DNA from: Desulfosudis oleivorans Hxd3
GTDB lineage: Bacteria > Desulfobacterota > Desulfobacteria > Desulfobacterales > Desulfosudaceae
Direction of reading: 5' to 3'
DNA: 64,000 nucleotides
Assembly (NCBI RefSeq): GCF_000018405.1
Contig: NC_009943.1
Span: forward strand, 1,801,001-1,865,000
Shown: positions 1 to 64,000 of the stretch, piece after piece
Numbering within the stretch: the first letter of the stretch is position 1
Layout of the letters: the number at the start of each line of letters is the position of its first letter
The notes under the pieces: model-generated
The model's input: only the letters and a program-made list of their open reading frames with translations
Database searches by the model: none
What the model was told of the DNA's origin: nothing
Program-made: the position numbers and the translations under genes

Positions 1-153
1 CATTCGCCGCACGAGCGTACTCACCTGGTTTTTCAGGGATATGACAGCGGCCGCCAGCACCCCTGTCAGCCCGCCTGCCAGAAAAGCCCCGTCGCCCCGC
101 AGCCAGAAGGCGCCTGCCAGCGCACCGATTACACCCAGAAAGACGTAAAGCAT
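1..153 (-). CDS. N-terminus of a membrane protein, DUF2339-like (partial)
   Basis: The gene runs off the left edge and only its first 51 codons are visible. It starts at an ATG (position 153) preceded by an AAGGA ribosome binding site. The peptide has two short hydrophobic, glycine/alanine-rich helices (about residues 2-17 and 24-42) followed by a basic stretch ending LVRRM. This pattern is what the N-terminus of DUF2339-type multi-pass membrane proteins looks like, but too little is present to be sure. It is transcribed away from the kinase-like gene on its right, so positions 154-381 form a divergent intergenic region. Confidence 0.5.
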   Translation of the reverse strand, partial: MLYVFLGVIGALAGAFWLRGDGAFLAGGLTGVLAAAVISLKNQVSTLVRRM

Positions 154-265
154 GGCAGTCCTTTTTTTGTTTGAAATGTTTGAAGGAGTAAAATAAAGGA
201 TAAGAATATATTTTGTGGATGCTATTGATAACAGCATTTAAAACAGGTGTCAATTGTCTTTCCTG

Positions 266-295
266 CTGGCAATGCGGCGTCCATGGGTATATAAT
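266..295 (+). promoter_or_regulatory. Probable sigma70-type promoter for the cytidylate-kinase-like/BON gene
   Basis: A perfect -10 hexamer TATAAT (290-295) lies 18 nt downstream of CTGGCA (266-271), a 4/6 match to the -35 consensus. It sits 86 nt upstream of the start codon of the gene at 382, in the divergent intergenic region. This is by consensus only. Confidence 0.45.
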
Positions 296-381
296 CGGCT
301 TCCGCGGGCCTTCCGGTATTTCTTGTGCCGATTAAAAAGTGCCGGCATACGATAGAAACAGCTTATTTTCAGGGAGTAATC

Positions 382-1218
382 ATGTCTGTTATTACCATTT
401 CACGAGGCTCTTACAGCCGGGGCAAAGAGGTCGCCGAGAAGGTGGCCGAAAAACTGGGGTATGCGTGCATCTCCAGGGATATCCTGCTGGAGGCGTCCGA
501 GGCGTTCAATATTCCGGAGATCAAGCTGGTCCGGGCCATTCACGACGCCCCGTCGGTCCTGGAACGCTTCACCCACGGCCAGGAACGGTACATCAGTTAT
601 ATTCGAAAGGTGCTGCTGCATCACGTTCAGAAGGACAACGTAGTCTACCACGGACTGGCCGGCCACTTTTTTCTGTTAAATATTCCCCATGTTTTAAAGG
701 TCCGGATTATCGCGGATATGGAGGACCGGGTGGCGGAAGAAATGGCCAGGGAAAAAATTCCGGAAGACAAGGCCCGCTACCTTTTAAAGAAGGATGATGA
801 CGAGCGTCGCAAGTGGGGGCTTCAGCTTTACGGCATTGACACCTGGGACAGCCAGCTTTACGACATGGTGCTGCACATCAAGACCCTGACCGCGGACGAT
901 GCCGTGGACCTCATTGTTCAGACCGCCGGCAAGCCGGTGCTTCAGACCACGGCCCGGTCCCAGGCCCTTGTGGACGACCTGGCCCTGGCCGCCACGGTGC
1001 AGGCTGAACTGGTGAAGGTGGCGCCCCGGCTGGAGGTGACGGCCGACAACGGGGTGGTGCGCGTCGGTGACATGGACGGGACCCTTTCCGTGAAACAGGG
1101 CGTGGCTGATGAGATTCGCCGGATCGCAGGCCAGGTGGACGGTGTAAAAGAGGTCCTGCTGCTTGCGCCTGAAAAACCGGAAGGATACGGTTCGGTCAAC
1201 CCCTTTCATAAGTTATAA
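382..1218 (+). CDS. Cytidylate-kinase-like (AAK26) protein with C-terminal BON domain
   Basis: This 278-residue protein starts at ATG 382 behind an AGGGAG site. Its N-terminal ~190 residues match the cytidylate kinase-like family (opening VITISRGSYSRGKEVAEKVA), a nucleoside-kinase fold in which the P-loop is altered: there is no GK[ST]. Residues about 200-262 form a BON domain (LEVTADNGVVRVGDMDG, then a helix and a VKEVLLL strand), usually a phospholipid- or protein-binding module. The substrate is unknown; a true CMP kinase role is unlikely because the canonical P-loop is missing. It is the first gene of a plus-strand run. The combination of the two domains is clear from sequence; the function is not. 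Confidence 0.75.
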   Translation: MSVITISRGSYSRGKEVAEKVAEKLGYACISRDILLEASEAFNIPEIKLVRAIHDAPSVLERFTHGQERYISYIRKVLLHHVQKDNVVYHGLAGHFFLLNIPHVLKVRIIADMEDRVAEEMAREKIPEDKARYLLKKDDDERRKWGLQLYGIDTWDSQLYDMVLHIKTLTADDAVDLIVQTAGKPVLQTTARSQALVDDLALAATVQAELVKVAPRLEVTADNGVVRVGDMDGTLSVKQGVADEIRRIAGQVDGVKEVLLLAPEKPEGYGSVNPFHKL

Positions 1219-1260
1219 CCCCCGGCCCGGCCCGGCTGGAACCGCCAAAGGGAATGCTCT

Positions 1261-2865
1261 ATGAGATTCAGATGGCTTTACGTGTTGCCGGTTTTTCCGC
1301 TTTTTTTGCTGTGTCACTGCGCGTCGCCCGGCGGGGTGCTCTGGGACAGCCACAATACCAAAGGTGCCGATGCCCGGATGCAGGCCCTTGTGGTTCGGGT
1401 CAACGCCTGCATGGCCAGGGGAAGAACGCCCTTAAAAACCCTTCTGGTGACCTCCCCCTATGACATGGCCCTGTTTCCTCCGGACATCGCCTCTCCCACG
1501 GTGACGTGGCGGGACGGTGATGCCCAAAGCCGGTTCTGGCTGATAAGCGTCGTCTTTGATAACGGTCGCAAGCCGGTTTACGCGTTTGTGCGGGAACCCG
1601 AGTGGACCCCGGACAGAACGACATGGGAAACGATTAAGGCCAACTCTGTTTCGGCCCCGGTGATACTCTCTGTTTTCGGCCTTGCGGATGAAAACGCCGA
1701 TGTCGTGGCATCGGTGGGCCGGGTATCTTTTTCCACATCCACCGACCCTGTGGGCGACGCTGTTTTTTTTCGCCAGATTCCGCTGCCCTTTGCCCTGGCC
1801 AGCCAGAGTTTTGAAAAGACCCGGTGGCGCATGGGCCATATTGATTCTTATGATCCGCCGGCCACGGTGATGCAGGGGGTGCCGGTGTGCGCCAGCTGCC
1901 ATGCCTTTTCAAGCGACGGCAAGTACATGAGCATGGAGTACAACTACGGTAACGACGGCGGGGCCCAGTTTATCGTTAAAACGGCTTCAGAGATTGTCGT
2001 TGAGAAGGAAGATTTTTTTACCTGGAGCGATTTTCCCAAGTCCGGTCTGCTGCCGCCCACACGGGGGCTTTTCGGCCGCATGTCGCCGTCAGGCCGTTAC
2101 GCCGCCGCATCGGTCAACGAGATCTCTTTTGCCACGGTGATGGACGATCTTGACTTTTGCCAGCTTTTTTTTCCCACCTACGGCGTGATCGGGATTTACG
2201 ACAGGGAGACGGGAAACATCCGCCTGCTTCCGGGGGCTGATGACTACGACCTGGTCCACGCCAATCCCGTGTGGAGTATGGACGAAAAAGAGATCGTCTT
2301 CTGCCGGACCGAAACGCGCAACGAGGTGCATGCTGACCTGACAAACGTCAAAACCATCATGGAAACCCGGTCGATTCAGGAACTCAACGCCCTGTATCCC
2401 ATGCGGTTCGACCTTTACCGAGTTCCCTTCAACGATGGCGAAGGCGGCCGGCCGGTCCCCCTTGAAGGGGCGTCGAACAACAACGCCAGCAACTATTTTG
2501 CCCGGTTTTCCCCGGACGGGAAATGGATTGTTTTTACCAAAAGCCCTTACGGCATCATGCTGCAGCCGGACAGCGAGCTGTGGATCGTGCCGGCCGCCGG
2601 GGGCACGGCCCGCAAGATGAACTGCAACCGGGGAAATTTCAACTCCTGGCACAGCTGGTCATCCAACGGCCGGTGGCTGCTCTTTTCCTCCAAGGCCAAC
2701 ACGCCCTATACGGAAATCTTTCTGACCCACGTGGATGAAAACGGCAACGACACAGCACCGGTGATGTTAACCCGGTTTAACGAGCCGGGGTTTGCCGCCA
2801 ATGTACCGGAGTTTGCGCCCGGCGATGCCGCCGGCATTCAGTCTATTCGGATTACCGAACCGTGA
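1261..2865 (+). CDS. TolB/PD40-type beta-propeller protein with one CxxCH haem motif, exported
   Basis: The protein has 534 residues. The first ~20 residues form a hydrophobic signal segment ending LLCHCAS, a poor lipobox; it may be a lipoprotein or simply secreted. A CASCH motif (C210, C213, H214) could bind one c-type haem. Around it are repeats of PD40/TolB-like propeller blades, for example SSDGKYMSM, SPSGRYAAA, SMDEKEIVF, SPDGKWIVF and SSNGRWLLF. Periplasmic or cell-surface location is inferred from the signal and haem motif. It starts 42 nt after the previous gene. The electron partner or binding target cannot be told from sequence. Confidence 0.7.
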   Translation: MRFRWLYVLPVFPLFLLCHCASPGGVLWDSHNTKGADARMQALVVRVNACMARGRTPLKTLLVTSPYDMALFPPDIASPTVTWRDGDAQSRFWLISVVFDNGRKPVYAFVREPEWTPDRTTWETIKANSVSAPVILSVFGLADENADVVASVGRVSFSTSTDPVGDAVFFRQIPLPFALASQSFEKTRWRMGHIDSYDPPATVMQGVPVCASCHAFSSDGKYMSMEYNYGNDGGAQFIVKTASEIVVEKEDFFTWSDFPKSGLLPPTRGLFGRMSPSGRYAAASVNEISFATVMDDLDFCQLFFPTYGVIGIYDRETGNIRLLPGADDYDLVHANPVWSMDEKEIVFCRTETRNEVHADLTNVKTIMETRSIQELNALYPMRFDLYRVPFNDGEGGRPVPLEGASNNNASNYFARFSPDGKWIVFTKSPYGIMLQPDSELWIVPAAGGTARKMNCNRGNFNSWHSWSSNGRWLLFSSKANTPYTEIFLTHVDENGNDTAPVMLTRFNEPGFAANVPEFAPGDAAGIQSIRITEP

Positions 2866-2917
2866 CGGCCGACGAAGCAGGGGCGGCAAGCAACCCTGCC
2901 TTTAAATTGTAAATTCA

Positions 2918-2944
2918 CCGCAAAGAGGCAAAGGACGTAAAGGG
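2918..2944. repeat. Short 9-nt-period array (GCAAAG type)
   Basis: Three consecutive 9-nt units (CCGCAAAGA, GGCAAAGGA, CGTAAAGGG) lie in the gap between the propeller gene and the lipid kinase. The same period and motif recur at 16880-16906 on the other strand. No coding role is visible. Confidence 0.55.
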
Positions 2945-3000
2945 AAAAAACTGAAATTTATTTTTTATCTGAACCTGCATCAATTAAGAGCGGAGAGAAA

Positions 3001-3933
3001 ATGGGCGGAATCGGTGTTGTCTACAATCCCTACGCAGGCAGAAACAGAAAAAACCCTGGCAGGGAAGAGCGGCTTAAAAAAATTCTTGGTGACCGGGGGG
3101 TGTGGTTCCGCACTGAGAACAAGGATTCGCTTTTAAACGCGGCTGCGTATTTCCTGGAGCAGAAAACAGACATCGTGGCGGTGAGCGGCGGCGACGGTAC
3201 CCTTCACCAGGTCTTCACCGCCATCATTAACACCTATAGAGACCGGCCCCTGCCGGCCTTTGCCCTGCTGCGCAGCGGCACCATGAACACGGTTACCAAG
3301 TCCATCAAGCTCAAGGGATGCGCGGCGTCAACCCTGCGGGCCATCATTGATCATCACGAGACCGGAAAACCCATCAAAAAGTTCAAACAGCACCTGCTGA
3401 GGGTCAACGATGTCTATGGATTCATGGCCGGGGCAGGGGTGATCGCCTATTTTCTGGAAGTTTATTATTCAGCCAAACATCCCGGCCCGCCATACGCAGC
3501 CGCCATGGTGTGCCGCATGATCGGCAGCGCCATTTTCGGCACTGATTACAACAGCCGCATCTTCAGGCCCATCCGCTGCCGCCTGGAGGTGGACGGCCGG
3601 GAAATGGAACAGGCCGAGTATATCTTCATCCTGGGATGCACCATTCGGGAGATCGGTCTGGGGTTTACCCCCACTCCCCGGGCCTATGACAGGTCCGGCC
3701 ATTTCCATCTGCTGGCCGGGTCCATGTCGCCGGCCAACCTGGTTCCCAAGGTGCCGGCCCTGTGGCTGGGCCGGGATGTCGAGCATCCCAACCTCTATTT
3801 TTCCGGTCCCACGGCCCGGGTAGTCATGGAGCCCAGGGAAAAAGAGCCGTGGATGATCGACGGGGATATTTATACCACAGAAGAACCGCTCTGCTTTTCC
3901 GTGGGGCCCACTGTGACGCTTCTGGGGAAATAA
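3001..3933 (+). CDS. Diacylglycerol/lipid kinase family protein
   Basis: This 310-residue protein has the DAGK catalytic fold. The N-terminal VVYNPYAGRNR and the nucleotide-binding motif VSGGDGTLHQVFTAI (about residues 58-72) are those of DgkB/YegS-type lipid kinases, which phosphorylate lipids such as diacylglycerol or sphingoid bases with ATP at the membrane surface. A second GSGTMN-like loop (RSGTMNTVTKS) follows as expected. The start ATG has a GGAGAG site 4-5 nt upstream. The substrate cannot be assigned. It converges with trxB. Confidence 0.85.
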   Translation: MGGIGVVYNPYAGRNRKNPGREERLKKILGDRGVWFRTENKDSLLNAAAYFLEQKTDIVAVSGGDGTLHQVFTAIINTYRDRPLPAFALLRSGTMNTVTKSIKLKGCAASTLRAIIDHHETGKPIKKFKQHLLRVNDVYGFMAGAGVIAYFLEVYYSAKHPGPPYAAAMVCRMIGSAIFGTDYNSRIFRPIRCRLEVDGREMEQAEYIFILGCTIREIGLGFTPTPRAYDRSGHFHLLAGSMSPANLVPKVPALWLGRDVEHPNLYFSGPTARVVMEPREKEPWMIDGDIYTTEEPLCFSVGPTVTLLGK

Positions 3934-3971
3934 TCGGAATCGGTCCCGTTGCCATGCCGGAGGGATGCGAA

Positions 3972-4082
3972 TTCTTCGTTTTCTTCTTCTCTTCGCGGTC
4001 TTCGTGTTGGAATATCCGGTCTCCTGAATCCGGCAGGTCGTTTGAAACACGAAGCGCACGAAGTGTACGAAGGACGCGAAGG
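3972..4082. repeat. Inverted pair of 9-nt-period (ACGAAG) arrays
   Basis: The right arm (4047-4082) has four 9-nt units ACACGAAGC, GCACGAAGT, GTACGAAGG and ACGCGAAGG. The left arm (about 3972-4008) holds the complementary CTTCGCGGTCTTCGTGTT type sequence, so the region could fold as a long imperfect hairpin between the lipid kinase and trxB. No open reading frame here looks real. Confidence 0.6.
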
Positions 4083-4107
4083 GGTTAATCTGGAATAACA
4101 GAAAAAA

Positions 4108-4133
4108 CAGGGGCGAAAGATTTTTCGCCCCTG
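4108..4133 (-). terminator. Rho-independent terminator of trxA-trxB
   Basis: An 11-bp perfect stem (CAGGGGCGAAA / TTTCGCCCCTG) with a 4-nt loop is followed on the minus strand by a run of six T. It lies 46 nt beyond the trxB stop codon. Confidence 0.85.
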
Positions 4134-4178
4134 AAGGTTCCGTAAACAACAAAAACACGGCCAGGCCGCGTTTTTTTG

Positions 4179-5108
4179 TTATTCCATGCTCTCGATATAC
4201 GCCTCCGCCGAATGCAGGGCAATGGCGGCATCGCCCACCGAGGTGGCGATCTGGCGCAGCGGAGTGGCCCGCACATCACCGGCGGCAAAAACGCCGGGAA
4301 CCGATGTCGCCATGGCCTGGTCGGTGAGGATAAAGCCGCCTTTGTCGGTATCCACGGCGCCGGCCAGAAAATCGGCGTTGGGATGGATCCCCACCCACAT
4401 GAAACAGCCGTCCACGGCCAGGTCCCTGGTCTCTTCCGTCTTAACGTTTTTCACGGTTACCTTTTCCACATTGGTCAGGCCCCCGCCGATTTCAGTGACC
4501 ACGCTGTCCCACACAAACTCGATCTTTTTGTTTTCAAAGGCCCGCTCCTGGAGAATCTTGGTGGCCCGCAGGGCGTCCCGGCGATGGATCAGGTAGACCT
4601 TTTTGGCAAATTTTGTCAGAAACAGGCTCTCCTGGACCGCGGTGTCGCCGCCGCCCACGGCCGCCACCACCTTGTCCCGGAAGAAAGGAGCGTCGCAGGT
4701 GGCGCAGAAGGAGATACCCCGGCCAATAAACCGTTCCTCGCCCGGTACGTTCAAGCGGCTGGGGGAGGCCCCGGAGGCGATGATCACCGCCTTGCAGGTG
4801 ATGGTCTTGTCCCCCAGGGAGAGAATTTTTACAGGGTCGCTCAGGTCAACGGCCGTGATCTCTTCATATTCCAGGGCCACGCCCAGGCGGGAGGCCTGGT
4901 CGCTCATTCGCATCATCAGGTCCGCGCCGCTGATCCCCTCGGGAAAGCCGGGGTAGTTTTCGATCCAGTCCGACGTCAGTACCTGCCCGCCGGCGGCCAT
5001 TTTTTCAACCACCACGGCGTTGAGCCGGGCACGGGCCGCGTAAATGCCGGCGGTCAGGCCGGCAGGCCCGCCGCCGATAATCACCAGGTCGTAATTTGTC
5101 TCGCTCAT
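4179..5108 (-). CDS. trxB: Thioredoxin-disulfide reductase (TrxB)
   Basis: This 309-residue cytosolic flavoenzyme transfers electrons from NADPH through FAD to thioredoxin. It shows the FAD site GGGPAGLTAGIYAA (residues 11-24), the redox motif CATCDA, the NADPH loop GGGDTA and the HRRD phosphate-binding segment. The length is normal for low-Mr TrxB. It starts 4 nt after the trxA stop codon, so the two form a tight operon ending at the terminator at 4108-4133. The motif CATCDAP differs from the common CATCDG by one residue, which is seen in other anaerobes. Confidence 0.95.
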   Translation of the reverse strand: MSETNYDLVIIGGGPAGLTAGIYAARARLNAVVVEKMAAGGQVLTSDWIENYPGFPEGISGADLMMRMSDQASRLGVALEYEEITAVDLSDPVKILSLGDKTITCKAVIIASGASPSRLNVPGEERFIGRGISFCATCDAPFFRDKVVAAVGGGDTAVQESLFLTKFAKKVYLIHRRDALRATKILQERAFENKKIEFVWDSVVTEIGGGLTNVEKVTVKNVKTEETRDLAVDGCFMWVGIHPNADFLAGAVDTDKGGFILTDQAMATSVPGVFAAGDVRATPLRQIATSVGDAAIALHSAEAYIESME

Positions 5109-5112
5109 TTTT

Positions 5113-5442
5113 CTATTCCAATGCTTTATTCAAAGCCGCTTCCAGCTTGGCCTTGGGCACCATGCCGGTAATCCGCTCCACCACTTCTCCCCCCTTGAAA
5201 ATAATGAGGGTGGGAATGGCCTGAATGCCGAACTTGGTCGGAGTGGAGGGGTTGTCATCCACGTTGCACTTGGCAAACTTGATTTTGCCTTCATAGGCGG
5301 CGGCCAGTTCTTCCACCAGCGGGCCAATAGCCTTGCACGGGCCGCACCAGGGGGCCCAGAAGTCCACAAAGACAGGCATCTCCGCCTGGATCACCTCTGC
5401 TTCAAAACTGCCGTCACTGATGCTTAATACCTTGTCCCCCAT
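5113..5442 (-). CDS. trxA: Thioredoxin (TrxA)
   Basis: A 109-residue thioredoxin with the active site APWCGPCKAIGP and the cis-proline segment IQAIPTLIIF. The start ATG at 5442 has an AAGGAG site 8 nt upstream and gives the usual family length; an in-frame start further upstream would add an unrelated 39-residue extension. It is followed immediately by trxB, its reductase. General disulfide reduction in the cytoplasm is the expected role. Confidence 0.95.
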   Translation of the reverse strand: MGDKVLSISDGSFEAEVIQAEMPVFVDFWAPWCGPCKAIGPLVEELAAAYEGKIKFAKCNVDDNPSTPTKFGIQAIPTLIIFKGGEVVERITGMVPKAKLEAALNKALE

Positions 5443-5625
5443 TGTCACGTTCTCCTTGTTCGTTGTCGATTGTCCGTTACGCCTTTTACGGTTTTTAAAA
5501 TCCGGTTCCGGCGGTTCTGGAAACGAGTCAGCGAATGCTGCCTCAAATAAACCTACCACAGGGTAGTTTCAGATGCAATACTCCCCGCATGCCCGTCTTT
5601 TATAACCGATTTAAATTCAATGAAC

Positions 5626-5770
5626 TCATAAAAAGTCTATTTGGGATGGCAAAGTAAAAAGTTCAAGATCAAGGCGTCGCAAACCCCGAGGAATGAGGCG
5701 TACTTGTCGTACGCCGCAGTGACGAGGGGTGCAGCGCAACGCAGATATTGGGCTTTTTACGAAGCCATCA
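5626..5770. repeat. ~145-bp palindromic dispersed element
   Basis: The 447-nt gap between trxA and the EAL gene contains this element. Its ends are imperfect inverted repeats (CATAAAAAGTCTATTTGGG against CCCAATATC...GTAAAAAGCC on the opposite strand). The centre has a perfect 7-bp stem GGCGTAC-TTGTC-GTACGCC (5697-5715), flanked by AACCCCGAGG and GACGAGGGGT arms. I recognise it as a sequence type scattered in deltaproteobacterial genomes; no protein is encoded. Confidence 0.7.
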
Positions 5771-5781
5771 ATTTTCCTGTC

Positions 5782-5811
5782 TTGACAGCCGTCCGGTCGG
5801 GTGGCTATAGT
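5782..5811 (+). promoter_or_regulatory. Strong sigma70-type promoter upstream of the EAL gene
   Basis: TTGACA (5782-5787) and TATAGT (5806-5811, 5/6 match) are separated by 18 nt, 78 nt upstream of the EAL start codon and just outside the palindromic element at 5626-5770. Confidence 0.6.
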
Positions 5812-5889
5812 GCCTGATCATAGCCGTTTACCCGTTCGAAAACATACAGGAGAAGGGGACGGGTGATTTCAGAACACTGAGGGGAGCCG

Positions 5890-7203
5890 ATGAACGAAAA
5901 AAAAGAGAAAGCAGGCGAGCACGTTTCCGTCACCATACCCGAAGGCTTTTACTGGGACCGGACCCTTGAGATGCCCACGGTCATCAAGGAGTATGACCGG
6001 GTCGAGGCCATATTAAATGAGCTGGGCTACATGGCCTGCATCACCGTTCAGGTGGAGGCCCTCTCCCGCATCGAATACCAGTACGGCAGCACCTCGTACA
6101 ACTTTCTTTTGGGCCGGATCACCGAAAGTTTAAAAGAACTCAAGGACCGGGAGTTCCGGGGCAAGGACGTGTTTGTGGTGGACCTTTACGACGCCGATAC
6201 CTTTGTGATCTTTCTGTCGGCGCCAAGGGAACAGGAAACCCGGCTGGTGGTCCACCTGGAGGACATTGCCGACCGTATTCGCGTGAACATGGAACAGCAG
6301 GTCTTCGACCTGCTCTATCCCTTTTTAAAGGAGTGCGCCCGGCCCAACATCGGCTATGCCTTAAGCATTAAAAATCCCATGGTCAGCAGCATGCGCCTGA
6401 TCCGTCAGCTGGTGAGGGACGCCAAGAAAATGGGCGAGTTCATGGCCGCCAAGCGCAGCTATGTTTCCCGCTATGATCTTCAGCGCATCATCATTGAAAA
6501 AAAGGTTTACTCCGTGTTTCAGCCCATCGTGGACCTGAACTCCCTTGAGGTCATCGGATACGAAGCCCTTTCCAGGGGGCCGGAGGGAACCGAGTTTGCC
6601 AGCCCGTGGCACCTGTTTCTGGTGGCCTCCGAGTTCGGCCTCTCTTTTGAGCTGGACCGGCTGTGCCGCCGCACGGCCCTGGAGGCGGCCCAGCATCTCG
6701 ACACCGACAGAAAGATTTTTGTCAACACCCTGTCCATGACCATTCACGATCCCGAGTTCCGGGGCCTTTACCTTCAGCAGCTGTTTGAAGACCTGGAGAT
6801 CAAGCCCCAGAACGTGGTGTTTGAAATCAGCGAAAAACTGGCCATCGACAACTACGACCTGTTCCGTGGGGCCATGCGCGACTATACCGACGTGGGCATC
6901 GTGCATGCCGGCGACGATATCGGTACCGGCTATTCGGACCTGGAGCGCATCATGGAGCTCAACCCCGGCTTCATGAAGGTGGACATCTCCTTTGTCAAGG
7001 GCGTGGACAAAAGCTACATGAAGCAGGAGATCATTCGTGCCCTTGTGACCCTGTCGAAAAACATCGGCTCCCAGGTGATTGCCGAGGGCGTGGAAACAAA
7101 AGAAGAGTATGAAGCCCTGAAAAAGATCGGTGTGCCCTTTGCCCAGGGATTTCTGTTTGCCGGTCCTTCCCGCACACTCTCTGATATCAACAGGCCGGTG
7201 TAG
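5890..7203 (+). CDS. EAL-domain c-di-GMP phosphodiesterase with degenerate N-terminal GGDEF-like domain
   Basis: The 437-residue protein has no membrane segment. Residues about 45-195 resemble a GGDEF fold without a GGDEF motif. Residues about 205-435 form an EAL domain. The catalytic signature is largely kept: YEALSRG, FVNT, the glutamate of FEISE, the DDIGTGYSDLER loop, the lysine and aspartate of MKVDISFV, and AEGVET. It is therefore probably an active phosphodiesterase that lowers c-di-GMP, or a sensor of it. DDFG is changed to DDIG. A good promoter lies upstream and no operon partner is evident. Confidence 0.85.
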   Translation: MNEKKEKAGEHVSVTIPEGFYWDRTLEMPTVIKEYDRVEAILNELGYMACITVQVEALSRIEYQYGSTSYNFLLGRITESLKELKDREFRGKDVFVVDLYDADTFVIFLSAPREQETRLVVHLEDIADRIRVNMEQQVFDLLYPFLKECARPNIGYALSIKNPMVSSMRLIRQLVRDAKKMGEFMAAKRSYVSRYDLQRIIIEKKVYSVFQPIVDLNSLEVIGYEALSRGPEGTEFASPWHLFLVASEFGLSFELDRLCRRTALEAAQHLDTDRKIFVNTLSMTIHDPEFRGLYLQQLFEDLEIKPQNVVFEISEKLAIDNYDLFRGAMRDYTDVGIVHAGDDIGTGYSDLERIMELNPGFMKVDISFVKGVDKSYMKQEIIRALVTLSKNIGSQVIAEGVETKEEYEALKKIGVPFAQGFLFAGPSRTLSDINRPV

Positions 7204-7407
7204 TTCCAATGTTTCACGAAAGTTTCGACACGAATGAGTACTTTTAAAAGACTGTTGCGATAAAATCCAGGTGCAGTCTCCACAGAAGACATCGCGCGCT
7301 CCTTTCGTCTTGCTATACCTCATTTATCCAAAAAACCCCTTGCGGACCGGGCCGTCTATCCGATACACTCGGGTGGAATTGATTTGTCGAAGCGCCGGGG
7401 AGCTGCC

Positions 7408-7433
7408 GATTCTGATAGCGATCCCGATTCCGA
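7408..7433. repeat. Short ATCGNN-type 6-nt array
   Basis: Four degenerate units (CGATTC, TGATAG, CGATCC, CGATTC) lie in the 286-nt gap upstream of the first purH gene. This is a short member of the family of hexamer arrays found at 9858, 18822, 51913 and 58126. Confidence 0.4.
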
Positions 7434-7489
7434 AAAAAATATAAAAAGGAGGAAGCCGCATTATAAAAAGAATGCGGCGTGGAGCAAAG

Positions 7490-8167
7490 ATGAGCATCAA
7501 CACTGTATCCCAAATCGACGAGTATGTTCCCATTTCCAATGTGTTAATCAGCGTGTCGGACAAGACCGGCCTTGAGGAGTTTGTCACCCGGCTGGTGCGC
7601 ATCAATCCGGATGTGCATATCTTTTCCACGGGCGGCACCTACCAGAAGATTTACGAGATTTTCGGCAGCGCGGCAAAATCGGTCCTGACCCAGGTATCGG
7701 ATTACACCGGCCAGCCTGAAACCCAGGGCGGCCTGGTCAAGACTCTGGATTTTAAAATCTACCTGGGCCTGCTCACCGAAACGTACAACGAATCCCATGC
7801 CCGGGACATGAAACGCACCGGCGCCGTGGCCATCGACATGGTGGTGGTCAACCTTTATCCCTTTTCCCAGACCGTTGCCAGGCCGGATGTGACGCCGGAA
7901 CAGGCCAGGGGCAACATCGACATCGGCGGGCCGTGCATGGTGCGGGCCTCGGCCAAGAATTTCCTGCGGGTGGCATCCGTGGTGGACCCGGCGGATTATA
8001 ATACCGTGGCCGATGAAATGGAGCACCGCCAGGGCGCCCTCTCCCTGGACACCCGGTTCGAGCTGGCCCAGAAGGCCTTTGACCATACGGCCGCCTATGA
8101 CCGGGCCATTGCCGATTACCTGAAAAAGCAGACCATCAACGACGTAAAGGCGTGTTACCGCATGTAG
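7490..8167 (+). CDS. IMP cyclohydrolase (PurH N-terminal half, separate gene)
   Basis: This 225-residue protein matches the MGS-like IMP cyclohydrolase half of bifunctional PurH, which closes FAICAR to IMP in the last step of purine synthesis. Signature segments are VLISVSDKTGLEEF, IFSTGGTYQKI, TGQPETQGGLVKTLDFKIY and NIDIGGPCMVRASAKN. ATG 7490 follows GGAG at 7481-7484; an in-frame ATG at 7472 is less well placed. It ends 34 nt before a separate gene for the transformylase half. Split purH genes are known in deltaproteobacteria, so this is not a broken gene. Confidence 0.9.
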   Translation: MSINTVSQIDEYVPISNVLISVSDKTGLEEFVTRLVRINPDVHIFSTGGTYQKIYEIFGSAAKSVLTQVSDYTGQPETQGGLVKTLDFKIYLGLLTETYNESHARDMKRTGAVAIDMVVVNLYPFSQTVARPDVTPEQARGNIDIGGPCMVRASAKNFLRVASVVDPADYNTVADEMEHRQGALSLDTRFELAQKAFDHTAAYDRAIADYLKKQTINDVKACYRM

Positions 8168-8201
8168 CCCGGCGGGCGTAAAACAGCACCAGGAGAGACC
8201 C

Positions 8202-9452
8202 ATGGCCGACGATATCAAGAAAAGTTACACCACCATCATGGACGATCACTTTCCGCCGCGCATGGAGATCGCCTTTGCGGATGACGACCGGCGGCAGACC
8301 CTGTTTTTTGAAAAAGCCACATGGACCATCGACGGGGTTGAAAAGGGACTGCGCTACGGTGAAAACCCGGGCCAGGAGGCGGCCCTTTACCGGCTGGTCA
8401 ACGGCAGCCTGGTGCTGGGGGATACTGAAACCATTGCGCCAGGCCGGTATCTCGCCTCTGACGTGGAGTTGCTTCAATCCGGCAAACACCCGGGCAAGAC
8501 CAACCTCACCGACACCGACAATGCCTTGAACATTCTGCGTTACTTCAGCGACAGGCCCACGGCTGTGATCGTCAAACACAACAATCCCTGCGGCGTGGCA
8601 AGGGCCGCCTCCCTGGAAGAGGCGTTTGCCAAAGCCTACATGGCCGATCGCATCGCGGCCTTTGGCGGGTGTATCGCGCTCAACCGGCCCGTTGATAAAC
8701 CCACGGCCGAGGCCATATCGGCCCAGTACGCCGAGGTGGTGGTGGCCCCGGATTTCGAGGAGGGGGTGCTGCCGGTTCTCTTTTCCCGTAAAAACCTGCG
8801 GGTGATCCGCATTCGCGCCATGGACAAGCTGGAAAGCTTTGTGGGAAAGCGGTTTGTGGATTTTAAAAGCCTGATCGACGGCGGCATTATTGCCCAGTGG
8901 TCCTTTGTGCCGACAGTTCGCACCAAAGCCGACCTGCTGCCGGCCCAATGTGAATACAAGGGGAAACTCTACACCATCGACCGCCAGCCCACAGACCGGG
9001 AGTATACCGACATGCTGTTTGGCTGGCTGGTGGAGTCGGGTGTGACCTCCAACTCGGTGATTTACGTCAGGGACGAGGTCACCGTGGGCATCGGCACCGG
9101 CGAGCAGGATCGGGTGGGCGTGGCTGAAATCGCCAGGGACAAGGCATACCGGAAGCTGGCCGACCGTTATTGCTTTGAGAACCACGGCATTTCCTACGCC
9201 GATCTTTCCGATCCGCAGAAAAAGGCGGCCATAGACGAACGGGTGGCCAAAGAAAAAGGGGGCCTGATCGGGGCGGCCATGATCAGCGACGCCTTTTTCC
9301 CGTTCCGAGACGGCGTGGACGTGGGATTAAAAGAGGGGGTGTCTGCCGTGATTCATCCGGGCGGCTCACAGAACGATTACCAGTCCATTGAGGCCTGCAA
9401 CCAGGCCGGCGCCGCCATGGTGTTTACCGGCCAGCGCAGTTTTAAACATTAA
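8202..9452 (+). CDS. purH: AICAR transformylase (PurH C-terminal half, separate gene)
   Basis: The 416-residue protein is the formyltransferase half of PurH, which moves a formyl group from 10-formyl-THF to AICAR. It has the LRYGENPGQEAALY and HNNPCGVA motifs (the Lys-His pair of KHNNPCG is essential in the family), then AFGGCIALNR and IHPGGSQNDYQSIEACN near the end. It has its own GGAGAG site and follows the cyclohydrolase gene directly, so both steps are likely made from one mRNA. Confidence 0.93.
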   Translation: MADDIKKSYTTIMDDHFPPRMEIAFADDDRRQTLFFEKATWTIDGVEKGLRYGENPGQEAALYRLVNGSLVLGDTETIAPGRYLASDVELLQSGKHPGKTNLTDTDNALNILRYFSDRPTAVIVKHNNPCGVARAASLEEAFAKAYMADRIAAFGGCIALNRPVDKPTAEAISAQYAEVVVAPDFEEGVLPVLFSRKNLRVIRIRAMDKLESFVGKRFVDFKSLIDGGIIAQWSFVPTVRTKADLLPAQCEYKGKLYTIDRQPTDREYTDMLFGWLVESGVTSNSVIYVRDEVTVGIGTGEQDRVGVAEIARDKAYRKLADRYCFENHGISYADLSDPQKKAAIDERVAKEKGGLIGAAMISDAFFPFRDGVDVGLKEGVSAVIHPGGSQNDYQSIEACNQAGAAMVFTGQRSFKH

Positions 9453-9502
9453 CCCGAGACTTTCTGGAAATTAAAATTCACCGCAAAACCGGGGGATCAT
9501 TC

Positions 9503-9850
9503 ATGCACGAAATGGGTATTGCCATGCAGATTGTGGAGATTGCCGGCGGAGCCATTCCTTCGGGGATCGAAAATCCTTCGGTGGCAAAGGTGAACATTCG
9601 GGTGGGCAAGCTGACCGCGGTGGTGCCGACAAGCCTGACCTTCTGTTTCAACATCGCCACGCAGGATACGCCCCTGGCCGGCGCCGAGCTTGTCATTGAG
9701 GAGGTGCCGGTGGTGGCCCGGTGCAAGCAGTGCGGCCATGAATGGATCATCACAGGTCCTGATTTTTCGTGCGAAACATGCAGGGCAGGGGAGGTGGATA
9801 TTTTGTCCGGCCGGGAGCTGGATATCGTTTCCATCGAATTAAAAGAATAA
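9503..9850 (+). CDS. hypA: Hydrogenase nickel incorporation protein HypA
   Basis: This 115-residue protein begins MHEMGIAMQIVEIA; His2 is the nickel ligand of HypA. It carries a zinc site of two CxxC pairs (RCKQCGHEW and SCETCRAGE). It delivers Ni to [NiFe]-hydrogenase large subunits together with HypB. No other hyp or hydrogenase gene is in the window, so it must serve hydrogenases encoded elsewhere. It is followed by a 124-nt gap with a hexamer array. Confidence 0.93.
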   Translation: MHEMGIAMQIVEIAGGAIPSGIENPSVAKVNIRVGKLTAVVPTSLTFCFNIATQDTPLAGAELVIEEVPVVARCKQCGHEWIITGPDFSCETCRAGEVDILSGRELDIVSIELKE

Positions 9851-9857
9851 CATTTTT

Positions 9858-9887
9858 ATCAAAATCGGTATCGGTATCGAAATCGAC
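9858..9887. repeat. ATCGNN hexamer array, 5 units
   Basis: Units ATCAAA, ATCGGT, ATCGGT, ATCGAA and ATCGAC follow one another with exact 6-nt period directly after hypA. Confidence 0.65.
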
Positions 9888-9974
9888 TCCCGGAAGCATC
9901 CTAAAATCAACCCATGACCCGCGGCTGGCCGTTAAGGCGTGCCGCCGGCCTGCCACATCATAAGGAGAACGCTG

Positions 9975-11021
9975 ATGAAAAATTCAATGAGCAACATTCT
10001 GGCCGCCCTGTTTACGGTGGTGGCGATACTGGCCGCCGGTTTTGCCGTTCTGGTGGCGGTGCAGGCCGCCTGGATCAACGGCACGATTGAAACGCAGACG
10101 GTCATGCCCGGCGAGTATATTTTTGACAGCACCTATCCGGTCAGCCTGGAGGAGATTTCCGGCGCCAGGGATTTGGCCGATCAATTCATGACGGAAGAGG
10201 GTCAGCTCCGGCCGGGTAGTGAAGTAAACCCTGAAACCTATATGACCGATACATTTACCATCAGCGTGGCTACCCTGGCCTATTTTAACTACCTGGGGGC
10301 CCTTTTTGCCGACAGCCCGGACCTGCCGTCCCACCTGGAAAAGGTCAAGGCCCTGCTGTTTGAGCAACTGCCCGAAGAGAGGGCCGGCATGCTTTACAGC
10401 CTGTATGAAAGTTACCTGACCTGCGAACTGGAGCTTTCTGAAATGCTCGCCGACCGTCCGGAACCGAAAACCGCCGCCGAAGTGGTGCGGCTGCTGGCCG
10501 AGGCCCAGCAGTTCCGCAGGGAATACCTGGGTGCGGACGTGGCCGATGCCCTGTTTGGTGCCGATATCAAGACCCGTGAGTACGCGCTTCGCAGAAGCGC
10601 GGTCGCCGGGGATACCCACCTGTATGGCCAGGAAAAGGAGGCCCGCATCGACCGGCTCACCGAAGAGATGTGGGGAGACCAGGCCCAGGCGATAAATGAT
10701 TACTCTCAGCCCTTTCACCGCTACCGGGAAAAGCTTCAGGTTTACGCCAGGGACATGGCGGAAATGGAGACCGATACCCAGCGGGAAGAGATGGTAAAAG
10801 CGTTTCGCAACCGCTATTTTTCCCCCGAGGTCGTTGCCCAGCTTGAGGCTATTGATGTTCAGATGGCTCAGCAGCAGCAGGCGGACGAGCGGTTTGAGCA
10901 GGAGAAACAGCAGATCCTGGAAAATGACAGACTGAGCCAGGAGGAGAAAGACGCGGCCCTGCGTGCCCTGGCCATGGAGGTGTATGGCGAGCAGCTGCTT
11001 CCGCCGGATGAGCATCCATGA
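9975..11021 (+). CDS. Lipase-chaperone-like (LifO/PF03280-type) membrane-anchored protein, divergent
   Basis: The 348-residue protein starts at ATG 9975 (AAGGAG site at 9962-9967) with a single N-terminal membrane anchor (residues about 8-28). The rest is helical. The C-terminal part (YFSPEVVAQLEAID followed by a QILENDRLSQEEKDAAL helix) matches the end of lipase modulators, which fold secreted lipases in the periplasm. REYLGADVADALFG and TREYALRR also fit. The signature RxxFDYxLSxxGE is degenerate (YFNYLGALFADSPD). No lipase gene is adjacent. The stop overlaps the mutY start (ATGA). A generic periplasmic helical protein is the alternative. Confidence 0.6.
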   Translation: MKNSMSNILAALFTVVAILAAGFAVLVAVQAAWINGTIETQTVMPGEYIFDSTYPVSLEEISGARDLADQFMTEEGQLRPGSEVNPETYMTDTFTISVATLAYFNYLGALFADSPDLPSHLEKVKALLFEQLPEERAGMLYSLYESYLTCELELSEMLADRPEPKTAAEVVRLLAEAQQFRREYLGADVADALFGADIKTREYALRRSAVAGDTHLYGQEKEARIDRLTEEMWGDQAQAINDYSQPFHRYREKLQVYARDMAEMETDTQREEMVKAFRNRYFSPEVVAQLEAIDVQMAQQQQADERFEQEKQQILENDRLSQEEKDAALRALAMEVYGEQLLPPDEHP

Positions 11022-12100
11022 CACTGTTTTCCGCCGGGCCGTTCCAGCGCCGGCTGCTGCGCTGGTATACGGCCCATCAGCGGGACCTGCCGTGGCGAAG
11101 ATCGAAAAACCCTTATCACATCTGGGTTTCCGAGGTGATGCTGCAACAGACCCAGGTTGCCACGGTGGTTGATTACTACCGGCGGTTTCTGCAGGCCTTT
11201 CCCGATATCGGGACCCTGGCGGTCGCCGAGCTTCAGGATGTTTTAAAGCTGTGGGAGGGTCTGGGCTACTATGCCCGGGCAGCCAACCTTCACAAGGCCG
11301 CGCGGCAAATCGTTGCCGGCGGTAAAAAGCGCGTTCCCCGCACCCCTGAAACCTTTGGCCGGCTGCCCGGCGTGGGGGACTATATTAACGCGGCGGTCTC
11401 CAGCATCGCCTTCGGCCATCCGCTGCCGGTGGTCGACGGCAATGTCAAGCGGGTCCTGGCAAGGCTTTTTCTTTTGGACGAGCCGGTCAACCGGCCCTCA
11501 AACCACAGGGTGTTTCTTGAAAAGGCCCGCCTGCTGCTGGCTTTCAAAGATCCCGGCACCTTTAATCAGGCGATGATGGAGCTGGGCGCCCTGGTGTGCA
11601 AACCGGGCCGGCCCCTGTGCGACCAATGTCCTGTAGCATCGTTCTGTGGGGCCCATCAGGCCGGGCGCGTCACCGATTTCCCCAGGCGGCTGGCCGCCAG
11701 AAAAAACCCTCACCATCATCTGGCTGTGGGGCTGGTAAAAAAAGGAAACCGGTTTCTTATTGTGCGTCGGCCGGCAACCGGTCTTCTGGCCGGGCTGTGG
11801 GAGATGCCCGGGGGCCGAGTAGAAAAGCCTGAAAACCCGGCCGATGCCTGTTGCCGGGCCGTTCTGGAGAGCGTCGGTCTCACGGTTTTCCCCGGCCCGC
11901 GCCTTGCCCGGGTTGCCCATGCCTACACCCATTTTAAAATCACCATGGACCTGTTTGCCTGCGACGTTGTCTCCGGCCGAGTAAAAAGAAACGGGTACCA
12001 GGCCCACCACTGGATCCGCATGAAAGATATTGGCCAATATCCTTTTCACAGGGCCATGCACAAGGCCTTTGCCGCACTGGCGGGCGCCCTCCCTCCTTGA
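11018..12100 (+). CDS. mutY: A/G-specific adenine DNA glycosylase MutY
   Basis: The 360-residue enzyme removes adenine mispaired with 8-oxoguanine. It has the HhH-GPD fold: SEVMLQQTQVATVV with the catalytic glutamate, the hairpin LPGVGDYINAAV, and VVDGNVKRVLARL with the catalytic aspartate. The [4Fe-4S] loop has four cysteines (CKPGRPLCDQC, then ASFC). Residues about 230-355 form the NUDIX-like 8-oxoG recognition domain. Its start overlaps the preceding gene by 4 nt, so it is translationally coupled. It converges with the hybrid kinase. Confidence 0.95.
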   Translation: MTLFSAGPFQRRLLRWYTAHQRDLPWRRSKNPYHIWVSEVMLQQTQVATVVDYYRRFLQAFPDIGTLAVAELQDVLKLWEGLGYYARAANLHKAARQIVAGGKKRVPRTPETFGRLPGVGDYINAAVSSIAFGHPLPVVDGNVKRVLARLFLLDEPVNRPSNHRVFLEKARLLLAFKDPGTFNQAMMELGALVCKPGRPLCDQCPVASFCGAHQAGRVTDFPRRLAARKNPHHHLAVGLVKKGNRFLIVRRPATGLLAGLWEMPGGRVEKPENPADACCRAVLESVGLTVFPGPRLARVAHAYTHFKITMDLFACDVVSGRVKRNGYQAHHWIRMKDIGQYPFHRAMHKAFAALAGALPP

Positions 12101-12133
12101 TCCTTTTGTGTCGACCGGACTGGAACTCTTAAT

Positions 12134-14467
12134 TTAATCGATCGCCGGTGGTGTGCCCCCGTCGTTTTCATCCAGTGCCTCCCGCACTCTGGCGGCCAGC
12201 TCTTTGGCTGAAAAGGGTTTCTGAAGAAAGTGAACGCCGTCGTCCAGCACGCCGTGGTGGGCAATGACATTGGCCGTGTAGCCGGACATGAACAGAAGCC
12301 TGATTCCGGGCCGCAGGGACAGCGCTCTGGTGGCCAGGTCCCGGCCGTTCATTTCAGGCATGACCACGTCGGTCATCAGCAGGTGAATGTCGCCGGCATG
12401 CTCCCTGGCCAGGCGCATGGCCTCTCCCGGGGTGGAAGCCGCCAGAACCGTGTAGCCCTGGAGCCTGAGCATGGTCGCGGTCATGTCCAGCAGCAGGGCT
12501 TCGTCTTCCACCAGCAGGATGGTTTCGTGGCCCCGGGCAAGGGGCGCAAAGACCTTTTTGACCGGTGCCGGTGCCATCCCTTCGTCTGTATGCCGGAGCA
12601 GGTAGACCTTGAAGGTTGTTCCTGTGCCCGGTTCGCTGTATACGTTGATAAATCCATTGTTCTGCCTGACAATGCCATAGATCGTGGCCAGGCCCAGGCC
12701 GCTGCCTTTGCCCATCTCCTTGGTGGTGAAAAAGGGCTCGAACAGGTGGGATATGGTTTCGGGATCCATGCCGGCACCGTTGTCGCTGATGGCCAGCAGG
12801 GCATAGGCGCCGGGTATGCAGTCCGGGTGTTCAGCGCAGTAGGCCTCATCAAAATCCGCGGTACCGGTTTCAATGGTGATTTTTCCCGTGCCTTCAATGG
12901 CGTCCCTGGCGTTGACGCACAGGTTGGCCAGAATCTGGTCGACCTGGGAGGGGTCCATTTTTATCAGCATTGGATGTGCGCCCGGATGCCAGGCCAGGTC
13001 AATGTCTTCACCGATAAGCCGCAGCAGCATCTCCAGCATGCTGGCCACGGTGGCATTCAGTTCAAGAACCTTTGGCGCCACAGTCTGTTTACGGGCAAAG
13101 GCCAGAAGCTGGCGCGTTAGGCCGGCGGACCGGTCCGCGGCCTTTTGAATCTGTTCCAGGTGGCCGCGCATGAGATCGTCATCGGCCAGGGTACTTAATG
13201 CCAGGGCCGCGTGGCCCAGAATAACATTGAGCATGTTATTAAAATCGTGGGCCACGCCGCCGGCCAGCCTTCCCACGGATTCGATTTTCTGGGCCTGAAG
13301 CAGCTGGGCCTGAAGTTTTTCCTTTTCTTCCGCGGCCCGCCGGCGTTCGGTGATGTCGATGCCGATGCCGGTGAGGTAGGGCTGGTCGTCAATGGTTAAT
13401 CGACTGCCCGTGAAATACATGGGAATGGTGGTGCCGTCCTTTTTCTGCAGGTCGGCCTCGGCCTCTCCGGAGCCCTTTTCCATGGTTGCCTGAACTCCCT
13501 CAAGTATGGCCTTGATGCTTTTTTCATCATTTTCGAACCACTTGAGGATATGCATGCCGTTTAACTCGTCGGAAGTGTAGCCCGACATCGTTTCATGTTT
13601 TTTGTTCCACCGGACCAGCCGCTCATTGGTGTCATACAGATACAGCATGCCCGGTGCACTGTTGAAAATGGCCTCGATAAAGGTTTTTTCCCGCAGCAGC
13701 TCATCTTCCATCTGCTTGCGTTCGGTGATGTCCTCGTAGATGCCCAGCACGGCAAAAGGGAGACCGGTTTCATCCACCAGGGGTACTTTTGACACGTTGA
13801 CCCACAGGCGTTCGCCATCCGCCTGCTGCATCGGTTCAACCACATGAAGGCGTGGACTGTTGCTTTCCAGCACCTCCCGGTCGGATGCGCGGTAGCTTTC
13901 TGCCGTCTCCCTGGGCCATGGCAGCTCAAAATCGGTCTTGCCCACGATCTGACGGGGGTGGTCAAGACCGGCGGCCTTTGCAAAGGCCCTGTTGCAGCCC
14001 AGGTAACGACCTTTTGTATCTTTCCAGAAGATGGACTGGGGCACGGTGTCGATCACCCGGTTGAGCATGGTCCGGCTCTCCCGAAGGGCCGCATCGGCCT
14101 CTCTGTGCTCGGTAATGTCCTGAATCAGGCTCAGACACCGCGAACGGGGGCCGGGCCCCTCCCAGTGGAGGACCGGCGTGTTTCTTAGCCAGCGCGTGCG
14201 CCCGTCCTGATGGACGAACCGGTGCTCGACGGAGACCGCATCCCTGCCGGCGGCGGCAAGATTGATCATTCCGGTGACGCGGTCGCGGTCCTCGTCCGGT
14301 ATACGGCTCAGCCAGAGTTCAGGGTCTTTTTCAAAGGCATCGGCGCCAAAGCCTGTTACCGCCTCACAGCCGGGCCCCTGTTTTGTCGCCACGGCCACGC
14401 CGTTTTCAATGATGACCGTATAGACGTAGTCCTTTATTGCCCCGGTGGCCTGTCTGTCGTCGTTCAT
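12134..14467 (-). CDS. PAS-PAS-PAS hybrid histidine kinase with C-terminal receiver
   Basis: The 777-residue protein has no membrane span, so it is a cytosolic sensor. Three PAS units (about 15-120, 135-250 and 262-375) precede a HisKA dimerisation helix with the phospho-acceptor H407 in GGVAHDFNNML. The HATPase domain (about 455-625) has an intact N-box (LANLCVNARDAI), DNGAGMD and GKGSGLGLATIYG. The receiver (about 640-760) has VEDE, the phospho-acceptor aspartate in MTDVVMPEMNGRD, SGY and QKPF. The input signal and output partner are unknown. The Cys-rich PAS gene begins 33 nt beyond its start and is in the same orientation. Confidence 0.9.
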   Translation of the reverse strand: MNDDRQATGAIKDYVYTVIIENGVAVATKQGPGCEAVTGFGADAFEKDPELWLSRIPDEDRDRVTGMINLAAAGRDAVSVEHRFVHQDGRTRWLRNTPVLHWEGPGPRSRCLSLIQDITEHREADAALRESRTMLNRVIDTVPQSIFWKDTKGRYLGCNRAFAKAAGLDHPRQIVGKTDFELPWPRETAESYRASDREVLESNSPRLHVVEPMQQADGERLWVNVSKVPLVDETGLPFAVLGIYEDITERKQMEDELLREKTFIEAIFNSAPGMLYLYDTNERLVRWNKKHETMSGYTSDELNGMHILKWFENDEKSIKAILEGVQATMEKGSGEAEADLQKKDGTTIPMYFTGSRLTIDDQPYLTGIGIDITERRRAAEEKEKLQAQLLQAQKIESVGRLAGGVAHDFNNMLNVILGHAALALSTLADDDLMRGHLEQIQKAADRSAGLTRQLLAFARKQTVAPKVLELNATVASMLEMLLRLIGEDIDLAWHPGAHPMLIKMDPSQVDQILANLCVNARDAIEGTGKITIETGTADFDEAYCAEHPDCIPGAYALLAISDNGAGMDPETISHLFEPFFTTKEMGKGSGLGLATIYGIVRQNNGFINVYSEPGTGTTFKVYLLRHTDEGMAPAPVKKVFAPLARGHETILLVEDEALLLDMTATMLRLQGYTVLAASTPGEAMRLAREHAGDIHLLMTDVVMPEMNGRDLATRALSLRPGIRLLFMSGYTANVIAHHGVLDDGVHFLQKPFSAKELAARVREALDENDGGTPPAID

Positions 14468-14499
14468 TGGCGTCTCTCATGGCGGTGCCAGACCGCCTT

Positions 14500-15015
14500 T
14501 CAGTTCTTGCCGGTATCTGAAACGCTGTCGATTCGCAGCAGTATGCTTTCTCCTACCTTTTCGGTGGATATGTAAAACTTGAGTATCTTTATGCCGGCTT
14601 CTGTTTTTATGCTTTGAAAGGCCGGTATATTTTTATACCCCTTACCCGTGGCAAGGGTATCCATCACCGTGTTTCTGATTGCGCAGGTTTTACAGTGCAG
14701 GGTGTTGCCACAGCCGCCCTCCTCGTCGGCATAGGAGCACTCAAAAGCATCGCCCCCCAGGGCGTTTTCGATTTCTTCCATGTTTTTGCCCAGCATCTCC
14801 AGTCCGCTCTGGTTGGCACCGGTAACAACACCATCAGGATTGAGCACAAAAACAGGCTCCTGCACGTAATTCAGTACCTCCTTTGCCGTGCGCGGCTCAA
14901 AGCCGGAGAGTTTAATCGCGCACTGGGAGCAGATCCCGTGACTGATGTCTCCGTCCGACGCATATGCTTCATCAGACCCGAGTGCTTTTTCGCACCAGGC
15001 GCAGACCTGTTTCAT
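14500..15015 (-). CDS. Cysteine-rich PAS-domain protein
   Basis: The 171-residue protein starts with a CAWC motif and a CSQC pair (residues 5-32), likely a small zinc ribbon. A PAS core follows (PVFVLNPDGVVTGANQSGLEMLG) with an inserted Cys cluster (FECSYADEEGGCGNTLHCKTC). The extra cysteines could bind Fe-S or zinc and make it a redox sensor, but this is inference. It lies just upstream of the hybrid kinase in the same orientation and may feed it. A good GAAAGGA site precedes the ATG. Confidence 0.7.
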   Translation of the reverse strand: MKQVCAWCEKALGSDEAYASDGDISHGICSQCAIKLSGFEPRTAKEVLNYVQEPVFVLNPDGVVTGANQSGLEMLGKNMEEIENALGGDAFECSYADEEGGCGNTLHCKTCAIRNTVMDTLATGKGYKNIPAFQSIKTEAGIKILKFYISTEKVGESILLRIDSVSDTGKN

Positions 15016-15063
15016 GGTGATCCTTTCTGCTGATAAACACGAAGTCCACCGGACCCACTATTT

Positions 15064-15846
15064 TTACTTGATACCGGCCAGCACCGTTTTTGCCTCGGGC
15101 CAGTCGTACAGGACCGCGTCCCATACATAGGTGGGGTGTTCCGTGGTCAGGCACCGGTTCAGTTCGGTGCGGGCCGCCGCTGTTTCATTCTTTGCAAGGA
15201 GAATGCGTCCCATGGTCAGGCTGGCAAGGGTGAGGTTCGGATCCTTTGCAACGGCCCATCGGGCAAGGTCAACGGCTTGTTCCATGTCCTTTATGGGCCA
15301 GGGCGATTCGGAATATATCTTGGCCAGAATCACGCCGGACAGAACTGCCAGACGGTGGTTCGGATCGGTGTCAATGGCCTGGTGAAGATAGGCCTTGGCC
15401 TGCTTGACCTGGCCGGCGGCGGAAAAGAGCCCTGACATGTCGGCCAGCCGGGCATAGGCGGTGCCGGCCCAGTACATGCCGCCCACCGACTTTGAATTGA
15501 CGGCCAGGGCCTGTTCGGCAAGCAGAATGGTGCGTTCTACCATGGTTTTCCGTTCTTTTTTATCCGTCACCTCTTCTGATTTTTTAAAGATTACCTCCGC
15601 CAGTCGCCACATGGCCTCGTCATTGTCCGGCGCCAGGGCCAGGGCCTCTTTGTGGACCGCGATGGCTCTGTCCAGGTTGGCAAGGTCTACATGCATCTGC
15701 CCTTCAAGGGCCCACCCCTGTTCCATGAGGCTTTTAAAGCGGTCCGCTGCTTCATCGGCCCGGGCATGGGCCGACGGCGCCAGCGCAACCAGAATCAAAA
15801 TAGAGAAAAAAACTATCGGTAAATAGAACCCTCTTTTGCTTTTCAT
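15064..15846 (-). CDS. Exported TPR-repeat protein
   Basis: The 260-residue protein has a Sec signal peptide (KSKRGFYLPIVFFSILILV, cleavage near SAHARA). The remainder is tetratricopeptide-like helices, e.g. LDRAIAVHKEALALAPDNDEAM and VKQAKAYLHQAIDTDPNHR. It is probably a periplasmic scaffold. The start ATG has a GGGAG site. Its partner cannot be inferred. Confidence 0.75.
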   Translation of the reverse strand: MKSKRGFYLPIVFFSILILVALAPSAHARADEAADRFKSLMEQGWALEGQMHVDLANLDRAIAVHKEALALAPDNDEAMWRLAEVIFKKSEEVTDKKERKTMVERTILLAEQALAVNSKSVGGMYWAGTAYARLADMSGLFSAAGQVKQAKAYLHQAIDTDPNHRLAVLSGVILAKIYSESPWPIKDMEQAVDLARWAVAKDPNLTLASLTMGRILLAKNETAAARTELNRCLTTEHPTYVWDAVLYDWPEAKTVLAGIK

Positions 15847-15955
15847 AAATAGCTCCCGTTTTCTGCCAGGTTTTTTCCACTGAAATTGGTATAGCGTTCG
15901 GCACGATGGCGCTTTCGATACCGATTTGGTTTATAAAAGGAATGCCCCCGCATTT

Positions 15956-16810
15956 CTATGATTCTTCGCCCGGCTTCTCCCACTCCCCGTCCCGATACTT
16001 CTCCCGAATTGCCTTGAGCTCATCCTTGATGGTCTCATACTCCTCTTTTTTGCCCAGAAGCCAGGCCATGTGCTTCATCTGGCCCTCTTTTGTAAACTCC
16101 GGGTCAAAATAGTGAAAGTCCAGGTCCGGGCCGTTCTGGCGGGCCCGTGATTTGCAGATTGCGCATTCCAGGTCGCCGTCGGCATGGGGCCGGAACAGGT
16201 CGGAAAAACAGCGGGGGCAACGGCCCGGGCCGGCCTGTTTTTCATGATCCGCCGGTGGCCGTATCAGGGCCTCGGCGATGGCCTCGACCTTTGCATCAAA
16301 TGAACCGGCCCTGGCCACTTCTCCCGGATGGGTCCCCACAAAGCTTTCCACGCTAACCACGTTGAGCCCCAGGGAGGCGGTCTGAACGCACAGGGCGGTC
16401 TGTGCGATGCCGTTGTATTTCTCCAGACCCAGGGTCAGGACCACGGCGGTGGAGATATCCTGAAACGCCTGAAAGTAGTGGGCCGCCTGCAACACCCGGT
16501 CCGATATCATCTTCACGATCCCCACCGGCCCCAGTGCGTAGTTGGGGGCCGCCATGATCACGGCATCGGCCTGTTTAATCTGTTCCAGCAGCCATGCCAG
16601 GTCGTCTTCGATCATGCATGTCTTGCCCGGTATCAGGCAGGCATAGCACCCCCGGCACGGGGCAACAGAGAGTTTCGGCAGCCGGACCAGGGAGAGCTGC
16701 CAGTTATCGCCCATTTGACGGGCAACGGCCTTTGCAACGATTTCCGAGTTGCCTGTCTTGCGGTAGGACCCGATCAGGCCCATCAATTTTTTTTTCAATC
16801 GCTTCTCCAT
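15956..16810 (-). CDS. NAD(P)H-dependent FMN reductase / flavodoxin-fold iron-sulfur-type protein
   Basis: The 284-residue protein begins with the flavodoxin-like phosphate loop GLIGSYRKTGNSE and the cysteine-bearing CRGCYACLIPGKTCMIEDD, typical of NADPH-dependent FMN reductases of anaerobes. Residues about 90-170 hold the APNYALGPVGIVKMISDR flavin loop. A C-terminal zinc-ribbon (CPRC, then CAIC) and a charged helical tail follow. It likely binds FMN and acts as a small electron carrier or reductase; the substrate is unknown. Confidence 0.75.
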   Translation of the reverse strand: MEKRLKKKLMGLIGSYRKTGNSEIVAKAVARQMGDNWQLSLVRLPKLSVAPCRGCYACLIPGKTCMIEDDLAWLLEQIKQADAVIMAAPNYALGPVGIVKMISDRVLQAAHYFQAFQDISTAVVLTLGLEKYNGIAQTALCVQTASLGLNVVSVESFVGTHPGEVARAGSFDAKVEAIAEALIRPPADHEKQAGPGRCPRCFSDLFRPHADGDLECAICKSRARQNGPDLDFHYFDPEFTKEGQMKHMAWLLGKKEEYETIKDELKAIREKYRDGEWEKPGEES

Positions 16811-16879
16811 TTATTAAGGCCATCTCTAAAAATTCGCAAAGGTTTGTGCCCCCTGCCTTACACGCAGTGTTTATGCTTT

Positions 16880-16906
16880 TTTTGCGTCCTTTGCGTCTCT
16901 GCGTGG
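16880..16906 (-). repeat. 9-nt-period array (GCAAAG type)
   Basis: Three units TTTTGCGTC, CTTTGCGTC and TCTGCGTGG (reverse of GACGCAAAG) lie between amrS and the flavoprotein gene. Confidence 0.55.
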
Positions 16907-16951
16907 AATTTAATTTTTCGAAGTTCCCTTAAATGCGGTGAAAAGGAAACA

Positions 16952-17965
16952 TCACATGCCCACGCCGTCAATGGGGGTAAAACAGTGCGTGCAGCAGCCG
17001 TTCTGAATCATGTACTCCTGAAGCTGAAAATGCCCGGCCCGCTTGACCAGGGTTTCTCCGCAATTGGGGCAGTAGGTGTTGCTGCCGGCGTGGCCGGCAA
17101 CATTGCCGATATAGACATACTTCAGCCCCGATTTTTTACCGATCTCATAAGCCTCGGTCAGCCTGCCCACCGGCGTGGGCGATACATCGGGCATGTTGTA
17201 GGCCGGGTGAAACCGGCTGATGTGCCAGGGGGTGCGGGGGCCCAGGGTGTAGACGATAAAGTCGGCCATGGCCTTGATTTCCGCCGGGCTGTCGTTTAAT
17301 CCGGGAATCAGCAGGGTGGTGACCTCCAGAAAGATGCCCCGGGCCTTGAGGTAGGTAAGGCTCTGCTTGACCGGCTCCAGCCGGGCGCCGCAGAGATCCT
17401 TATAAAATTCATCACTGAAGGACTTCAGATCGATGTTGGCCGCGTCCAGCCAGGGCGCGATTTTGTCGATGGCGTCGGTGGTCATATACCCGTTGGAGAC
17501 AAACACGGTTTTCAGGCCGTTTGCCTGGGCCAGCCTGGCCGTGTCATAGGCGAACTCAAAAAAGACCGTGGGTTCGGTATAGGTAAAGGAAATGCTCTTG
17601 CACTGGTGGCGCAGGGCATCGGCCACCACCTCTTCGGGAGAAAAGAGCGTGCCCTCGATTTTTCCTTGTTCCCTGGGCATCTGGGAGATGTCCATGTTCT
17701 GGCAGAAGGCGCAGCGGAAATTGCACCCCACTGTTGCGATGGAGTAGGTGAGGGTACCGGGCAAAAAATGGTATAAGGGTTTTTTCTCAACAGGGTCGGG
17801 GTGGATGGCGATCAGTTTGCCGTAAACCAGGGTCTCCAGGGTTCCGTTGATGTTCTGCCGGACTTTGCATTTCCCGTAGCCGTCGGTCCGGATATGGCAG
17901 CGGTGGTTGCACAGGCCGCAGATGACACTGCCGTCTTCCTGCTTTTCATAAAGAAGGGCTTCCAC
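16952..17965 (-). CDS. amrS: AmmeMemoRadiSam-system radical SAM enzyme (AmrS)
   Basis: This 337-residue protein has the radical-SAM motif CNFRCAFCQN and an N-terminal Cys set (CGLCNHRCHI, then GKCKVRQN) typical of AmrS. A further C-terminal zinc-like cluster is CPNCGET with CCTHC. The family is defined by co-occurrence with Memo and AMMECR1 proteins, neither of which is in this window; its reaction is not established. The start overlaps the end of the methyltransferase gene by 20 nt, so both are probably translated together. Confidence 0.88.
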   Translation of the reverse strand: MEALLYEKQEDGSVICGLCNHRCHIRTDGYGKCKVRQNINGTLETLVYGKLIAIHPDPVEKKPLYHFLPGTLTYSIATVGCNFRCAFCQNMDISQMPREQGKIEGTLFSPEEVVADALRHQCKSISFTYTEPTVFFEFAYDTARLAQANGLKTVFVSNGYMTTDAIDKIAPWLDAANIDLKSFSDEFYKDLCGARLEPVKQSLTYLKARGIFLEVTTLLIPGLNDSPAEIKAMADFIVYTLGPRTPWHISRFHPAYNMPDVSPTPVGRLTEAYEIGKKSGLKYVYIGNVAGHAGSNTYCPNCGETLVKRAGHFQLQEYMIQNGCCTHCFTPIDGVGM

Positions 17966-18767
17966 GGTGACACCTCATGTGCTTGGCGTTGTTTTTTGCA
18001 TTCAGGGTTCCGGCCGGCAGGGAGCCGGCAACTGCCTCCCCGCGCTTGGGCGGGGCGTATTTCAGTTCCAGGGGCCGGGTACGAAACCTTGGTACAAGCT
18101 GGGCTGAGACCCCGACAAACGCGCCGAAAGGGGTGCGCCGGGCCAGCCTTGAGGCATCCAGTATCTGGGTCAACCGGCCGGCGGACAGGGGCAGGTGGCA
18201 GACACTTTTCCACTCAATGGGCACGTTCCCCAGCAGTCCTCGCAGCATGGCGGTCAGTTCCCATACGCTGAAGAAGCGCGCCCTGTTGTAAATAGTGTCG
18301 GTAAAGACCCCCTTGAGGCGGCGCTGAAGGCTGATCAGGGCATACCGGTTGAGCACGCCCACAAAGAGCCGGTCCTTGGCCACCCGGCAGGCCTCCTCCA
18401 GTGCCTGAAGCGGGTTGTTGACAAATTCCAGGGTGGTAAAGAGAACGGCATGGTTAAAGGCGTTGTCGTCAAAAGGAAGGTCTTCGGCAACGCCCCGGTG
18501 AAGGCAGGCCCGTCTGCCCAGTTGCTTCTCCGCCACCTCCAGCATATAGGGAGACGGATCAATGCCCGTGACCTGAAGGCCCCTGTCCATAAAGACACGC
18601 ATGATCAGGCCGGTGCCGCATCCGATATCCAGCACTGACTCTCCCCGGGCCGGTCTGAGCATGTCGAGCATCAGGCCGGTCTGAAGCCGGATAACGGATG
18701 CATGCCGTTCATCTGCGGCCCATTTTTCATAGGCCTCCGCGTCCCTGAAGTCGAAGACATATCCCAT
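17946..18767 (-). CDS. Class I SAM-dependent methyltransferase
   Basis: The 273-residue protein has motif I VLDIGCGTGLIMRVF, a VTGIDPSPYML acidic loop and a motif IV-like DNAFNHAVLFTTLEFV. It is a methyltransferase-11/25 type enzyme. The C-terminal ~20 residues lie in the overlap with amrS and look unstructured. The substrate is unknown. No clear ribosome binding site precedes the ATG. Confidence 0.8.
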   Translation of the reverse strand: MGYVFDFRDAEAYEKWAADERHASVIRLQTGLMLDMLRPARGESVLDIGCGTGLIMRVFMDRGLQVTGIDPSPYMLEVAEKQLGRRACLHRGVAEDLPFDDNAFNHAVLFTTLEFVNNPLQALEEACRVAKDRLFVGVLNRYALISLQRRLKGVFTDTIYNRARFFSVWELTAMLRGLLGNVPIEWKSVCHLPLSAGRLTQILDASRLARRTPFGAFVGVSAQLVPRFRTRPLELKYAPPKRGEAVAGSLPAGTLNAKNNAKHMRCHRGSPSL

Positions 18768-18821
18768 GGGCGTAGAATAAAGAAGTATAAGGGTTTTTTC
18801 AAGGGATTATCCAATCCCTTC

Positions 18822-18917
18822 ATTGAAATCGAAATCGGTATCGAAATCGGCATCGGTATCGAAACGAAAAGAGCGATTAAGCGCAAGATTAAGATTAAGA
18901 GAAAGAGAAGGATCGAG
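18822..18917. repeat. Long hexamer array, 16 units of 6 nt
   Basis: A 96-nt stretch keeps an exact 6-nt register: ATTGAA, ATCGAA, ATCGGT, ATCGAA, ATCGGC, ATCGGT, ATCGAA, ACGAAA, AGAGCG, ATTAAG, CGCAAG, ATTAAG, ATTAAG, AGAAAG, AGAAGG, ATCGAG. It fills the divergent gap between the methyltransferase and the nitronate-monooxygenase-like gene. One frame would read Ile-Glu/Ile-Gly then Ile-Lys/Arg-Lys dipeptides, but no gene with good signals uses it. Confidence 0.75.
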
Positions 18918-18999
18918 GTGTTAAAAACTATAATGAATGGGGGCGGGTTTATGGTACATTCAAAGGGTTTTACAAATGAATTTTCAAAAAGGAAAGCTT

Positions 19000-20043
19000 A
19001 TGAAAACAGCGGTGACACAACTTCTGGAATGCGAATATCCGGTATTGCTTTCCGGCATGACCGGGGTCAGCACGCCGGAACTGGCCGGCGCGGTGAGCAA
19101 TGCCGGGGGACTGGGGCTGCTGGCCACGGCCGATCTTACCCTGGAGCAGACCCGGCAGGCGGTCCGGCGGACGCGCAGGATAACGGACCGGCCTTTTGGC
19201 GCCAACGTGCCGCTTCTGATTCCAGGCGCTGAAGAGAAGATGGCGGTGCTGGTGGAAGAAAAGGTGCCGGTGGTCAACTACACGCTTGGCAGTGGAGAAC
19301 AAGTGGCTGATGTGGTCCACCGGTACGGCGGAAAAGTCGTGGCCACAGTGACCACGGCAAAACATGCCCTGTCAGCTGAAAAACACGGGGCCGACGCCCT
19401 GATCGTGACCGGCCATGAGGCCGCGGCCCATGGTGGAGCCGTGGCTTCCATGGTGTTGATCCCCGGCATTGTGGACCGGGTGAACATCCCGGTAATCGCC
19501 GCCGGCGGCATTGCCGACGGCAGGGGGCTGGCCGCGGCCCTTGTGCTGGGGGCCGAAGGCGTGGCCATGGGCACCCGTTTCATGAATACCCGGGAAAGCC
19601 CGGTTCACGACACCATGAAGCAGCTCTGCAACCAGAAAGCGGTGGAAGACACGGTTTATTCAGACCGGATCGACGGCCTGCCCTGTCGGGCACTGGACTC
19701 TTCGGGCGCCAGAAAAATGATGGCCGACCGGCTTTACCTGTTCAAGGCCCTTGCCAACTCCCGTTTCGCGGCCCGGGCATACGGGTTCCCATGGATTGCG
19801 GCCATGGCCGGCATCCTGTTGTCCGGCTATCGCCGGTCGAAACAGCTGGCCCGCATGGCCAATGCCTTTCGCGCCGTCAAACTGGCCATTGATGACGGGG
19901 ATCAGAAACGGGGGGTCTTTCTCATGGGCCAGGTGACCGGCCTTATTGACGAAACCCTGACCGTCGGCCAGGTCATGGAGAAGATTCTTATTGAAGCGGC
20001 ATCGGCCCGAGCAAGGCTGGCGGCAGGAATGGGGCAGGAATAG
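19000..20043 (+). CDS. Nitronate monooxygenase / FMN enoyl-reductase-like TIM barrel
   Basis: The 347-residue protein starts at ATG 19000, preceded by AAAAGGA; upstream in-frame ATGs lack such a site. It has the family N-terminus ECEYPVLLSGMTGVSTPELAGAVSNAGGLGLL, the GHEAAAHGG flavin/substrate loop and IAAGGIADGRGLAAALVLGAEGVAMGTRF. In anaerobes such FMN proteins are often of unknown substrate and may be NADH:quinone or enoyl reductases rather than nitronate oxidases. It converges with the htpX-type protease with only 2 nt between the stops. Confidence 0.85.
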   Translation: MKTAVTQLLECEYPVLLSGMTGVSTPELAGAVSNAGGLGLLATADLTLEQTRQAVRRTRRITDRPFGANVPLLIPGAEEKMAVLVEEKVPVVNYTLGSGEQVADVVHRYGGKVVATVTTAKHALSAEKHGADALIVTGHEAAAHGGAVASMVLIPGIVDRVNIPVIAAGGIADGRGLAAALVLGAEGVAMGTRFMNTRESPVHDTMKQLCNQKAVEDTVYSDRIDGLPCRALDSSGARKMMADRLYLFKALANSRFAARAYGFPWIAAMAGILLSGYRRSKQLARMANAFRAVKLAIDDGDQKRGVFLMGQVTGLIDETLTVGQVMEKILIEAASARARLAAGMGQE

Positions 20044-20045
20044 GG

Positions 20046-21887
20046 TTACTGCCGAATACCGGCGATCTCCGCAAACGGGGGAACCGGAATACCCACGGCA
20101 TAGGCAACGGCCCGCAGCAACTCGGCCTCGGTGACCGATACGGTGCCGTCAAAAAGGACGCACTGGCAGCAGGCGTCAAAAATCGCCTTTTTTACGCCGA
20201 AAGAGGCCCGGGCAAACCGCTCCAGTGCCTGATGGAGGGCGGCAAAGGAAAGATCGGCTCTCAGGGTCATCTTCTCCCCTCTCAGGGGCAGGGCGACCAC
20301 GGCGGCCTGAAACGCGCCTTCAGCCGATGACCGCTTCCTGTGCCCTGCGTGGGCCAGGGCGGAAAGCAGGACCGCGACATCATCCGCCAGGGGACTAATG
20401 TTCCGGTAGGGCACTTTCGGTCCGGAAGGAACAAGCACAGCCTGGAGCCGGTAGTGGATCACCTCTTTTAAAACAAATTCAAAAAGGCTCATTTTACCGT
20501 CTGCTTCCACCAGTATGCGAATATGCTCCTGGAAAACGGCATACTGCTCTGGAGACATTTGCCGCAGTGCGGAAACAGCAATATCAAGGACCGGGAGTCG
20601 CAACTCCGGGGCAAGGCCCTTTATGCGAGGCGTCACAATCGCCAGCTGGCGTAAAAGCGGATCAGAAGCTGTTCGGCCAAGGGCCCGAATTTGGTTCTGC
20701 CGCTGTTCAGGAGCTTTGTCCAACAACAGGGCGCAGACAACGGCCCATGCCCCCAGAATGTCTTTGGCCTCTTCTTTTACCGGTTCGGGGATGGCGGCCA
20801 GCACGGCGGCGCTATAGGCCACGTTGTCCGGCGTGATGTTGCCCACGCTGTTTCTGACCGTGTCCGCAGGGGTGGGCCGGTCCCGGCCGGACTGCATCGG
20901 CGCCAGGGGCTGGATTCCGTTCACAGGGTTTGCCGGAATGGTTTCGGTAATGAATACCCCTGTAAAGCCCGGTTCTATTTTCTGAATGCGGTCGACCAGG
21001 GGAGGGTGGGTGGCAAACAGGGACCAGATGGCCTTGCTGAAAAACATGTGACACGCTTCGCCGGCTCCAGGCGACTCGATCTTTGACCCATCGGGAAACC
21101 CGCCGATTTTTTTTAAGGCATCGGCAATACCGGTACTGCGGGTAAACTGGACCGCCGAGGCATCGGCCAGAAACTCCCGCTGCCGGGAGACAGCGCTTTG
21201 AATCAGCCGGCCGATCAGCACGCCCAAATATCCGATGACCAGCAGCAAGAAGGCGAGAATCAGGACCTGGCCCCCGCCTTTGCCGCTTCTGCCGGAACGG
21301 GAGGAACGAAAGTTGGTGCTGCGCAGAATGGTCTCACCGATGGCGGAGATCACCATGATGCCGCCGAGGTAGCCCATCAGCTGGATATTAAGCCGCATGT
21401 CGCCGTTTAAGATATGGCTGAACTCGTGGGCGATCACGCCCTGCAGCTCTTCCCGGGTCAGCTGCTGGCAGGCCCCCCGGGTAACTCCGATAACCGCGTC
21501 GCCGGGGGAAAAGCCGGCGGCAAAGGCATTGATGCCGGCTTCTGTTTCCATTAAATAGACCGGTGGCACCGGTGTTCCCGATGCAATGGCCATCTCCTCT
21601 ACCACGTTGAGCAGCCGCCGCTGGTCCGGATCCTGGGTGGAGGGGCTGACCAGGGTGCCGCCCATGCGTTCCGCCACATATCCGCCCCCTTTTGAAAGGG
21701 CCGATATCTTTATGGCGCTGCCGATAAAGATAACGGCCAGGGTGATGACTGTAATCGTGAAAAAGAGCTGGGGGTGAAAGAAGGAGATGTGCGGATCGGA
21801 GCTGTTATAAATGACAACCCCCATCACGGCGGCATAGACCGCAAAGATCACCAGGCAGACGGCAAGGATGAAAAGTCCCACAAGCAT
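20046..21887 (-). CDS. htpX: M48 (HtpX-type) membrane metalloprotease with C-terminal TerB-like extension
   Basis: The 613-residue reading frame has N-terminal membrane helices, the zinc motif AHEFSH (HExxH) followed by NGDMRLNIQ, and a second pair of helices, as in HtpX. The long C-terminal half includes LVEADGKMSLFEFVLK and LFDGTVSVTEAELLRAVAY, which look like TerB-type acidic repeats. It is downstream of lemA, a common pairing in membrane-protein quality control. The frame begins at ATG 21887 without a ribosome binding site. The natural start appears to be at 21931 in another frame (see the separate entry). Confidence 0.85.
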   Translation of the reverse strand: MLVGLFILAVCLVIFAVYAAVMGVVIYNSSDPHISFFHPQLFFTITVITLAVIFIGSAIKISALSKGGGYVAERMGGTLVSPSTQDPDQRRLLNVVEEMAIASGTPVPPVYLMETEAGINAFAAGFSPGDAVIGVTRGACQQLTREELQGVIAHEFSHILNGDMRLNIQLMGYLGGIMVISAIGETILRSTNFRSSRSGRSGKGGGQVLILAFLLLVIGYLGVLIGRLIQSAVSRQREFLADASAVQFTRSTGIADALKKIGGFPDGSKIESPGAGEACHMFFSKAIWSLFATHPPLVDRIQKIEPGFTGVFITETIPANPVNGIQPLAPMQSGRDRPTPADTVRNSVGNITPDNVAYSAAVLAAIPEPVKEEAKDILGAWAVVCALLLDKAPEQRQNQIRALGRTASDPLLRQLAIVTPRIKGLAPELRLPVLDIAVSALRQMSPEQYAVFQEHIRILVEADGKMSLFEFVLKEVIHYRLQAVLVPSGPKVPYRNISPLADDVAVLLSALAHAGHRKRSSAEGAFQAAVVALPLRGEKMTLRADLSFAALHQALERFARASFGVKKAIFDACCQCVLFDGTVSVTEAELLRAVAYAVGIPVPPFAEIAGIRQ

Positions 21888-21931
21888 GCCGGTTTTTTTC
21901 TGGCCCTGTCCTGCTGATCAAAAAAATCCAT
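21888..21931 (-). other. Frameshifted 5' end of the htpX-type gene at an A7 run
   Basis: An ATG at 21931 with a GAGGGA site encodes MDFFDQQDRARKK, the expected family N-terminus, but then runs out of frame. A run of seven A (21893-21899 on the minus strand) lies just before the frame change. With one more A the sequence would continue TGMLVGLFIL into the main frame. It is either a real one-base indel, programmed slippage on A7, or a sequencing error. Confidence 0.7.
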
Positions 21932-21978
21932 GAAAGTCCCTCAAAAAGCGGCCTGTCTCAGGTGGAAGGCGATACCGA

Positions 21979-22569
21979 TTAAAAGGAGACTCTGGGCGCT
22001 TTTCTCTCTTCCGGTGCCTCGGTGGATTCCAGGAGCTCGGCCGGCGCGAAATTAAACATGTTGGCCACGATGTTGTTGGGAAATTTTTCACGACCGATGT
22101 TGTAGCTGGTCACCGCGTCGTTAAAGGCCTGCCGGGCAAAGGCGATCCGGTTTTCCGTTGAGGTGAGCTCTTCCTGCAGGGCCAGCATGTTCTGGTTGGC
22201 CTTCAGGTCGGGATAACTTTCCGCCAGGGCGAAGATGCGGCCCAGGGCTCCGGACAGGGCCCCTTCGGCGCTGGCCAGCCCCTGCATGGCAGCGGGTTCT
22301 CCAGGGGCCTTGGCGGCCCTGTCGCTGGCGTTCATGGCGCTGCTTCTGGCCCGAACCACTGCTTCCAGGGCCTCCCGTTCATGTTTCATGTACCCTTTGG
22401 CGGTCTCCACCAGGTTGGGAATCAGATCATAACGCCGCTTCAACTGGACGTCGATCTGGGCAAAGGCATTCTTGAAACGGTTACGGAGCGTGACCAGGTT
22501 GTTGTAGAGTCCTACAACAACAATGATCAGCACCAGAATGAGACCCAGAAAAACAAGAATTGGGATCAT
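21979..22569 (-). CDS. lemA: LemA family protein
   Basis: This 196-residue protein has one N-terminal membrane helix (residues about 3-22) followed by the LemA core: YNNLVTLRNRFKNAFAQIDVQLKRRYDLIPNLVETAKGYM and a C-terminal NIVANMFNF segment. The role is unknown; the gene is usually found with HtpX-type proteases or TPM-domain proteins, and here precedes htpX on the same strand. GGAGGA is placed well before the ATG. Confidence 0.92.
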   Translation of the reverse strand: MIPILVFLGLILVLIIVVVGLYNNLVTLRNRFKNAFAQIDVQLKRRYDLIPNLVETAKGYMKHEREALEAVVRARSSAMNASDRAAKAPGEPAAMQGLASAEGALSGALGRIFALAESYPDLKANQNMLALQEELTSTENRIAFARQAFNDAVTSYNIGREKFPNNIVANMFNFAPAELLESTEAPEERKAPRVSF

Positions 22570-22613
22570 GGCTCCTCCACACGTGACGGGTTATGGGGGG
22601 ATATCCCCCTGTA

Positions 22614-23243
22614 TCAGTCCTTGAAAACCAGTTTCCCACCGATATGGCCGGCCACACCGGCCGCGCCCAGCAGTACAATGTTGAGCAGCACAAAAGACCA
22701 CTTGCCCGAAGAGGCCGTCACCTGAGGATCGATCATCAGCCAGGCCGCGCTGGTAAAGGCCAGCACCGACACCAGGCCGGCGCAGGCGATTTTGGTAATA
22801 AACAGGGGTGTGATTGCGCCTTTGTATTTCTTTTGCCACTCGACCCATCCGGTAAACAGCACCACGGGCAGGGAGAGTACCACCACCACCATGTTCAGGT
22901 AGGCGGCCCTGGCAAAGACCTCCACGTTGAGCAGGGCGGATATGAGAATAAACAGCACCGACACCGGGATCACGCCGTTGGGAATGTGGGTGGCGATGGG
23001 GTGAGCGTGGTGCTTGACCACCAGGCCAAGCAGGAAGTCAAAGGCCGTCTGCCGGGCCGGGGCTTCAGGTTCAACTGCCGCGGTCGCCGGCGTCTTCGGC
23101 TGTCCTGCTTCCGCCGCCGGGGCAGCGTCGGTCTCGGTTATTTCGGTAAACTGGCTTTTGTCCGCTCCGCACACCGGGCACTTGTCCGGCGGGCTGTCGC
23201 CTGTATGGATGTAACCGCACACCTCGCACTTCCACTTTCGCAT
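22614..23243 (-). CDS. Rubredoxin-like domain fused to DUF2231-type membrane domain
   Basis: The 209-residue protein opens with a rubredoxin-like iron site (CEVCGYIHTG and CPVCGADKSQF, residues 5-32). An Ala/Pro-rich linker (about 36-65) leads to four hydrophobic segments (about 75-205) with HHAHPIATHIPNG, the DUF2231 signature that includes histidines able to bind haem or metal. A membrane electron carrier is a reasonable inference. It is followed by lemA-htpX in the same orientation. Confidence 0.75.
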   Translation of the reverse strand: MRKWKCEVCGYIHTGDSPPDKCPVCGADKSQFTEITETDAAPAAEAGQPKTPATAAVEPEAPARQTAFDFLLGLVVKHHAHPIATHIPNGVIPVSVLFILISALLNVEVFARAAYLNMVVVVLSLPVVLFTGWVEWQKKYKGAITPLFITKIACAGLVSVLAFTSAAWLMIDPQVTASSGKWSFVLLNIVLLGAAGVAGHIGGKLVFKD

Positions 23244-23293
23244 TTTGATCTCCTTGTGTTCCGTTTCCCAGGGAATCAGGCTGTTTCAGCCAA

Positions 23294-23503
23294 TCAAAAG
23301 TCGATCCACATATCCGCTTCATTTCCGCAGGAGGTGCATACCCCCCGGCCCTTTACTTGGACCTTTTCGTGGGTGTGAGTCTTCTCCGCCGCCTCTTTTT
23401 TGCTTTCCGCCGCCTGCACCTCGATCAGGGAGCAGGTGATCTCCATCTCGCCTTCATTGCCGCAGTGTTTGCAGACACAGTTCTGCTTGAATTTTTTTGT
23501 CAT
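23294..23503 (-). CDS. Small double zinc-ribbon-like protein
   Basis: This 69-residue protein has two paired-cysteine knuckles with similar surroundings (CKHCGNEGEMEI and CTSCGNEADMWIDF) separated by a Lys/Glu/His-rich linker. An AAGGAG site is well placed. It may bind zinc or iron. It precedes the rubredoxin-like gene by 50 nt on the same strand. Function unknown. Confidence 0.7.
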   Translation of the reverse strand: MTKKFKQNCVCKHCGNEGEMEITCSLIEVQAAESKKEAAEKTHTHEKVQVKGRGVCTSCGNEADMWIDF

Positions 23504-23614
23504 GATCTTCTCCTTGGTGCCGTTTTTTCAGATATCTGCTGTTTTTGTGCCAGTGAGGGGGAATCTTACCAGTAATTTTATTCAGAGGCAATATTCGGCC
23601 CCGCAGGCGGTGCT

Positions 23615-24184
23615 TTAATAAAAAACACCATGCGCATAAAGAATCCGCAGGCCGATAAAGAGCAGTACGCCCGCGCCCACACGGTCGGCGTACCGGCGCA
23701 GCCAGGGAATGTCACCGGCCCGGCTTCCCATCATCAGGCCACCAACGGTAAACACGGCGGCGGTGATGCCGATGACAGTCGCCGGCATCCACACCGATAC
23801 ATTCAATACTGAAAGGCTCAACCCCACAGCCAGGGCGTCGATGCTGGTGGCAATCGACAGCAGCACCAGGCGAAGCCCCCGGGTGGGGTCGGCCTTTGTG
23901 TGATTCTCACCGGCGTCAAAGGATTCCCGGATCATGTTGAAGCTGACAAAGGCCAGCAGAAAAAAGGCGATCCAGTGATCATACCGTTCAATCAGGCCCC
24001 GCACCGACAGCCCGGCATACCAGCCGACAATGGGCATCAGGGCCTGGAACAGGCCGAAGTGCCAGGCCAGGCGAAAGTAGTGACGAAGGCCGATGCTGCG
24101 CAGAAAGACCCCTGCCGCAATGGAGACGGCAAAAGCGTCCATGGCCAGGGCAACGGCAATGCCGAAAATGGTGAGCGTGTTCAT
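23615..24184 (-). CDS. mntP: Putative manganese efflux pump MntP
   Basis: The 189-residue protein has six hydrophobic segments and the duplicated MntP signature: [12 protein letters not shown] in the first half and [12 protein letters not shown] in the second, whose aspartates are needed for Mn export in the family. Its start overlaps the yyaL stop by 4 nt (ATGA), making an MCP-yyaL-mntP operon. The Mn riboswitch often found before mntP is absent because the coding regions overlap. Confidence 0.92.
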
Positions 24185-26106
24185 CGTCCTCTGGTAGTCT
24201 GTTTCATGGTGGCGGTCAGCAGCAGGGGTGCCGCCGAAGGGTGTTCTTCAAGCAACGGGATAAGGGCGTTTATCGTGGCCCGTGCCGCGTCGGAAAAGTC
24301 GTTCCGGCCGGTATAAGCGGAAAGGCGGTAAAAATTTCGTGCCGCCACTGAACCGGCGCTTGGCATCACATTGTCGGTGTCCTCCTTCATGCGAAGGAGC
24401 AGGTGGGGATCATGGCCCTTACCGGTCATGAAGATACCGCCGTTTTTCGAATCATAAAAAGACGCCAGCACCTCTTCGGAAAGGTCGATGGCCCATGCCA
24501 GCCAGAAAGCATCTGCATTCGCTTCATAAAGATCAATCAGCCCCTGGGCCAGAAACGCGTAATCTTCGGCCATGCCGTCGATGCGGGCCTCTCCGGCACG
24601 CCAGATGCGCGCCAGGTGATGGGTTTGCGGATCATACAGGTGCGTTTGAATAAACCGGGCCGCTTTGACCGCGCCATCCCGGTATTGCGCCTCCCGGGTC
24701 ACCCGGTACAGCTTCGCCAGACCGGAGATCATCAGCCCGTTCCACGCGGTGATGATCTTGTCGTCGGTATCCGGCGCTGGCCGGTGCTTTCGGTGGGCCA
24801 GCAGGGTTTGCCGGGCTGTTTGCAGAAGGTCTTGTGTTTCCTGTTCCGAAAGACCGAAGGTTTTAGCGGCCTGGTCCACCGGGCCGGTCCCGTAAAGCAC
24901 GTTTTTGTGGGAAAATTCCGCGGCATGGGGGCCGGAAACGTTGCCTTCGGGCCGCACACCGAAGTGGGACATGAATAGTTTTGCCGCGGGGGCATCCAGC
25001 AGGGATTCGATCTCCCGTGCCTCCCATACGTAAAAGGCGCCTTCAACCTTCTTTCCGGCACCCGCCGATTCAGGGCTGTCCGCATCCTGGGCGGAATAAA
25101 AGCCGCCTTCCGGATGGGTCATCTCTTTTAATATATAGTCTGCCGTTTGCCGGGCGCGGCAAAGCAGGCTGTTGTTTTCGGTAAGCGCATACGCGTCTGC
25201 CAGGCAGGCCAGCAGCTGGGCGTTGTCGTAAAGCATTTTTTCAAAATGGGGCAGGTGCCACCGCTCGTCTGTGGAGTAGCGGTGAAAGCCGCCGCCCAGT
25301 TGATCGTAAATACCGCCCCTGGCCATGGCCGAAAGGGTGTGAATCGCCATGCCCAGAGCCTTTTCCCGTTGTCGTGTATCAAGGCCGAGATCGGCGGCCG
25401 GGTCGGTCGCGGCACAGGCAAGCAGAAAATTGATAATGGCGGGCATGGGGAACTTGGGCGCCGGACCAAAACCGCCGCTTTGGGAGTCGTACATGCCGGT
25501 AAATGCATCCAGGGCCTTTTTATAAATTCCCGTCAGTTCAGCATCGCCTTCGGCCGGCCGATGCCGGGTGCCGGTGAGCGCTGATTCAAGAAAAGTGGTG
25601 ATGCTGTCGGCAGAAGCCAAAAGGGAGGATCGTTTGTCCGGGTTTTCCCAGGCGTCGGCGATCTGCTGAAGCAGGTCGGGCCAGGTGATCATCAGGGTCC
25701 GGCCCGGCCGGGGCGGGAAATAGGTGCCCCCGAAAAACGGGGCAAGGGCATGGGGCTCCAGAAACACGTTTAACGGCCACCCGCCGGAGCCGGTGATGGC
25801 TGAGACCGCGGTCATGTAAAGCCGGTCAATATCGGGTCGCTCTTCCCGGTCCACCTTGACGCAGACAAAATGGGCGTTCATGAGAGCGGCCGTGTCCGGA
25901 TCGGAAAAGGATTCATGGGCCATCACGTGGCACCAGTGGCAGGTGGCATAGCCGATGGAAAGCAGAATGGGCCGGTCGGTCTGTCGGGCACGGGCAATGG
26001 CCGCATCCGACCAGGGGTACCAATCGACGGGATTATCGGCGTGCTGGAGCAGGTAGGGACTTTTTTCGTCTGCCAGGTGGTTGGACCCGGGAGTGTTTGC
26101 GTTCAT
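24181..26106 (-). CDS. Thioredoxin-domain / six-hairpin glycosidase-like protein (YyaL, DUF255)
   Basis: The 641-residue protein starts with the DUF255 thioredoxin-like domain ([17 protein letters not shown], then [17 protein letters not shown] with a CxxC site), followed by an N-acylglucosamine-epimerase-like alpha/alpha barrel ([22 protein letters not shown]). The protein is widely conserved with no agreed function. It overlaps both the MCP gene upstream and mntP downstream by 4 nt. Confidence 0.9.
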
Positions 26107-27461
26107 GTCGCGCTGGTGTCCGAAAGCGCCCGGGTGCTTACCTTGTCGGTCAGGAGCCTGGCGCTGTCCATGAGCAACTGGGCCATTTTCCCCAGCTCCC
26201 GGGCAACGGCGGAATTGCCCTCGGTGGTGGCGCTGAGCTGCTCCATGCTGGTGTTGATCTGCTGAATTCCCATATTCTGCTCATGGGAGGCGCCAAATAT
26301 CTCCTGGACCAGCTCCGCTGTTTTCTTCGCGTCCGGAATGATCTCCATGAAAAGCTCGCTTGAGGTGTCGGCAATCTTCATGCTTTCCGATGCCAGGGCA
26401 TTGATCTCCTGGGAGGCGGAGCGGGTCTTTTCCGCCAGCTGCCGCACTTCGCCAGCCACCACGGCAAATCCTTTGCCGTGTTCACCGGCCCGGGCCGCTT
26501 CAATGGCGGCGTTTAACGCCAGCAGGTTGGTCTGGTAGGCGATGCCGTCGATGATGCCGATTCGTTCGGCGATCTGGCGCAGGGCCTCCATGGTGTCCCT
26601 GAAGACCACGCCGCCCTCATCGGTGCGCTGGGCCGTTTTCTGGGCGATCCGATCGGTCTGCTGGGCGTTGTCCGCGTTCATGGCCACCGTGGTACCGATC
26701 TCTTCCATGGAGGAGGATATCTCTTCCACGCTGGCCGCCTGGCTGGCGGTGCCGTCCCGCAGGTCATTGGCGGTCTCCATCAGGTCACTCGCCGACCGTG
26801 TCAGTTCTCCGGATACCTGGCGCACCGATTCCAGAATATCGGCCAGTGTCTCTTTCTGCCGCCGGTTATTGTCCGATTCCTGCCGCATTTTTTTCAACGC
26901 ATTGTTGGCAATGGCGATGATGGCATTGGAAACAAGATAGATCAGCACCAGCATAATCAGAAAATAGCTGCTGGTCTTGGTGGCGTAAGGGAGCAGGGCC
27001 TCATCAATCAGGGGCCGACTTCTGAAGAGATAGGCCAGCCAGCCGGCGATAAAAAGCACGGTGCTGATGGTCAGAACCGTGCGCGTGGCAAACAGGGCCG
27101 CCAGAGCGATGACCAGGTAGGTGAAATGGAGGATGCCGGCAAAATTGTCGATGCCGTTAGGCTCCCGGTGAATATAGACAAGAATGAGAAGGGTCGTGAA
27201 GAGGACCAGAAAATGGGCTGCGAAATAATAGTGGCCCGCCCGCATGATGAACAGCACGGCGGCAAAAGCGCCGATGGCAACGATGTAGGCGATCAGGGAG
27301 GCCACCGGTTCATGACTGAGCCCCATGGGCAGGGTAACGGCCGCCACGAGCACGAACAGCACAATAAATGCCAGGGCCACATACATCAGGGCCGCGGCTT
27401 TCTGTTGCTGCAGAAAGGATGCGTTGTCGTACCGGCGCAAAAAATAGGATTTGGGGTTCAT
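26103..27461 (-). CDS. Methyl-accepting chemotaxis protein with six-helix membrane input
   Basis: The 452-residue protein has about six hydrophobic helices in residues 22-190 and no periplasmic ligand domain or HAMP. The cytoplasmic signalling domain has the hairpin tip [44 protein letters not shown], which contacts CheA/CheW. The signal may be sensed in the membrane or through respiration. It overlaps yyaL by 4 nt. Confidence 0.93.
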
Positions 27462-27539
27462 GGTCGGCCTCCGTGCGTTGAAAGATGAATTCCTAATATA
27501 ATCGCATATTCATCAGCAACGGTAAATCTATTTTTACAA

Positions 27540-27567
27540 GGCGGCCGTTTCACTAACGGCTGCCGCC
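27540..27567 (-). terminator. Imperfect hairpin after the alpha/beta hydrolase
   Basis: GGCGGCCGTT pairs with AACGGCTGCCGCC across a 5-nt loop with a 3-nt bulge. It lies 12 nt beyond the hydrolase stop on the minus strand. The following sequence TTGTAAAAAT is only weakly T-rich. Confidence 0.35.
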
Positions 27568-27578
27568 CTGTTGCAACA

Positions 27579-28436
27579 TCACCGGAAACCAAAGAACCCC
27601 TGAATCAGGGCAGTGGTGTCGGCCGGTTTTTCCATGGGAATCAGGTGCCCGGCATTTTCAACAAGACGGTACTGTCCGTTGGGGAAAAGGCCGGCCGCCT
27701 TCTGCAGGTCGATAAAGGGCCGGTTCTCCGATGTTTCTCCCTCCAGCACCAGCACCGGGCAGTCGATGCCGGACATCAATGGCCATGGATCATAAGCCAT
27801 GGACCCCATGAACAGGGAGGCCTCCCGCCGGGGATGGCAGGCAAGGGCGACCCCCTCGTCCTGTGACGGCACAAACCCGTAGTTCAGATACATCTCCAGC
27901 ATCTCATCGTCCCACCGGGCAAAGAGCGGCTTGGAACGAAGATAGTCCTTGGCCTCGTCAAGGTCGGCCCACCCGTTTTTCCGCCGGATCGATTTGCCGG
28001 CAAGAGGGTGGTCTTCCACCCGGATTTTCAGGTTGTAGAGCTGGGAGGGCAGAAAGATCGGTTCAATGAGCACCATTTTTTTGGGTCGAACACCGAATTT
28101 CCCGGCAGCCAGGGTGATCACGGCTCCGCCCATGGAGTGGCCCACCATAAAGGGGGACGCAATGCCCAGGGTTTTGCAGAACAGGGAAATGTCTTCTGCC
28201 AGCTGGAGCCAGCTTAAGCCCCCATCTTCCGGCTCAGCGGCCCGGTGGTCACAAAAATAGGGGGCCATCACGCTGCAGGTGCCGGCAAATTCACGGGCAA
28301 TGGGGTGCCAGATACCGGGCATAAAGCCTGTGGCGTGAAGAAAAATAAGGGTCGGCCCGTTGCCCGGGTAGTGAAGATAGTCAATGGATGTGTCACCGAT
28401 GGAAACGTTTTTCTGTTCGGGTGTTGCGGCAGCCAT
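27579..28436 (-). CDS. Alpha/beta hydrolase
   Basis: The 285-residue cytosolic protein has the hydrolase fold: oxyanion loop LHATGFMPGIWHP, nucleophile elbow GHSMGG and the late histidine in ENAGHLIPMEKP. The acid is probably in LVLEGETSENRPF. It could be an esterase, lipase or C-C hydrolase; the substrate is not evident. No signal peptide is seen. A GGAGGA site precedes the ATG. Confidence 0.85.
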   Translation of the reverse strand: MAAATPEQKNVSIGDTSIDYLHYPGNGPTLIFLHATGFMPGIWHPIAREFAGTCSVMAPYFCDHRAAEPEDGGLSWLQLAEDISLFCKTLGIASPFMVGHSMGGAVITLAAGKFGVRPKKMVLIEPIFLPSQLYNLKIRVEDHPLAGKSIRRKNGWADLDEAKDYLRSKPLFARWDDEMLEMYLNYGFVPSQDEGVALACHPRREASLFMGSMAYDPWPLMSGIDCPVLVLEGETSENRPFIDLQKAAGLFPNGQYRLVENAGHLIPMEKPADTTALIQGFFGFR

Positions 28437-28462
28437 TTTTCCTCCAGTTTATGCCAAATATT

Positions 28463-29293
28463 TTACGAGTCGTTTGTGCCGCATAAGAGCTGACACAGCC
28501 GTTCACTTAAAAAAAGTATGGATTCAATGTCCAGGTGTTCGGTCACGGTTTTGTCGAACAGCAGCCTGGCCTCTGCTGCAAACCCCTCTGCTTCTTCCGC
28601 GTCCCAGAACATCAGCATTACCGGCACCCTGGGCAGGGGAGCAAAAAGAATGGCCGCGTCCGCGGAACCGGTCTCGGCGGTCATGTCCCTTCCGCCCAGT
28701 ATCCGGGCCGCGACAAGCAGCATGTCCACCCGGCCCTTGAAGGTATCGGCCAGGGGCGTCTCCACCTGGGCCTTCATGTTTTTGATTTTTGAGATGGTGT
28801 TGGGAAACTCGCCAAACCCCTTCCAGTGGCCCGATGGTAAAGCCGATCCGTTCTGGGCCAGGTGGTTGTAAATAAAAACCTGTTCCCACATATTCAGCTC
28901 TTCGCCGTCCTGTTGGATGATGCGGTCCGGCAGAATTAAAATGGTGCCGGCAAAATAGGGCAGGGCCAGGGCGGTCTGGCTGCCGTGCCGCACCAGGGTG
29001 CCGCCGATCCGTTCCTGCAGGTCCTCAATCGCCATAGAGGCGGAGCGCTCCCTGGCCCACTGAAGGGCGTCTCTGGCCGGGTTCTTTTTCAGCCACTTGC
29101 CCGCGTCATACTGGGTCTGGAGTTCTTTTTCGCAGGCAGACACGGTTTCAGGCAAAAGATGGGGACAGTTGCCGATGGGATGTTTTTCCGACACCACCAT
29201 GCCGGCAAAGGCCATGCAGGTGGGAAACCCGCAGTTCCCGCAGTTGGTCTTTGGCAGCACATCTTTATACAGGTCTAAAACGGAAAGCGGCAT
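28463..29293 (-). CDS. CODH/ACS-type [4Fe-4S] domain fused to DUF3786
   Basis: The 276-residue protein starts with an Fe-S motif CGNCGFPTCMAFA followed by a further Cys in GNCPHLL. This is the domain found at the N-terminus of the corrinoid Fe-S subunit (AcsC/CdhE) and related proteins. Residues about 95-265 match DUF3786 (ILPDRIIQQDGEELNMWEQVFIYNHL, then GHWKGFGEFPNTISK). A role in corrinoid or methyl-transfer metabolism is possible but unproven. Confidence 0.75.
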   Translation of the reverse strand: MPLSVLDLYKDVLPKTNCGNCGFPTCMAFAGMVVSEKHPIGNCPHLLPETVSACEKELQTQYDAGKWLKKNPARDALQWARERSASMAIEDLQERIGGTLVRHGSQTALALPYFAGTILILPDRIIQQDGEELNMWEQVFIYNHLAQNGSALPSGHWKGFGEFPNTISKIKNMKAQVETPLADTFKGRVDMLLVAARILGGRDMTAETGSADAAILFAPLPRVPVMLMFWDAEEAEGFAAEARLLFDKTVTEHLDIESILFLSERLCQLLCGTNDS

Positions 29294-29300
29294 CTGTTTC

Positions 29301-29395
29301 CTTACTTACTCTTACTCGTGTTCTTAATCGTGATCTTCATTGCGCCTGTTCTCGTGAAATGACCGGTTTTTGAGAACGAGCACGATGATGATTCA
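29301..29395. repeat. Inverted pair of hexamer arrays (GAGTAC/GATCAC type)
   Basis: The left array (29301-29342) has units CTTACT, TACTCT, TACTCG, TGTTCT, TAATCG, TGATCT, TCATTG; the right array (29372-29395) has the complementary GAGAAC, GAGCAC, GATGAT, GATTCA. It fills the gap after the ferritin-like gene, abutting the TIR element. Confidence 0.6.
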
Positions 29396-29473
29396 CCCGG
29401 ATATTTCACGAGTTGATTTGGCCGCAGATGCAAGGCGCGGGACAATGTCGAAAAATTTCATGAAATATTCGGG
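29396..29473. mobile_element. MITE-like element with terminal inverted repeats (copy 1)
   Basis: Ends are CCCGGATATTTCACGA and, on the other strand, CCCGAATATTTCATGA: 14 of 16 positions agree. The interior GGCCGCAGATGCAAGGCGCG then GGACAA also occurs, inverted, at 58942-59002. It encodes no protein. The ferritin-like gene's stop codon starts at the first base after the element. Confidence 0.7.
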
Positions 29474-29929
29474 TTACCAGACTTCCGGAAAACCGATATC
29501 GGTAAAGGCCTTTTCCATTTTCAGCTTGTGGCTTCTTTCCATGGCGGCCAGGTCAAGAAAAAGCCTTTTCTGCTTTTCATCCCTGCACGCATCGCCCAGG
29601 GCCGTGTACTCCTTCATGGCGGCTTCTTCCTTTTTCATGGCCAGGGCAAAGGCGTCGGCAGGCTTCATATCCGTGGAAAGGGCCGGCATCTCAACGGTTT
29701 CAGCCACCTGAAAATCCCGGTCTTCATGGAAAAAGTCCCCAAACCGGTTGCTGGTGTAAAGGGCCCGGAGCAGGTCCCGGTGGCGTTTTTCTTCTCCGGC
29801 CAGTTCGGTAAACATCTGCTTGAGAGCCGGGTTCTCCAGCCGGGCCGAGGCCTCTTCGTAAAAGGTCTGGGCTTCCAGCTCGTTGTCCATGGCAAATCGG
29901 ATAATATCTGTGAAGTCGTCAAATTCCAT
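29474..29929 (-). CDS. Ferritin-like / rubrerythrin-type diiron protein
   Basis: This 151-residue four-helix protein starts at ATG 29929 (AAAGGAG site); a longer frame starting at 29962 overlaps fdhD and lacks a site. The metal motif pairs are NELEAQTFYEEAS plus EEKRHRDLL in the first half and KKEEAAMKEYTALG plus ERSHKLKME in the second. A rubredoxin domain is missing, so it is an erythrin-like protein. It likely handles peroxide or iron in this anaerobe. It follows fdhD by 29 nt on the same strand. Confidence 0.82.
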   Translation of the reverse strand: MEFDDFTDIIRFAMDNELEAQTFYEEASARLENPALKQMFTELAGEEKRHRDLLRALYTSNRFGDFFHEDRDFQVAETVEMPALSTDMKPADAFALAMKKEEAAMKEYTALGDACRDEKQKRLFLDLAAMERSHKLKMEKAFTDIGFPEVW

Positions 29930-29958
29930 CAGGTGCTCCTTTGCGTTGAAATGAAAAA

Positions 29959-30756
29959 TCAAATAAAGACGCGGGATGCCTCACCGAACACCATCAGCCG
30001 GCCGCTTTGCACGCAAACCAGGGTGATGCCCACCGACCGTGCCAGGTCCACGGCCAGGGCCGTGGGCCGGGAAAGCCCCACCAGCACCTGAAGGCCGGCC
30101 CGTGCCGCCTTCTGCACCATCTCGTAGCTGAGGCGGGAAGAGACAATGCCCAGCGCCGCGTCAGAGAGGCGGCCTTCCATCATCACCCGGCCGATGGCCT
30201 TGTCCAGGGCGTTGTGGCGGCCCACGTCCTCTGCCAGGGAAAGCAGGGCCTCCCGAGCGTCAAGGATCATGGCCGCGTGAGCCCCCCGGGTTTCACGGTT
30301 GAGGGACTGTCTTCGGGGAAGGTCATCCACCAGGGCCATCAGGCGGGCCGCGGGAAACCGGGCGGTGACGGCAATCGGCACCACCACCTGACGAATGTCA
30401 TCCACCACCGCCTTGCCGCAGATACCGCAACTGGTCTGGCTGACAAACCCTTTTCGTTCCAGCAGTTCGGCCACCTGTTGCCGGCGGGTATCGGTAAGGG
30501 TGACCGTGGCCACGTTGGTGCCGGCTTCGGTGCAGAAACCGATGGTGACAATATCACCGGGCCCCTCCACCAGCCCTTCGGCCAGGCAGAAACCGGCCAC
30601 GTGTTCCTTTTCTTCTCCCGGAGTCCGCATCACCACAGCGTAAGAAGCCCCTTCGATCCTTATGGAAAGGGGCTCTTCAACAATCAGGCCCACCTGCTCC
30701 CGGATCAGCGTGCCATCCCTGACTTCCACCATCGACTGTAAGATATGTCTATCCAA
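29959..30756 (-). CDS. fdhD: Formate dehydrogenase accessory sulfurtransferase FdhD
   Basis: The 265-residue protein carries the persulfide-transfer motif SCGICG (CxxC) and the conserved AGFCLAEGLV and DVGRHNALDKAIG segments. FdhD passes sulfur to the molybdenum/tungsten cofactor of formate dehydrogenase, a key enzyme in sulfate reducers. No fdh structural gene lies in the window. It is 3 nt downstream of the HsdR_N-like gene. Confidence 0.93.
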   Translation of the reverse strand: MDRHILQSMVEVRDGTLIREQVGLIVEEPLSIRIEGASYAVVMRTPGEEKEHVAGFCLAEGLVEGPGDIVTIGFCTEAGTNVATVTLTDTRRQQVAELLERKGFVSQTSCGICGKAVVDDIRQVVVPIAVTARFPAARLMALVDDLPRRQSLNRETRGAHAAMILDAREALLSLAEDVGRHNALDKAIGRVMMEGRLSDAALGIVSSRLSYEMVQKAARAGLQVLVGLSRPTALAVDLARSVGITLVCVQSGRLMVFGEASRVFI

Positions 30757-30759
30757 CCG

Positions 30760-31314
30760 TCAGCACCCCTTGCATACATAAGTGGCGCACTCCCGTTCGG
30801 TGAGCACTTCCATGCAGAAAAGAATTCGCTGCTCCCCCTCCCGCTTTTTCTCCGGCAGGGACAGGAGGGGCAGGACTTTTATTTTTTCTTTCAGGGTGTC
30901 GCGAGAAAAAATCGCGTCCAGCCCCTCGCCGATCACCCTGCCTGTTGCCACGTCCATGACATGGGTATCCTCGCCGTTGGAGATCACCGCAAAAGGAATC
31001 ACGTGGGGCGCCAGCAGCCGTGCCGCCGCAAGAAGGGGCCGCTGGCGGGACACGATATCACCCGGCCCGAACTGAACGATCATAACGGCCTTGTCCTTCA
31101 GAACAATGACAAAATCAAGGGTCACCACGCCGGTGTCGTTGTCCACGGTCACGGACAGGGGCACCCGGGTGGTGATGTCGGTTTTTGCATACCCCTTTTT
31201 CCCCACCAGCAGTTTTGCGATTTTTTGTCGAACCTGTTCGTCATGGGTATCCGCAACCGTCTGCCCGGTAATAAAATCGGTGGCTGTTCCCAGGATGAGG
31301 TGGCTTTTGCCCAT
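30760..31314 (-). CDS. Orphan HsdR_N-type (PF13588-like) nuclease-fold protein
   Basis: The 184-residue protein matches the N-terminal domain of type I restriction R subunits: EQVRQKIAKLLVGKKGYAKTDI, then a core strand pattern LDFVIVLKDKAVMIVQFGPG, where the usual D..E.K nuclease triad is only partly kept. There is no helicase, methylase or specificity gene nearby, so it is not a restriction system. It is 3 nt upstream of fdhD. The last residues contain CATYVCKGC, which may bind metal. Confidence 0.7.
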   Translation of the reverse strand: MGKSHLILGTATDFITGQTVADTHDEQVRQKIAKLLVGKKGYAKTDITTRVPLSVTVDNDTGVVTLDFVIVLKDKAVMIVQFGPGDIVSRQRPLLAAARLLAPHVIPFAVISNGEDTHVMDVATGRVIGEGLDAIFSRDTLKEKIKVLPLLSLPEKKREGEQRILFCMEVLTERECATYVCKGC

Positions 31315-31326
31315 GGACAGGTTCCC

Positions 31327-31710
31327 TTATTCCGTATCCCCGATCAGGGGAAGTACCTTGTCCAGTGTAAAAATGGCCAGGTACTTGGGCCCCTTTTCCG
31401 CCTCGCTTTCCGGCGATGTCTTCCTGCGTTTCAACTGATAAAGCCGCTCGGTCTCTTTTTCTTCAGCCACCTTGGTCAGGTAGAGCCGCCGGCCGGCACT
31501 CTTTGAGCCCGACTCGGCAAAAAGGTAGCAGGCATGGGGGTTTTCCTGAAGGTTGGCGTGGGTGAGGCGCTGAAGCATGATAAAGCCGATGGTGCCGTCT
31601 TCAAAAAAATGGGGCCGGGAATAGATCGCCGCGTTGGCGCGGCCCGCCTTGTCCGCCGTGGCCAGCACGCCGGTTCCCTTTGTGCTTTCAAAATAGTCTT
31701 TAAGATCCAT
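31327..31710 (-). CDS. Pyridoxamine 5'-phosphate oxidase-like FMN-binding protein
   Basis: The 127-residue protein is a split-barrel flavin-binding protein (GVLATADKAGRANAAIYSRPHFFEDGTIGFIML). It is too short for true PdxH and is of the general-stress/FMN-binding type. It heads a minus-strand run with the HsdR_N-like gene, fdhD and the ferritin-like gene. Confidence 0.82.
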   Translation of the reverse strand: MDLKDYFESTKGTGVLATADKAGRANAAIYSRPHFFEDGTIGFIMLQRLTHANLQENPHACYLFAESGSKSAGRRLYLTKVAEEKETERLYQLKRRKTSPESEAEKGPKYLAIFTLDKVLPLIGDTE

Positions 31711-31737
31711 TGCGTCTTCCTGTTATTAATTGGTTGA

Positions 31738-32946
31738 TTATTTTTTATATCCCCACACGGCGTACACCGGGTCGGACTCCGGAAAGTCCGGATAATACTT
31801 GTCATCCGCCGGACGTGCCAGCCCCCGCATGGAGAAAGTGCTGATGTTATCATATGTTTCGGGAACAAGAAAGTATTCCGAAACCAGGCCCATGCGTTCA
31901 AACTCATGAATCTCTTCCCATATCCGTGTGACCTTGGGGGGAAACCAGCGGTTGGAAAAGGTCACCGCAAACACGCCGCCTTGGGTCAGCACCCGGGCCA
32001 CCTCGTCAAACACGGCAAACGGGTTGGTGAGATACTCAATGGATGCGGTGCATACCACCGCGTCAAAGCTTTTGTCATCAAACGGCAATACCGGTGTTGT
32101 GTTGAGGTCATGGACCACGGAACCGGTGAGTCGCTGGTTGGCGGCCAGCTCTTCGGCGTTCATGCCCAGCCCCGTGACTTTCGCAAAAGACCGGTCCTCT
32201 GGAAGATGGGAGTTCATGCTGCTCATCAGATCCAGAACCCGCGTGTTTTCCGGCACCAGGCGGCGATACAGGTCGGTGATCCCGGCCCGTGCCCGGCTGT
32301 CGATGTGGTTGACCATGCGGGACTTTTCATAGAAAACAGAATCCGGCCGGGCGTCGCTCCGCGCAAACGGATGGGCGGCAAAAAAGTCAGTGGCCCGGCC
32401 ATTGGCCCTTGCCTGAATGCCGGGACCGTCGGTGACCGTCTCAAGCCATGCCACGGAAGATCCGCCCCGTTCGGCGATTTTATCAAACACTTTTGCCACC
32501 CGGGCTTTCATTTGTACGGGCTTTCCCGCCAGGGGGTGGTTGAGGTCGGCATAAAAGCGGGTGCCCTCTGTTTCCAGGAAGCGAAAGGGCGCCACATTGT
32601 CTTTGAATATGCCCGGCATGCCGGTAAGCCGTCCCTTGGGATAGAAACGGCCGTAAGCCGGCACAATATCATGGCCGTTGTCGCGGTTCCCGTTAAATTG
32701 ATTCAGGACGACGGTCTTCACCAGGCCGGGATCATGACGTGGCACCAAAAGGTCGGACGATATCTCAAGATCGACGATATCACCCGGTTGCCTGCCGGTC
32801 ATGGCCTCGCAAAACCCGTTGGGGAAAAAGTCGCGCCAGAAGTTTACCTTTCTGGCCAGGTAGGTGTCTGTGTGGGAAACATTCCCGTGATTCCACGCCA
32901 TTTCAAATTCGATGGATGCCAGGGCATCAGGCGTAATCGACTTCAT
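31738..32946 (-). CDS. FKBP/SlyD-like prolyl isomerase domain fused to a methyltransferase
   Basis: The 402-residue protein has two parts. Residues about 10-155 look like an FKBP-type domain of SlyD class: GRQPGDIVDLEIS, FRFLETEG and DLNHPLAGKPVQMKARV, which is the SlyD DxNHxLAGxxL strand. Residues about 190-400 are a SAM methyltransferase-like fold with the variant motif I VLDLMSSMNSHLP and motif IV FDAVVCTASIEYL. The fusion suggests methylation coupled to folding or metal handling; no substrate is known. Confidence 0.75.
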   Translation of the reverse strand: MKSITPDALASIEFEMAWNHGNVSHTDTYLARKVNFWRDFFPNGFCEAMTGRQPGDIVDLEISSDLLVPRHDPGLVKTVVLNQFNGNRDNGHDIVPAYGRFYPKGRLTGMPGIFKDNVAPFRFLETEGTRFYADLNHPLAGKPVQMKARVAKVFDKIAERGGSSVAWLETVTDGPGIQARANGRATDFFAAHPFARSDARPDSVFYEKSRMVNHIDSRARAGITDLYRRLVPENTRVLDLMSSMNSHLPEDRSFAKVTGLGMNAEELAANQRLTGSVVHDLNTTPVLPFDDKSFDAVVCTASIEYLTNPFAVFDEVARVLTQGGVFAVTFSNRWFPPKVTRIWEEIHEFERMGLVSEYFLVPETYDNISTFSMRGLARPADDKYYPDFPESDPVYAVWGYKK

Positions 32947-33142
32947 TGTGTCTCTCCTTATCGTTTTCTGTCGGTATCGCTATGAGAATAAGCATGAAAC
33001 ATGCCATGTAAATGGCAAAACCACCCAATACCGTTATGTTTTGAAAATAGAAGAAAAATAGTTGCATCTGGCGAATGCCGTCTTATTTTATTTTCAACAC
33101 GAGACAGAGAAACCGTAACATTTTTGATACGAAAGTGAATCA

Positions 33143-34228
33143 ATGAAAAAGACAGGAATTATAATCATGGCAATAATGATGAGCATGGCAGGCGCTTTTT
33201 CTCAGGCTGACGGCGGTCCGGCGGACGGGAGTGAAAAGGTGAAAACCGCCACCTTTGCCGGCGGCTGTTTCTGGTGCATGGAACCCCCTTTTGAAAAACT
33301 GGAAGGCGTAAAGAATGTGGTGTCGGGTTACACCGGCGGACAGACGGCCAACCCCACGTATAAAGAGGTGACCTCTGGAAAGACCGGGCATCTGGAGGCG
33401 ATCCAGGTGATCTACGATCCGGAAAAAATATCCTACCAGGAACTGCTGGATGTGTTCTGGCGTCAGATTGATCCCACCGACACCGGCGGATCGTTTGTGG
33501 ACAGGGGTTCCCAGTACCGGTCGGCCATTTTTTATCATGACGAGGCCCAGCAGGCCGTGGCCCTGGCATCAAAGGAGGCGCTGGCCGCCTCGGGCCGTTT
33601 TGCCGCCCCCATTGCCACCGGGGTTCTGCCGTTTACCGCTTTTTATCCGGCGGAAGAGTATCACCAGGATTTTTATCGCACCAACCCGTCCCACTACAAA
33701 CGGTATCGCGCCGGTTCCGGCCGGGACCGTTATATTCAGACCATCTGGGAAATACCCCCCCTGGAAGCGTCCCGGCAGTGGAGTCCGGGCACCTATACAC
33801 GGCCTTCTGATGCCGAACTGAAACAACGGCTAACCGGGCTTCAATACGATGTGACCCGGAAAGACAGGACCGAACCCCCTTTCAAAAATGAATACTGGGA
33901 CAACAAACGGGCCGGTCTTTACGTGGATGTGGTGTCCGGTGAACCTCTGTTCCTGTCTGCGGACAAGTTTGACTCCGGCACCGGGTGGCCCAGCTTTACC
34001 CGGCCCGTGGCTGAAGATGCCGTGGTCTACAAGAGGGATCGCAGCCTGCTGATGACACGTACCGAGGTGAGAAGCCGTCATGCCGACTCTCACCTGGGCC
34101 ATGTGTTTGACGACGGCCCGCCGCCTTCAGGAAAGCGCTACTGCATCAACTCCGCGGCCCTGCGGTTTATACCGGTTGATGAGCTGGCGGCCCAGGGGTA
34201 TGGTGAATATGTAAAGCGATTGGAGTAA
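33143..34228 (+). CDS. msrAB: Exported MsrA-MsrB fusion, methionine sulfoxide reductase
   Basis: The 361-residue protein has an N-terminal signal peptide ([20 protein letters not shown]). MsrA follows (catalytic Cys in [10 protein letters not shown], about residues 40-195), then MsrB (about 215-350) with SGTGWPSF and the catalytic [11 protein letters not shown]. The MsrB zinc CxxC pairs are absent. It repairs both S and R methionine sulfoxide in exported proteins. The ribosome binding site is weak. It is divergent from the FKBP-methyltransferase gene. Confidence 0.92.
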
Positions 34229-34241
34229 ACGCCGGGTCGTG

Positions 34242-35846
34242 TCATTCCGGCTCACCGGTCCGGCTGAGCCGTTCGATCAGTTCCGGCCTGACCCGTGTTC
34301 CCAGGTCCAGGGCCTTCCGGCAGTGGGTTTGGGCACAGTCAAGCAGCCCCAGGTTGAAACAGGCAATGGCGGCCAGGTGATGGGCCTCGCCATTGTCCGG
34401 CGCCAGGGCCACGGCCTGTTGCAGAACGGGAAGGGCCCGGCCTGAGTTCCCCACATTCAGAAGGGCATTGCCCAGGTTGACGGCGTGTCTCGCCAGGTCC
34501 GGCCGAAGTGCCATGGCCTTTTCAAAGCACGGCAGGGCGGCATGATGCCGCCCGATTTTACCATAGGCGCTGCCCAGGTTGTTCCATGCGGCATAGGAGG
34601 CGGGGTTTTGGGCTGTCACGCTTTTCCACAAGGCCACTTCGTTTTTGTAGTTTTCCACCAGCCCCAGGCTTTTGAGACTCAGCAGCACGATGACGGCAAC
34701 GGCCGCCGCCCGGCCCACCCGGCGGAAAACGGCTGCTGACCCCGTTTCGGTAAAAAAGCGGACCTTGATGGACCTCCCTGTAAGACAAACCGCGGCAACA
34801 ACAGTGGCAAAGATCACCGGCGTGGCCAGGTAGGCAAAGTGGTCGGCCACAAAGGAAAAGCGCATGGGATAGACATTAAAGAATCCCAGCACCGGAAAAA
34901 GAGCGGTCCCGTAGAGGATCATCAGGGCCGGTCCGTCTCGGCGGGTCTGTTTCCGGAAGGCAATCACACCGAACACCGCGCCTGCCACCAGTACCGGAAA
35001 AAGCCACTGCCACCAGGCAGTGGCATCTATGGTCCATCTTGGGTAGAAGAAGATAAATTCAAAAGGCGCCAGGATTTTGTACAGGTAAAAAATAAGAATG
35101 CGCGCGGCCAGCAGCCCGTGTTCCACGGAATTCAGGTGCCAGAGCTCTCCCGTGGCCCCCACCCGGTTTGCCTCAAGCCAGGCCGTGTGCAGCCCGGCGC
35201 CCGCGCCCATGACCAGCAGGGGGGCAGCCGCTAACAGATCCCGCCGGGTGACGCCGCCGGTTTTCCACCATGCAAAAACCAGGGGCACCACGGCAAACCA
35301 GGCGGCTGCCGATTTGCTCAGCAGGGCGCACAGGTAAAACAGGAGCGTCCCAATGTAGTGGCTGGTGCTGCCGGTCCGGTAGTGCCGGAGATACCAGAGC
35401 GTCGCCATCAGCAGAAAAAAAAGGGCCAGCAGGTTTTTGCGCTCCGTTATCCAGGCCACGGTCTCCACCTGAATGGGATGCACGGCAAACAACAGGGCCG
35501 TGGCAAAGGCGATGCCCGGCGCCAGGGCGGAGAATACCGCCAGCACCAGAAGGGCGTTTACCGTGTGCAGGGCCAGGTTGACCGCGTGGTATCCGGCCGG
35601 GTCGGTGCCCCATATCATGTGCTCCAGCCGGAAGCTGGTAAACACCATGGGATAGTACTGGGGCATGTTGTGGGTCAGCCAGATATCCTTCAGCCCGCCG
35701 GGCCGGGTCACGGCCGGGTTGTTGTACACATACTGATCATCATCCCAGATATAACCGTTTTTCAGCGACGGCCAGTAGACCATCAGACAGAGCACCGCCA
35801 CCACCAGGCCCTGCATGACTTTTTTTCTGCTTATGCCCTCCACCAT
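34242..35846 (-). CDS. Multi-pass membrane protein with TPR tail (TMTC / GT-C mannosyltransferase-like)
   Basis: The 534-residue protein starts at ATG 35846 (CAGGAG site). An N-terminal KNGYIWDDDQYVYNNP acidic loop after the first helix resembles the catalytic loop of GT-C enzymes and TMTC proteins. About nine to eleven membrane helices reach residue ~395, and the C-terminal ~130 residues are TPR (WNNLGSAYGKIGRHHAALPCFEKAM, NLGNALLNVGNSGRALPVLQ). It may transfer sugars from a lipid donor to exported protein. Confidence 0.75.
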   Translation of the reverse strand: MVEGISRKKVMQGLVVAVLCLMVYWPSLKNGYIWDDDQYVYNNPAVTRPGGLKDIWLTHNMPQYYPMVFTSFRLEHMIWGTDPAGYHAVNLALHTVNALLVLAVFSALAPGIAFATALLFAVHPIQVETVAWITERKNLLALFFLLMATLWYLRHYRTGSTSHYIGTLLFYLCALLSKSAAAWFAVVPLVFAWWKTGGVTRRDLLAAAPLLVMGAGAGLHTAWLEANRVGATGELWHLNSVEHGLLAARILIFYLYKILAPFEFIFFYPRWTIDATAWWQWLFPVLVAGAVFGVIAFRKQTRRDGPALMILYGTALFPVLGFFNVYPMRFSFVADHFAYLATPVIFATVVAAVCLTGRSIKVRFFTETGSAAVFRRVGRAAAVAVIVLLSLKSLGLVENYKNEVALWKSVTAQNPASYAAWNNLGSAYGKIGRHHAALPCFEKAMALRPDLARHAVNLGNALLNVGNSGRALPVLQQAVALAPDNGEAHHLAAIACFNLGLLDCAQTHCRKALDLGTRVRPELIERLSRTGEPE

Positions 35847-35881
35847 GCGGTGTTTCTCCTGGTTTCCGTACGACAACCCCT

Positions 35882-37402
35882 CTACATCGTATACAGATCA
35901 TTGGACATGAACACCGGGTCGGTGGTCAGGTTCACGCCCAGCCGCCGGATGCCCTCCTCGTCGCCGGGGGAGGGCAGGTGGGTCATGTGCATCTCGCACC
36001 CCCGGAACTCCTTTAGCCCTTCCATGGCCAACTCCACGGTATGGTTGCTGATGGCGCTGATGGCCAGGGCGATCAGGGTTTCCTGAAGGTCCAGGCTCAT
36101 GCTTTTCCCGCCCAGGATGTTGGTTTTCAGGTCGGTCACGGTGTCGCAGATGTTCTGGGGCAGCAGGTGGATCTTGGCCGGAATGCCGGCCAGGTGCTTC
36201 AATGCCCGGGTGATCACGCTGGATGCGCCGTGCATGCGGGGAGAGTTACTGCCCGCGATAATGGTGCCGTCTTTCAGTTGAATGGCGGCGCCGAAACATG
36301 CCCCATTGCTGCCCAGCCTGGGGTCCTGTTCCGCGGCTTCAGCCGCTTCCCGGGCCGGGCCCACCACCGGCCGGTCCTCCACGGTAAGGTTGTACTCCTT
36401 CATCAGCAGTTCGGCCCGCTGAAGGGTCTTTTTGTCGCTCAGTCCCAGGACATATTCGCACTGGTACCGCAGGTACCGGCGGATCAACTCCTGTTTGGCG
36501 GCGGTCTTTGCCCCTTCATCATCGGTGATGGCAAACCCCACCCGGTTGACCCCCATCTCCGTGGGAGACCTGTAACAGCAGGTGTCGCCGGAAATCTTTT
36601 CAAGAATCCGCCGCAGCACCGGAAAGATATCCACATCCCGGTTGTAGTTCACCGCCTGGGTGCCATAGGCCTCCAGGTGGAAAGGGTCGATCATGTTGAT
36701 ATCGGCCAGGTCCGCCGTGGCCGCCTCGTAGGCGGCGTTCACCGGGTGTTTGAGGGGCAGGTTCCACACAGGGAAGGTTTCGAATTTGGCATACCCCGCC
36801 TTGATGCCACGCCGGTTGTCGTGGTACATCTGGGAGAGGCAGGTGGCCATCTTGCCGCTGCCCGGCCCCGGCCCGGTCACGATCACCAGAGGCGCGTCCG
36901 TGGGAATGTAGTCGTTGACGCCGTAGCCCTCTTCACTGACAATCAGGTCCACGTCCGTGGGGTATCCTTTTGTAAAATAGTGGATGAAAACATCGACCCC
37001 CCGACGTTCCAGCTTGTTTTTGAAGATCACGGCGGCCGGCTGCTTTTCAAATCGGGTGATGATCACCCCCCGGACCCGCACTTCCCACTTTTTCAGGTCA
37101 TCGATGATTTTCAGAATGTCGGTTTCATAGGTGATGCCGAAATCGGCCCTCAGTTTTTTCCGCTCAATATCACCGGCGTGAATGCAGATCAGCACTTCGG
37201 CCTGATCTTTGAGCTCCTGGAGCAGGCGGATCTTGATGTTGGGGTCATATCCGGGCAGGACCCGGGCCGCGTGATAGTCAAACATCAGCTTGCCGCCGAA
37301 CTCCAGGTAGAGTTTGTCGCCGAACTGCCGAATCCGCTGCCGGATTTCTTCCGCCTGCTCCCGCAGGTACCGGTCATTATCGAAAATCGCTTTTTGTGTC
37401 AT
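35882..37402 (-). CDS. DUF1846 protein
   Basis: The 506-residue protein matches the conserved DUF1846 family over its full length: FDNDRYLREQAEEIRQRI, QFGDKLYLEFGGKLMFDYHAARVLPGYDP, and a nucleotide-binding-like loop VTGPGPGSGKMATCLSQMY. The family's activity is not established. The ATG has an AGGAG site. It is 35 nt from the start of the membrane TPR gene. Confidence 0.9.
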   Translation of the reverse strand: MTQKAIFDNDRYLREQAEEIRQRIRQFGDKLYLEFGGKLMFDYHAARVLPGYDPNIKIRLLQELKDQAEVLICIHAGDIERKKLRADFGITYETDILKIIDDLKKWEVRVRGVIITRFEKQPAAVIFKNKLERRGVDVFIHYFTKGYPTDVDLIVSEEGYGVNDYIPTDAPLVIVTGPGPGSGKMATCLSQMYHDNRRGIKAGYAKFETFPVWNLPLKHPVNAAYEAATADLADINMIDPFHLEAYGTQAVNYNRDVDIFPVLRRILEKISGDTCCYRSPTEMGVNRVGFAITDDEGAKTAAKQELIRRYLRYQCEYVLGLSDKKTLQRAELLMKEYNLTVEDRPVVGPAREAAEAAEQDPRLGSNGACFGAAIQLKDGTIIAGSNSPRMHGASSVITRALKHLAGIPAKIHLLPQNICDTVTDLKTNILGGKSMSLDLQETLIALAISAISNHTVELAMEGLKEFRGCEMHMTHLPSPGDEEGIRRLGVNLTTDPVFMSNDLYTM

Positions 37403-37490
37403 TCAGGCTCCTGTCTTCCTTTATATATTGTCAAAAACGGTCCGTTCCCATGTTCAACAGCGGTGCCATGGCCGGGAAAGGAAGTGGGCT

Positions 37491-38252
37491 TCAGTTCTCA
37501 GCCCAGCCATTCTCTTTGTTCTTACGGCTGTGCTTTCGGGCCTTTTTCCATTCAATATCTTTTTTTCTGCCTTTGGGGCGTCCCGGTTTTGCGGTGCCGT
37601 AGTTTTCATCCGGCGCCGGGAAAAAAGTGCCGGCCCGGGTCTGCGTGCCGGGCAGCGGCGCTTCGGCCGGTTCAGGTCTGGGTTTGGAGGGGCGGGGTGG
37701 GGCCACCGGCGGACCGGTAAAGCAGCCGACGGGAATAAAGTCAGCCAGAAACAGGTCGCCCTCGGTCTGCCGGAACGCCACGCCGTTTTCCAGGGCGGCC
37801 CGGGTCTCCACCACCAGCACCACCGGGTCCGGGTCCCGGCGCTTGCCGATGCGCTGGGCCATTTCCCGGTCCGGCGACAGCACTACTGCCTCGGCAAAGG
37901 AGGGGGTGATGCCGGCCTGGGCCACCCGGCCATGGGCCCGCTGTCGAACGCAGGTGTAAAGAAGTTTGGGAAGGCCTGAAACCGGTTCTGCCGGTGCGCC
38001 CGGCGTCTGATCCTTCGTGCGAATTTTGTCGTCCTGTATTTCAAAGGGCACGTCGTCAAGGGTCAGCACAAGCGTATTGAGCATGGACGCCCGCACATGG
38101 CGCCACCCCTCCTCCTCGTGCAGGGCCTTGATCAGCTCCTTGATCTTGACGTATCCCGACGCGTCCGGCACCAGGCCGAACTCGGCCGGGGCCTGGCCCA
38201 GCATGTAGGCGATGACCCTTGCCAGTTTTTTGTTTTCCTTCTGGTTTGCCAT
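37491..38252 (-). CDS. KptA/Tpt1-like RNA 2'-phosphotransferase, degenerate, with basic tail
   Basis: The 253-residue protein has the KptA winged-helix N-terminus (KKLARVIAYMLGQAPAEFGLVPDASGYVKIKEL) and the ART-like half (LLYTCVRQRAHGRVAQAGITP, then VVLVVETRAAL and LFLADFIPVGCF). The usual LRHxPE arginine is a glycine, and the HGT and QGHS histidines are absent, so NAD-dependent 2'-phosphate transfer looks unlikely. Residues about 180-253 are a Pro- then Lys/Arg-rich tail that could bind RNA. Confidence 0.65.
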   Translation of the reverse strand: MANQKENKKLARVIAYMLGQAPAEFGLVPDASGYVKIKELIKALHEEEGWRHVRASMLNTLVLTLDDVPFEIQDDKIRTKDQTPGAPAEPVSGLPKLLYTCVRQRAHGRVAQAGITPSFAEAVVLSPDREMAQRIGKRRDPDPVVLVVETRAALENGVAFRQTEGDLFLADFIPVGCFTGPPVAPPRPSKPRPEPAEAPLPGTQTRAGTFFPAPDENYGTAKPGRPKGRKKDIEWKKARKHSRKNKENGWAEN

Positions 38253-38341
38253 TTATTTTCCCCGGCCCTCCTTGACCGGCCTTCCGGTTTTCTGGTATTT
38301 GTAGGCCTTATGTCCAACCCATGTCAAGAAGGAAGAGAGCC

Positions 38342-39625
38342 ATGAACCAGACCCGGTCAAAAGCCCTTTTTAAAGAGGCGGCAGTCCTTATTCCCGGCGG
38401 CGTGAACAGCCCGGTGCGGGCGGGAAAGGCCGTCGGCACCACGCCTCTTTTTATCGACCGCGCCCAGGGCGCGGAAATTGTGGACGCGGACGGCAACGTC
38501 TATATCGACTATATCGGATCATGGGGCCCCATGATTCTGGGTCACCGTCATTCAGCGGTAATGGCGGCTATTGAGACGGTTTTAAAAAGAGGTTTGAGCT
38601 TCGGGGCCTCCACCGACCTGGAGGCCCGGCTGGCCCGGATGGTGGCGGACGCCGTGCCCTCCATCGAAATGGTGCGCATGGTCAACTCCGGCACCGAGGC
38701 CACCATGAGCGCCATTCGCCTGGCCCGCGGCATCACCGGCCGGGACGGGCTGGTCAAGTTTGACGGCTGCTACCACGGCCATGCCGACATGCTGCTGGTG
38801 GATGCCGGTTCCGGCGTGGCCACCCAGGCCATTCCCGGCAGCCCGGGCGTACCGGCTGACGTGGTGCGCCATACCATCTCCCTGCCGTACAACAATACGG
38901 CGGCCCTGAAGGATTGCCTGGACCGGAAGGGTGAGCAGATCGCCTGCGTGATCGTTGAGCCGGTGGCCGGCAACATGGGCATGGTGGAACCCGATCCCGG
39001 GTTCTTGTCCGCCCTCCGAAAGGAGACGGAAAAACACGGCTGCCTGCTGATCTTTGACGAGGTGATGAGCGGTTTCCGGGTGGCCTATGGCGGGGCCCAG
39101 GCCCGGTACAGGATCACGCCGGACATCACCTGCCTGGGCAAGGTCATCGGCGGCGGCATGCCGGTGGGGGCCTACGGCGGCAGCCGGCAGATCATGAAAC
39201 ACATCGCGCCCGAAGGCAACATCTACCAGGCCGGCACCCTGTCCGGCAATCCCGTGGCCATGGCCGCGGGCATTGCCACGCTGTCGGAACTGAAGAAGCC
39301 CGGCGTTTATGAAGCGCTGGAAGCCAGGACCCGGCGCCTGGCCGACGGCCTGGCCCGAGCCGCGGCTGATGCCGGTGTACCGGTACAGGCCCATGCCGTG
39401 GGCGCCATGCTGGGGCTTTTTTTCGCCGACCGGCCGGTTACCGATTTTGCATCGGCAAAGACCAGTGACCTTTCCCGGTTTGCCGCCTATTACCGGGCCA
39501 TGCTGGAAAAGGGAATTTTTCTTGCCCCGTCACAGTTCGAGGCGATTTTTGTTTCCACGGCCCACACCGACGATCATATCGACAGGACAGTGAATGCGGC
39601 AAAGGCGGTGTTCGCGGATTTGTGA
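38342..39625 (+). CDS. hemL: Glutamate-1-semialdehyde 2,1-aminomutase
   Basis: This 427-residue PLP enzyme makes 5-aminolevulinate from glutamate-1-semialdehyde for haem, sirohaem and corrinoid synthesis. It shows LIPGGVNSPVRAGKAVG, the PLP segment GSGVATQAIPGSPGVP, FDEVMSGFRVAYGGAQ and the Schiff-base lysine in TCLGKVIGGGMPVGAYGG. ATG 38342 follows AAGGAAGAG; an in-frame ATG at 38321 is less likely. It converges with the hybrid pseudokinase. Confidence 0.96.
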   Translation: MNQTRSKALFKEAAVLIPGGVNSPVRAGKAVGTTPLFIDRAQGAEIVDADGNVYIDYIGSWGPMILGHRHSAVMAAIETVLKRGLSFGASTDLEARLARMVADAVPSIEMVRMVNSGTEATMSAIRLARGITGRDGLVKFDGCYHGHADMLLVDAGSGVATQAIPGSPGVPADVVRHTISLPYNNTAALKDCLDRKGEQIACVIVEPVAGNMGMVEPDPGFLSALRKETEKHGCLLIFDEVMSGFRVAYGGAQARYRITPDITCLGKVIGGGMPVGAYGGSRQIMKHIAPEGNIYQAGTLSGNPVAMAAGIATLSELKKPGVYEALEARTRRLADGLARAAADAGVPVQAHAVGAMLGLFFADRPVTDFASAKTSDLSRFAAYYRAMLEKGIFLAPSQFEAIFVSTAHTDDHIDRTVNAAKAVFADL

Positions 39626-39667
39626 TCGGTGCGGAGACTGATTTCTGAGCGCCTCTGCGAAAAAGAC

Positions 39668-41305
39668 CTATTTGCTTTCCTTGAGGTACCGGTCCGTCAT
39701 ATCCAGCAGATCCTGCATCTTGAAGGGCTTGGTGATGTAATCGTTCATGCCGGCCGCAAGGCAGCGGTCCCGGGTCTCCGGCACCACGTCGGCGGTGATG
39801 GCGATAATGGGAAGGGCCTTGCGGGCTTCCCGTATTTTTTTCGTTGCCTCATAGCCGTCCATCACCGGCATCAGGCAGTCCATGAAAACCAGGTCATAGT
39901 GTTTCCGCGCGCACGCGGCCACGGCCTGTTTCCCGTTTTCCACCACATCACAACTGATTTTATGCCGGGTCAGCATGGCCACCAGCACCTTCCGGTTGAC
40001 CGGGTTGTCGTCCACCACCAGGGCGTGGCCCTTATATGCCGGCGTTTCCTCCGGTGATGGAGCGGAAAGCCGGGTGTCGCCCGGCACTCCGGGGTTGTTC
40101 TCAACGGTCCTGTTTCGAATGCTGGTCAACGCGTTATAAAGATGAACCTGCCGGACCGGCTTGGTCAGGTAGGCATGATAGCCGTAGTGTCGCAGAAAGG
40201 AGGCGTCTCCGGTCCTTTCTCTGGGGATCAGGCAGAGCAGGGGTACGGTGGCGGCGCAGGCCTCCTGCCGAATGGCCGCGGCAATGGTTTTGTACTTATG
40301 CGGGTTGCCGTGCAAAAAATCGGTGATTACCGCGTCAAAGGGCAGGGCGCGGGCCGATGTCTCCAGCCACTGCACCGCGTCCTTCCGGCTGTCGCAGTGT
40401 TTGCAGACCCCTCCCCACCGGTGAATATACCAGTCCAGGACCTTGTGGCCGGTGGGATCATCGCCCACCACCAGGCACCGCATGCCCTGAATGCTGTCTG
40501 TGGCGGAAAAGGATGAGCCGGAAAGGGATGCGGGGGTGTCGAACCGGCAGGTGAATCGAAAGGTGTTGCCCCTGTCCCGGCCGCTTGCCACCGTAATATC
40601 ACCGCCCATCAGGCCTGCCAGATGCCGGGAGATGGCCAGGCCCAGGTTGCCGGTGGCCCGGGTCACAGCGCCATCGGCCCGGTCCGGAGCAGGGGAAGGG
40701 GTGCCCGGTTTTGTTTTTGCCGGCTCCGTGCCGGTGTAAGAGATTTCAAATTCGATCACCGTACTGTCGTTTGTTGTGGGGCGTTTTTTTACGACAAAAA
40801 CAATCTCGCCGGATTCGGTAAGCTTGAGGGCGGTGGTGCCCAGATTGACCAGCACCTGGCGCAGCCGGGCCGGATCCCCCACCACCTGTTTTGGTACGGG
40901 GGTATCGATCAGTACCGCCACTTCCAGTGGTTTTTGCTGTACCCCGGCGGCCACCAGGTCGGCGGTTCCTTCCACTGTGTCGTGCAGGTCAAAGGGAACG
41001 GCCGCCAGCTTAACGGCGCCGGACGCGATATCCGAAAAATCCAGAATATCGTTGATCAGGGCCAGGACGGCGTCCGTGGAAAATCGGATGGACCGGATGT
41101 GATCTTTCTGCTGTTCATCCAGACGGGTTGCCTCCAGCAGCGCGGTAATTTTCAGAATACCGGTGAGAGCGGTCCGAATCTCGTGGCCGATATCGGCCGG
41201 GAACACCAGACCCTGAGCCGTTGGCCCTTTGTCGCAAAGGTCAACCAAAGTATTCTCAAGAGCCTGGAGAGCCTGGGCGCTGGATGTTGAGCCGTTTTCT
41301 TTCAT
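39668..41305 (-). CDS. Hybrid histidine-kinase-like protein with degraded ATPase and two receivers
   Basis: The 545-residue protein has a HisKA helix with H41 (DIGHEIRTALTGIL). The HATPase domain has lost key residues: the N-box asparagine is T158 (VNLGTTALKLT) and the DxGxG loop reads YTGTEP with Y190 in place of Asp. Receiver 1 (about 275-395) has an altered acidic pocket (VVGDDPTG). Receiver 2 (about 420-540) is intact (VVDDNPVNRK, FMDCLMPVMDG, KPF). It is likely a pseudokinase phosphorelay scaffold. Confidence 0.75.
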   Translation of the reverse strand: MKENGSTSSAQALQALENTLVDLCDKGPTAQGLVFPADIGHEIRTALTGILKITALLEATRLDEQQKDHIRSIRFSTDAVLALINDILDFSDIASGAVKLAAVPFDLHDTVEGTADLVAAGVQQKPLEVAVLIDTPVPKQVVGDPARLRQVLVNLGTTALKLTESGEIVFVVKKRPTTNDSTVIEFEISYTGTEPAKTKPGTPSPAPDRADGAVTRATGNLGLAISRHLAGLMGGDITVASGRDRGNTFRFTCRFDTPASLSGSSFSATDSIQGMRCLVVGDDPTGHKVLDWYIHRWGGVCKHCDSRKDAVQWLETSARALPFDAVITDFLHGNPHKYKTIAAAIRQEACAATVPLLCLIPRERTGDASFLRHYGYHAYLTKPVRQVHLYNALTSIRNRTVENNPGVPGDTRLSAPSPEETPAYKGHALVVDDNPVNRKVLVAMLTRHKISCDVVENGKQAVAACARKHYDLVFMDCLMPVMDGYEATKKIREARKALPIIAITADVVPETRDRCLAAGMNDYITKPFKMQDLLDMTDRYLKESK

Positions 41306-42306
41306 TCCGGGTTATCCTTCTTCCCGGCCACCAGTACCTCCACCGGCAGAAAAGGCGAGGTACCGGGATAAATACGGACCTGCACCATACCAGCGGGCCG
41401 AAGAAATTCCATCCACTCCTCTGCCGCCACATTGGCCCAGAACCCCAGGTTGTTCATTCGGCTGGCGATCCTTGCAAACCGGGCCTGCCAGGGCCAGAAG
41501 TCCGACAGCACGGGAACGGCCAGGGGCGTGTCGAAAAGGACGCGGATTTTTCCCATCAGGGTTCCGGCCCGGTGAAAGTCCAGCCTGTCGCTGATGGTGG
41601 ATGCGATCAAATAGCCGCCGGGTTTTATGGTCCGCGCGATTTCCCGGAGAATAAAGGGCTGTTCGGTCCGGGCGCAGTAGTTGCCGGTCAGGGCAAAGAT
41701 CACCATCTCCTGGCTGGCTGTGGCAAGTGGGGTCCGCTTGCGAAAATCCCAGCGCCGCACCGCCAGCATCTCTTCTGTTGCCAGTCCTCGCGCGATCATC
41801 TGTTCTACGGTGTCACGCAGCAGGGCCAGGTTGTGATCGGCAAACTCGGTGACCAGAATGCGTGCCTCCGGTTTTTTTAAGCGGAAGTACTTCATATCCA
41901 CTTCCCGGTAGGTGCCTTGAATTTTGGGCGGCGCCGTGGATTCCCAGATGCCGGCGGCCAGTCCCACCTTGAGCAGGTCCCGGCCGCAGCCCGCGGAAAG
42001 AATGGTTATTTTCGGATCAGGAGCGCAAACAAGATCCCGAACGGTTTTTTCAATATAGCCCCAGAAGCCCCCCCGCCTTCTGCCTTCGTACCACTCGTAG
42101 CGGAACAGGTCCAGGTACATGGGGCTTTTTTTGAACCGGCGGGTCCTGGACAGGTAGGCATGCCAGAAGGCGGTCTCAATTTCCGCGGCCACCGGGTCCT
42201 GGGGCGGGCACACGGGAAACAGGTGGCACTGTTGTGAATAGATTTTTTCAGGAATAAAGCCGTGTTCGTCGGCATGGGCTTCCACCTGGTCCCAAGTCGT
42301 GGTCAT
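41302..42306 (-). CDS. SAM-dependent methyltransferase-like protein
   Basis: The 334-residue protein starts at ATG 42306 (AGGGGA site); a TTG start 27 codons upstream is possible. It has motif I ITILSAGCGRDLLKVGLAAG and later ILREIARTIKPGGYLIAST, a methyltransferase post-I/IV pattern. It overlaps the hybrid pseudokinase gene by 4 nt and so may be coupled to its signalling. The substrate is unknown. Confidence 0.7.
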   Translation of the reverse strand: MTTTWDQVEAHADEHGFIPEKIYSQQCHLFPVCPPQDPVAAEIETAFWHAYLSRTRRFKKSPMYLDLFRYEWYEGRRRGGFWGYIEKTVRDLVCAPDPKITILSAGCGRDLLKVGLAAGIWESTAPPKIQGTYREVDMKYFRLKKPEARILVTEFADHNLALLRDTVEQMIARGLATEEMLAVRRWDFRKRTPLATASQEMVIFALTGNYCARTEQPFILREIARTIKPGGYLIASTISDRLDFHRAGTLMGKIRVLFDTPLAVPVLSDFWPWQARFARIASRMNNLGFWANVAAEEWMEFLRPAGMVQVRIYPGTSPFLPVEVLVAGKKDNPE

Positions 42307-42479
42307 GATGTTTTCCCCTGTGATGCCTGCTTTTTGGGCCTGTCTCCGTCGATGAGTGTCGCCTGCTGCCACGAACACACGACACAAAATGGTTTTTCGC
42401 GGTTATTGGCTATTTTTTTAGTGTGATAACAGAATATTGGAACCGTGTCAAAATTTTTTGGTAAAAAAAGAAAAATCGC
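42307..42479. other. Intergenic region upstream of tetR
   Basis: This is the left part of a 312-nt gap between the divergent methyltransferase and tetR genes. It is AT-richer than its surroundings from about 42400 onward. Apart from the promoter and operator further right (42480-42529), I see no gene or RNA structure in it. Confidence 0.4.
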
Positions 42480-42529
42480 TTGACAGGGACCGGCTCACAG
42501 GTTTATCGTTTTCTCCATCAATTGATGGA
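42480..42529 (+). promoter_or_regulatory. Promoter and palindromic operator upstream of tetR
   Basis: TTGACA (42480-42485) is 18 nt from TATCGT (42504-42509, 4/6). Directly after lies a perfect 16-bp palindrome TCCATCAATTGATGGA (42514-42529), the size expected for a TetR-family operator. It would cover the transcription start, so autoregulation by the TetR protein is the obvious model. Confidence 0.6.
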
Positions 42530-42618
42530 AGCGATAGCTTGAATTTTTCATTCAAAATTTACACTGACTCCATGGCCTGCGAAACTCATACCGCGGAGCC
42601 GGTATTGTAAGGAACCCC

Positions 42619-43239
42619 ATGCCCACCCCTCTTGAGAAAGCCCGGTCCAATCCAGACTCCATGAAGGCCAGAATATTTGCGTCGGCCCAGAAGCTGTTTG
42701 CCGAATACGGATACGACGGTACCACCACCCGCATGATCGCCAAAGACGTGGGCATCGATATCTCAACGCTTTATTACCACTGGGGGGAGAAAAAAGAGCT
42801 CTACATGGCGGTGCTGGAGCATTTCAAAAGAGAGATCGGTTCCAAGCTCAAGGAGATTGAGGCCATGGTGCGGGGCAAGTCTCTTGAAACCCGTCTGGAC
42901 GTGGCCATTGATGAGATGTGCGACTACCTCTTTGATCGCATTGAGGTGACCCGGCTGATCCTGTTCAGTTCCTTTATTAAGTCCAGGGACACCGACGACC
43001 TGGGTGTGGCCATCTCCGATCACATTTCCAACATCGCCGTTGCCATGGGCCTGGCTATGGACAAGAGCAGCATCACACCCGAGGCCAAGGCCCGGGTCAT
43101 GGCCATGGTGCTTTCCCTGTTCAGTTTTATTTCCGGCGAAATCTTTCTGCGCCCGATTTTAAACATCGACGCACCGGAATATGTCAGGACCGTCAAGGAG
43201 ACGTTAAAATTTACGCTGATCCCCGCGTTCACGCGGTAG
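42619..43239 (+). CDS. TetR-family transcriptional regulator
   Basis: The 206-residue protein has a TetR helix-turn-helix (ARIFASAQKLFAEYGYDGTTTRMIAKDVGIDISTLYYHWGEKKELY, read in two parts: helices 1-2 and recognition helix). The C-terminal ligand domain is all-helical. It is 91 nt upstream of the hydratase-2/SDR/SCP2 gene on the same strand, so it probably represses the acyl-CoA cluster and responds to an acyl-CoA or its precursor. The start sits 90 nt after the palindrome at 42514-42529. Confidence 0.88.
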   Translation: MPTPLEKARSNPDSMKARIFASAQKLFAEYGYDGTTTRMIAKDVGIDISTLYYHWGEKKELYMAVLEHFKREIGSKLKEIEAMVRGKSLETRLDVAIDEMCDYLFDRIEVTRLILFSSFIKSRDTDDLGVAISDHISNIAVAMGLAMDKSSITPEAKARVMAMVLSLFSFISGEIFLRPILNIDAPEYVRTVKETLKFTLIPAFTR

Positions 43240-43330
43240 GAGAAGGGGCATGGACTGGTCCGCGGGTACGGACCGGATTCAATAAAAAGCAATGACGGAC
43301 GTTCACTCAAAACACTAAAGGAGGTCGATC

Positions 43331-45463
43331 ATGGCGTTAAATCCAAAGGCCGTCGGAATGGATCTGGATCCGGTGGTCAGGGAGTACACGTGGAAGGACG
43401 TGGTTTTGTACGCCCTGGGCGTGGGGGCCGGGTTTTCGGACCTGGACTACTGTTATGAAAAAAACCTGAAGGTCATTCCCAGCTTTTCCATTGCCGCGAT
43501 TTTCGATTTTCTCATTCAGCTGGGCATCAAGTCGGAGTTGAACCTTGCCGGCCTGCTGCATGCCGAGCAGGAGCTGATTTTTCACAATCCCATTCCCGTC
43601 AACGGTAAGCTGACCACAAAGGGCCGCATCACCAACATGTATGACAAGGGGCCCAAGGGCGCCATCATTGTGGGCGAAACCGACACCTTTGCCGAGGATG
43701 GAACCAAACTCTTTACCAGCATCGTCACCCTGTTTGCCCGGTTTGACGGGGGCTTTGGCGGGCCGGACGCACCCAAGAACCCGATTGTTATGCCCGATCG
43801 CGCCCCTGACCTGGAGGTGGAGGATTGCCCGTCGCCCAACCAGCCACTTCTGTACCGGCTCTCCGGCGATGTGAATCCACTGCATGTGGACACCGATTTT
43901 GCCAAGATGGCCGGTTTTCAGCAGCCCATCATGCATGGCCTGTGTACCCACGGTTATGCCTGCCGGCTGCTCATCGGCAGCCTGATTCCGGGCCAGCCGG
44001 AAAAGGCCCGCCGCATGGCATGCCGGTTCACCCGCACCCTGATCCCCGGTGATCCCATCAAGCTCCAGGTGTGGAAAGAGGGCGACGGCAAGGCCTTCTG
44101 GCGGGTGGTCAATCCCAGGACCGGCGATATTGTCATCGACCTGGGCGTGTTCGAGTACGGCGATATTCCGAAAGATGAAATCCGGTTTGACGACCGGGTG
44201 GCCATTATCACCGGCGCCGGCGGCGGCCTGGGGCGGACATATGCCCTGGAACTGGCCAAACGCGGCGCCAAAGTGGTTGTTAACGATCTGGGCGGTGCCC
44301 GCGACGGCTCAGGCAAAGGATCCTCCTCCGCAGCCGACAAGGTAGTTGAAGAGATCAAGAAAGCCGGTGGCGAGGCGGTGGCCAATTATGACAACGTGGC
44401 CACGGCCAAAGGCGGCGAAAACATCGTTAAATCGGCCGTAAAAGCGTTCGGCAAGGTCGATATTCTCATCAATAACGCCGGTATTCTGCGGGACAAGAGC
44501 TTCCTTAAAATGGAACCGGAAAACTGGGACGCCGTCATGGCCGTGCATCTTCAGGGCGCTTACAATGTGACCCGCCCGGCTTTCAAGGTTATGAAGGAAA
44601 ACGGTTACGGCCGTATTATCATGACCACCTCGGCAGCCGGTCTGTACGGCAATTTCGGCCAGACCAATTACTCTTCCGCCAAAATGGCCCTGGTCGGGTT
44701 TATGAATACCCTCAAACTGGAAGGGGGAAAGTACGATATCAAGGTCAATACCATTGCGCCCATCGCGGCTTCCCGGCTGACCGAAGATATCATGCCCCCC
44801 GATATTTTCGCCAAAATGGCTCCCGAATATGTCAGCGCCATGACGCTTTACCTGTGCAGCGACCGCTGCCCGGTAAACGGTAACATTTACAATGCCGGCA
44901 TGGGCTTTTTCAACCGGGCCGCTGTTATAACCGGCCCCGGCGTTGTGCTGGCCGGTGGTGAGGATGGATTCCCAACAGCGGAAGCTATTCGCGACAATCT
45001 GCCGCGGGTTTCTGCTTTAAAGAACGGCAAACCCTATTACCAGCTGAATGATCAGGTCGGCGATGCCATGACCGCCCTGATGAACCCGCCATCCGCCGAC
45101 ACCGGCGACACCGCGGCCCCCCAGGCGGAGGCCCCGGCAGCAGCCGGATCGGTTAAGGACTATTTCGCTTCCATGACCGACCATTTTGTCAAAGAGGCGG
45201 CCGCGGGTGTTGATGTTGTTTTTAACTTCCTGATTTCCGGTGGCGGCGGCGGTGACTGGCACTGCATCATTAAAGACCAGACCTGCACGGTGAAAACCGG
45301 CGCAGCCGGTAAGGCCACCTGCACCATTAAAATGGCGGACGGCGATTTTCTTGACATGATGTCCGGCAGGCTGGCGCCCATGGCGGCCTATTCATCGGGC
45401 AAGCTGGTTATTGAAGGCGATGTCATGAAATCCCAGCTGATTGAAAAAGTGTTTAAACAATAA
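43331..45463 (+). CDS. Trifunctional enzyme: enoyl-CoA hydratase 2 / 3-hydroxyacyl-CoA dehydrogenase (SDR) / SCP2
   Basis: The 710-residue protein has three domains. Residues 1-283 are a double hot-dog hydratase-2 (MaoC) with the catalytic segment SGDVNPLHVD (D180, N182, H185). Residues 286-560 are an SDR with TGAGGGLG, the serine in TTSAAG and YxxxK in TNYSSAK. Residues about 605-708 are an SCP2 lipid-binding domain. These are the parts of peroxisomal MFE-2 (D-bifunctional protein) but with hydratase and dehydrogenase swapped. It should convert 2-enoyl-CoA to 3-ketoacyl-CoA via the (3R)-hydroxy intermediate. The AGGAGG site is good and the next gene follows after 65 nt. Confidence 0.9.
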   Translation: MALNPKAVGMDLDPVVREYTWKDVVLYALGVGAGFSDLDYCYEKNLKVIPSFSIAAIFDFLIQLGIKSELNLAGLLHAEQELIFHNPIPVNGKLTTKGRITNMYDKGPKGAIIVGETDTFAEDGTKLFTSIVTLFARFDGGFGGPDAPKNPIVMPDRAPDLEVEDCPSPNQPLLYRLSGDVNPLHVDTDFAKMAGFQQPIMHGLCTHGYACRLLIGSLIPGQPEKARRMACRFTRTLIPGDPIKLQVWKEGDGKAFWRVVNPRTGDIVIDLGVFEYGDIPKDEIRFDDRVAIITGAGGGLGRTYALELAKRGAKVVVNDLGGARDGSGKGSSSAADKVVEEIKKAGGEAVANYDNVATAKGGENIVKSAVKAFGKVDILINNAGILRDKSFLKMEPENWDAVMAVHLQGAYNVTRPAFKVMKENGYGRIIMTTSAAGLYGNFGQTNYSSAKMALVGFMNTLKLEGGKYDIKVNTIAPIAASRLTEDIMPPDIFAKMAPEYVSAMTLYLCSDRCPVNGNIYNAGMGFFNRAAVITGPGVVLAGGEDGFPTAEAIRDNLPRVSALKNGKPYYQLNDQVGDAMTALMNPPSADTGDTAAPQAEAPAAAGSVKDYFASMTDHFVKEAAAGVDVVFNFLISGGGGGDWHCIIKDQTCTVKTGAAGKATCTIKMADGDFLDMMSGRLAPMAAYSSGKLVIEGDVMKSQLIEKVFKQ

Positions 45464-45528
45464 CATCTGTCGCTGAAGAGAAATAAAATAATTACGACAA
45501 CCGGAAACAAGATAAGGAGACATATAAA

Positions 45529-48270
45529 ATGATTGGCATTACTTCTTATGGCGCATTTGTTCCGCGTTACAGACTGAGCCGCAGCTCCATTTTCCAGACC
45601 ATGGGATGGTTTGCCCCGGCGATCATGATGGTCGCCCAGGGTGAACGGTCCATGTGTAACTGGGATGAGGATCCGATTACCATGGCGGTCGGCGCGGGAC
45701 GGGATTGCTTGACGGAATATGATAAACAGCAGATCGACGGCCTGTACCTGGCGTCAACCAGCCTTCCGTTTATGGATCGCCAGAACGCCGGCATTGTATC
45801 GACGGCGTTGAACTTAAGCGAACATATCGCCACCGCCGACTTCACTTCTTCCCAGCGGGCCGGCACCTCTGCGCTGATTCACGCCGTGGAATCGGTCAAG
45901 AGCAAGGAAAAAAACAATGTGATGGTCATCGGTACCGATGCCCGGGAAACCAAGCCCGCCTATTTTTATGAAATGTGGTATGGCGACGGTGCCGCCAGTG
46001 TAACCATCGGCTCCAAAGACGTGATCGCGGAATACAAAGGATCATTTTCGTTGACCCGTGATTTTGTGGATCATTATAAGGGAAAAGGCCGTCGCTTTGA
46101 CTATTTCTGGGAAGAGCGATGGGTAAGGGATGAAGGCTTTTCCAAGATCATTCCCGAAGCGGTCAACGGCCTGTTCGAGAAAATCGGAATGACCGGCGAT
46201 AAGGTCGACAAGTTTGTGTTTCCCTGCTTTTTCGCCAAGGACCGGAAAAAAATCGCCAAGCTGTGCGGCATTGATCCGTCCAGGGTCACTGATCCGCTGC
46301 ACGAGGTCTGCGGTGATACCGGCGCGGCCCATGCCCTGCTGATGCTGGCCGCGGCACTGGATGACGCCAAGCCCGGTGAAATTATTGTCGTGGCCGGTTT
46401 TGGCCAGGGGTGTGACGCCCTCTGTTTCAAGGTAACCAAAAACATTGCCACCCTTGCGCCCAGGGATGGCGCCCACGGCACTCTTGAGAACAAGCTCTCC
46501 ATTGATAATTATGCCAAGTTCCTGGTTTTCCGTCAGTTGATCGAACCGGATATGGGCATTCGAGCGGAGGCGCCGCTGCAGACGGCGTTGACGGCCCTGT
46601 ATCGCAACCGGAAAATGTTGCTTGGCCTGGTGGGCGGCAAGTGCCGTGAGTGTGGTACGCCGCAGTTCCCCAAGTCCAAGGTCTGCGTTAACCCTCACTG
46701 CGAGGCCATGCACAGTCAGGATGATTATGAGTTTGCCGGCCAGCCGGCCCGGGTCAAGACATTTACCGGGGATATGCTGTCGGTCAGTGTGGATCCGCCC
46801 AATATTTACGGTATGGTTCAATTTGACAACGGCGGCCGCATGATGGCGGATTTTACGGATTGCAGCATTGACGATGTCAAGGTCGGCCTGCCGGTGGAAA
46901 TGGTTTTCCGTCGGCGGGTGGTCGATCCGGAACGCAAATTTTCGTCCTATTTCTGGAAGGCCAAGCCCATTGCCGGTGCTGCCGTGGACGAAGTGGACAA
47001 GCTTACCATGGACGGCCGGGTGGCGGTCATTACCGGTGCCGGCGGCGGCCTGGGCCGGGCCTATGCCCTGGAATTCGCCCGGCGCGGCGCCAAGGTGGTG
47101 GTCAACGACCTGGGCGGCTCCCGTGATGGTTCGGGTAAAGGATCAAAGTCACCGGCTGAAGTGGTGGTCAAGGAGATCCAGGACCTGGGGGGTGAGGCGA
47201 TTGCCAATTACGACAACGTGGCAACAGCCAAAGGCGGTGAAAATATTATCAAGGCCGCGGTCAAGGCCTTTGGTACCGTGGATATTGTCGTCAATAACGC
47301 CGGTATCCTCAGGGACAAGAGCTTTCTCAAGATGGAACCGGAAAACTGGGACGCTGTTCTGGCGGTCCATCTTACCGGTGCCTATAACGTCACCCGGCCG
47401 GCCTTTGCCATTATGAAGGAAAAGGGTTTCGGCCGTATCATCATGACCACGTCCGCTGCCGGTCTTTACGGCAACTTCGGGCAGACAAACTACTCCTCGG
47501 CCAAGATGGCCCTGGTCGGTTTCATGAATACCCTTAAGCTGGAAGGGGGCAAATACAATATCAAGGTCAATACTGTCGCTCCCCTGGCCGCTTCCCGGCT
47601 GACCGAAGACATCATGCCCCCGGAAATTTTCGAGAAAATGAAACCGGAGTATGTGGTACCCCTGGTCACCTACCTGGCCAGCGAGGAGTGCGAGCCCACC
47701 GGCAATATCTTTAATGCCGGCATGGGATATTACAACCGGGCCGCCATAATGACCGGCAACACCGTTCAGATCGGCGATAATGATAAGCTGCCCACGCCGG
47801 AGGATATTCATAAAAACTGGGATGCCATCAACAGCCTGGAAGGCGCGAAAGAACTGTCCGACCTGAATACCGCCATGATGGATCTGCTGTCAGGCCCCCA
47901 GGCGTCCGGCGGCGCTGAAAAAGCCCAGCCGGCCGGTGATGCAGGAGACGTCACCCCCCAGGTGGTTTTTGATATGATGCCCGGCGTCTTCAAGCCGGAA
48001 GCCGCGGCCGGTGTAAATGTGGTCTTCCAGTACAGCATTTCCGGTCCCACCGGAGGCGACTGGAACGTCACGGTCAAAGACCAGAAATGCCAGGTGAAAA
48101 AAGGCACGGCGAAAAAGCCCACCTGTACCATCAAGATGGCGGACGATAACTTCGTCAAGATGGTGACCGGCAAGCTCAATCCCATGAAGGCATACTCTTC
48201 CGGGGATTTGAAGATCGAGGGCGATATCATGAAATCTCAGCTGATTGAAAAGCTGTTTACCTTAAAATAA
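45529..48270 (+). CDS. Fusion of HMG-CoA-synthase-like, DUF35 (Zn-ribbon/OB), SDR and SCP2 domains
   Basis: The 913-residue protein reads: HMGCS-like thiolase fold (1-350), DUF35 rubredoxin-like zinc site (C372, C375, C386, C391) and OB-fold (to ~475), SDR (490-770; TGAGGGLG at 502-509, S642, Y655, K659), Ala/Gly linker, SCP2 (805-910). In the HMGCS-like part the residues at the catalytic Glu, Cys and His positions are T77, Q109 and the PCFF segment (232-235), so condensation is unlikely. DUF35 normally partners thiolases, and an SCP-x-type thiolase is the next gene. It likely holds the thiolase and the dehydrogenase together. Confidence 0.88.
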   Translation: MIGITSYGAFVPRYRLSRSSIFQTMGWFAPAIMMVAQGERSMCNWDEDPITMAVGAGRDCLTEYDKQQIDGLYLASTSLPFMDRQNAGIVSTALNLSEHIATADFTSSQRAGTSALIHAVESVKSKEKNNVMVIGTDARETKPAYFYEMWYGDGAASVTIGSKDVIAEYKGSFSLTRDFVDHYKGKGRRFDYFWEERWVRDEGFSKIIPEAVNGLFEKIGMTGDKVDKFVFPCFFAKDRKKIAKLCGIDPSRVTDPLHEVCGDTGAAHALLMLAAALDDAKPGEIIVVAGFGQGCDALCFKVTKNIATLAPRDGAHGTLENKLSIDNYAKFLVFRQLIEPDMGIRAEAPLQTALTALYRNRKMLLGLVGGKCRECGTPQFPKSKVCVNPHCEAMHSQDDYEFAGQPARVKTFTGDMLSVSVDPPNIYGMVQFDNGGRMMADFTDCSIDDVKVGLPVEMVFRRRVVDPERKFSSYFWKAKPIAGAAVDEVDKLTMDGRVAVITGAGGGLGRAYALEFARRGAKVVVNDLGGSRDGSGKGSKSPAEVVVKEIQDLGGEAIANYDNVATAKGGENIIKAAVKAFGTVDIVVNNAGILRDKSFLKMEPENWDAVLAVHLTGAYNVTRPAFAIMKEKGFGRIIMTTSAAGLYGNFGQTNYSSAKMALVGFMNTLKLEGGKYNIKVNTVAPLAASRLTEDIMPPEIFEKMKPEYVVPLVTYLASEECEPTGNIFNAGMGYYNRAAIMTGNTVQIGDNDKLPTPEDIHKNWDAINSLEGAKELSDLNTAMMDLLSGPQASGGAEKAQPAGDAGDVTPQVVFDMMPGVFKPEAAAGVNVVFQYSISGPTGGDWNVTVKDQKCQVKKGTAKKPTCTIKMADDNFVKMVTGKLNPMKAYSSGDLKIEGDIMKSQLIEKLFTLK

Positions 48271-48282
48271 TGGAGGGTGAAG

Positions 48283-49497
48283 ATGGCTACAGGTATCAGA
48301 GACAAGGTAGCAATCATCGGCATGGGCTGCACCAAGTTCGGAGAACGCTGGGATGCGAATGGTGAAGATCTGCTCGTTGAGGCGTTTGAAGAGTGCCTGG
48401 CGGATTCCGGCCTTGAAAAAAAGGATATTGAAGCCGCCTGGTTCGGCACCTGCCTGGAAGAAATAAATGTCGGTAAAACCGGCATGCCGCTGTCAACCAC
48501 CCTGCGGCTGCCTATGATTCCGGTGACCCGGGTGGAAAACTACTGCGCCACCGGCACCGAGGCCTTTCGCGGGGCCTGCTATGCCGTGGCGTCCGGGGCC
48601 TATGACATCTGCCTGGCCCAGGGGCTGGAAAAACTCAAGGATACCGGTTACGGCGGACTGCCCAACCCGGGCTCCGGCGCCGGCACCCTGACCTGGCAAT
48701 GGTGGCCGAATATTTCAGCGCCGGGCTGTTTCGCCCAGCTGGCCAGTGCCTATGCCGCCAAGTACAAGGTATCGGACCGGGACCTGAAGCGGGCCATTGC
48801 CCACGTGTCGGTGAAAAGCCACGCCAACGGCGCCCTGAATCCCAAGGCCCACCTCCAGAAGGCGGTGACCGAGGAGCAGGTGATGAATTCGCCGATCATC
48901 GCCCATCCCCTGGGACTTTTTGACTGCTGCGGCGTGAGTGACGGTTCGGCCTGTGCCATTGTCACCACACCGGAAATCGCCAAAAAGATGGGCAGGAAAA
49001 AAGCCGAGATCATCAGCGTCAAGGCACTTCAGGTCGCCCTCAGCAGTGGCCAGGAAGTGGGCTACAATGAATGGGACGGTGAGCACTTTATGACCACTTC
49101 CGTATGCAGTACCCGGGCCTATAAGGAAGCCGGTATCCAAGACCCCAGAAAAGAGATCAGCATGATGGAGGTCCATGACTGCTTTTCCATCACCGAGCTG
49201 GTTACCTATGAGGATCTGCATATTTCAGAACGGGGCCAGGCCTGGAAGGATTCCTTGAATGGCGTCTATGACCGGGACGGTGAAGTGCCCTGCCAGATCG
49301 ACGGCGGTCTGAAATGTTTCGGTCATCCCATTGGCGCGTCCGGTCTGCGGATGCTCTATGAAATGTACCTGCAGCTTTTGGGCCGGGCGGACAAGCGCCA
49401 GCTGGACAATCCTAAAATCGGGTTGACCCATAACCTGGGCGGTTTTCCGTTCCAGAACATCTGCGCCATCTCCATTATTGGCAAATACGGCGAATAG
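48283..49497 (+). CDS. SCP-x-type thiolase (acetyl-CoA/propionyl-CoA acyltransferase)
   Basis: The 404-residue protein has the nucleophile C88 in VENYCATGTEAFRG, the histidine in CFGHPIGASG and, in place of the thiolase CxG motif, HNLGGFPFQN, as in SCP-x/BbsB-type thiolases. It should cleave 3-ketoacyl-CoA. It lacks an own SCP2 domain. Such thiolases need a DUF35 partner, which is present only in the fused protein upstream. ATG 48283 follows GGAGG by 6 nt, 12 nt after the preceding stop. Confidence 0.9.
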   Translation: MATGIRDKVAIIGMGCTKFGERWDANGEDLLVEAFEECLADSGLEKKDIEAAWFGTCLEEINVGKTGMPLSTTLRLPMIPVTRVENYCATGTEAFRGACYAVASGAYDICLAQGLEKLKDTGYGGLPNPGSGAGTLTWQWWPNISAPGCFAQLASAYAAKYKVSDRDLKRAIAHVSVKSHANGALNPKAHLQKAVTEEQVMNSPIIAHPLGLFDCCGVSDGSACAIVTTPEIAKKMGRKKAEIISVKALQVALSSGQEVGYNEWDGEHFMTTSVCSTRAYKEAGIQDPRKEISMMEVHDCFSITELVTYEDLHISERGQAWKDSLNGVYDRDGEVPCQIDGGLKCFGHPIGASGLRMLYEMYLQLLGRADKRQLDNPKIGLTHNLGGFPFQNICAISIIGKYGE

Positions 49498-49572
49498 GCA
49501 GACAACGACGAACAGGGGCGGCCCGGTGCCGCCCCTGCTTGCCGGCCATCAACTTCAATTGCGCGAGGGACC

Positions 49573-50727
49573 ATGGATTTTACACTCACCAAATCCCAGA
49601 AGGAGATTCAAAAGGCCGTCCGGGATTTTGTCAAAGGCGAGTTCGACAAGGATATGGGGCTTGATCTGGAAAAGGAGCGCGCCTATCCGGCCGAAGTGCT
49701 GGCCGCGGCGTGCGACCTGGGGTTTATCGGCATCCATTTTCCTGAAAAATACGCGGGTGCCGACCTGGGCCTGTTTGAAAACTGCCTGATCGGCGAGGAG
49801 CTGTGCCGAAAGGATTCCACTCTGGGGCTGGCCCTGATGCTCACGGGCTACGGCGCTGAATGTATTCTCCGCTTCGGGAGTGAGGCCCAGAAGGAAAAAT
49901 ATTTGCCGGTCGTGGCGGAAGGAAAAGCCTTTTCCGCGGCGGCATTCCTGGAAGCGGGTCAGGGATTTGATCTGCGCACCGTTCAGACCACGGCCCGTAA
50001 AGAGGCCGATGGCTGGGTGATCAGCGGTGCCAAGTCCCTGGTGCTAAACGGTGGCACGGCCGGGTTTTACGTGGTGCTCTGCCGCACCGATGACGCGGCC
50101 CCCGCGCCGGACGGGCGGCTGAGCATGTTCGTGGTGGACGCCGGCCTGCCGGGAATCTCCTGCCAGGATGCTGGACGCCGCATGAGCTGCAACATGCTGT
50201 CTGCCGCGGACGTGACCTTTGACAGTGTCAAGGTCGGGGCCGACGCGCTGCTGGGTTCGGAAGGCAAGGGGTTTGTCCAGGTGAACGCCTATTTTAACGA
50301 GCTGCGGGTGGTACTGGCAGCCCTGGCCGTAGGCATCGCCCAGGGGGCCTATGAAAAGGCCCTAGCTTACATCAAACAGCGGGAGCAGTTCGGCAAGAAG
50401 CTTGTTGAGTTTCATATCACCTGGCACAAGGTGGCCACCATGGCGACGCAGATCGAGTGCGCGCGCACCTTTGTCTACCGGGCCGCCTGGACCTTTGACC
50501 AGGGCAAGCTGGATGCGGGGCTGTCCGCAATGGCCAAGATGACGGCGGCCAAAGCGGCCGTGGATGTGGCCTACGAGGCGATCCAGCTGTACGGCGGTTA
50601 CGGGTTCATGACCGAGTATGAAGTGGAACATTTTTACCGGGACGCCAAGTTTATTGACCTTTTCTGCGGTGCCGTGGGTGTCCAGAAAGATGTGATCGCG
50701 GAAACCATTGTCGGTAAAATAAAATAA
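49573..50727 (+). CDS. Acyl-CoA dehydrogenase family protein without the canonical catalytic Glu
   Basis: The 384-residue flavoprotein has the ACAD fold: helical N-terminus, beta domain (WVISGAKSLVLNGGTAGFYVV) and C-terminal helices with REQFGKKL and LYGGYGFMTEYEVE. At the usual YEGT catalytic site it reads FCGA, and at the alternative LCAD/IVD site the residue near FNELR is not clearly a Glu. It may act as a partner subunit, or use another base. It has a GAGGG site and is 20 nt from the next ACAD gene. Confidence 0.85.
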   Translation: MDFTLTKSQKEIQKAVRDFVKGEFDKDMGLDLEKERAYPAEVLAAACDLGFIGIHFPEKYAGADLGLFENCLIGEELCRKDSTLGLALMLTGYGAECILRFGSEAQKEKYLPVVAEGKAFSAAAFLEAGQGFDLRTVQTTARKEADGWVISGAKSLVLNGGTAGFYVVLCRTDDAAPAPDGRLSMFVVDAGLPGISCQDAGRRMSCNMLSAADVTFDSVKVGADALLGSEGKGFVQVNAYFNELRVVLAALAVGIAQGAYEKALAYIKQREQFGKKLVEFHITWHKVATMATQIECARTFVYRAAWTFDQGKLDAGLSAMAKMTAAKAAVDVAYEAIQLYGGYGFMTEYEVEHFYRDAKFIDLFCGAVGVQKDVIAETIVGKIK

Positions 50728-50746
50728 CGCACGGGTGGAGGACATT

Positions 50747-51892
50747 ATGGATATACTGCATTATACGGAAGCCCATGAAGCGTTCCGCAAGCGGCTCCGC
50801 GCATTCTGTGAAAAAGAGATCACCCCCCATGTCGAGGAGTGGGAGGCAAGCCATATCGTGCCCAAAAGCGCCTGGAAGGCCATGGGTGCCGGAGGGTTTT
50901 TGTGTACCAACGCGCCGGCTGAATACGGTGGCCACGGCCTGGATTTTCTCTATTCGGTGATCGTGGCCGAAGAGCTGGCCCGGACCAACCACACCGGGCT
51001 GGCCGCGCCCCTGCACAGCGACATCGTGGTGCCCTACATCGTTTCCTACGGCTCGGAGGAGATCAAGAAAAAATACATTCCCGGGTGCACGTCCGGCGAC
51101 ATCATCACGGCTGTGGCCATGACCGAACCGGATGCCGGCAGTGACGTTGCCGCCATGACCACCATCGCGGTGGAAGAGGGCGACGAGGTAGTGCTCAACG
51201 GGTCCAAGACCTTTATCACCAACGGCATCAACGCCGACCTGGTGGTGGTGGCGGCAAAGGACCCGGCCGCGGAAAACCCCCACCAGGCGGTTTCCCTTTA
51301 CATTGTGGAAGACGGCACCCCCGGTTTTACCCGGGGCCGGCACCTGGAGAAGATGGGCTTCCACAGCCAGGACACGGCCGAGCTGTTTTTCACCAACTGC
51401 CGCATCCCCAGGAAAAACCTGCTGGGCGAAAAGAACATGGGGTTTGTCATGCTCATGGAAAAGCTTCAGCAGGAGCGGCTGATCTGCGCGGTCATGGCCC
51501 AGTTTGCCGTGGAGATCATGATGGAGGCCGTGGTGGGGTACTGCAAGGGCACCAAGGACACCACGGGCAAGCCCTACTCAAAACACCAGGCCGTCAACTT
51601 CCAGCTGGTGGAGATGATGACCGAGGCCCATATCGGACGGGTGTTTATGGAAAAGCTGGTGGCCGACCACATGGAAGGAAAGAACGTGGTTCGGGAGACC
51701 TGCATGGCCAAGTACTGGCACACCGACCTGACCCAGACGATCTCCAACCAGGTGCTGGACCTGATCGGCGAGGAGGCCACGGCCGAACGGAGCCTGATTC
51801 TGAGGGGCTGGCGGGACCTGCGGGTGCTGCCGATTTTTGCCGGCACCAACGAGATCATGAAGCTGGTGGTGGGGAAGATGTCGGGCCTGTAA
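50747..51892 (+). CDS. Acyl-CoA dehydrogenase, LCAD-like
   Basis: The 381-residue protein starts at ATG 50747 (GGAGG 6 nt upstream). It has AMTEPDAGSDVAAM, TFITNGINADLVVV and the C-terminal FAGTNEIMK, where the YEGT-type Glu is Ala. The catalytic base is instead probably the Glu of KLQQERL, the position used by LCAD and isovaleryl-CoA dehydrogenase. It would introduce the 2,3 double bond using FAD and ETF. It is probably active, alone or with the preceding ACAD. Confidence 0.9.
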   Translation: MDILHYTEAHEAFRKRLRAFCEKEITPHVEEWEASHIVPKSAWKAMGAGGFLCTNAPAEYGGHGLDFLYSVIVAEELARTNHTGLAAPLHSDIVVPYIVSYGSEEIKKKYIPGCTSGDIITAVAMTEPDAGSDVAAMTTIAVEEGDEVVLNGSKTFITNGINADLVVVAAKDPAAENPHQAVSLYIVEDGTPGFTRGRHLEKMGFHSQDTAELFFTNCRIPRKNLLGEKNMGFVMLMEKLQQERLICAVMAQFAVEIMMEAVVGYCKGTKDTTGKPYSKHQAVNFQLVEMMTEAHIGRVFMEKLVADHMEGKNVVRETCMAKYWHTDLTQTISNQVLDLIGEEATAERSLILRGWRDLRVLPIFAGTNEIMKLVVGKMSGL

Positions 51893-51912
51893 GCCGGCGT
51901 ACCTGTTTTATC

Positions 51913-51996
51913 ATCGAAATCGCTATCGGGATCGGGATCGAAATCGATAAACGTCAACCTCGATCCCGATAGCGATAGCGATTTCGATCCCGATAC
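51913..51996. repeat. Inverted pair of ATCGNN hexamer arrays
   Basis: The left arm (51913-51948) has six units ATCGAA, ATCGCT, ATCGGG, ATCGGG, ATCGAA, ATCGAT. The right arm (51961-51996) has six CGATNN units that pair with them (CGATCC, CGATAG, CGATAG, CGATTT, CGATCC, CGATAC). The transcript could form a ~35-bp imperfect hairpin between the ACAD and racemase genes. Confidence 0.75.
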
Positions 51997-52023
51997 ATTA
52001 ATGAATGAGGAAAGGATTCTTCC

Positions 52024-53172
52024 ATGCTTGCCAACGGCTCCCTGACCGGCATCAAGGTGATCGATCTTTCACGGCTGTTGCCCGGCCCTTACTGCACCAT
52101 GATCCTGGCCGATCACGGGGCCCGGGTCATTGCCATCGAGGACCGGCGCTTTCTGGCAGACGGCCTGTTTTTAAACACCGTCAACCGGAACAAGGAACAC
52201 ATCACGTTAAACCTGAAAAGCGAACAGGGGAAAAAGATATTCTTTGATCTGGTCAAAGACGCTGACGTGGTGGTGGAGGGCTTCCGGCCCGGCGTGGTGG
52301 AAAAGCTGGGCGTGGATTACAAAACCGTGGCCGAAAAAAACCCTAAAATCGTTTACTGCTCAATTTCCGGCTACGGCCAGACCGGTGAATACCGGGACAG
52401 AAGCGGTCATGACGTAAACTATCTGGCCCTGTGCGGCGTGCTGGACCTGATCGGTGACAAGGACAGGCCGCCCGCTATTCCCGGGGTGCAGTTCGCCGAT
52501 ATCGCCGGCGGCGGCATGAGCGCGGCCATCGGCATTCTGCTGGCCCTGGTGGCCCGGCAGACAACCGGCAAGGGCCAGTACATCGACATCTCCATGACCG
52601 ATTCCATGCTGGCCTTTCTTCCCACAGCCCTGTTCATGCACCATGCCATCGGTGTCTTTCCGGAGCGGGCCAACGCCCTTCTGTCTCACCGGTACGCCTT
52701 TTACAACACCTATGAAACAAAGGACGGCCGCCACATCTCCATCGGGGCACTGGAGCACCGGTTCTGGAAAAACCTCTGCGCCCACCTGGGCCTTGATGCC
52801 TTTATTCCCCTGCAGTATGATGAGCCACGGCGGCAGGAGATCATCGACACCCTAAGAGACATCTTCCGGGCCAAAACCCTGGACCAATGGAAAACCGATC
52901 TGGCCGGTGTGGACTGCTGCTGGGCTCCGGTCCAGTCCGTGGCCGAAGTGCTGGACGATCCTTTTTTTGCCCACAGAGAAATGGTGGTGGACAGCGGTGA
53001 TCCGGATGCCCGCAAAGCCAAAACCATCGGGGTGCCGGTCAAGCTTTCCGACACGCCGGGCAGCGTGCGTACCGTGCCGGACAGTTTCGGCCAGAGCACG
53101 GTTGCCGTGCTGGGCGAACTGGGATATACAAAAGAACAAATCGAAACCTTTTTTAAAGACGGAGTGGTCTGA
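52024..53172 (+). CDS. CaiB/BaiF family protein, alpha-methylacyl-CoA racemase type
   Basis: The 382-residue protein is a class III CoA-transferase fold. It has the racemase residues H129 in SGHDVNYLAL and D159 in QFADIAGGGM, as in AMACR/MCR; these are the acid-base pair that epimerises 2-methyl acyl-CoA. The CoA-transferase aspartate pattern is not evident. This suggests the cluster handles 2-methyl-branched acyl-CoA. Its stop overlaps the frdC start by 1 nt (TGATG). Confidence 0.85.
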   Translation: MLANGSLTGIKVIDLSRLLPGPYCTMILADHGARVIAIEDRRFLADGLFLNTVNRNKEHITLNLKSEQGKKIFFDLVKDADVVVEGFRPGVVEKLGVDYKTVAEKNPKIVYCSISGYGQTGEYRDRSGHDVNYLALCGVLDLIGDKDRPPAIPGVQFADIAGGGMSAAIGILLALVARQTTGKGQYIDISMTDSMLAFLPTALFMHHAIGVFPERANALLSHRYAFYNTYETKDGRHISIGALEHRFWKNLCAHLGLDAFIPLQYDEPRRQEIIDTLRDIFRAKTLDQWKTDLAGVDCCWAPVQSVAEVLDDPFFAHREMVVDSGDPDARKAKTIGVPVKLSDTPGSVRTVPDSFGQSTVAVLGELGYTKEQIETFFKDGVV

Positions 53173-53810
53173 TGCATGTGATGCTCCAAACCCTGGGCAG
53201 TTCCATCGGCAAGAAGCTGCTGATGGCGCTCACCGGGTTCTGTTTCTGCGGTTTTCTGGCGGTTCACCTGGCCGGCAACCTGTCGGTGTACGGCGGCCCC
53301 GCTTTTTTCAACAGCTACGTCGAGCACCTGCACTCCCTGGGGGTGCTGATTCACGTGGCGGAAATCGGCCTGCTGGCCCTGGCCCTGGTCCATGTGACCA
53401 CCGGCATTCTTCTTTTTATCGGCAACCTGCGGGCCCGGCCGGTGCGCTATGCCGTGTCCCGGCGGTCCGGGGGCCGCACCTGGGGCTCGGCCACCATGCC
53501 TTACACCGGCTTTGTCATTCTGGCCTTTGTGATCTATCACCTGATCGGGTTCCACTTTGCCGACCATTCCACGCGGACCGTATTCCAGATCATGACCGAC
53601 GCCTTTGCCTCTCCCGGCGTGGCGCTACTGTACAGCGCCGCCGTGCTCCTGGTGGGCCTGCACATCAGCCACGGCTTCTGGAGCCTTTTTCAGACCTTCG
53701 GCGCCAACCATCCAGCCTACATGCCGGTGATTGAGAAGATCGGCATGGGGTTTGCCGTTTTTGTGGCCGTGGGGTTTGGTTCCATTCCGATTTATCTGTG
53801 GTTATCATAA
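53172..53810 (+). CDS. frdC: Succinate dehydrogenase/fumarate reductase cytochrome b subunit
   Basis: The 212-residue membrane protein has five hydrophobic helices and conserved histidines (AVHLAGNL, VEHLHSL, ALVHVTTG, IYHLIGFHF, GLHISHGF) that can ligate two b haems, as in the Wolinella QFR/SDH type. It links the enzyme to the menaquinone pool. The start ATG overlaps the stop of the racemase gene; an internal ATG at 53181 is also possible. It begins a C-A-B operon. Confidence 0.92.
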   Translation: MHVMLQTLGSSIGKKLLMALTGFCFCGFLAVHLAGNLSVYGGPAFFNSYVEHLHSLGVLIHVAEIGLLALALVHVTTGILLFIGNLRARPVRYAVSRRSGGRTWGSATMPYTGFVILAFVIYHLIGFHFADHSTRTVFQIMTDAFASPGVALLYSAAVLLVGLHISHGFWSLFQTFGANHPAYMPVIEKIGMGFAVFVAVGFGSIPIYLWLS

Positions 53811-53831
53811 AAAACAAGAAAGAGGATTTTT

Positions 53832-55745
53832 ATGCACCTTGACGCGCACATACCCGCCGGACCGCTTGCGGAAAAGTGGGACCGTCACCGGTTTGAGTTG
53901 AAGCTGGTCAACCCGGCCAACAAGCGCAAGTTCACCGTCATCGTGGTGGGCACCGGCCTGGCCGGTGGCGCGGCTTCGGCATCCCTGGCCGAGCTGGGGT
54001 ATAACGTAAAGACCTTCTGTATTCAGGACAGTCCCCGGCGGGCCCACAGCATCGCGGCCCAGGGCGGTATCAACGCGGCCAAGAATTACCAGAACGACGG
54101 GGACAGCGTGTGGCGGCTCTTTTACGACACCATCAAGGGCGGCGACTTTCGTGCCCGGGAAGCCAATGTCTACCGCCTGGCCCAGCTCAGCGTCAACATC
54201 ATCGATCAGTGCGTGGCCCAGGGGGTTCCCTTTGCCCGGGATTACGGGGGCCTGCTGGCCAACCGCTCCTTTGGCGGGGCACAGGTGTCGCGCACCTTTT
54301 ACGCCAAGGGCCAGACCGGCCAGCAGCTGCTGCTGGGGGCCTACGGCGCCCTGGCGCGCCAGATCAAGGCCGGCAAGGTGACCATGTTCCCCCGCCGCGA
54401 GATGCTTGACCTGGTAATGGCCGACGGTAAGGCCCGGGGCATCACGGTGCGCAACCTGATTACCGGCGAGATTGAATCCCATGCCGCCGATGCCGTTGTA
54501 CTGGCCTCCGGCGGTTACGGTAACGTGTTTTACCTTTCCACCAACGCCATGTCCAGCAACGTCACCGCCGCCTTTCGGGCTTACAAAAAAGGGGCCTGTT
54601 TTGCCAATCCCTGTTTTGTGCAGATTCATCCCACCTGCATCCCGGTCCACGGCACCTACCAGTCCAAGCTCACCCTGATGAGCGAAAGCCTGAGAAACGA
54701 TGGCCGGGTGTGGGTACCCAAAAAACCCGGGGACCGGCGGGCCCCTCACGAGATTCCGGAAAACGAGCGGGACTACTACCTGGAAAACAAGTATCCCAGC
54801 TTCGGCAACCTGGTGCCAAGGGACGTGGCCTCCCGTAATGCCAAGGAGCAGTGCGACCAGGGCAAGGGCGTGGGCTCCACCGGCCTGGCCGTTTACCTGG
54901 ATTTTGCCGATGCCATAAAGCGGGACGGGGAAAAGGCCATTGAGAAAAAGTACGGCAACCTGTTTGCCATGTACGAAAAGATCACCGGCGAAAATCCTTA
55001 TAAAACCCCCATGATGATCTACCCGGCCGTGCACTACACCATGGGCGGGCTGTGGGTGGACTACAACCTCATGAGCAACCTGCCCGGCCTGTTCGTGCTG
55101 GGCGAGGCCAATTTTTCCGATCACGGCGCCAACCGGCTGGGCGCCAGCGCCCTGATGCAGGGGCTGGCCGACGGCTATTTTGTGATTCCCTACACCATCG
55201 GCGGGTATCTTGCCGGCACGCCGCTGGAGAAAATCACCACCGGCCACGTGGCTTTCAAGGAATCCGTAACCCAGTGTGCCGGTCAGGTCGACCGGCTGTT
55301 GTCCATCAAGGGCCGTCGCACGGTGGACGATTTTCACAGGAACCTGGGAAACATCCTGTGGGACCACTGCGGCATGGCCAGAAACGACGAAGGCCTGGCA
55401 AAAGCCAAAGAGATGGTGGCCACGTTGAAGCAGGAGTTTTATGAGGACGTCACGGTTCCCGGCAGCGGGGCCGATCTGAACCAGTCCCTGGAAAAGGCCG
55501 GCCGGGTGACCGACTTTTTCGAGTTTGCCGGCCTGATGATCGACGATGCCCTGGCCCGGCGGGAGTCGTGCGGGTGCCACCTGAACGAGGCCTTTCAGAC
55601 TGAGGAGAACGAGGCCCGGCGGGACGATGAAAACAACTGCCACGTATCGGTGTGGGAATATGCCGGCCAGGATAAAGGCCCTGTGTTTCACAAGGAGCCC
55701 CTTGTGTTTGAAAACGTCAAACTGACCCAGAGGAGTTACAAATAA
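53832..55745 (+). CDS. frdA: Succinate dehydrogenase/fumarate reductase flavoprotein subunit
   Basis: The 637-residue subunit has a Rossmann FAD site [19 protein letters not shown], the flavin-linking histidine in [15 protein letters not shown], the active-site HPT ([13 protein letters not shown]) and [11 protein letters not shown]. It interconverts succinate and fumarate on the cytoplasmic side. GAGGA precedes the ATG. The stop overlaps the frdB start by 1 nt (TAATG). Confidence 0.95.
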
Positions 55746-56500
55746 TGGACCGCATCAATCTGACCTTGAAGGTATGGCGCCAGGAAAACGGCGACAGCAA
55801 AGGCGGGTTTGAAACATACACGGCCAGGGATATTTCCACGGACATGTCGTTTCTTGAAATGATGGACGTGGTCAACGAGGAACTGGCCCTGGCCGGCAAA
55901 GAGCCCATCGCCTTTGACCATGACTGCAGGGAAGGGATCTGCGGCATGTGCGGCGCCGTGGTCGGCGGCTTTGCCCACGGCCATGAAAAGGGCACCACGC
56001 TCTGCCAGCTTCACATGCGCCACTTTTCCGATGGCGACACCGTGGTGATCGAACCGTGGCGATCCCGGGCCTTCAAAGTGGTAAAAGACCTGGTGGTGGA
56101 CCGCAGCGCCTTTGACAGGATCATTCAGGAGGGGGGCTATATTTCCGTGAACACCGGCGGTGCCCCGGACGGTAACGCCATTCCCATCTCCCAGGAGGCG
56201 GCGGAAAAGGCCATGGACGCGGCCTCCTGTATCGGGTGTGGGGCCTGCGTGGCGTCCTGTCCCAACGGCGCGGCCATGCTCTTTGTGGGTGCCAAGATCT
56301 CCCAGCTGGCCCTGCTGCCCCAGGGCCGGCCCGAAGCCGGACAGCGGGTTCGGGCCATGTTAAAGGCCCACGACAGCCTGGGGTTTGGCAACTGTTCCAA
56401 CGAGCGGGAGTGTGAGGCCCGGTGTCCAAAGAATATTTCCATTGTCAACATTGCCCGCATGAACCGTGAGTTTATCAAGGCCGGGCTTTTAGCAGAATGA
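55745..56500 (+). CDS. frdB: Succinate dehydrogenase/fumarate reductase iron-sulfur subunit
   Basis: The 251-residue protein has a [2Fe-2S] motif ([13 protein letters not shown], then TLCQLHM) and a C-terminal ferredoxin-like part with [13 protein letters not shown] and [15 protein letters not shown] for the [4Fe-4S] and [3Fe-4S] clusters. It carries electrons from FrdA to FrdC. Its stop overlaps the phosphoesterase start by 4 nt. Confidence 0.95.
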
Positions 56501-57114
56501 ACCTGATCGGCATCATGGCCGACAGTCATGGAGACGTGAAGTCCATGGTCGCCGGCATTGCCGCGCTTCGCGCCCTGGGCTGTGAGCCCCTGTTTCACCT
56601 GGGCGATATCTGCGACTCCGCCTATCCACAGACCACGGAAGCCTGCGTGGCCCTGCTGCGCGATCACGATGTGCTGGCAATCAAGGGCAACAACGAGCAC
56701 ACGGTTTCCGTCAATTACGCGGGGCAGGAGAGCCCGGTGGTCAGTGATGCCACGGCCCTGTACATGGGCCGGCTGCCGCTGGTGCGCACCTTTTTCGGGG
56801 CACTGTTTGCCCACTCCCTGCCCTTTGAAAAAGAGCTGGGCCTGTCGGCCATGGTCCGCACAATGGAAACCGCCGAAGCACGGGCCTTTTTCAATTGCTA
56901 CCCCCACGGCCTGCTGTTCCGGGGCCACAGCCACACCCCCCAGCTGCTGTGGCAGGAAAAAGGGAAAATCCTTACCGAGGCGATTGCCCCGGACCAGCAG
57001 CTCCATCTTGTCGACCGGCTGCCCTGCGTGGTCACCTGCGGCGCCCTGGTGGACGGCCTGTGTATGGTATGGCAACCGGAAGATGGGTGGATCCGGTCCA
57101 TCGCCTGTTCCTGA
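56497..57114 (+). CDS. YfcE/MJ0936-type metallophosphoesterase
   Basis: The 205-residue protein has the calcineurin-like motifs in order: ADSHGD, HLGDICD, KGNNEH, and GHSHTPQL near the C-terminus. These build a two-metal site that cleaves phosphodiesters. The substrate is unknown. It is translationally coupled to frdB (ATGA overlap) and closes the run that starts with the racemase. Confidence 0.85.
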
Positions 57115-57211
57115 CCCTGCCAGTCGAAGGGCAGCCTGTTTCTGATGGGCCCGGCTATTCAATCAACTGTTCAACAAAAACAGGGGCGCAATACGTTGCG
57201 TCCGTCTGAAG

Positions 57212-57238
57212 GTCATTGCGAGCGAAGCGAAGCAGTCT
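57212..57238. repeat. Short dispersed-repeat fragment (GTCATTGCGAGCGAAG type)
   Basis: GTCATTGCGAGCGAAGCGAA followed by GCAGTC is a sequence I recognise as a scattered repeat in many bacterial genomes. Here it is in the 244-nt gap between the phosphoesterase and the hypothetical gene at 57359. No function is known. Confidence 0.5.
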
Positions 57239-57279
57239 TTTTCAAAAAACGCTTTCAATAACGCTGCTGTGAAACCGTA

Positions 57280-57308
57280 TTGACACTCCCGGCCGCTCTT
57301 GCTATCAA
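57280..57308 (+). promoter_or_regulatory. Probable promoter of the hypothetical gene at 57359
   Basis: TTGACA (57280-57285) and TATCAA (57303-57308, 4/6) are separated by 17 nt, 50 nt upstream of the start codon. Confidence 0.55.
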
Positions 57309-57358
57309 TAACGTCACATCCCAACCCACCTTCAACCGGATACAAAAAGGAGCCTGCC

Positions 57359-57985
57359 ATGCCCGCAACACCATCCATGAAGGGAAGTCTTATCTCCGAG
57401 CTGGCCACGGATGTCCGCAAACTGATTACCGACGGCAAAGTTTCACAGGCCGAGGTGGAGCGCCGCCTCACGCCCGAAGATCTTGCCATTCTTGATTCCG
57501 GGATCATGGTCTCAGGCTGGTATGACGTGCAGTTTTATGCCCGCTGCTCCCGGCTGGTGCGAGATATTCTGGGCCGGGGCAGCAACGAGTATCTTTTCAG
57601 GCGCGGCGCGGACCGGGGCAAAGCCCTGATCGACGCCGGTCTCTACCAGCAGATGGACTACGCCAACCGGGCCAAGGTTCAGCTTCAGCAGGGAGTGTCA
57701 TCCGAAGAACGCTTTAAAAATTTCGGCCGGGACTTAAAGCTCCTGGTCACCCTGAGCCGAAGCCTGCTCAACTTTACCCAGTGGTCCACCATTGTGGACC
57801 CGGCCCACAACGACCGTTACCTGATCGTTGTGGAAGGGGCCGAAGGCTATCCCGACGAGCTGGCCTGGGCCACTGAAGGGCTGATCGATTCGATCTCCGC
57901 CATCCACGGCATGGGCAACCGCATGTGGCGCCACCGCCGGGTGGGCAAGGACCGGATCGAGTTCCAGATGACAAGGGCGATTTGA
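57359..57985 (+). CDS. Hypothetical protein, unrecognised
   Basis: The 208-residue soluble protein starts at ATG 57359 (AAAGGAG site, 7-8 nt spacing). It is mostly helical, with a conserved-looking core SGWYDVQFYARCSRLVRDIL and a later strand-rich end (DRYLIVVEGAEGYPDELA, GMGNRMWRHRRVGKDRIEF). The layout is loosely like DUF2378/TIGR02265-type proteins but I cannot assign it. Another unrecognised gene follows after 203 nt filled with repeats. Confidence 0.7.
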   Translation: MPATPSMKGSLISELATDVRKLITDGKVSQAEVERRLTPEDLAILDSGIMVSGWYDVQFYARCSRLVRDILGRGSNEYLFRRGADRGKALIDAGLYQQMDYANRAKVQLQQGVSSEERFKNFGRDLKLLVTLSRSLLNFTQWSTIVDPAHNDRYLIVVEGAEGYPDELAWATEGLIDSISAIHGMGNRMWRHRRVGKDRIEFQMTRAI

Positions 57986-58005
57986 GGGGAATGAGAGATA
58001 CTTAA

Positions 58006-58041
58006 ACTTCGTGTGCCTCCTTTCCTTCGTGATCTTCGTGG
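58006..58041. repeat. 9-nt-period array (CTTCGTG type), 4 units
   Basis: Units ACTTCGTGT, GCCTCCTTT, CCTTCGTGA and TCTTCGTGG keep a 9-nt register; they are the reverse of the ACGAAG units at 4047-4082. Confidence 0.5.
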
Positions 58042-58069
58042 TGAGATACAGCCTCGATGAGCCGGAAAA

Positions 58070-58105
58070 GATCACGATCACGAGTATGATTACGAGCAAG
58101 AGAAA
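58070..58105. repeat. GATCAC/GAGTAT hexamer array, 6 units
   Basis: Units GATCAC, GATCAC, GAGTAT, GATTAC, GAGCAA and GAGAAA, 20 nt before an ATCGNN array. Confidence 0.65.
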
Positions 58106-58125
58106 GGTTAAGAGGGGTGGCGGTT

Positions 58126-58161
58126 TTCGATTTCGATAGCGATCCCGATCCCGATTTCGAT
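58126..58161. repeat. ATCGNN hexamer array (reverse), 6 units
   Basis: Units TTCGAT, TTCGAT, AGCGAT, CCCGAT, CCCGAT and TTCGAT end 27 nt before the start codon of the gene at 58189. Confidence 0.7.
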
Positions 58162-58188
58162 GACCTGTTCTGAGAGGAGGGGCAGGAT

Positions 58189-58836
58189 ATGGTGGCTGAA
58201 AATTTTATGGGTAAGTATCTGGCTGATTATACTTTTGAAGATCTGATTGGCATGACCCGGAAACAGTTGATGGCGCTTTTTTATCAGCTTGACGCGCCGG
58301 ATATGGGGGAGATGCGCGGGGAATACCGGGCCATGCTGCTGGACAGCGGGTATATTATCAACCGGATTCTGGCCCGGCTTTATCTTCATTTCACGTGGGG
58401 AGACTGGCAACACAAGGCGTTTGAGCCCCTGGGCGAGGCCCACGGCCACGGGTACAATACATTTATCACGGACCAGACGATCCTTTATGAAAACTACTAT
58501 GCGGCCGCTTTTATGAAACTGGTAAGCGTTTTTAAATCCTTTTTCCGGACAAACTCGCCCCGGCGCCTGGCCCGGATCATGCTAAACAGAACTTCCATGG
58601 TCACGTCGGTGTTTGACGGCCGGCCCTCATTCCAGCTTCGTTACAGAGATTATAATACTTTTTTCACCAGCACCATGACCGACGAGGTGCGAAAGGTCAA
58701 TGACCGGCTCTATCTGGGCATTGGCAGGCTTACCGTCACCTTTGGCAAATACAACCCCATGCCCTTTGTTCTTATCGGCCCGCCCGGCCCTTGGACAGGG
58801 CCGGACATCCCCTGGCCGGAAAATACAAGAAGGTAG
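58189..58836 (+). CDS. Hypothetical protein, unrecognised
   Basis: The 215-residue protein has a strong GAGGAGGGG site 6 nt before ATG. No signal peptide or membrane segment is seen. It is rich in aromatic residues (DYTFEDLIGMTRKQLMALFYQ; NTFITDQTILYENYYAAAF; RYRDYNTFFTSTM) and ends with GPPGPWTGPDIPWPE. I recognise no family. Confidence 0.65.
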   Translation: MVAENFMGKYLADYTFEDLIGMTRKQLMALFYQLDAPDMGEMRGEYRAMLLDSGYIINRILARLYLHFTWGDWQHKAFEPLGEAHGHGYNTFITDQTILYENYYAAAFMKLVSVFKSFFRTNSPRRLARIMLNRTSMVTSVFDGRPSFQLRYRDYNTFFTSTMTDEVRKVNDRLYLGIGRLTVTFGKYNPMPFVLIGPPGPWTGPDIPWPENTRR

Positions 58837-58941
58837 AATCACGCCAACTCCCCTGAGAAAATCCGGGCCCGACCGGAAGCCCATGTCCTTGACATTTTAT
58901 CCGGATGCTATAATGTTTGAAAACATTCACAGGGGGTTACC

Positions 58942-59002
58942 CCCGAAATATTTTGTCCCGCGCCGTGCACCTGCGGCCGAATAAACTCGTGCAATATCCG
59001 GG
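58942..59002. mobile_element. MITE-like element with terminal inverted repeats (copy 2, inverted and shorter)
   Basis: It shares with 29396-29473, in inverse orientation, the CCCGAAATATTT end, GTCCCGCGCC, CTGCGGCC and AACTCGTG followed by the ATATCCGGG end. It is about 17 nt shorter, with a gap near the CCCGAAATATTT end. It lies 60 nt upstream of the SufC-like start codon in the 225-nt gap. Confidence 0.65.
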
Positions 59003-59061
59003 CTAGTCAGTTGATCTGAATGGGACTGAATTGTGGTGCGGTAAAAAAGGAGAAACAAAAA

Positions 59062-59799
59062 ATGCTGGAGCTCAAGGACATCACCCTGCGTCTGGACGAT
59101 GGCCGTGCGGTACTGGACGGCGTCAGCGTCACATTGCAGAACAGAAAAATTTATGCTGTTACAGGCCCGAACGGCAGCGGCAAGTCGTCGCTGGCCCGTA
59201 TCATTATGGGGCTGCAGCAGCCCACGGCGGGACGGATACTGCTTGACGGGCAGGATATTACGGATATGGACATCACCCAGCGGGCCGGGCTCGGCATCGG
59301 CTATGCCTTTCAGCACCCGCCCCGTTTCAAGGGCATCAAGGTGCGGGAGCTGATCAAGCTCGCCGACGGCAGCAGAAACAAGGCGGGCATCTGTGACATG
59401 CTTTACAGCGTGGGGCTGTGCGCGCAGGAGTACCTGGAGCGGGATGCCGACGCCACCCTTTCGGGCGGTGAGGCCAAGCGTATCGAAATCGCGACGGTGC
59501 TGGCCCGCCGCCTGAGGCTTGCGGTGTTCGATGAGCCGGAAGCGGGCATCGACCTGTGGAGTTTTCAGAAGCTGGCCGATACGTTCCGCGAGATGCACGG
59601 GAAATCCGACACCACCATCGTGATCATATCCCATCAGGAGCGCATTCTGGAGCTGGCCGATGATATACTGCTCATAAAGGAGGGGCGTCTCGCTCCCGTG
59701 CCGCGTGACATAATCCTCACGTCCAATAATTCAGAAGCGAACTGCCGCTGCCGGCAAAGCTGCGGAAAGAGAGGAGAGGCTCATGTTGAGTGCGCTTGA
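59062..59799 (+). CDS. SufC-like ATPase of a minimal SUF-type system
   Basis: The 245-residue protein has Walker A GPNGSGKSS, the Q-loop AFQHPPRFKGIKV typical of SufC, signature LSGGEAKR, Walker B LAVFDEPEAGID and the H-loop ISHQE. The C-terminal tail has an extra Cys cluster (CRCRQSCGKRG...C). SufC drives Fe-S assembly on SufB. The start has an AAGGAG site. It overlaps the SufB gene by 17 nt. Confidence 0.9.
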   Translation: MLELKDITLRLDDGRAVLDGVSVTLQNRKIYAVTGPNGSGKSSLARIIMGLQQPTAGRILLDGQDITDMDITQRAGLGIGYAFQHPPRFKGIKVRELIKLADGSRNKAGICDMLYSVGLCAQEYLERDADATLSGGEAKRIEIATVLARRLRLAVFDEPEAGIDLWSFQKLADTFREMHGKSDTTIVIISHQERILELADDILLIKEGRLAPVPRDIILTSNNSEANCRCRQSCGKRGEAHVECA

Positions 59800-60703
59800 C
59801 AAACAACTGCTGGAAAAGGTCGCCGACCTGCACGATGTGCCCAAAGGCGCTTATAACATCCGTCGCAACGGAGAGGGCGTTCAGCGCAACACTACCGCCA
59901 ACATCGACATTGTGACGAAAAAGGATAAACCGGGCATCGACATTCTTGTGAAGCCCGGAACAAAAGGCGAGAGCGTCCACATCCCCGTTATTCTTTCCGC
60001 CGAGGGCATGAAGGATGTGGTATACAACACGTTTGAAATAGGTGAAGACGCGGACGTGCTGATTGTGGCGGGTTGCGGCATCCATAACGCGGGCGGCGAA
60101 ACGGAGCAGCACGACGGCGTACACGAATTCTTTATTCGCAAGGGCGCGCGGATCCGCTACGTTGAAAAGCACTATGGAGAGGGCCCGGGCACGGGCAAGC
60201 GCGTGCTCAACCCCAAAACCGTTATTCACGCGGAGGATGGCGCCGTGGTCGAGCTGGAACTCGTGCAGATCATGGGCGTGGATGACACCCGGCGCGACAC
60301 CGAAATCACCCTGGCCGACCGGGCAAAGCTTGTCGTCACGGAACGGCTGCTCACGGATTTTTCGCAGAAAGCGGCCTCGGGCATTGATATCCGTATCAAC
60401 GGCGAGGATGCCTCGGCCCAGGTGATATCGCGCTCGGTGGCACGGGGAAATTCCCGGCAGGAATTTTTGTTCAATCTGGACGGCTACAGCCGGTGCCGCG
60501 GGCATATCCAGTGCGACGCCATCATCATGGACAATGCCGTGGTGATATCGACGCCGAAAATCGGGGCTTTTTGCGAACACGCGCAGCTCGTTCACGAGGC
60601 GGCCATCGGACGGCTTGAATCCCAGCAGCTTTTAAAGCTCATGTCGCTGGGGCTTTCGGAAAAGGAAGCCGAGGACACGATACTCAAGGGGTTCCTGAAA
60701 TAA
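59783..60703 (+). CDS. SufB/SufD-like scaffold of a minimal SUF-type system
   Basis: The 306-residue protein is much shorter than classical SufB (~480). It has the beta-helix core with GCGIHNAGGETEQHDGVHEFF, SRCRGHIQCDAIIMD and the C-terminal helices CEHAQLVHEAAIGRLESQQL. With the SufC partner it fits the two-gene SufCB (SMS-like) Fe-S assembly type of anaerobes. No SufS, SufU or SufE gene is nearby. Confidence 0.88.
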   Translation: MLSALDKQLLEKVADLHDVPKGAYNIRRNGEGVQRNTTANIDIVTKKDKPGIDILVKPGTKGESVHIPVILSAEGMKDVVYNTFEIGEDADVLIVAGCGIHNAGGETEQHDGVHEFFIRKGARIRYVEKHYGEGPGTGKRVLNPKTVIHAEDGAVVELELVQIMGVDDTRRDTEITLADRAKLVVTERLLTDFSQKAASGIDIRINGEDASAQVISRSVARGNSRQEFLFNLDGYSRCRGHIQCDAIIMDNAVVISTPKIGAFCEHAQLVHEAAIGRLESQQLLKLMSLGLSEKEAEDTILKGFLK

Positions 60704-60723
60704 AAACCGATTCCGATTTGAAT

Positions 60724-60766
60724 AACAAGAGAGGCCTGAGTGATTCCCACTCAGGCCTCTCTTGTT
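60724..60766. terminator. Strong bidirectional terminator between sufB-like and trpA
   Basis: A 19-bp perfect stem (AACAAGAGAGGCCTGAGTG and its complement) encloses a 5-nt loop. It lies between convergent genes and ends in TTGTT on one strand and TTGTT-A on the other, so it probably serves both. Confidence 0.85.
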
Positions 60767-60785
60767 CCAGGCATTTTCCGTGTAA

Positions 60786-61583
60786 TCACATCTTTGTCGC
60801 TGCTTTGTATTCCCGTGTTCGCTCGGCAAGGATTCCCGCGATATCGGGTTTGCCGATGCTCTCTTCGATCAGCCGTTCAAAGGCGCTGCCGATGACCACG
60901 CCGTCGGCATGTTGCGCGATTTTAGCCACGTCATCGGCGGTGCTCACGCCAAAGCCCACACAGATGGGAAGCGCGGTGTGACGTTGGACTTTTGCGCACA
61001 GGTCGGCGATGTGGGTGGTGTCCAGCCCGCTGCTGCCCGTGACCCCGGTCATGGAAACAAGGTAGAGAAACCCGGAAGCCGACGCCGCTATGGCCCCGAT
61101 GCGCCCGTCCGGCGTGGTTGGGGCCAGCAGCCGGATCAGGGCAAAATCGTCGCCCTTCCAGCAGGAAGTGAGTTCCGCCGACTCTTCGGGCGGCAGGTCC
61201 ACCACCAGGACCCCGTCAGCCCCGGCCTGTTTCGCGTCACGGTAAAAGTTTTCCGCTCCATACCGGAAGATGGGGTTGTAATAGGAAAACAGGATGATCG
61301 GACCCTGGAATGTTTTGCGCAAGGTGGCCGTCATATCAAAAACGGTTTGCAGGTTCGTTCCATTGGCAAGGGCCCGCTGGGAAGAGCGCTGGATCACCGG
61401 CCCGTCGGCCGTGGGGTCTGAAAAGGGTACGCCCAGCTCCAGGATATCGATACCGGCTTCGCACATGGCCCTGATAATGGCCTCGGAGGTTTCAATGGCA
61501 GGGTCTCCGGCGGTGACAAACCCCACAAGGGCCTTTTCTTTTTTTGCGGCCAGGCGGTCAAATGTTTCAGTAATACGGTTCAT
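60786..61583 (-). CDS. trpA: Tryptophan synthase alpha subunit
   Basis: The 265-residue TIM barrel cleaves indole-3-glycerol phosphate. Catalytic glutamate and aspartate are in DILELGVPFSDPTADGPVIQ; the phosphate loop is VCVGFGVSTADDV-like (PICVGFGVST). It is 3 nt after the trpB stop and is the last gene of the trp run. A GGAG site precedes the ATG. Confidence 0.96.
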   Translation of the reverse strand: MNRITETFDRLAAKKEKALVGFVTAGDPAIETSEAIIRAMCEAGIDILELGVPFSDPTADGPVIQRSSQRALANGTNLQTVFDMTATLRKTFQGPIILFSYYNPIFRYGAENFYRDAKQAGADGVLVVDLPPEESAELTSCWKGDDFALIRLLAPTTPDGRIGAIAASASGFLYLVSMTGVTGSSGLDTTHIADLCAKVQRHTALPICVGFGVSTADDVAKIAQHADGVVIGSAFERLIEESIGKPDIAGILAERTREYKAATKM

Positions 61584-61586
61584 GGC

Positions 61587-62807
61587 CTATTTCTCCTTTT
61601 CCATGACGGATGATACGATCCCCAGGTCTTTGTCTCCCCTTCCGGAGAGGTTGACGATGAGAATGTCTGTTTTGGGCCGCCCGGGCGCTTCCTTGATGAC
61701 GCAGGCAACGGCATGGGAGCTTTCCAGGGCCGGAATGATGCCCTCGGTACGGCAGAGCAGGTGAAAGGCGGCCATGGCCTCTTTATCGTCGATGGCCGTG
61801 TATCTGACCCGGCCCGTGTCCTTTAAAAAAGCGTGTTCCGGCCCCACGCCCGGATAGTCCAGGCCGGCGGAAACCGAGTGCACCGGCGCGATCTGGCCGA
61901 ACCGGTCCTGAAGCACATAGGACTTTGAGCCGTGCAGCACGCCGGTCACCCCCCGGTTCAGGGTGGCGGCGTGGCGATTGGTGTCAAGGCCTTCGCCGCC
62001 CGCCTCCACGCCCACCATCTCCACGGTGTCGGAAAGAAACGGATAAAAAATTCCCAGGGCGTTGCTGCCGCCGCCCACGCAGGCCACCAGCAGGTCCGGC
62101 AGCCGGCCCGTGACCTCCAGTATCTGTCGCCGGGTTTCATCGCCGATGATTCTCTGAAAGTCGCGGACCATCACCGGGTAGGGATGGGGCCCGGCCACGG
62201 ACCCGATCACGTAAAAGGTGTCCCGCACCCGGGCCACCCAGTGGCGCAGGGCCTCGTTCATGGCGTCCTTCAACGTGCCGGAACCCGAGTCCACCGGTGT
62301 CACCGTGGCGCCCAGCAGCTTCATCCGCATCACGTTCGGGGCCTGGCGCTGGATATCCTCAACCCCCATAAAGACTTCACAGGTCATGTCCAGCAGGGCC
62401 GCGGCCGTGGCCGTGGCAACGCCGTGCTGGCCGGCCCCGGTCTCGGCGATCACCCGGTTTTTACCCATCCACTTGGCAAGCAACGCCTGGCCGATGGTGT
62501 TGTTGATCTTGTGAGCCCCGGTATGGGCCAGGTCCTCCCGCTTCAGATAGATGGCGGCCCCGCCCAGGTGGGCCGTCAGCCGTTTAGCGAAAAACAGGGG
62601 CGTGGGTCGGCCCACGTAATCGGCCAGCAGGCCCCCCAGCTCTTTTTGAAACGCCGGGTCAATCATGATCTGGCGCCGCTTTTCGTCCAGTTCCAGGACC
62701 GCCGGCATCAGGGTCTCGGCAAGGTACATGCCGCCGTACTGCTCAAAATGACCGGTCGTGTCCGGGCGGGCAGTCGCCGGCGTCTGGTGTGAAACATGGG
62801 AACGCAT
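61587..62807 (-). CDS. trpB: Tryptophan synthase beta subunit
   Basis: The 406-residue PLP enzyme joins indole and serine. The Schiff-base lysine is in [15 protein letters not shown]; the phosphate-binding loop is [14 protein letters not shown] is present. ATG 62807 has GGAGG upstream and overlaps the trpF stop by 1 nt (TGATG). It is a TrpB1-type protein fitted to act with TrpA. Confidence 0.96.
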
Positions 62808-63490
62808 CAGAATATCCTCCTTAAGGGTCTTTCCGGGCTTGTGCCGGAAACGGTCTGTTGTATGTTGTTTATAAATAAAGCGATTTTGTTCATGTCCTTG
62901 ATGCCGGGCGCGGCCTCCACGCCGGAGCTGACATCCACGGCATCGGGCAGGGCCGCCGAAACTGCCGCGGCAATGTTTTCCAGTGACAGCCCGCCGGCCA
63001 ACACCAGGGGCGCGTGCCGGGCCACCGGTTTCGCATCGGCCCAATTCCAGGTTTTGGCGTTGCCGCCGGGAAGTGTGCCGGAGCCGCATTCAGCCAGCAG
63101 GGCCGAGGCCGTATGATAAAGCGGGCCGGTGTCCAACCCCGGGGTTTTTGATCCGAACAGGGCCTTGATCACGATCAGCCCCTGTCGGCGGAGCCGGGTC
63201 ACAAGCTCCGGCGGCTCGCTCCCGTGAAGCTGCACGCCGTTCAGGCCGCAAAAACCCACTTTTCCCATGATGGTTTCATAGGATGCGTTGACAAACACGC
63301 CAACGGTCTGGATTTTTCCGGCCACGGCCGCGCAGATTTCCCTGGCCTGCTCGTCACTGAGGTCACGCGGACTTTTTTCAAAAAACACGCAGCCGATGGC
63401 GTCGACACCCAGGTCCGCGCACTGTTCAGCCTGCGCCGGCGTGGTAATGCCGCAGATTTTAATTTGGGGCATGTTGAATTTTGTTTCCAT
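62807..63490 (-). CDS. trpF: Phosphoribosylanthranilate isomerase
   Basis: The 227-residue barrel has [15 protein letters not shown] at the start and catalytic Cys/Asp in KICG and the [15 protein letters not shown] end. Either ATG 63490 or ATG 63472 could be the start; neither has a clear site. trpC lies 100 nt upstream, the gap filled by hexamer arrays. Confidence 0.93.
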
Positions 63491-63503
63491 TTCATTCTAT
63501 GCC

Positions 63504-63586
63504 TAATCCTAATCATACTCGTGCTCGTAATCGTTCTTTCCTGTCTTTTCGATCACGAGTGAGAGCACGAGCAAGAGTATGATTTT
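63504..63586. repeat. Inverted pair of GATCAC/GAGTAT hexamer arrays between trpC and trpF
   Basis: The left arm (63504-63539) has TAATCC, TAATCA, TACTCG, TGCTCG, TAATCG; the right arm (63551-63586) has the complementary GATCAC, GAGTGA, GAGCAC, GAGCAA, GAGTAT, GATTTT. The mRNA could fold here within the trp operon. Confidence 0.7.
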
Positions 63587-63590
63587 TCGT

Positions 63591-64000
63591 TTATGTTGTT
63601 AAAAGCTGTTTCAGAAAGCTCACCGTATCTTCCGCCCGGACAAGGCTTTCGCCGATCAGAAAGTTATATATACCGGCCGCTTTTGTCCGCTCGATATCTT
63701 CCCGTGAACCAATGCCACTGGCCGCCACCGGCACCTGGTCCGGCCCGAAATTTGAAACCAGCCGGGTGGCCACGGCAATGTCGGTTTTAAAGGTTTTCAG
63801 GTCCCGGTTGTTGATGCCGATCAGTTTTGCGCCCGCGTTTGTGGCAGTCTCAAGGTCGTTTTCATCATGGATTTCCACCAACGTGTCCAGGCCCAGCGCC
63901 CTGCACAGGCCGATAAGATCGGACAGCATGGTTTGGGTCAGAATCCTTACGATCAGGAGCACGGCATCGGCCCCGGCTGCCGCTGACTCGTAAACCTGGT
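63591..64000 (-). CDS. trpC: Indole-3-glycerol phosphate synthase (partial)
   Basis: The C-terminal ~136 residues of TrpC are in the window; the gene continues past the right edge. It shows QVYESAAAGADAVLLIVRIL, ETATNAGAKLIGINNRDLKTFKTDI and VAASGIGSREDIE, all conserved barrel segments. It precedes trpF, trpB and trpA. Confidence 0.94.
   Translation of the reverse strand, partial: QVYESAAAGADAVLLIVRILTQTMLSDLIGLCRALGLDTLVEIHDENDLETATNAGAKLIGINNRDLKTFKTDIAVATRLVSNFGPDQVPVAASGIGSREDIERTKAAGIYNFLIGESLVRAEDTVSFLKQLLTT

Follow-up and report, generated by a model that had tools for sequence, protein, structure and literature searches.

The 913-residue protein encoded at positions 45529-48270 probably serves as a thiolase dock in a β-oxidation operon, in which a pseudo-HMG-CoA synthase (HMGCS) and its DUF35 partner are fused to the dehydrogenase that would make the thiolase's substrate. 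The gene lies in a 64,000-nucleotide stretch of the Desulfosudis oleivorans Hxd3 chromosome (NC_009943.1), the whole of which we call the window. Its first 480 residues would form a non-catalytic HMGCS-like domain joined to DUF35, and the two together would act as a docking platform for the thiolase of the next gene, much as PhlA and PhlB serve PhlC, and archaeal HMGCS and DUF35 serve acetoacetyl-CoA thiolase. This platform is fused to an MFE-2-type (3R)-hydroxyacyl-CoA dehydrogenase of the SDR family, with its catalytic residues kept, and to a lipid-binding SCP2 domain. In this way, the enzyme making 3-ketoacyl-CoA and the thiolase cleaving it would be tethered to each other. Hydration would fall to the upstream MaoC-SDR-SCP2 protein, and the first oxidation to the acyl-CoA dehydrogenases. 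We infer that the fusion and the thiolase form a physical complex of some stoichiometry, with proximity or hand-over of intermediates, and that the operon runs in the direction of degradation, presumably on a hydrophobic or branched acyl-CoA. The features concerned are as follows.

42619-43239, + strand: TetR-family regulator, first gene of the cluster
43331-45463, + strand: MaoC hydratase 2-SDR-SCP2 gene, whose SDR-SCP2 part shares 67% identity with the fusion's
45529-48270, + strand: fusion ORF, 913 aa, ATG start
45529-46548, + strand: HMG-CoA-synthase-like domain lacking the catalytic Glu, Cys and His, residues 1-340 (Pfam ACP_syn_III_C, the C-terminal part of the KAS III/HMGCS domain, at residues 217-296)
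46621-46974, + strand: DUF35/ChsH2-type zinc ribbon and OB fold, residues 365-482, with Cys 372, 375, 386 and 391 (Pfam zf-ChsH2, the ChsH2 zinc ribbon, at 367-392; OB_ChsH2_C, the OB fold, at 406-461)
47011-47748, + strand: predicted MFE-2-type (3R)-hydroxyacyl-CoA dehydrogenase (SDR) domain, residues 495-740 (Pfam adh_short at 497-685)
47971-48264, + strand: SCP2 sterol-carrier-like domain, residues 815-912 (Pfam SCP2 at 823-910)
48277-49497, + strand: thiolase of the archaeal/SCP2-thiolase/BbsB kind, Cys90 and His350 (GHP) present, likely partner of the fusion
49573-50727 and 50735-51892, + strand: two acyl-CoA dehydrogenases
52024-53172, + strand: Family III CoA transferase

The fusion ORF is preceded by a Shine-Dalgarno-like AAGGAG, and Pfam and NCBIfam place HMGCS, DUF35, SDR and SCP2 in that order within it, as a preliminary description of this DNA had proposed. 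Two NCBIfam archaeal-type HMGCS models matched residues 1-338 (PRK04262, E-value of 6e-58) and 1-331 (5e-41), both under their curated cut-offs (196.5 against 244 bits and 141.2 against 353.35). AlphaFold2 modelled the whole chain with moderate confidence (pLDDT 76.5, pTM 0.56). The predicted N-terminal fold was closest to 6esq_J, the HMGCS of the archaeal complex (Z 43.9, rmsd 2.1, 335 aligned), tied with PhlA 9skh_C (Z 43.4, rmsd 2.0, 335 aligned), and followed by 5mg5_A (Z 43.0) and MucABC 9vbo_A (Z 40.1). By fold and by sequence family, the N-terminus thus belongs to HMGCS, with the match to PRK04262 below its cut-off. No second HMGCS was found in the organism's own genome, where the HMGCS-domain query matched itself alone; a query with the whole fusion gave 18 other matches there, all in the SDR part except for one weak match at residues 370-502. 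Across 58 related genomes searched, 23 had matches to the HMGCS domain. In a wider scan of GTDB at least 592 stretches matched, at least 582 of which were relatives, and since only the 80 best-scoring were retained, this sample is biased to close kin. We ruled out a sequencing error or chance ORF, as HMGCS, DUF35 and SDR share one ORF in 66 of these 80 loci.

Alignment to the archaeal enzyme MtHMGCS (6esq_I), by phmmer and by MAFFT with family members, placed Thr77 at Glu82, Gln109 at Cys114 and Pro232 at His238; Glu82 and Cys114 follow the numbering of PMC6392133, while His238 is our own count on the sequence. The closest solved HMGCS-like chains by sequence were PhlA (phmmer E-values of 1e-34 and 3e-33) and then MtHMGCS (2e-26). 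The claim that the domain had lost its Glu, Cys and His, originally made from an alignment by eye, is therefore upheld by sequence-based alignment, including the detail of a PCFF segment at the histidine, where Pro232 occupies the column and Cys233 adjoins it. None of the three residues of an active HMG-CoA synthase is kept in the window or in any of the best 80 relatives: the Glu column holds Thr in all 80, and the His column Pro in 79 and Ala in one, while the Asn270 column holds Glu in 73 and Asp in seven. All three residues were likewise missing from each of 17 more distant, unfused order-level relatives in the residue table and from the four plasmid-borne relatives read among 45 plasmid records with a match. 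The loss of catalytic residues is thus general in the relatives sampled. The fusion has the make-up of a PhlA-type subunit: Cys and Glu are missing, as in its best 80 relatives, DUF35 is in the same chain, and a thiolase is encoded next (in 61 of 62 loci with room), with Cys90 kept in 59/59.

The dead HMGCS domain is under purifying selection rather than decaying. Compared with the nearest relative found (locus L134 of G002), it has a dN/dS of 0.10; the corresponding values are 0.09 in DUF35, 0.25 in SCP2, and 0.06 in both the SDR and the thiolase. Within the best 80 loci, median identity to the window was 63% for the HMGCS domain (80 matches), 68% for DUF35 (76 matches) and 78% for the thiolase (59 matches); the fusion SDRs, for which the MaoC-gene SDR in the window served as reference, had a median of 74.5% (61 domains). 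Sixty-six HMGCS-domain residues are invariant in 50 full-length sequences, including Thr77, Asp178, His182, Trp194 to Trp198, Pro232, Cys233, Gly265 and His268. That the polar residues Asp178, His182, Glu195, Glu196, Arg197, Cys233 and His268 are among those found in 50/50 is a point against a mere dock, as a pure scaffold need not require them.

Matches to DUF35/ChsH2 (Pfam E-values of 1e-6 and 5e-11) suggest a four-Cys zinc ribbon with an OB fold, and none of the four zinc-site cysteines (372, 375, 386 and 391) varies among the 50 full-length sequences, window included, so the zinc site is as intact as first described. MFE-2 enzymes were the best sequence matches of the SDR (2et6 at 2e-137, 1gz6 at 1e-90, 1zbq at 2e-89 and 3oml at 2e-82), and Asp527, Ser642, Tyr655 and Lys659 are present in 50/50, giving it both the Ser-Tyr-Lys set and the sequence of an MFE-2 (3R)-hydroxyacyl-CoA dehydrogenase. 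The predicted SDR part also matched 1gz6 and 2et6 by fold (Z 33.7 for 2et6); Foldseek matches to 2et6, 1gz6 and 3oml were 40-52% identical, at an rmsd of 3.2 for 2et6 and 13-14 for 1gz6 and 3oml. Because its SDR matches MFE-2 dehydrogenases best, the fusion looks like an MFE-2 whose hydratase has been swapped for HMGCS-DUF35, and the preceding MaoC-SDR-SCP2 gene looks like its hydratase-bearing twin.

A recurrent gene order was found in the best 80 loci: TetR, MaoC-SDR-SCP2, HMGCS-DUF35-SDR-SCP2, thiolase and acyl-CoA dehydrogenase. The thiolase, correctly noted at the outset as the next gene, immediately follows the gene in 61 of 62 loci with room (start at most 400 bases past the gene end, with at least 900 bases downstream); the one locus without it, L060, is a point against a docking role. 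It also adjoins the gene in the four plasmid loci read and in all 15 distant unfused loci fetched, two of the 17 (L033 and L038, on short contigs) having been left out. Cys90, His300-Asp301-Cys302 and His350 of the thiolase are kept in 59/59 near and 17/17 distant-set sequences, and His385 in 59/59 and 14/17. The distant set derives from 16 loci, namely the 15 unfused ones and fused L134, with L129 contributing an apparent second, more distant thiolase. Under the strict rule, an upstream MaoC-SDR gene was found in 52 of the 70 loci with room among the best 80. In nine of the 18 misses the gene is present but overlapping under the ORF rule, split or cut (L045, L049, L057, L081, L082, L094, L097, L098 and L111), and in L085, L090 and L112 an upstream SDR occurs with no MaoC part detected; by the same rule, no such gene was found in L092, L105, L114, L115 and L117, which are unfused, or in L116, which is cut. 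In L125 and L127 (2/15) and in Sphingomonas L135, an unfused HMGCS-DUF35 and thiolase are accompanied by SDR and MaoC as individual genes, so the parts of the fusion operon recur there in unfused form. Scans gave 11 promoter-like sequences against 5.7 expected and 17 terminator-like sequences against 14.0 expected, numbers to which we give no weight.

Two alternatives would leave the HMGCS-like domain with chemistry of its own. The resemblance of Gln109 to the KSQ decarboxylases, raised in the preliminary description, fits the window and 48 of the best 80 relatives, but the remaining 32 have Leu (27), Ile (2), Met, Glu or Val (one each) in this column. With the column so variable, Gln109 is just one of the residues that this position accepts, rather than a mark of KSQ; we rejected the decarboxylase for this lack of a conserved Gln and consider it hardly credible. 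It is unlikely, though less so, that the domain has been rebuilt around Cys233, Glu/Asp263 and His268 as a new active or acyl-carrying site. Besides the invariance of Cys233 and His268 in the 50 full-length fused sequences, where residue 263 is Glu in 44 and Asp in six, such a site would agree with the purifying selection on the domain and with the Cys in the 233 column of 15/17 unfused order-level relatives. However, that column reads Ile, Glu, Ser and Ser in the four plasmid relatives, and in unfused relatives the 268 column varies, with His, Gln, Asp and Asn among its residues. To our knowledge, the catalytic positions of the thiolase fold include neither 233 nor 268.

Two further alternatives concern the reaction of the complex. 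It might acylate or condense like PhlABC instead of degrading, as would suit an HMGCS-like part whose nearest solved chains are PhlA and which is close to MucABC by fold. This is quite improbable, since the thiolase matches 7yvy, 6esq_A of the archaeal complex, 4yzo, SCP2-thiolases and BbsB (7pxp_C), its best solved matches, better than PhlC, and hydratase 2, dehydrogenase, acyl-CoA dehydrogenases and a CoA transferase are all encoded in the cluster. Still less probable is a retro-aldolase like Ltp2 or Sal, with which DUF35 partners also occur (PMC12329534). The thiolase does match Ltp2 (6ok1_A at 7e-20), but it matches thiolases much better; Cys90, the His-Asp-Cys segment and His350 are invariant, with the HDC segment common to archaeal thiolase 6esq_A, and the YDCY motif named for Sal in PMC12329534 is lacking. 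A non-catalytic HMGCS-like partner of a DUF35-thiolase complex, as first suggested for this gene, is our preferred reading, with a solved precedent in PhlABC (PMC6392133).

SCP2 was detected in 51 of the 66 fused loci; eight others reach a contig end before the SCP2 site, six end without a detected SCP2 (L047, L064, L071, L073, L086 and L093) and L060 is shortened. The rest of the best 80 comprise two loci split by a frame break (L039 and L091), five that look unfused but are cut by contig ends (L057, L066, L081, L104 and L116) and seven that are unfused (L074, L075, L092, L105, L114, L115 and L117). With seven of 80 unfused and six fused without detected SCP2, the SDR-SCP2 part is dispensable, a point against the reading of a dock fused to its dehydrogenase. 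In a quickly built HMGCS-domain tree (107 rows, MtHMGCS as outgroup, SH-aLRT support and no bootstrap), all 75 fused rows formed one clade (SH-aLRT 96) nested among unfused, equally dead HMGCS-DUF35 proteins; the exact placement of PhlA, MtHMGCS and L029, on long branches, is unsure. Five unfused rows fall inside this clade, L039 and L091 through frame breaks and L074, L075 and L117 as apparent losses, together with five further rows cut by contig ends. Because the fused clade nests inside unfused dead proteins, the loss of the catalytic residues most likely preceded the fusion to SDR-SCP2.

The SDR-SCP2 cassettes of the fusion and of the neighbouring MaoC gene seem to show concerted evolution across relatives, which was unexpected. 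An SDR tree built on 62 fusion domains and 60 MaoC-gene domains (122 in all), whose bootstrap had not settled, intermingles both types, with 21 label changes, at least eight of them forced by starred branches, versus 41 in shuffles; the labels are clustered yet not separate. When the fusion SDRs of all 48 complete pairs were constrained to a single clade, the cost was 314 log units (p-AU 2.5e-4), in a test that was made after the SDR tree had been seen and with a group defined by gene type. At the DNA level, among 27 loci with both full cassettes, seven consecutive 20-codon blocks are identical between the two genes in L099, four blocks are at 97-100% in L078, and the last five blocks, in SCP2, are at 93-97% in L079, while SDR blocks in most other loci range from about 60 to 90%. 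The window itself has SDR blocks of 62-87% and no identical tract. As most of these are metagenome assemblies, assembly collapse is possible in single cases of identical tracts. Overall, neighbouring cassettes appear to have been homogenised. A tentative and on balance doubtful extension is that the operon represents a cytosolic, anaerobic counterpart of peroxisomal MFE-2 plus SCP2-thiolase with a pseudo-HMGCS adapter, in which one SDR-SCP2 cassette sits on the hydratase and the other on the thiolase dock, and gene conversion would keep the cassettes matched for the same substrate or even for co-assembly into one hydratase-dehydrogenase-thiolase particle.

The fusion links a pseudo-enzyme with a thiolase and a dehydrogenase in one anaerobic β-oxidation-like operon. 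If the pseudo-HMGCS and DUF35 do dock the thiolase, the HMGCS-DUF35-thiolase assembly of the archaeal and PhlABC type may be a widespread catabolic platform, as suggested by a strongly selected pseudo-enzyme that occurs in sulfate reducers and relatives with a thiolase adjoining in nearly all loci. Channelling of CoA intermediates by DUF35 complexes would then become testable in a simple two-gene system. As a caution, proteins of the fusion type should not be annotated as HMG-CoA synthase.

Peroxisomal MFE-2 (1gz6, 3oml and 2et6) has an SDR of the same kind and also combines it with SCP2, but the fusion has HMGCS-DUF35 in place of hydratase 2. The benzoylsuccinyl-CoA thiolase BbsA-BbsB, an enzyme of anaerobic β-oxidation, likewise pairs a thiolase with a DUF35 zinc finger, and the thiolase next to the fusion matches its 7pxp_C at 1.5e-47; we know of no HMGCS-like part in BbsA-BbsB, nor of a fusion to SDR or SCP2. 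Unfused bacterial HMGCS-DUF35 proteins share the dead N-terminal module and, in the loci read, the downstream thiolase, but are without SDR-SCP2; they are annotated, for example, as 'OB-fold domain-containing protein' beside 'acetyl-CoA acetyltransferase'. In the open-licence literature we found no functional study of these proteins and no study of the HMGCS-DUF35-SDR-SCP2 fusion, and a term search of two sulfate-reducer genome papers returned no passage on it (PMC5109826, PMC4103992).

The archaeal acetoacetyl-CoA thiolase/HMGCS/DUF35 complex (6esq) has the same three parts, and the thiolase matches its 6esq_A. Its HMGCS has Cys114 and Glu82 (PMC6392133), whereas the fusion lacks all three catalytic residues and carries HMGCS and DUF35 in one chain. 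For both this archaeal complex and the Phl complex, the DUF35 domains have been described as a scaffold keeping the assembly in one piece (PMC12329534). The same source reports that a competition assay on CtShy-CtSal, a complex of DUF35-thiolase type, gave no significant channelling, which would count against a hand-over of intermediates. A close parallel is the Pseudomonas DAPG acyltransferase PhlA/PhlB/PhlC (5m3k, 9skh), in which a dead HMGCS-like subunit, PhlA, the nearest solved relative of the fusion N-terminus by sequence (Z 43 by fold), joins DUF35 and a live thiolase-fold partner. PhlA has neither the Cys nor the Glu of HMGCS, and in the complex, an (A2C2)2B4 assembly, the only acting residues are those of PhlC (PMC6392133); PhlABC differs in being three separate proteins that carry out biosynthetic C-acylation, with neither a dehydrogenase nor an SCP2 domain. 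A 2010 DUF35 structure paper calls PhlA an inactive member and lists DUF35 homologues fused to thiolase-superfamily, SDR and SCP2 domains (PMC2954200). Both a dead HMGCS in a DUF35-thiolase complex and DUF35 fusions to SDR and SCP2 are thus already known from these descriptions.

Across the relatives, the SDR-SCP2 cassettes of two adjacent genes, which in the window are the MaoC-SDR-SCP2 gene (43331-45463, forward strand) and the HMGCS-DUF35-SDR-SCP2 fusion gene (45529-48270, forward strand), appear from their sequences to have evolved in concert. In one relative's locus, L099, a tract of 420 bases is identical between the cassettes of its two adjacent genes, and the cassettes of loci L078 and L079 also appear to have evolved in concert. 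No identical tract was found between the two cassettes of the window. At three loci (L085, L090 and L112), the fusion is preceded by a gene that encodes an SDR with SCP2 but in which a BLAST comparison with the window's MaoC detected no MaoC part; this part may have diverged, been replaced or been lost.

Among the 62 loci with at least 900 bases downstream of the fusion gene, only L060 has no thiolase there. The fusion ORF of this locus is shortened as well (607 aa), and the module may therefore be decaying in L060. After the CoA transferase gene, SdhC and SdhA genes are found in the window (53172-56500) and in two near relatives, L039 and L134, as is an SdhB gene in the window and L039.

The HMGCS-DUF35 gene lacking the catalytic residues is also carried by contigs labelled as Planctomycetes (L090) and Chloroflexi (L104 and L116). 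These three are nested within an otherwise Desulfobacterota-rich clade of the HMGCS-domain tree, a placement that could reflect either transfer or mis-binning. Plasmid records from Sphingobium, Rhodococcus and Variovorax contain HMGCS-DUF35 relatives without the SDR-SCP2 part, which carry annotations such as hypothetical, OB-fold or KAS III protein, and several matches on haloarchaeal plasmids cover a zinc-ribbon protein together with a thiolase-domain gene.
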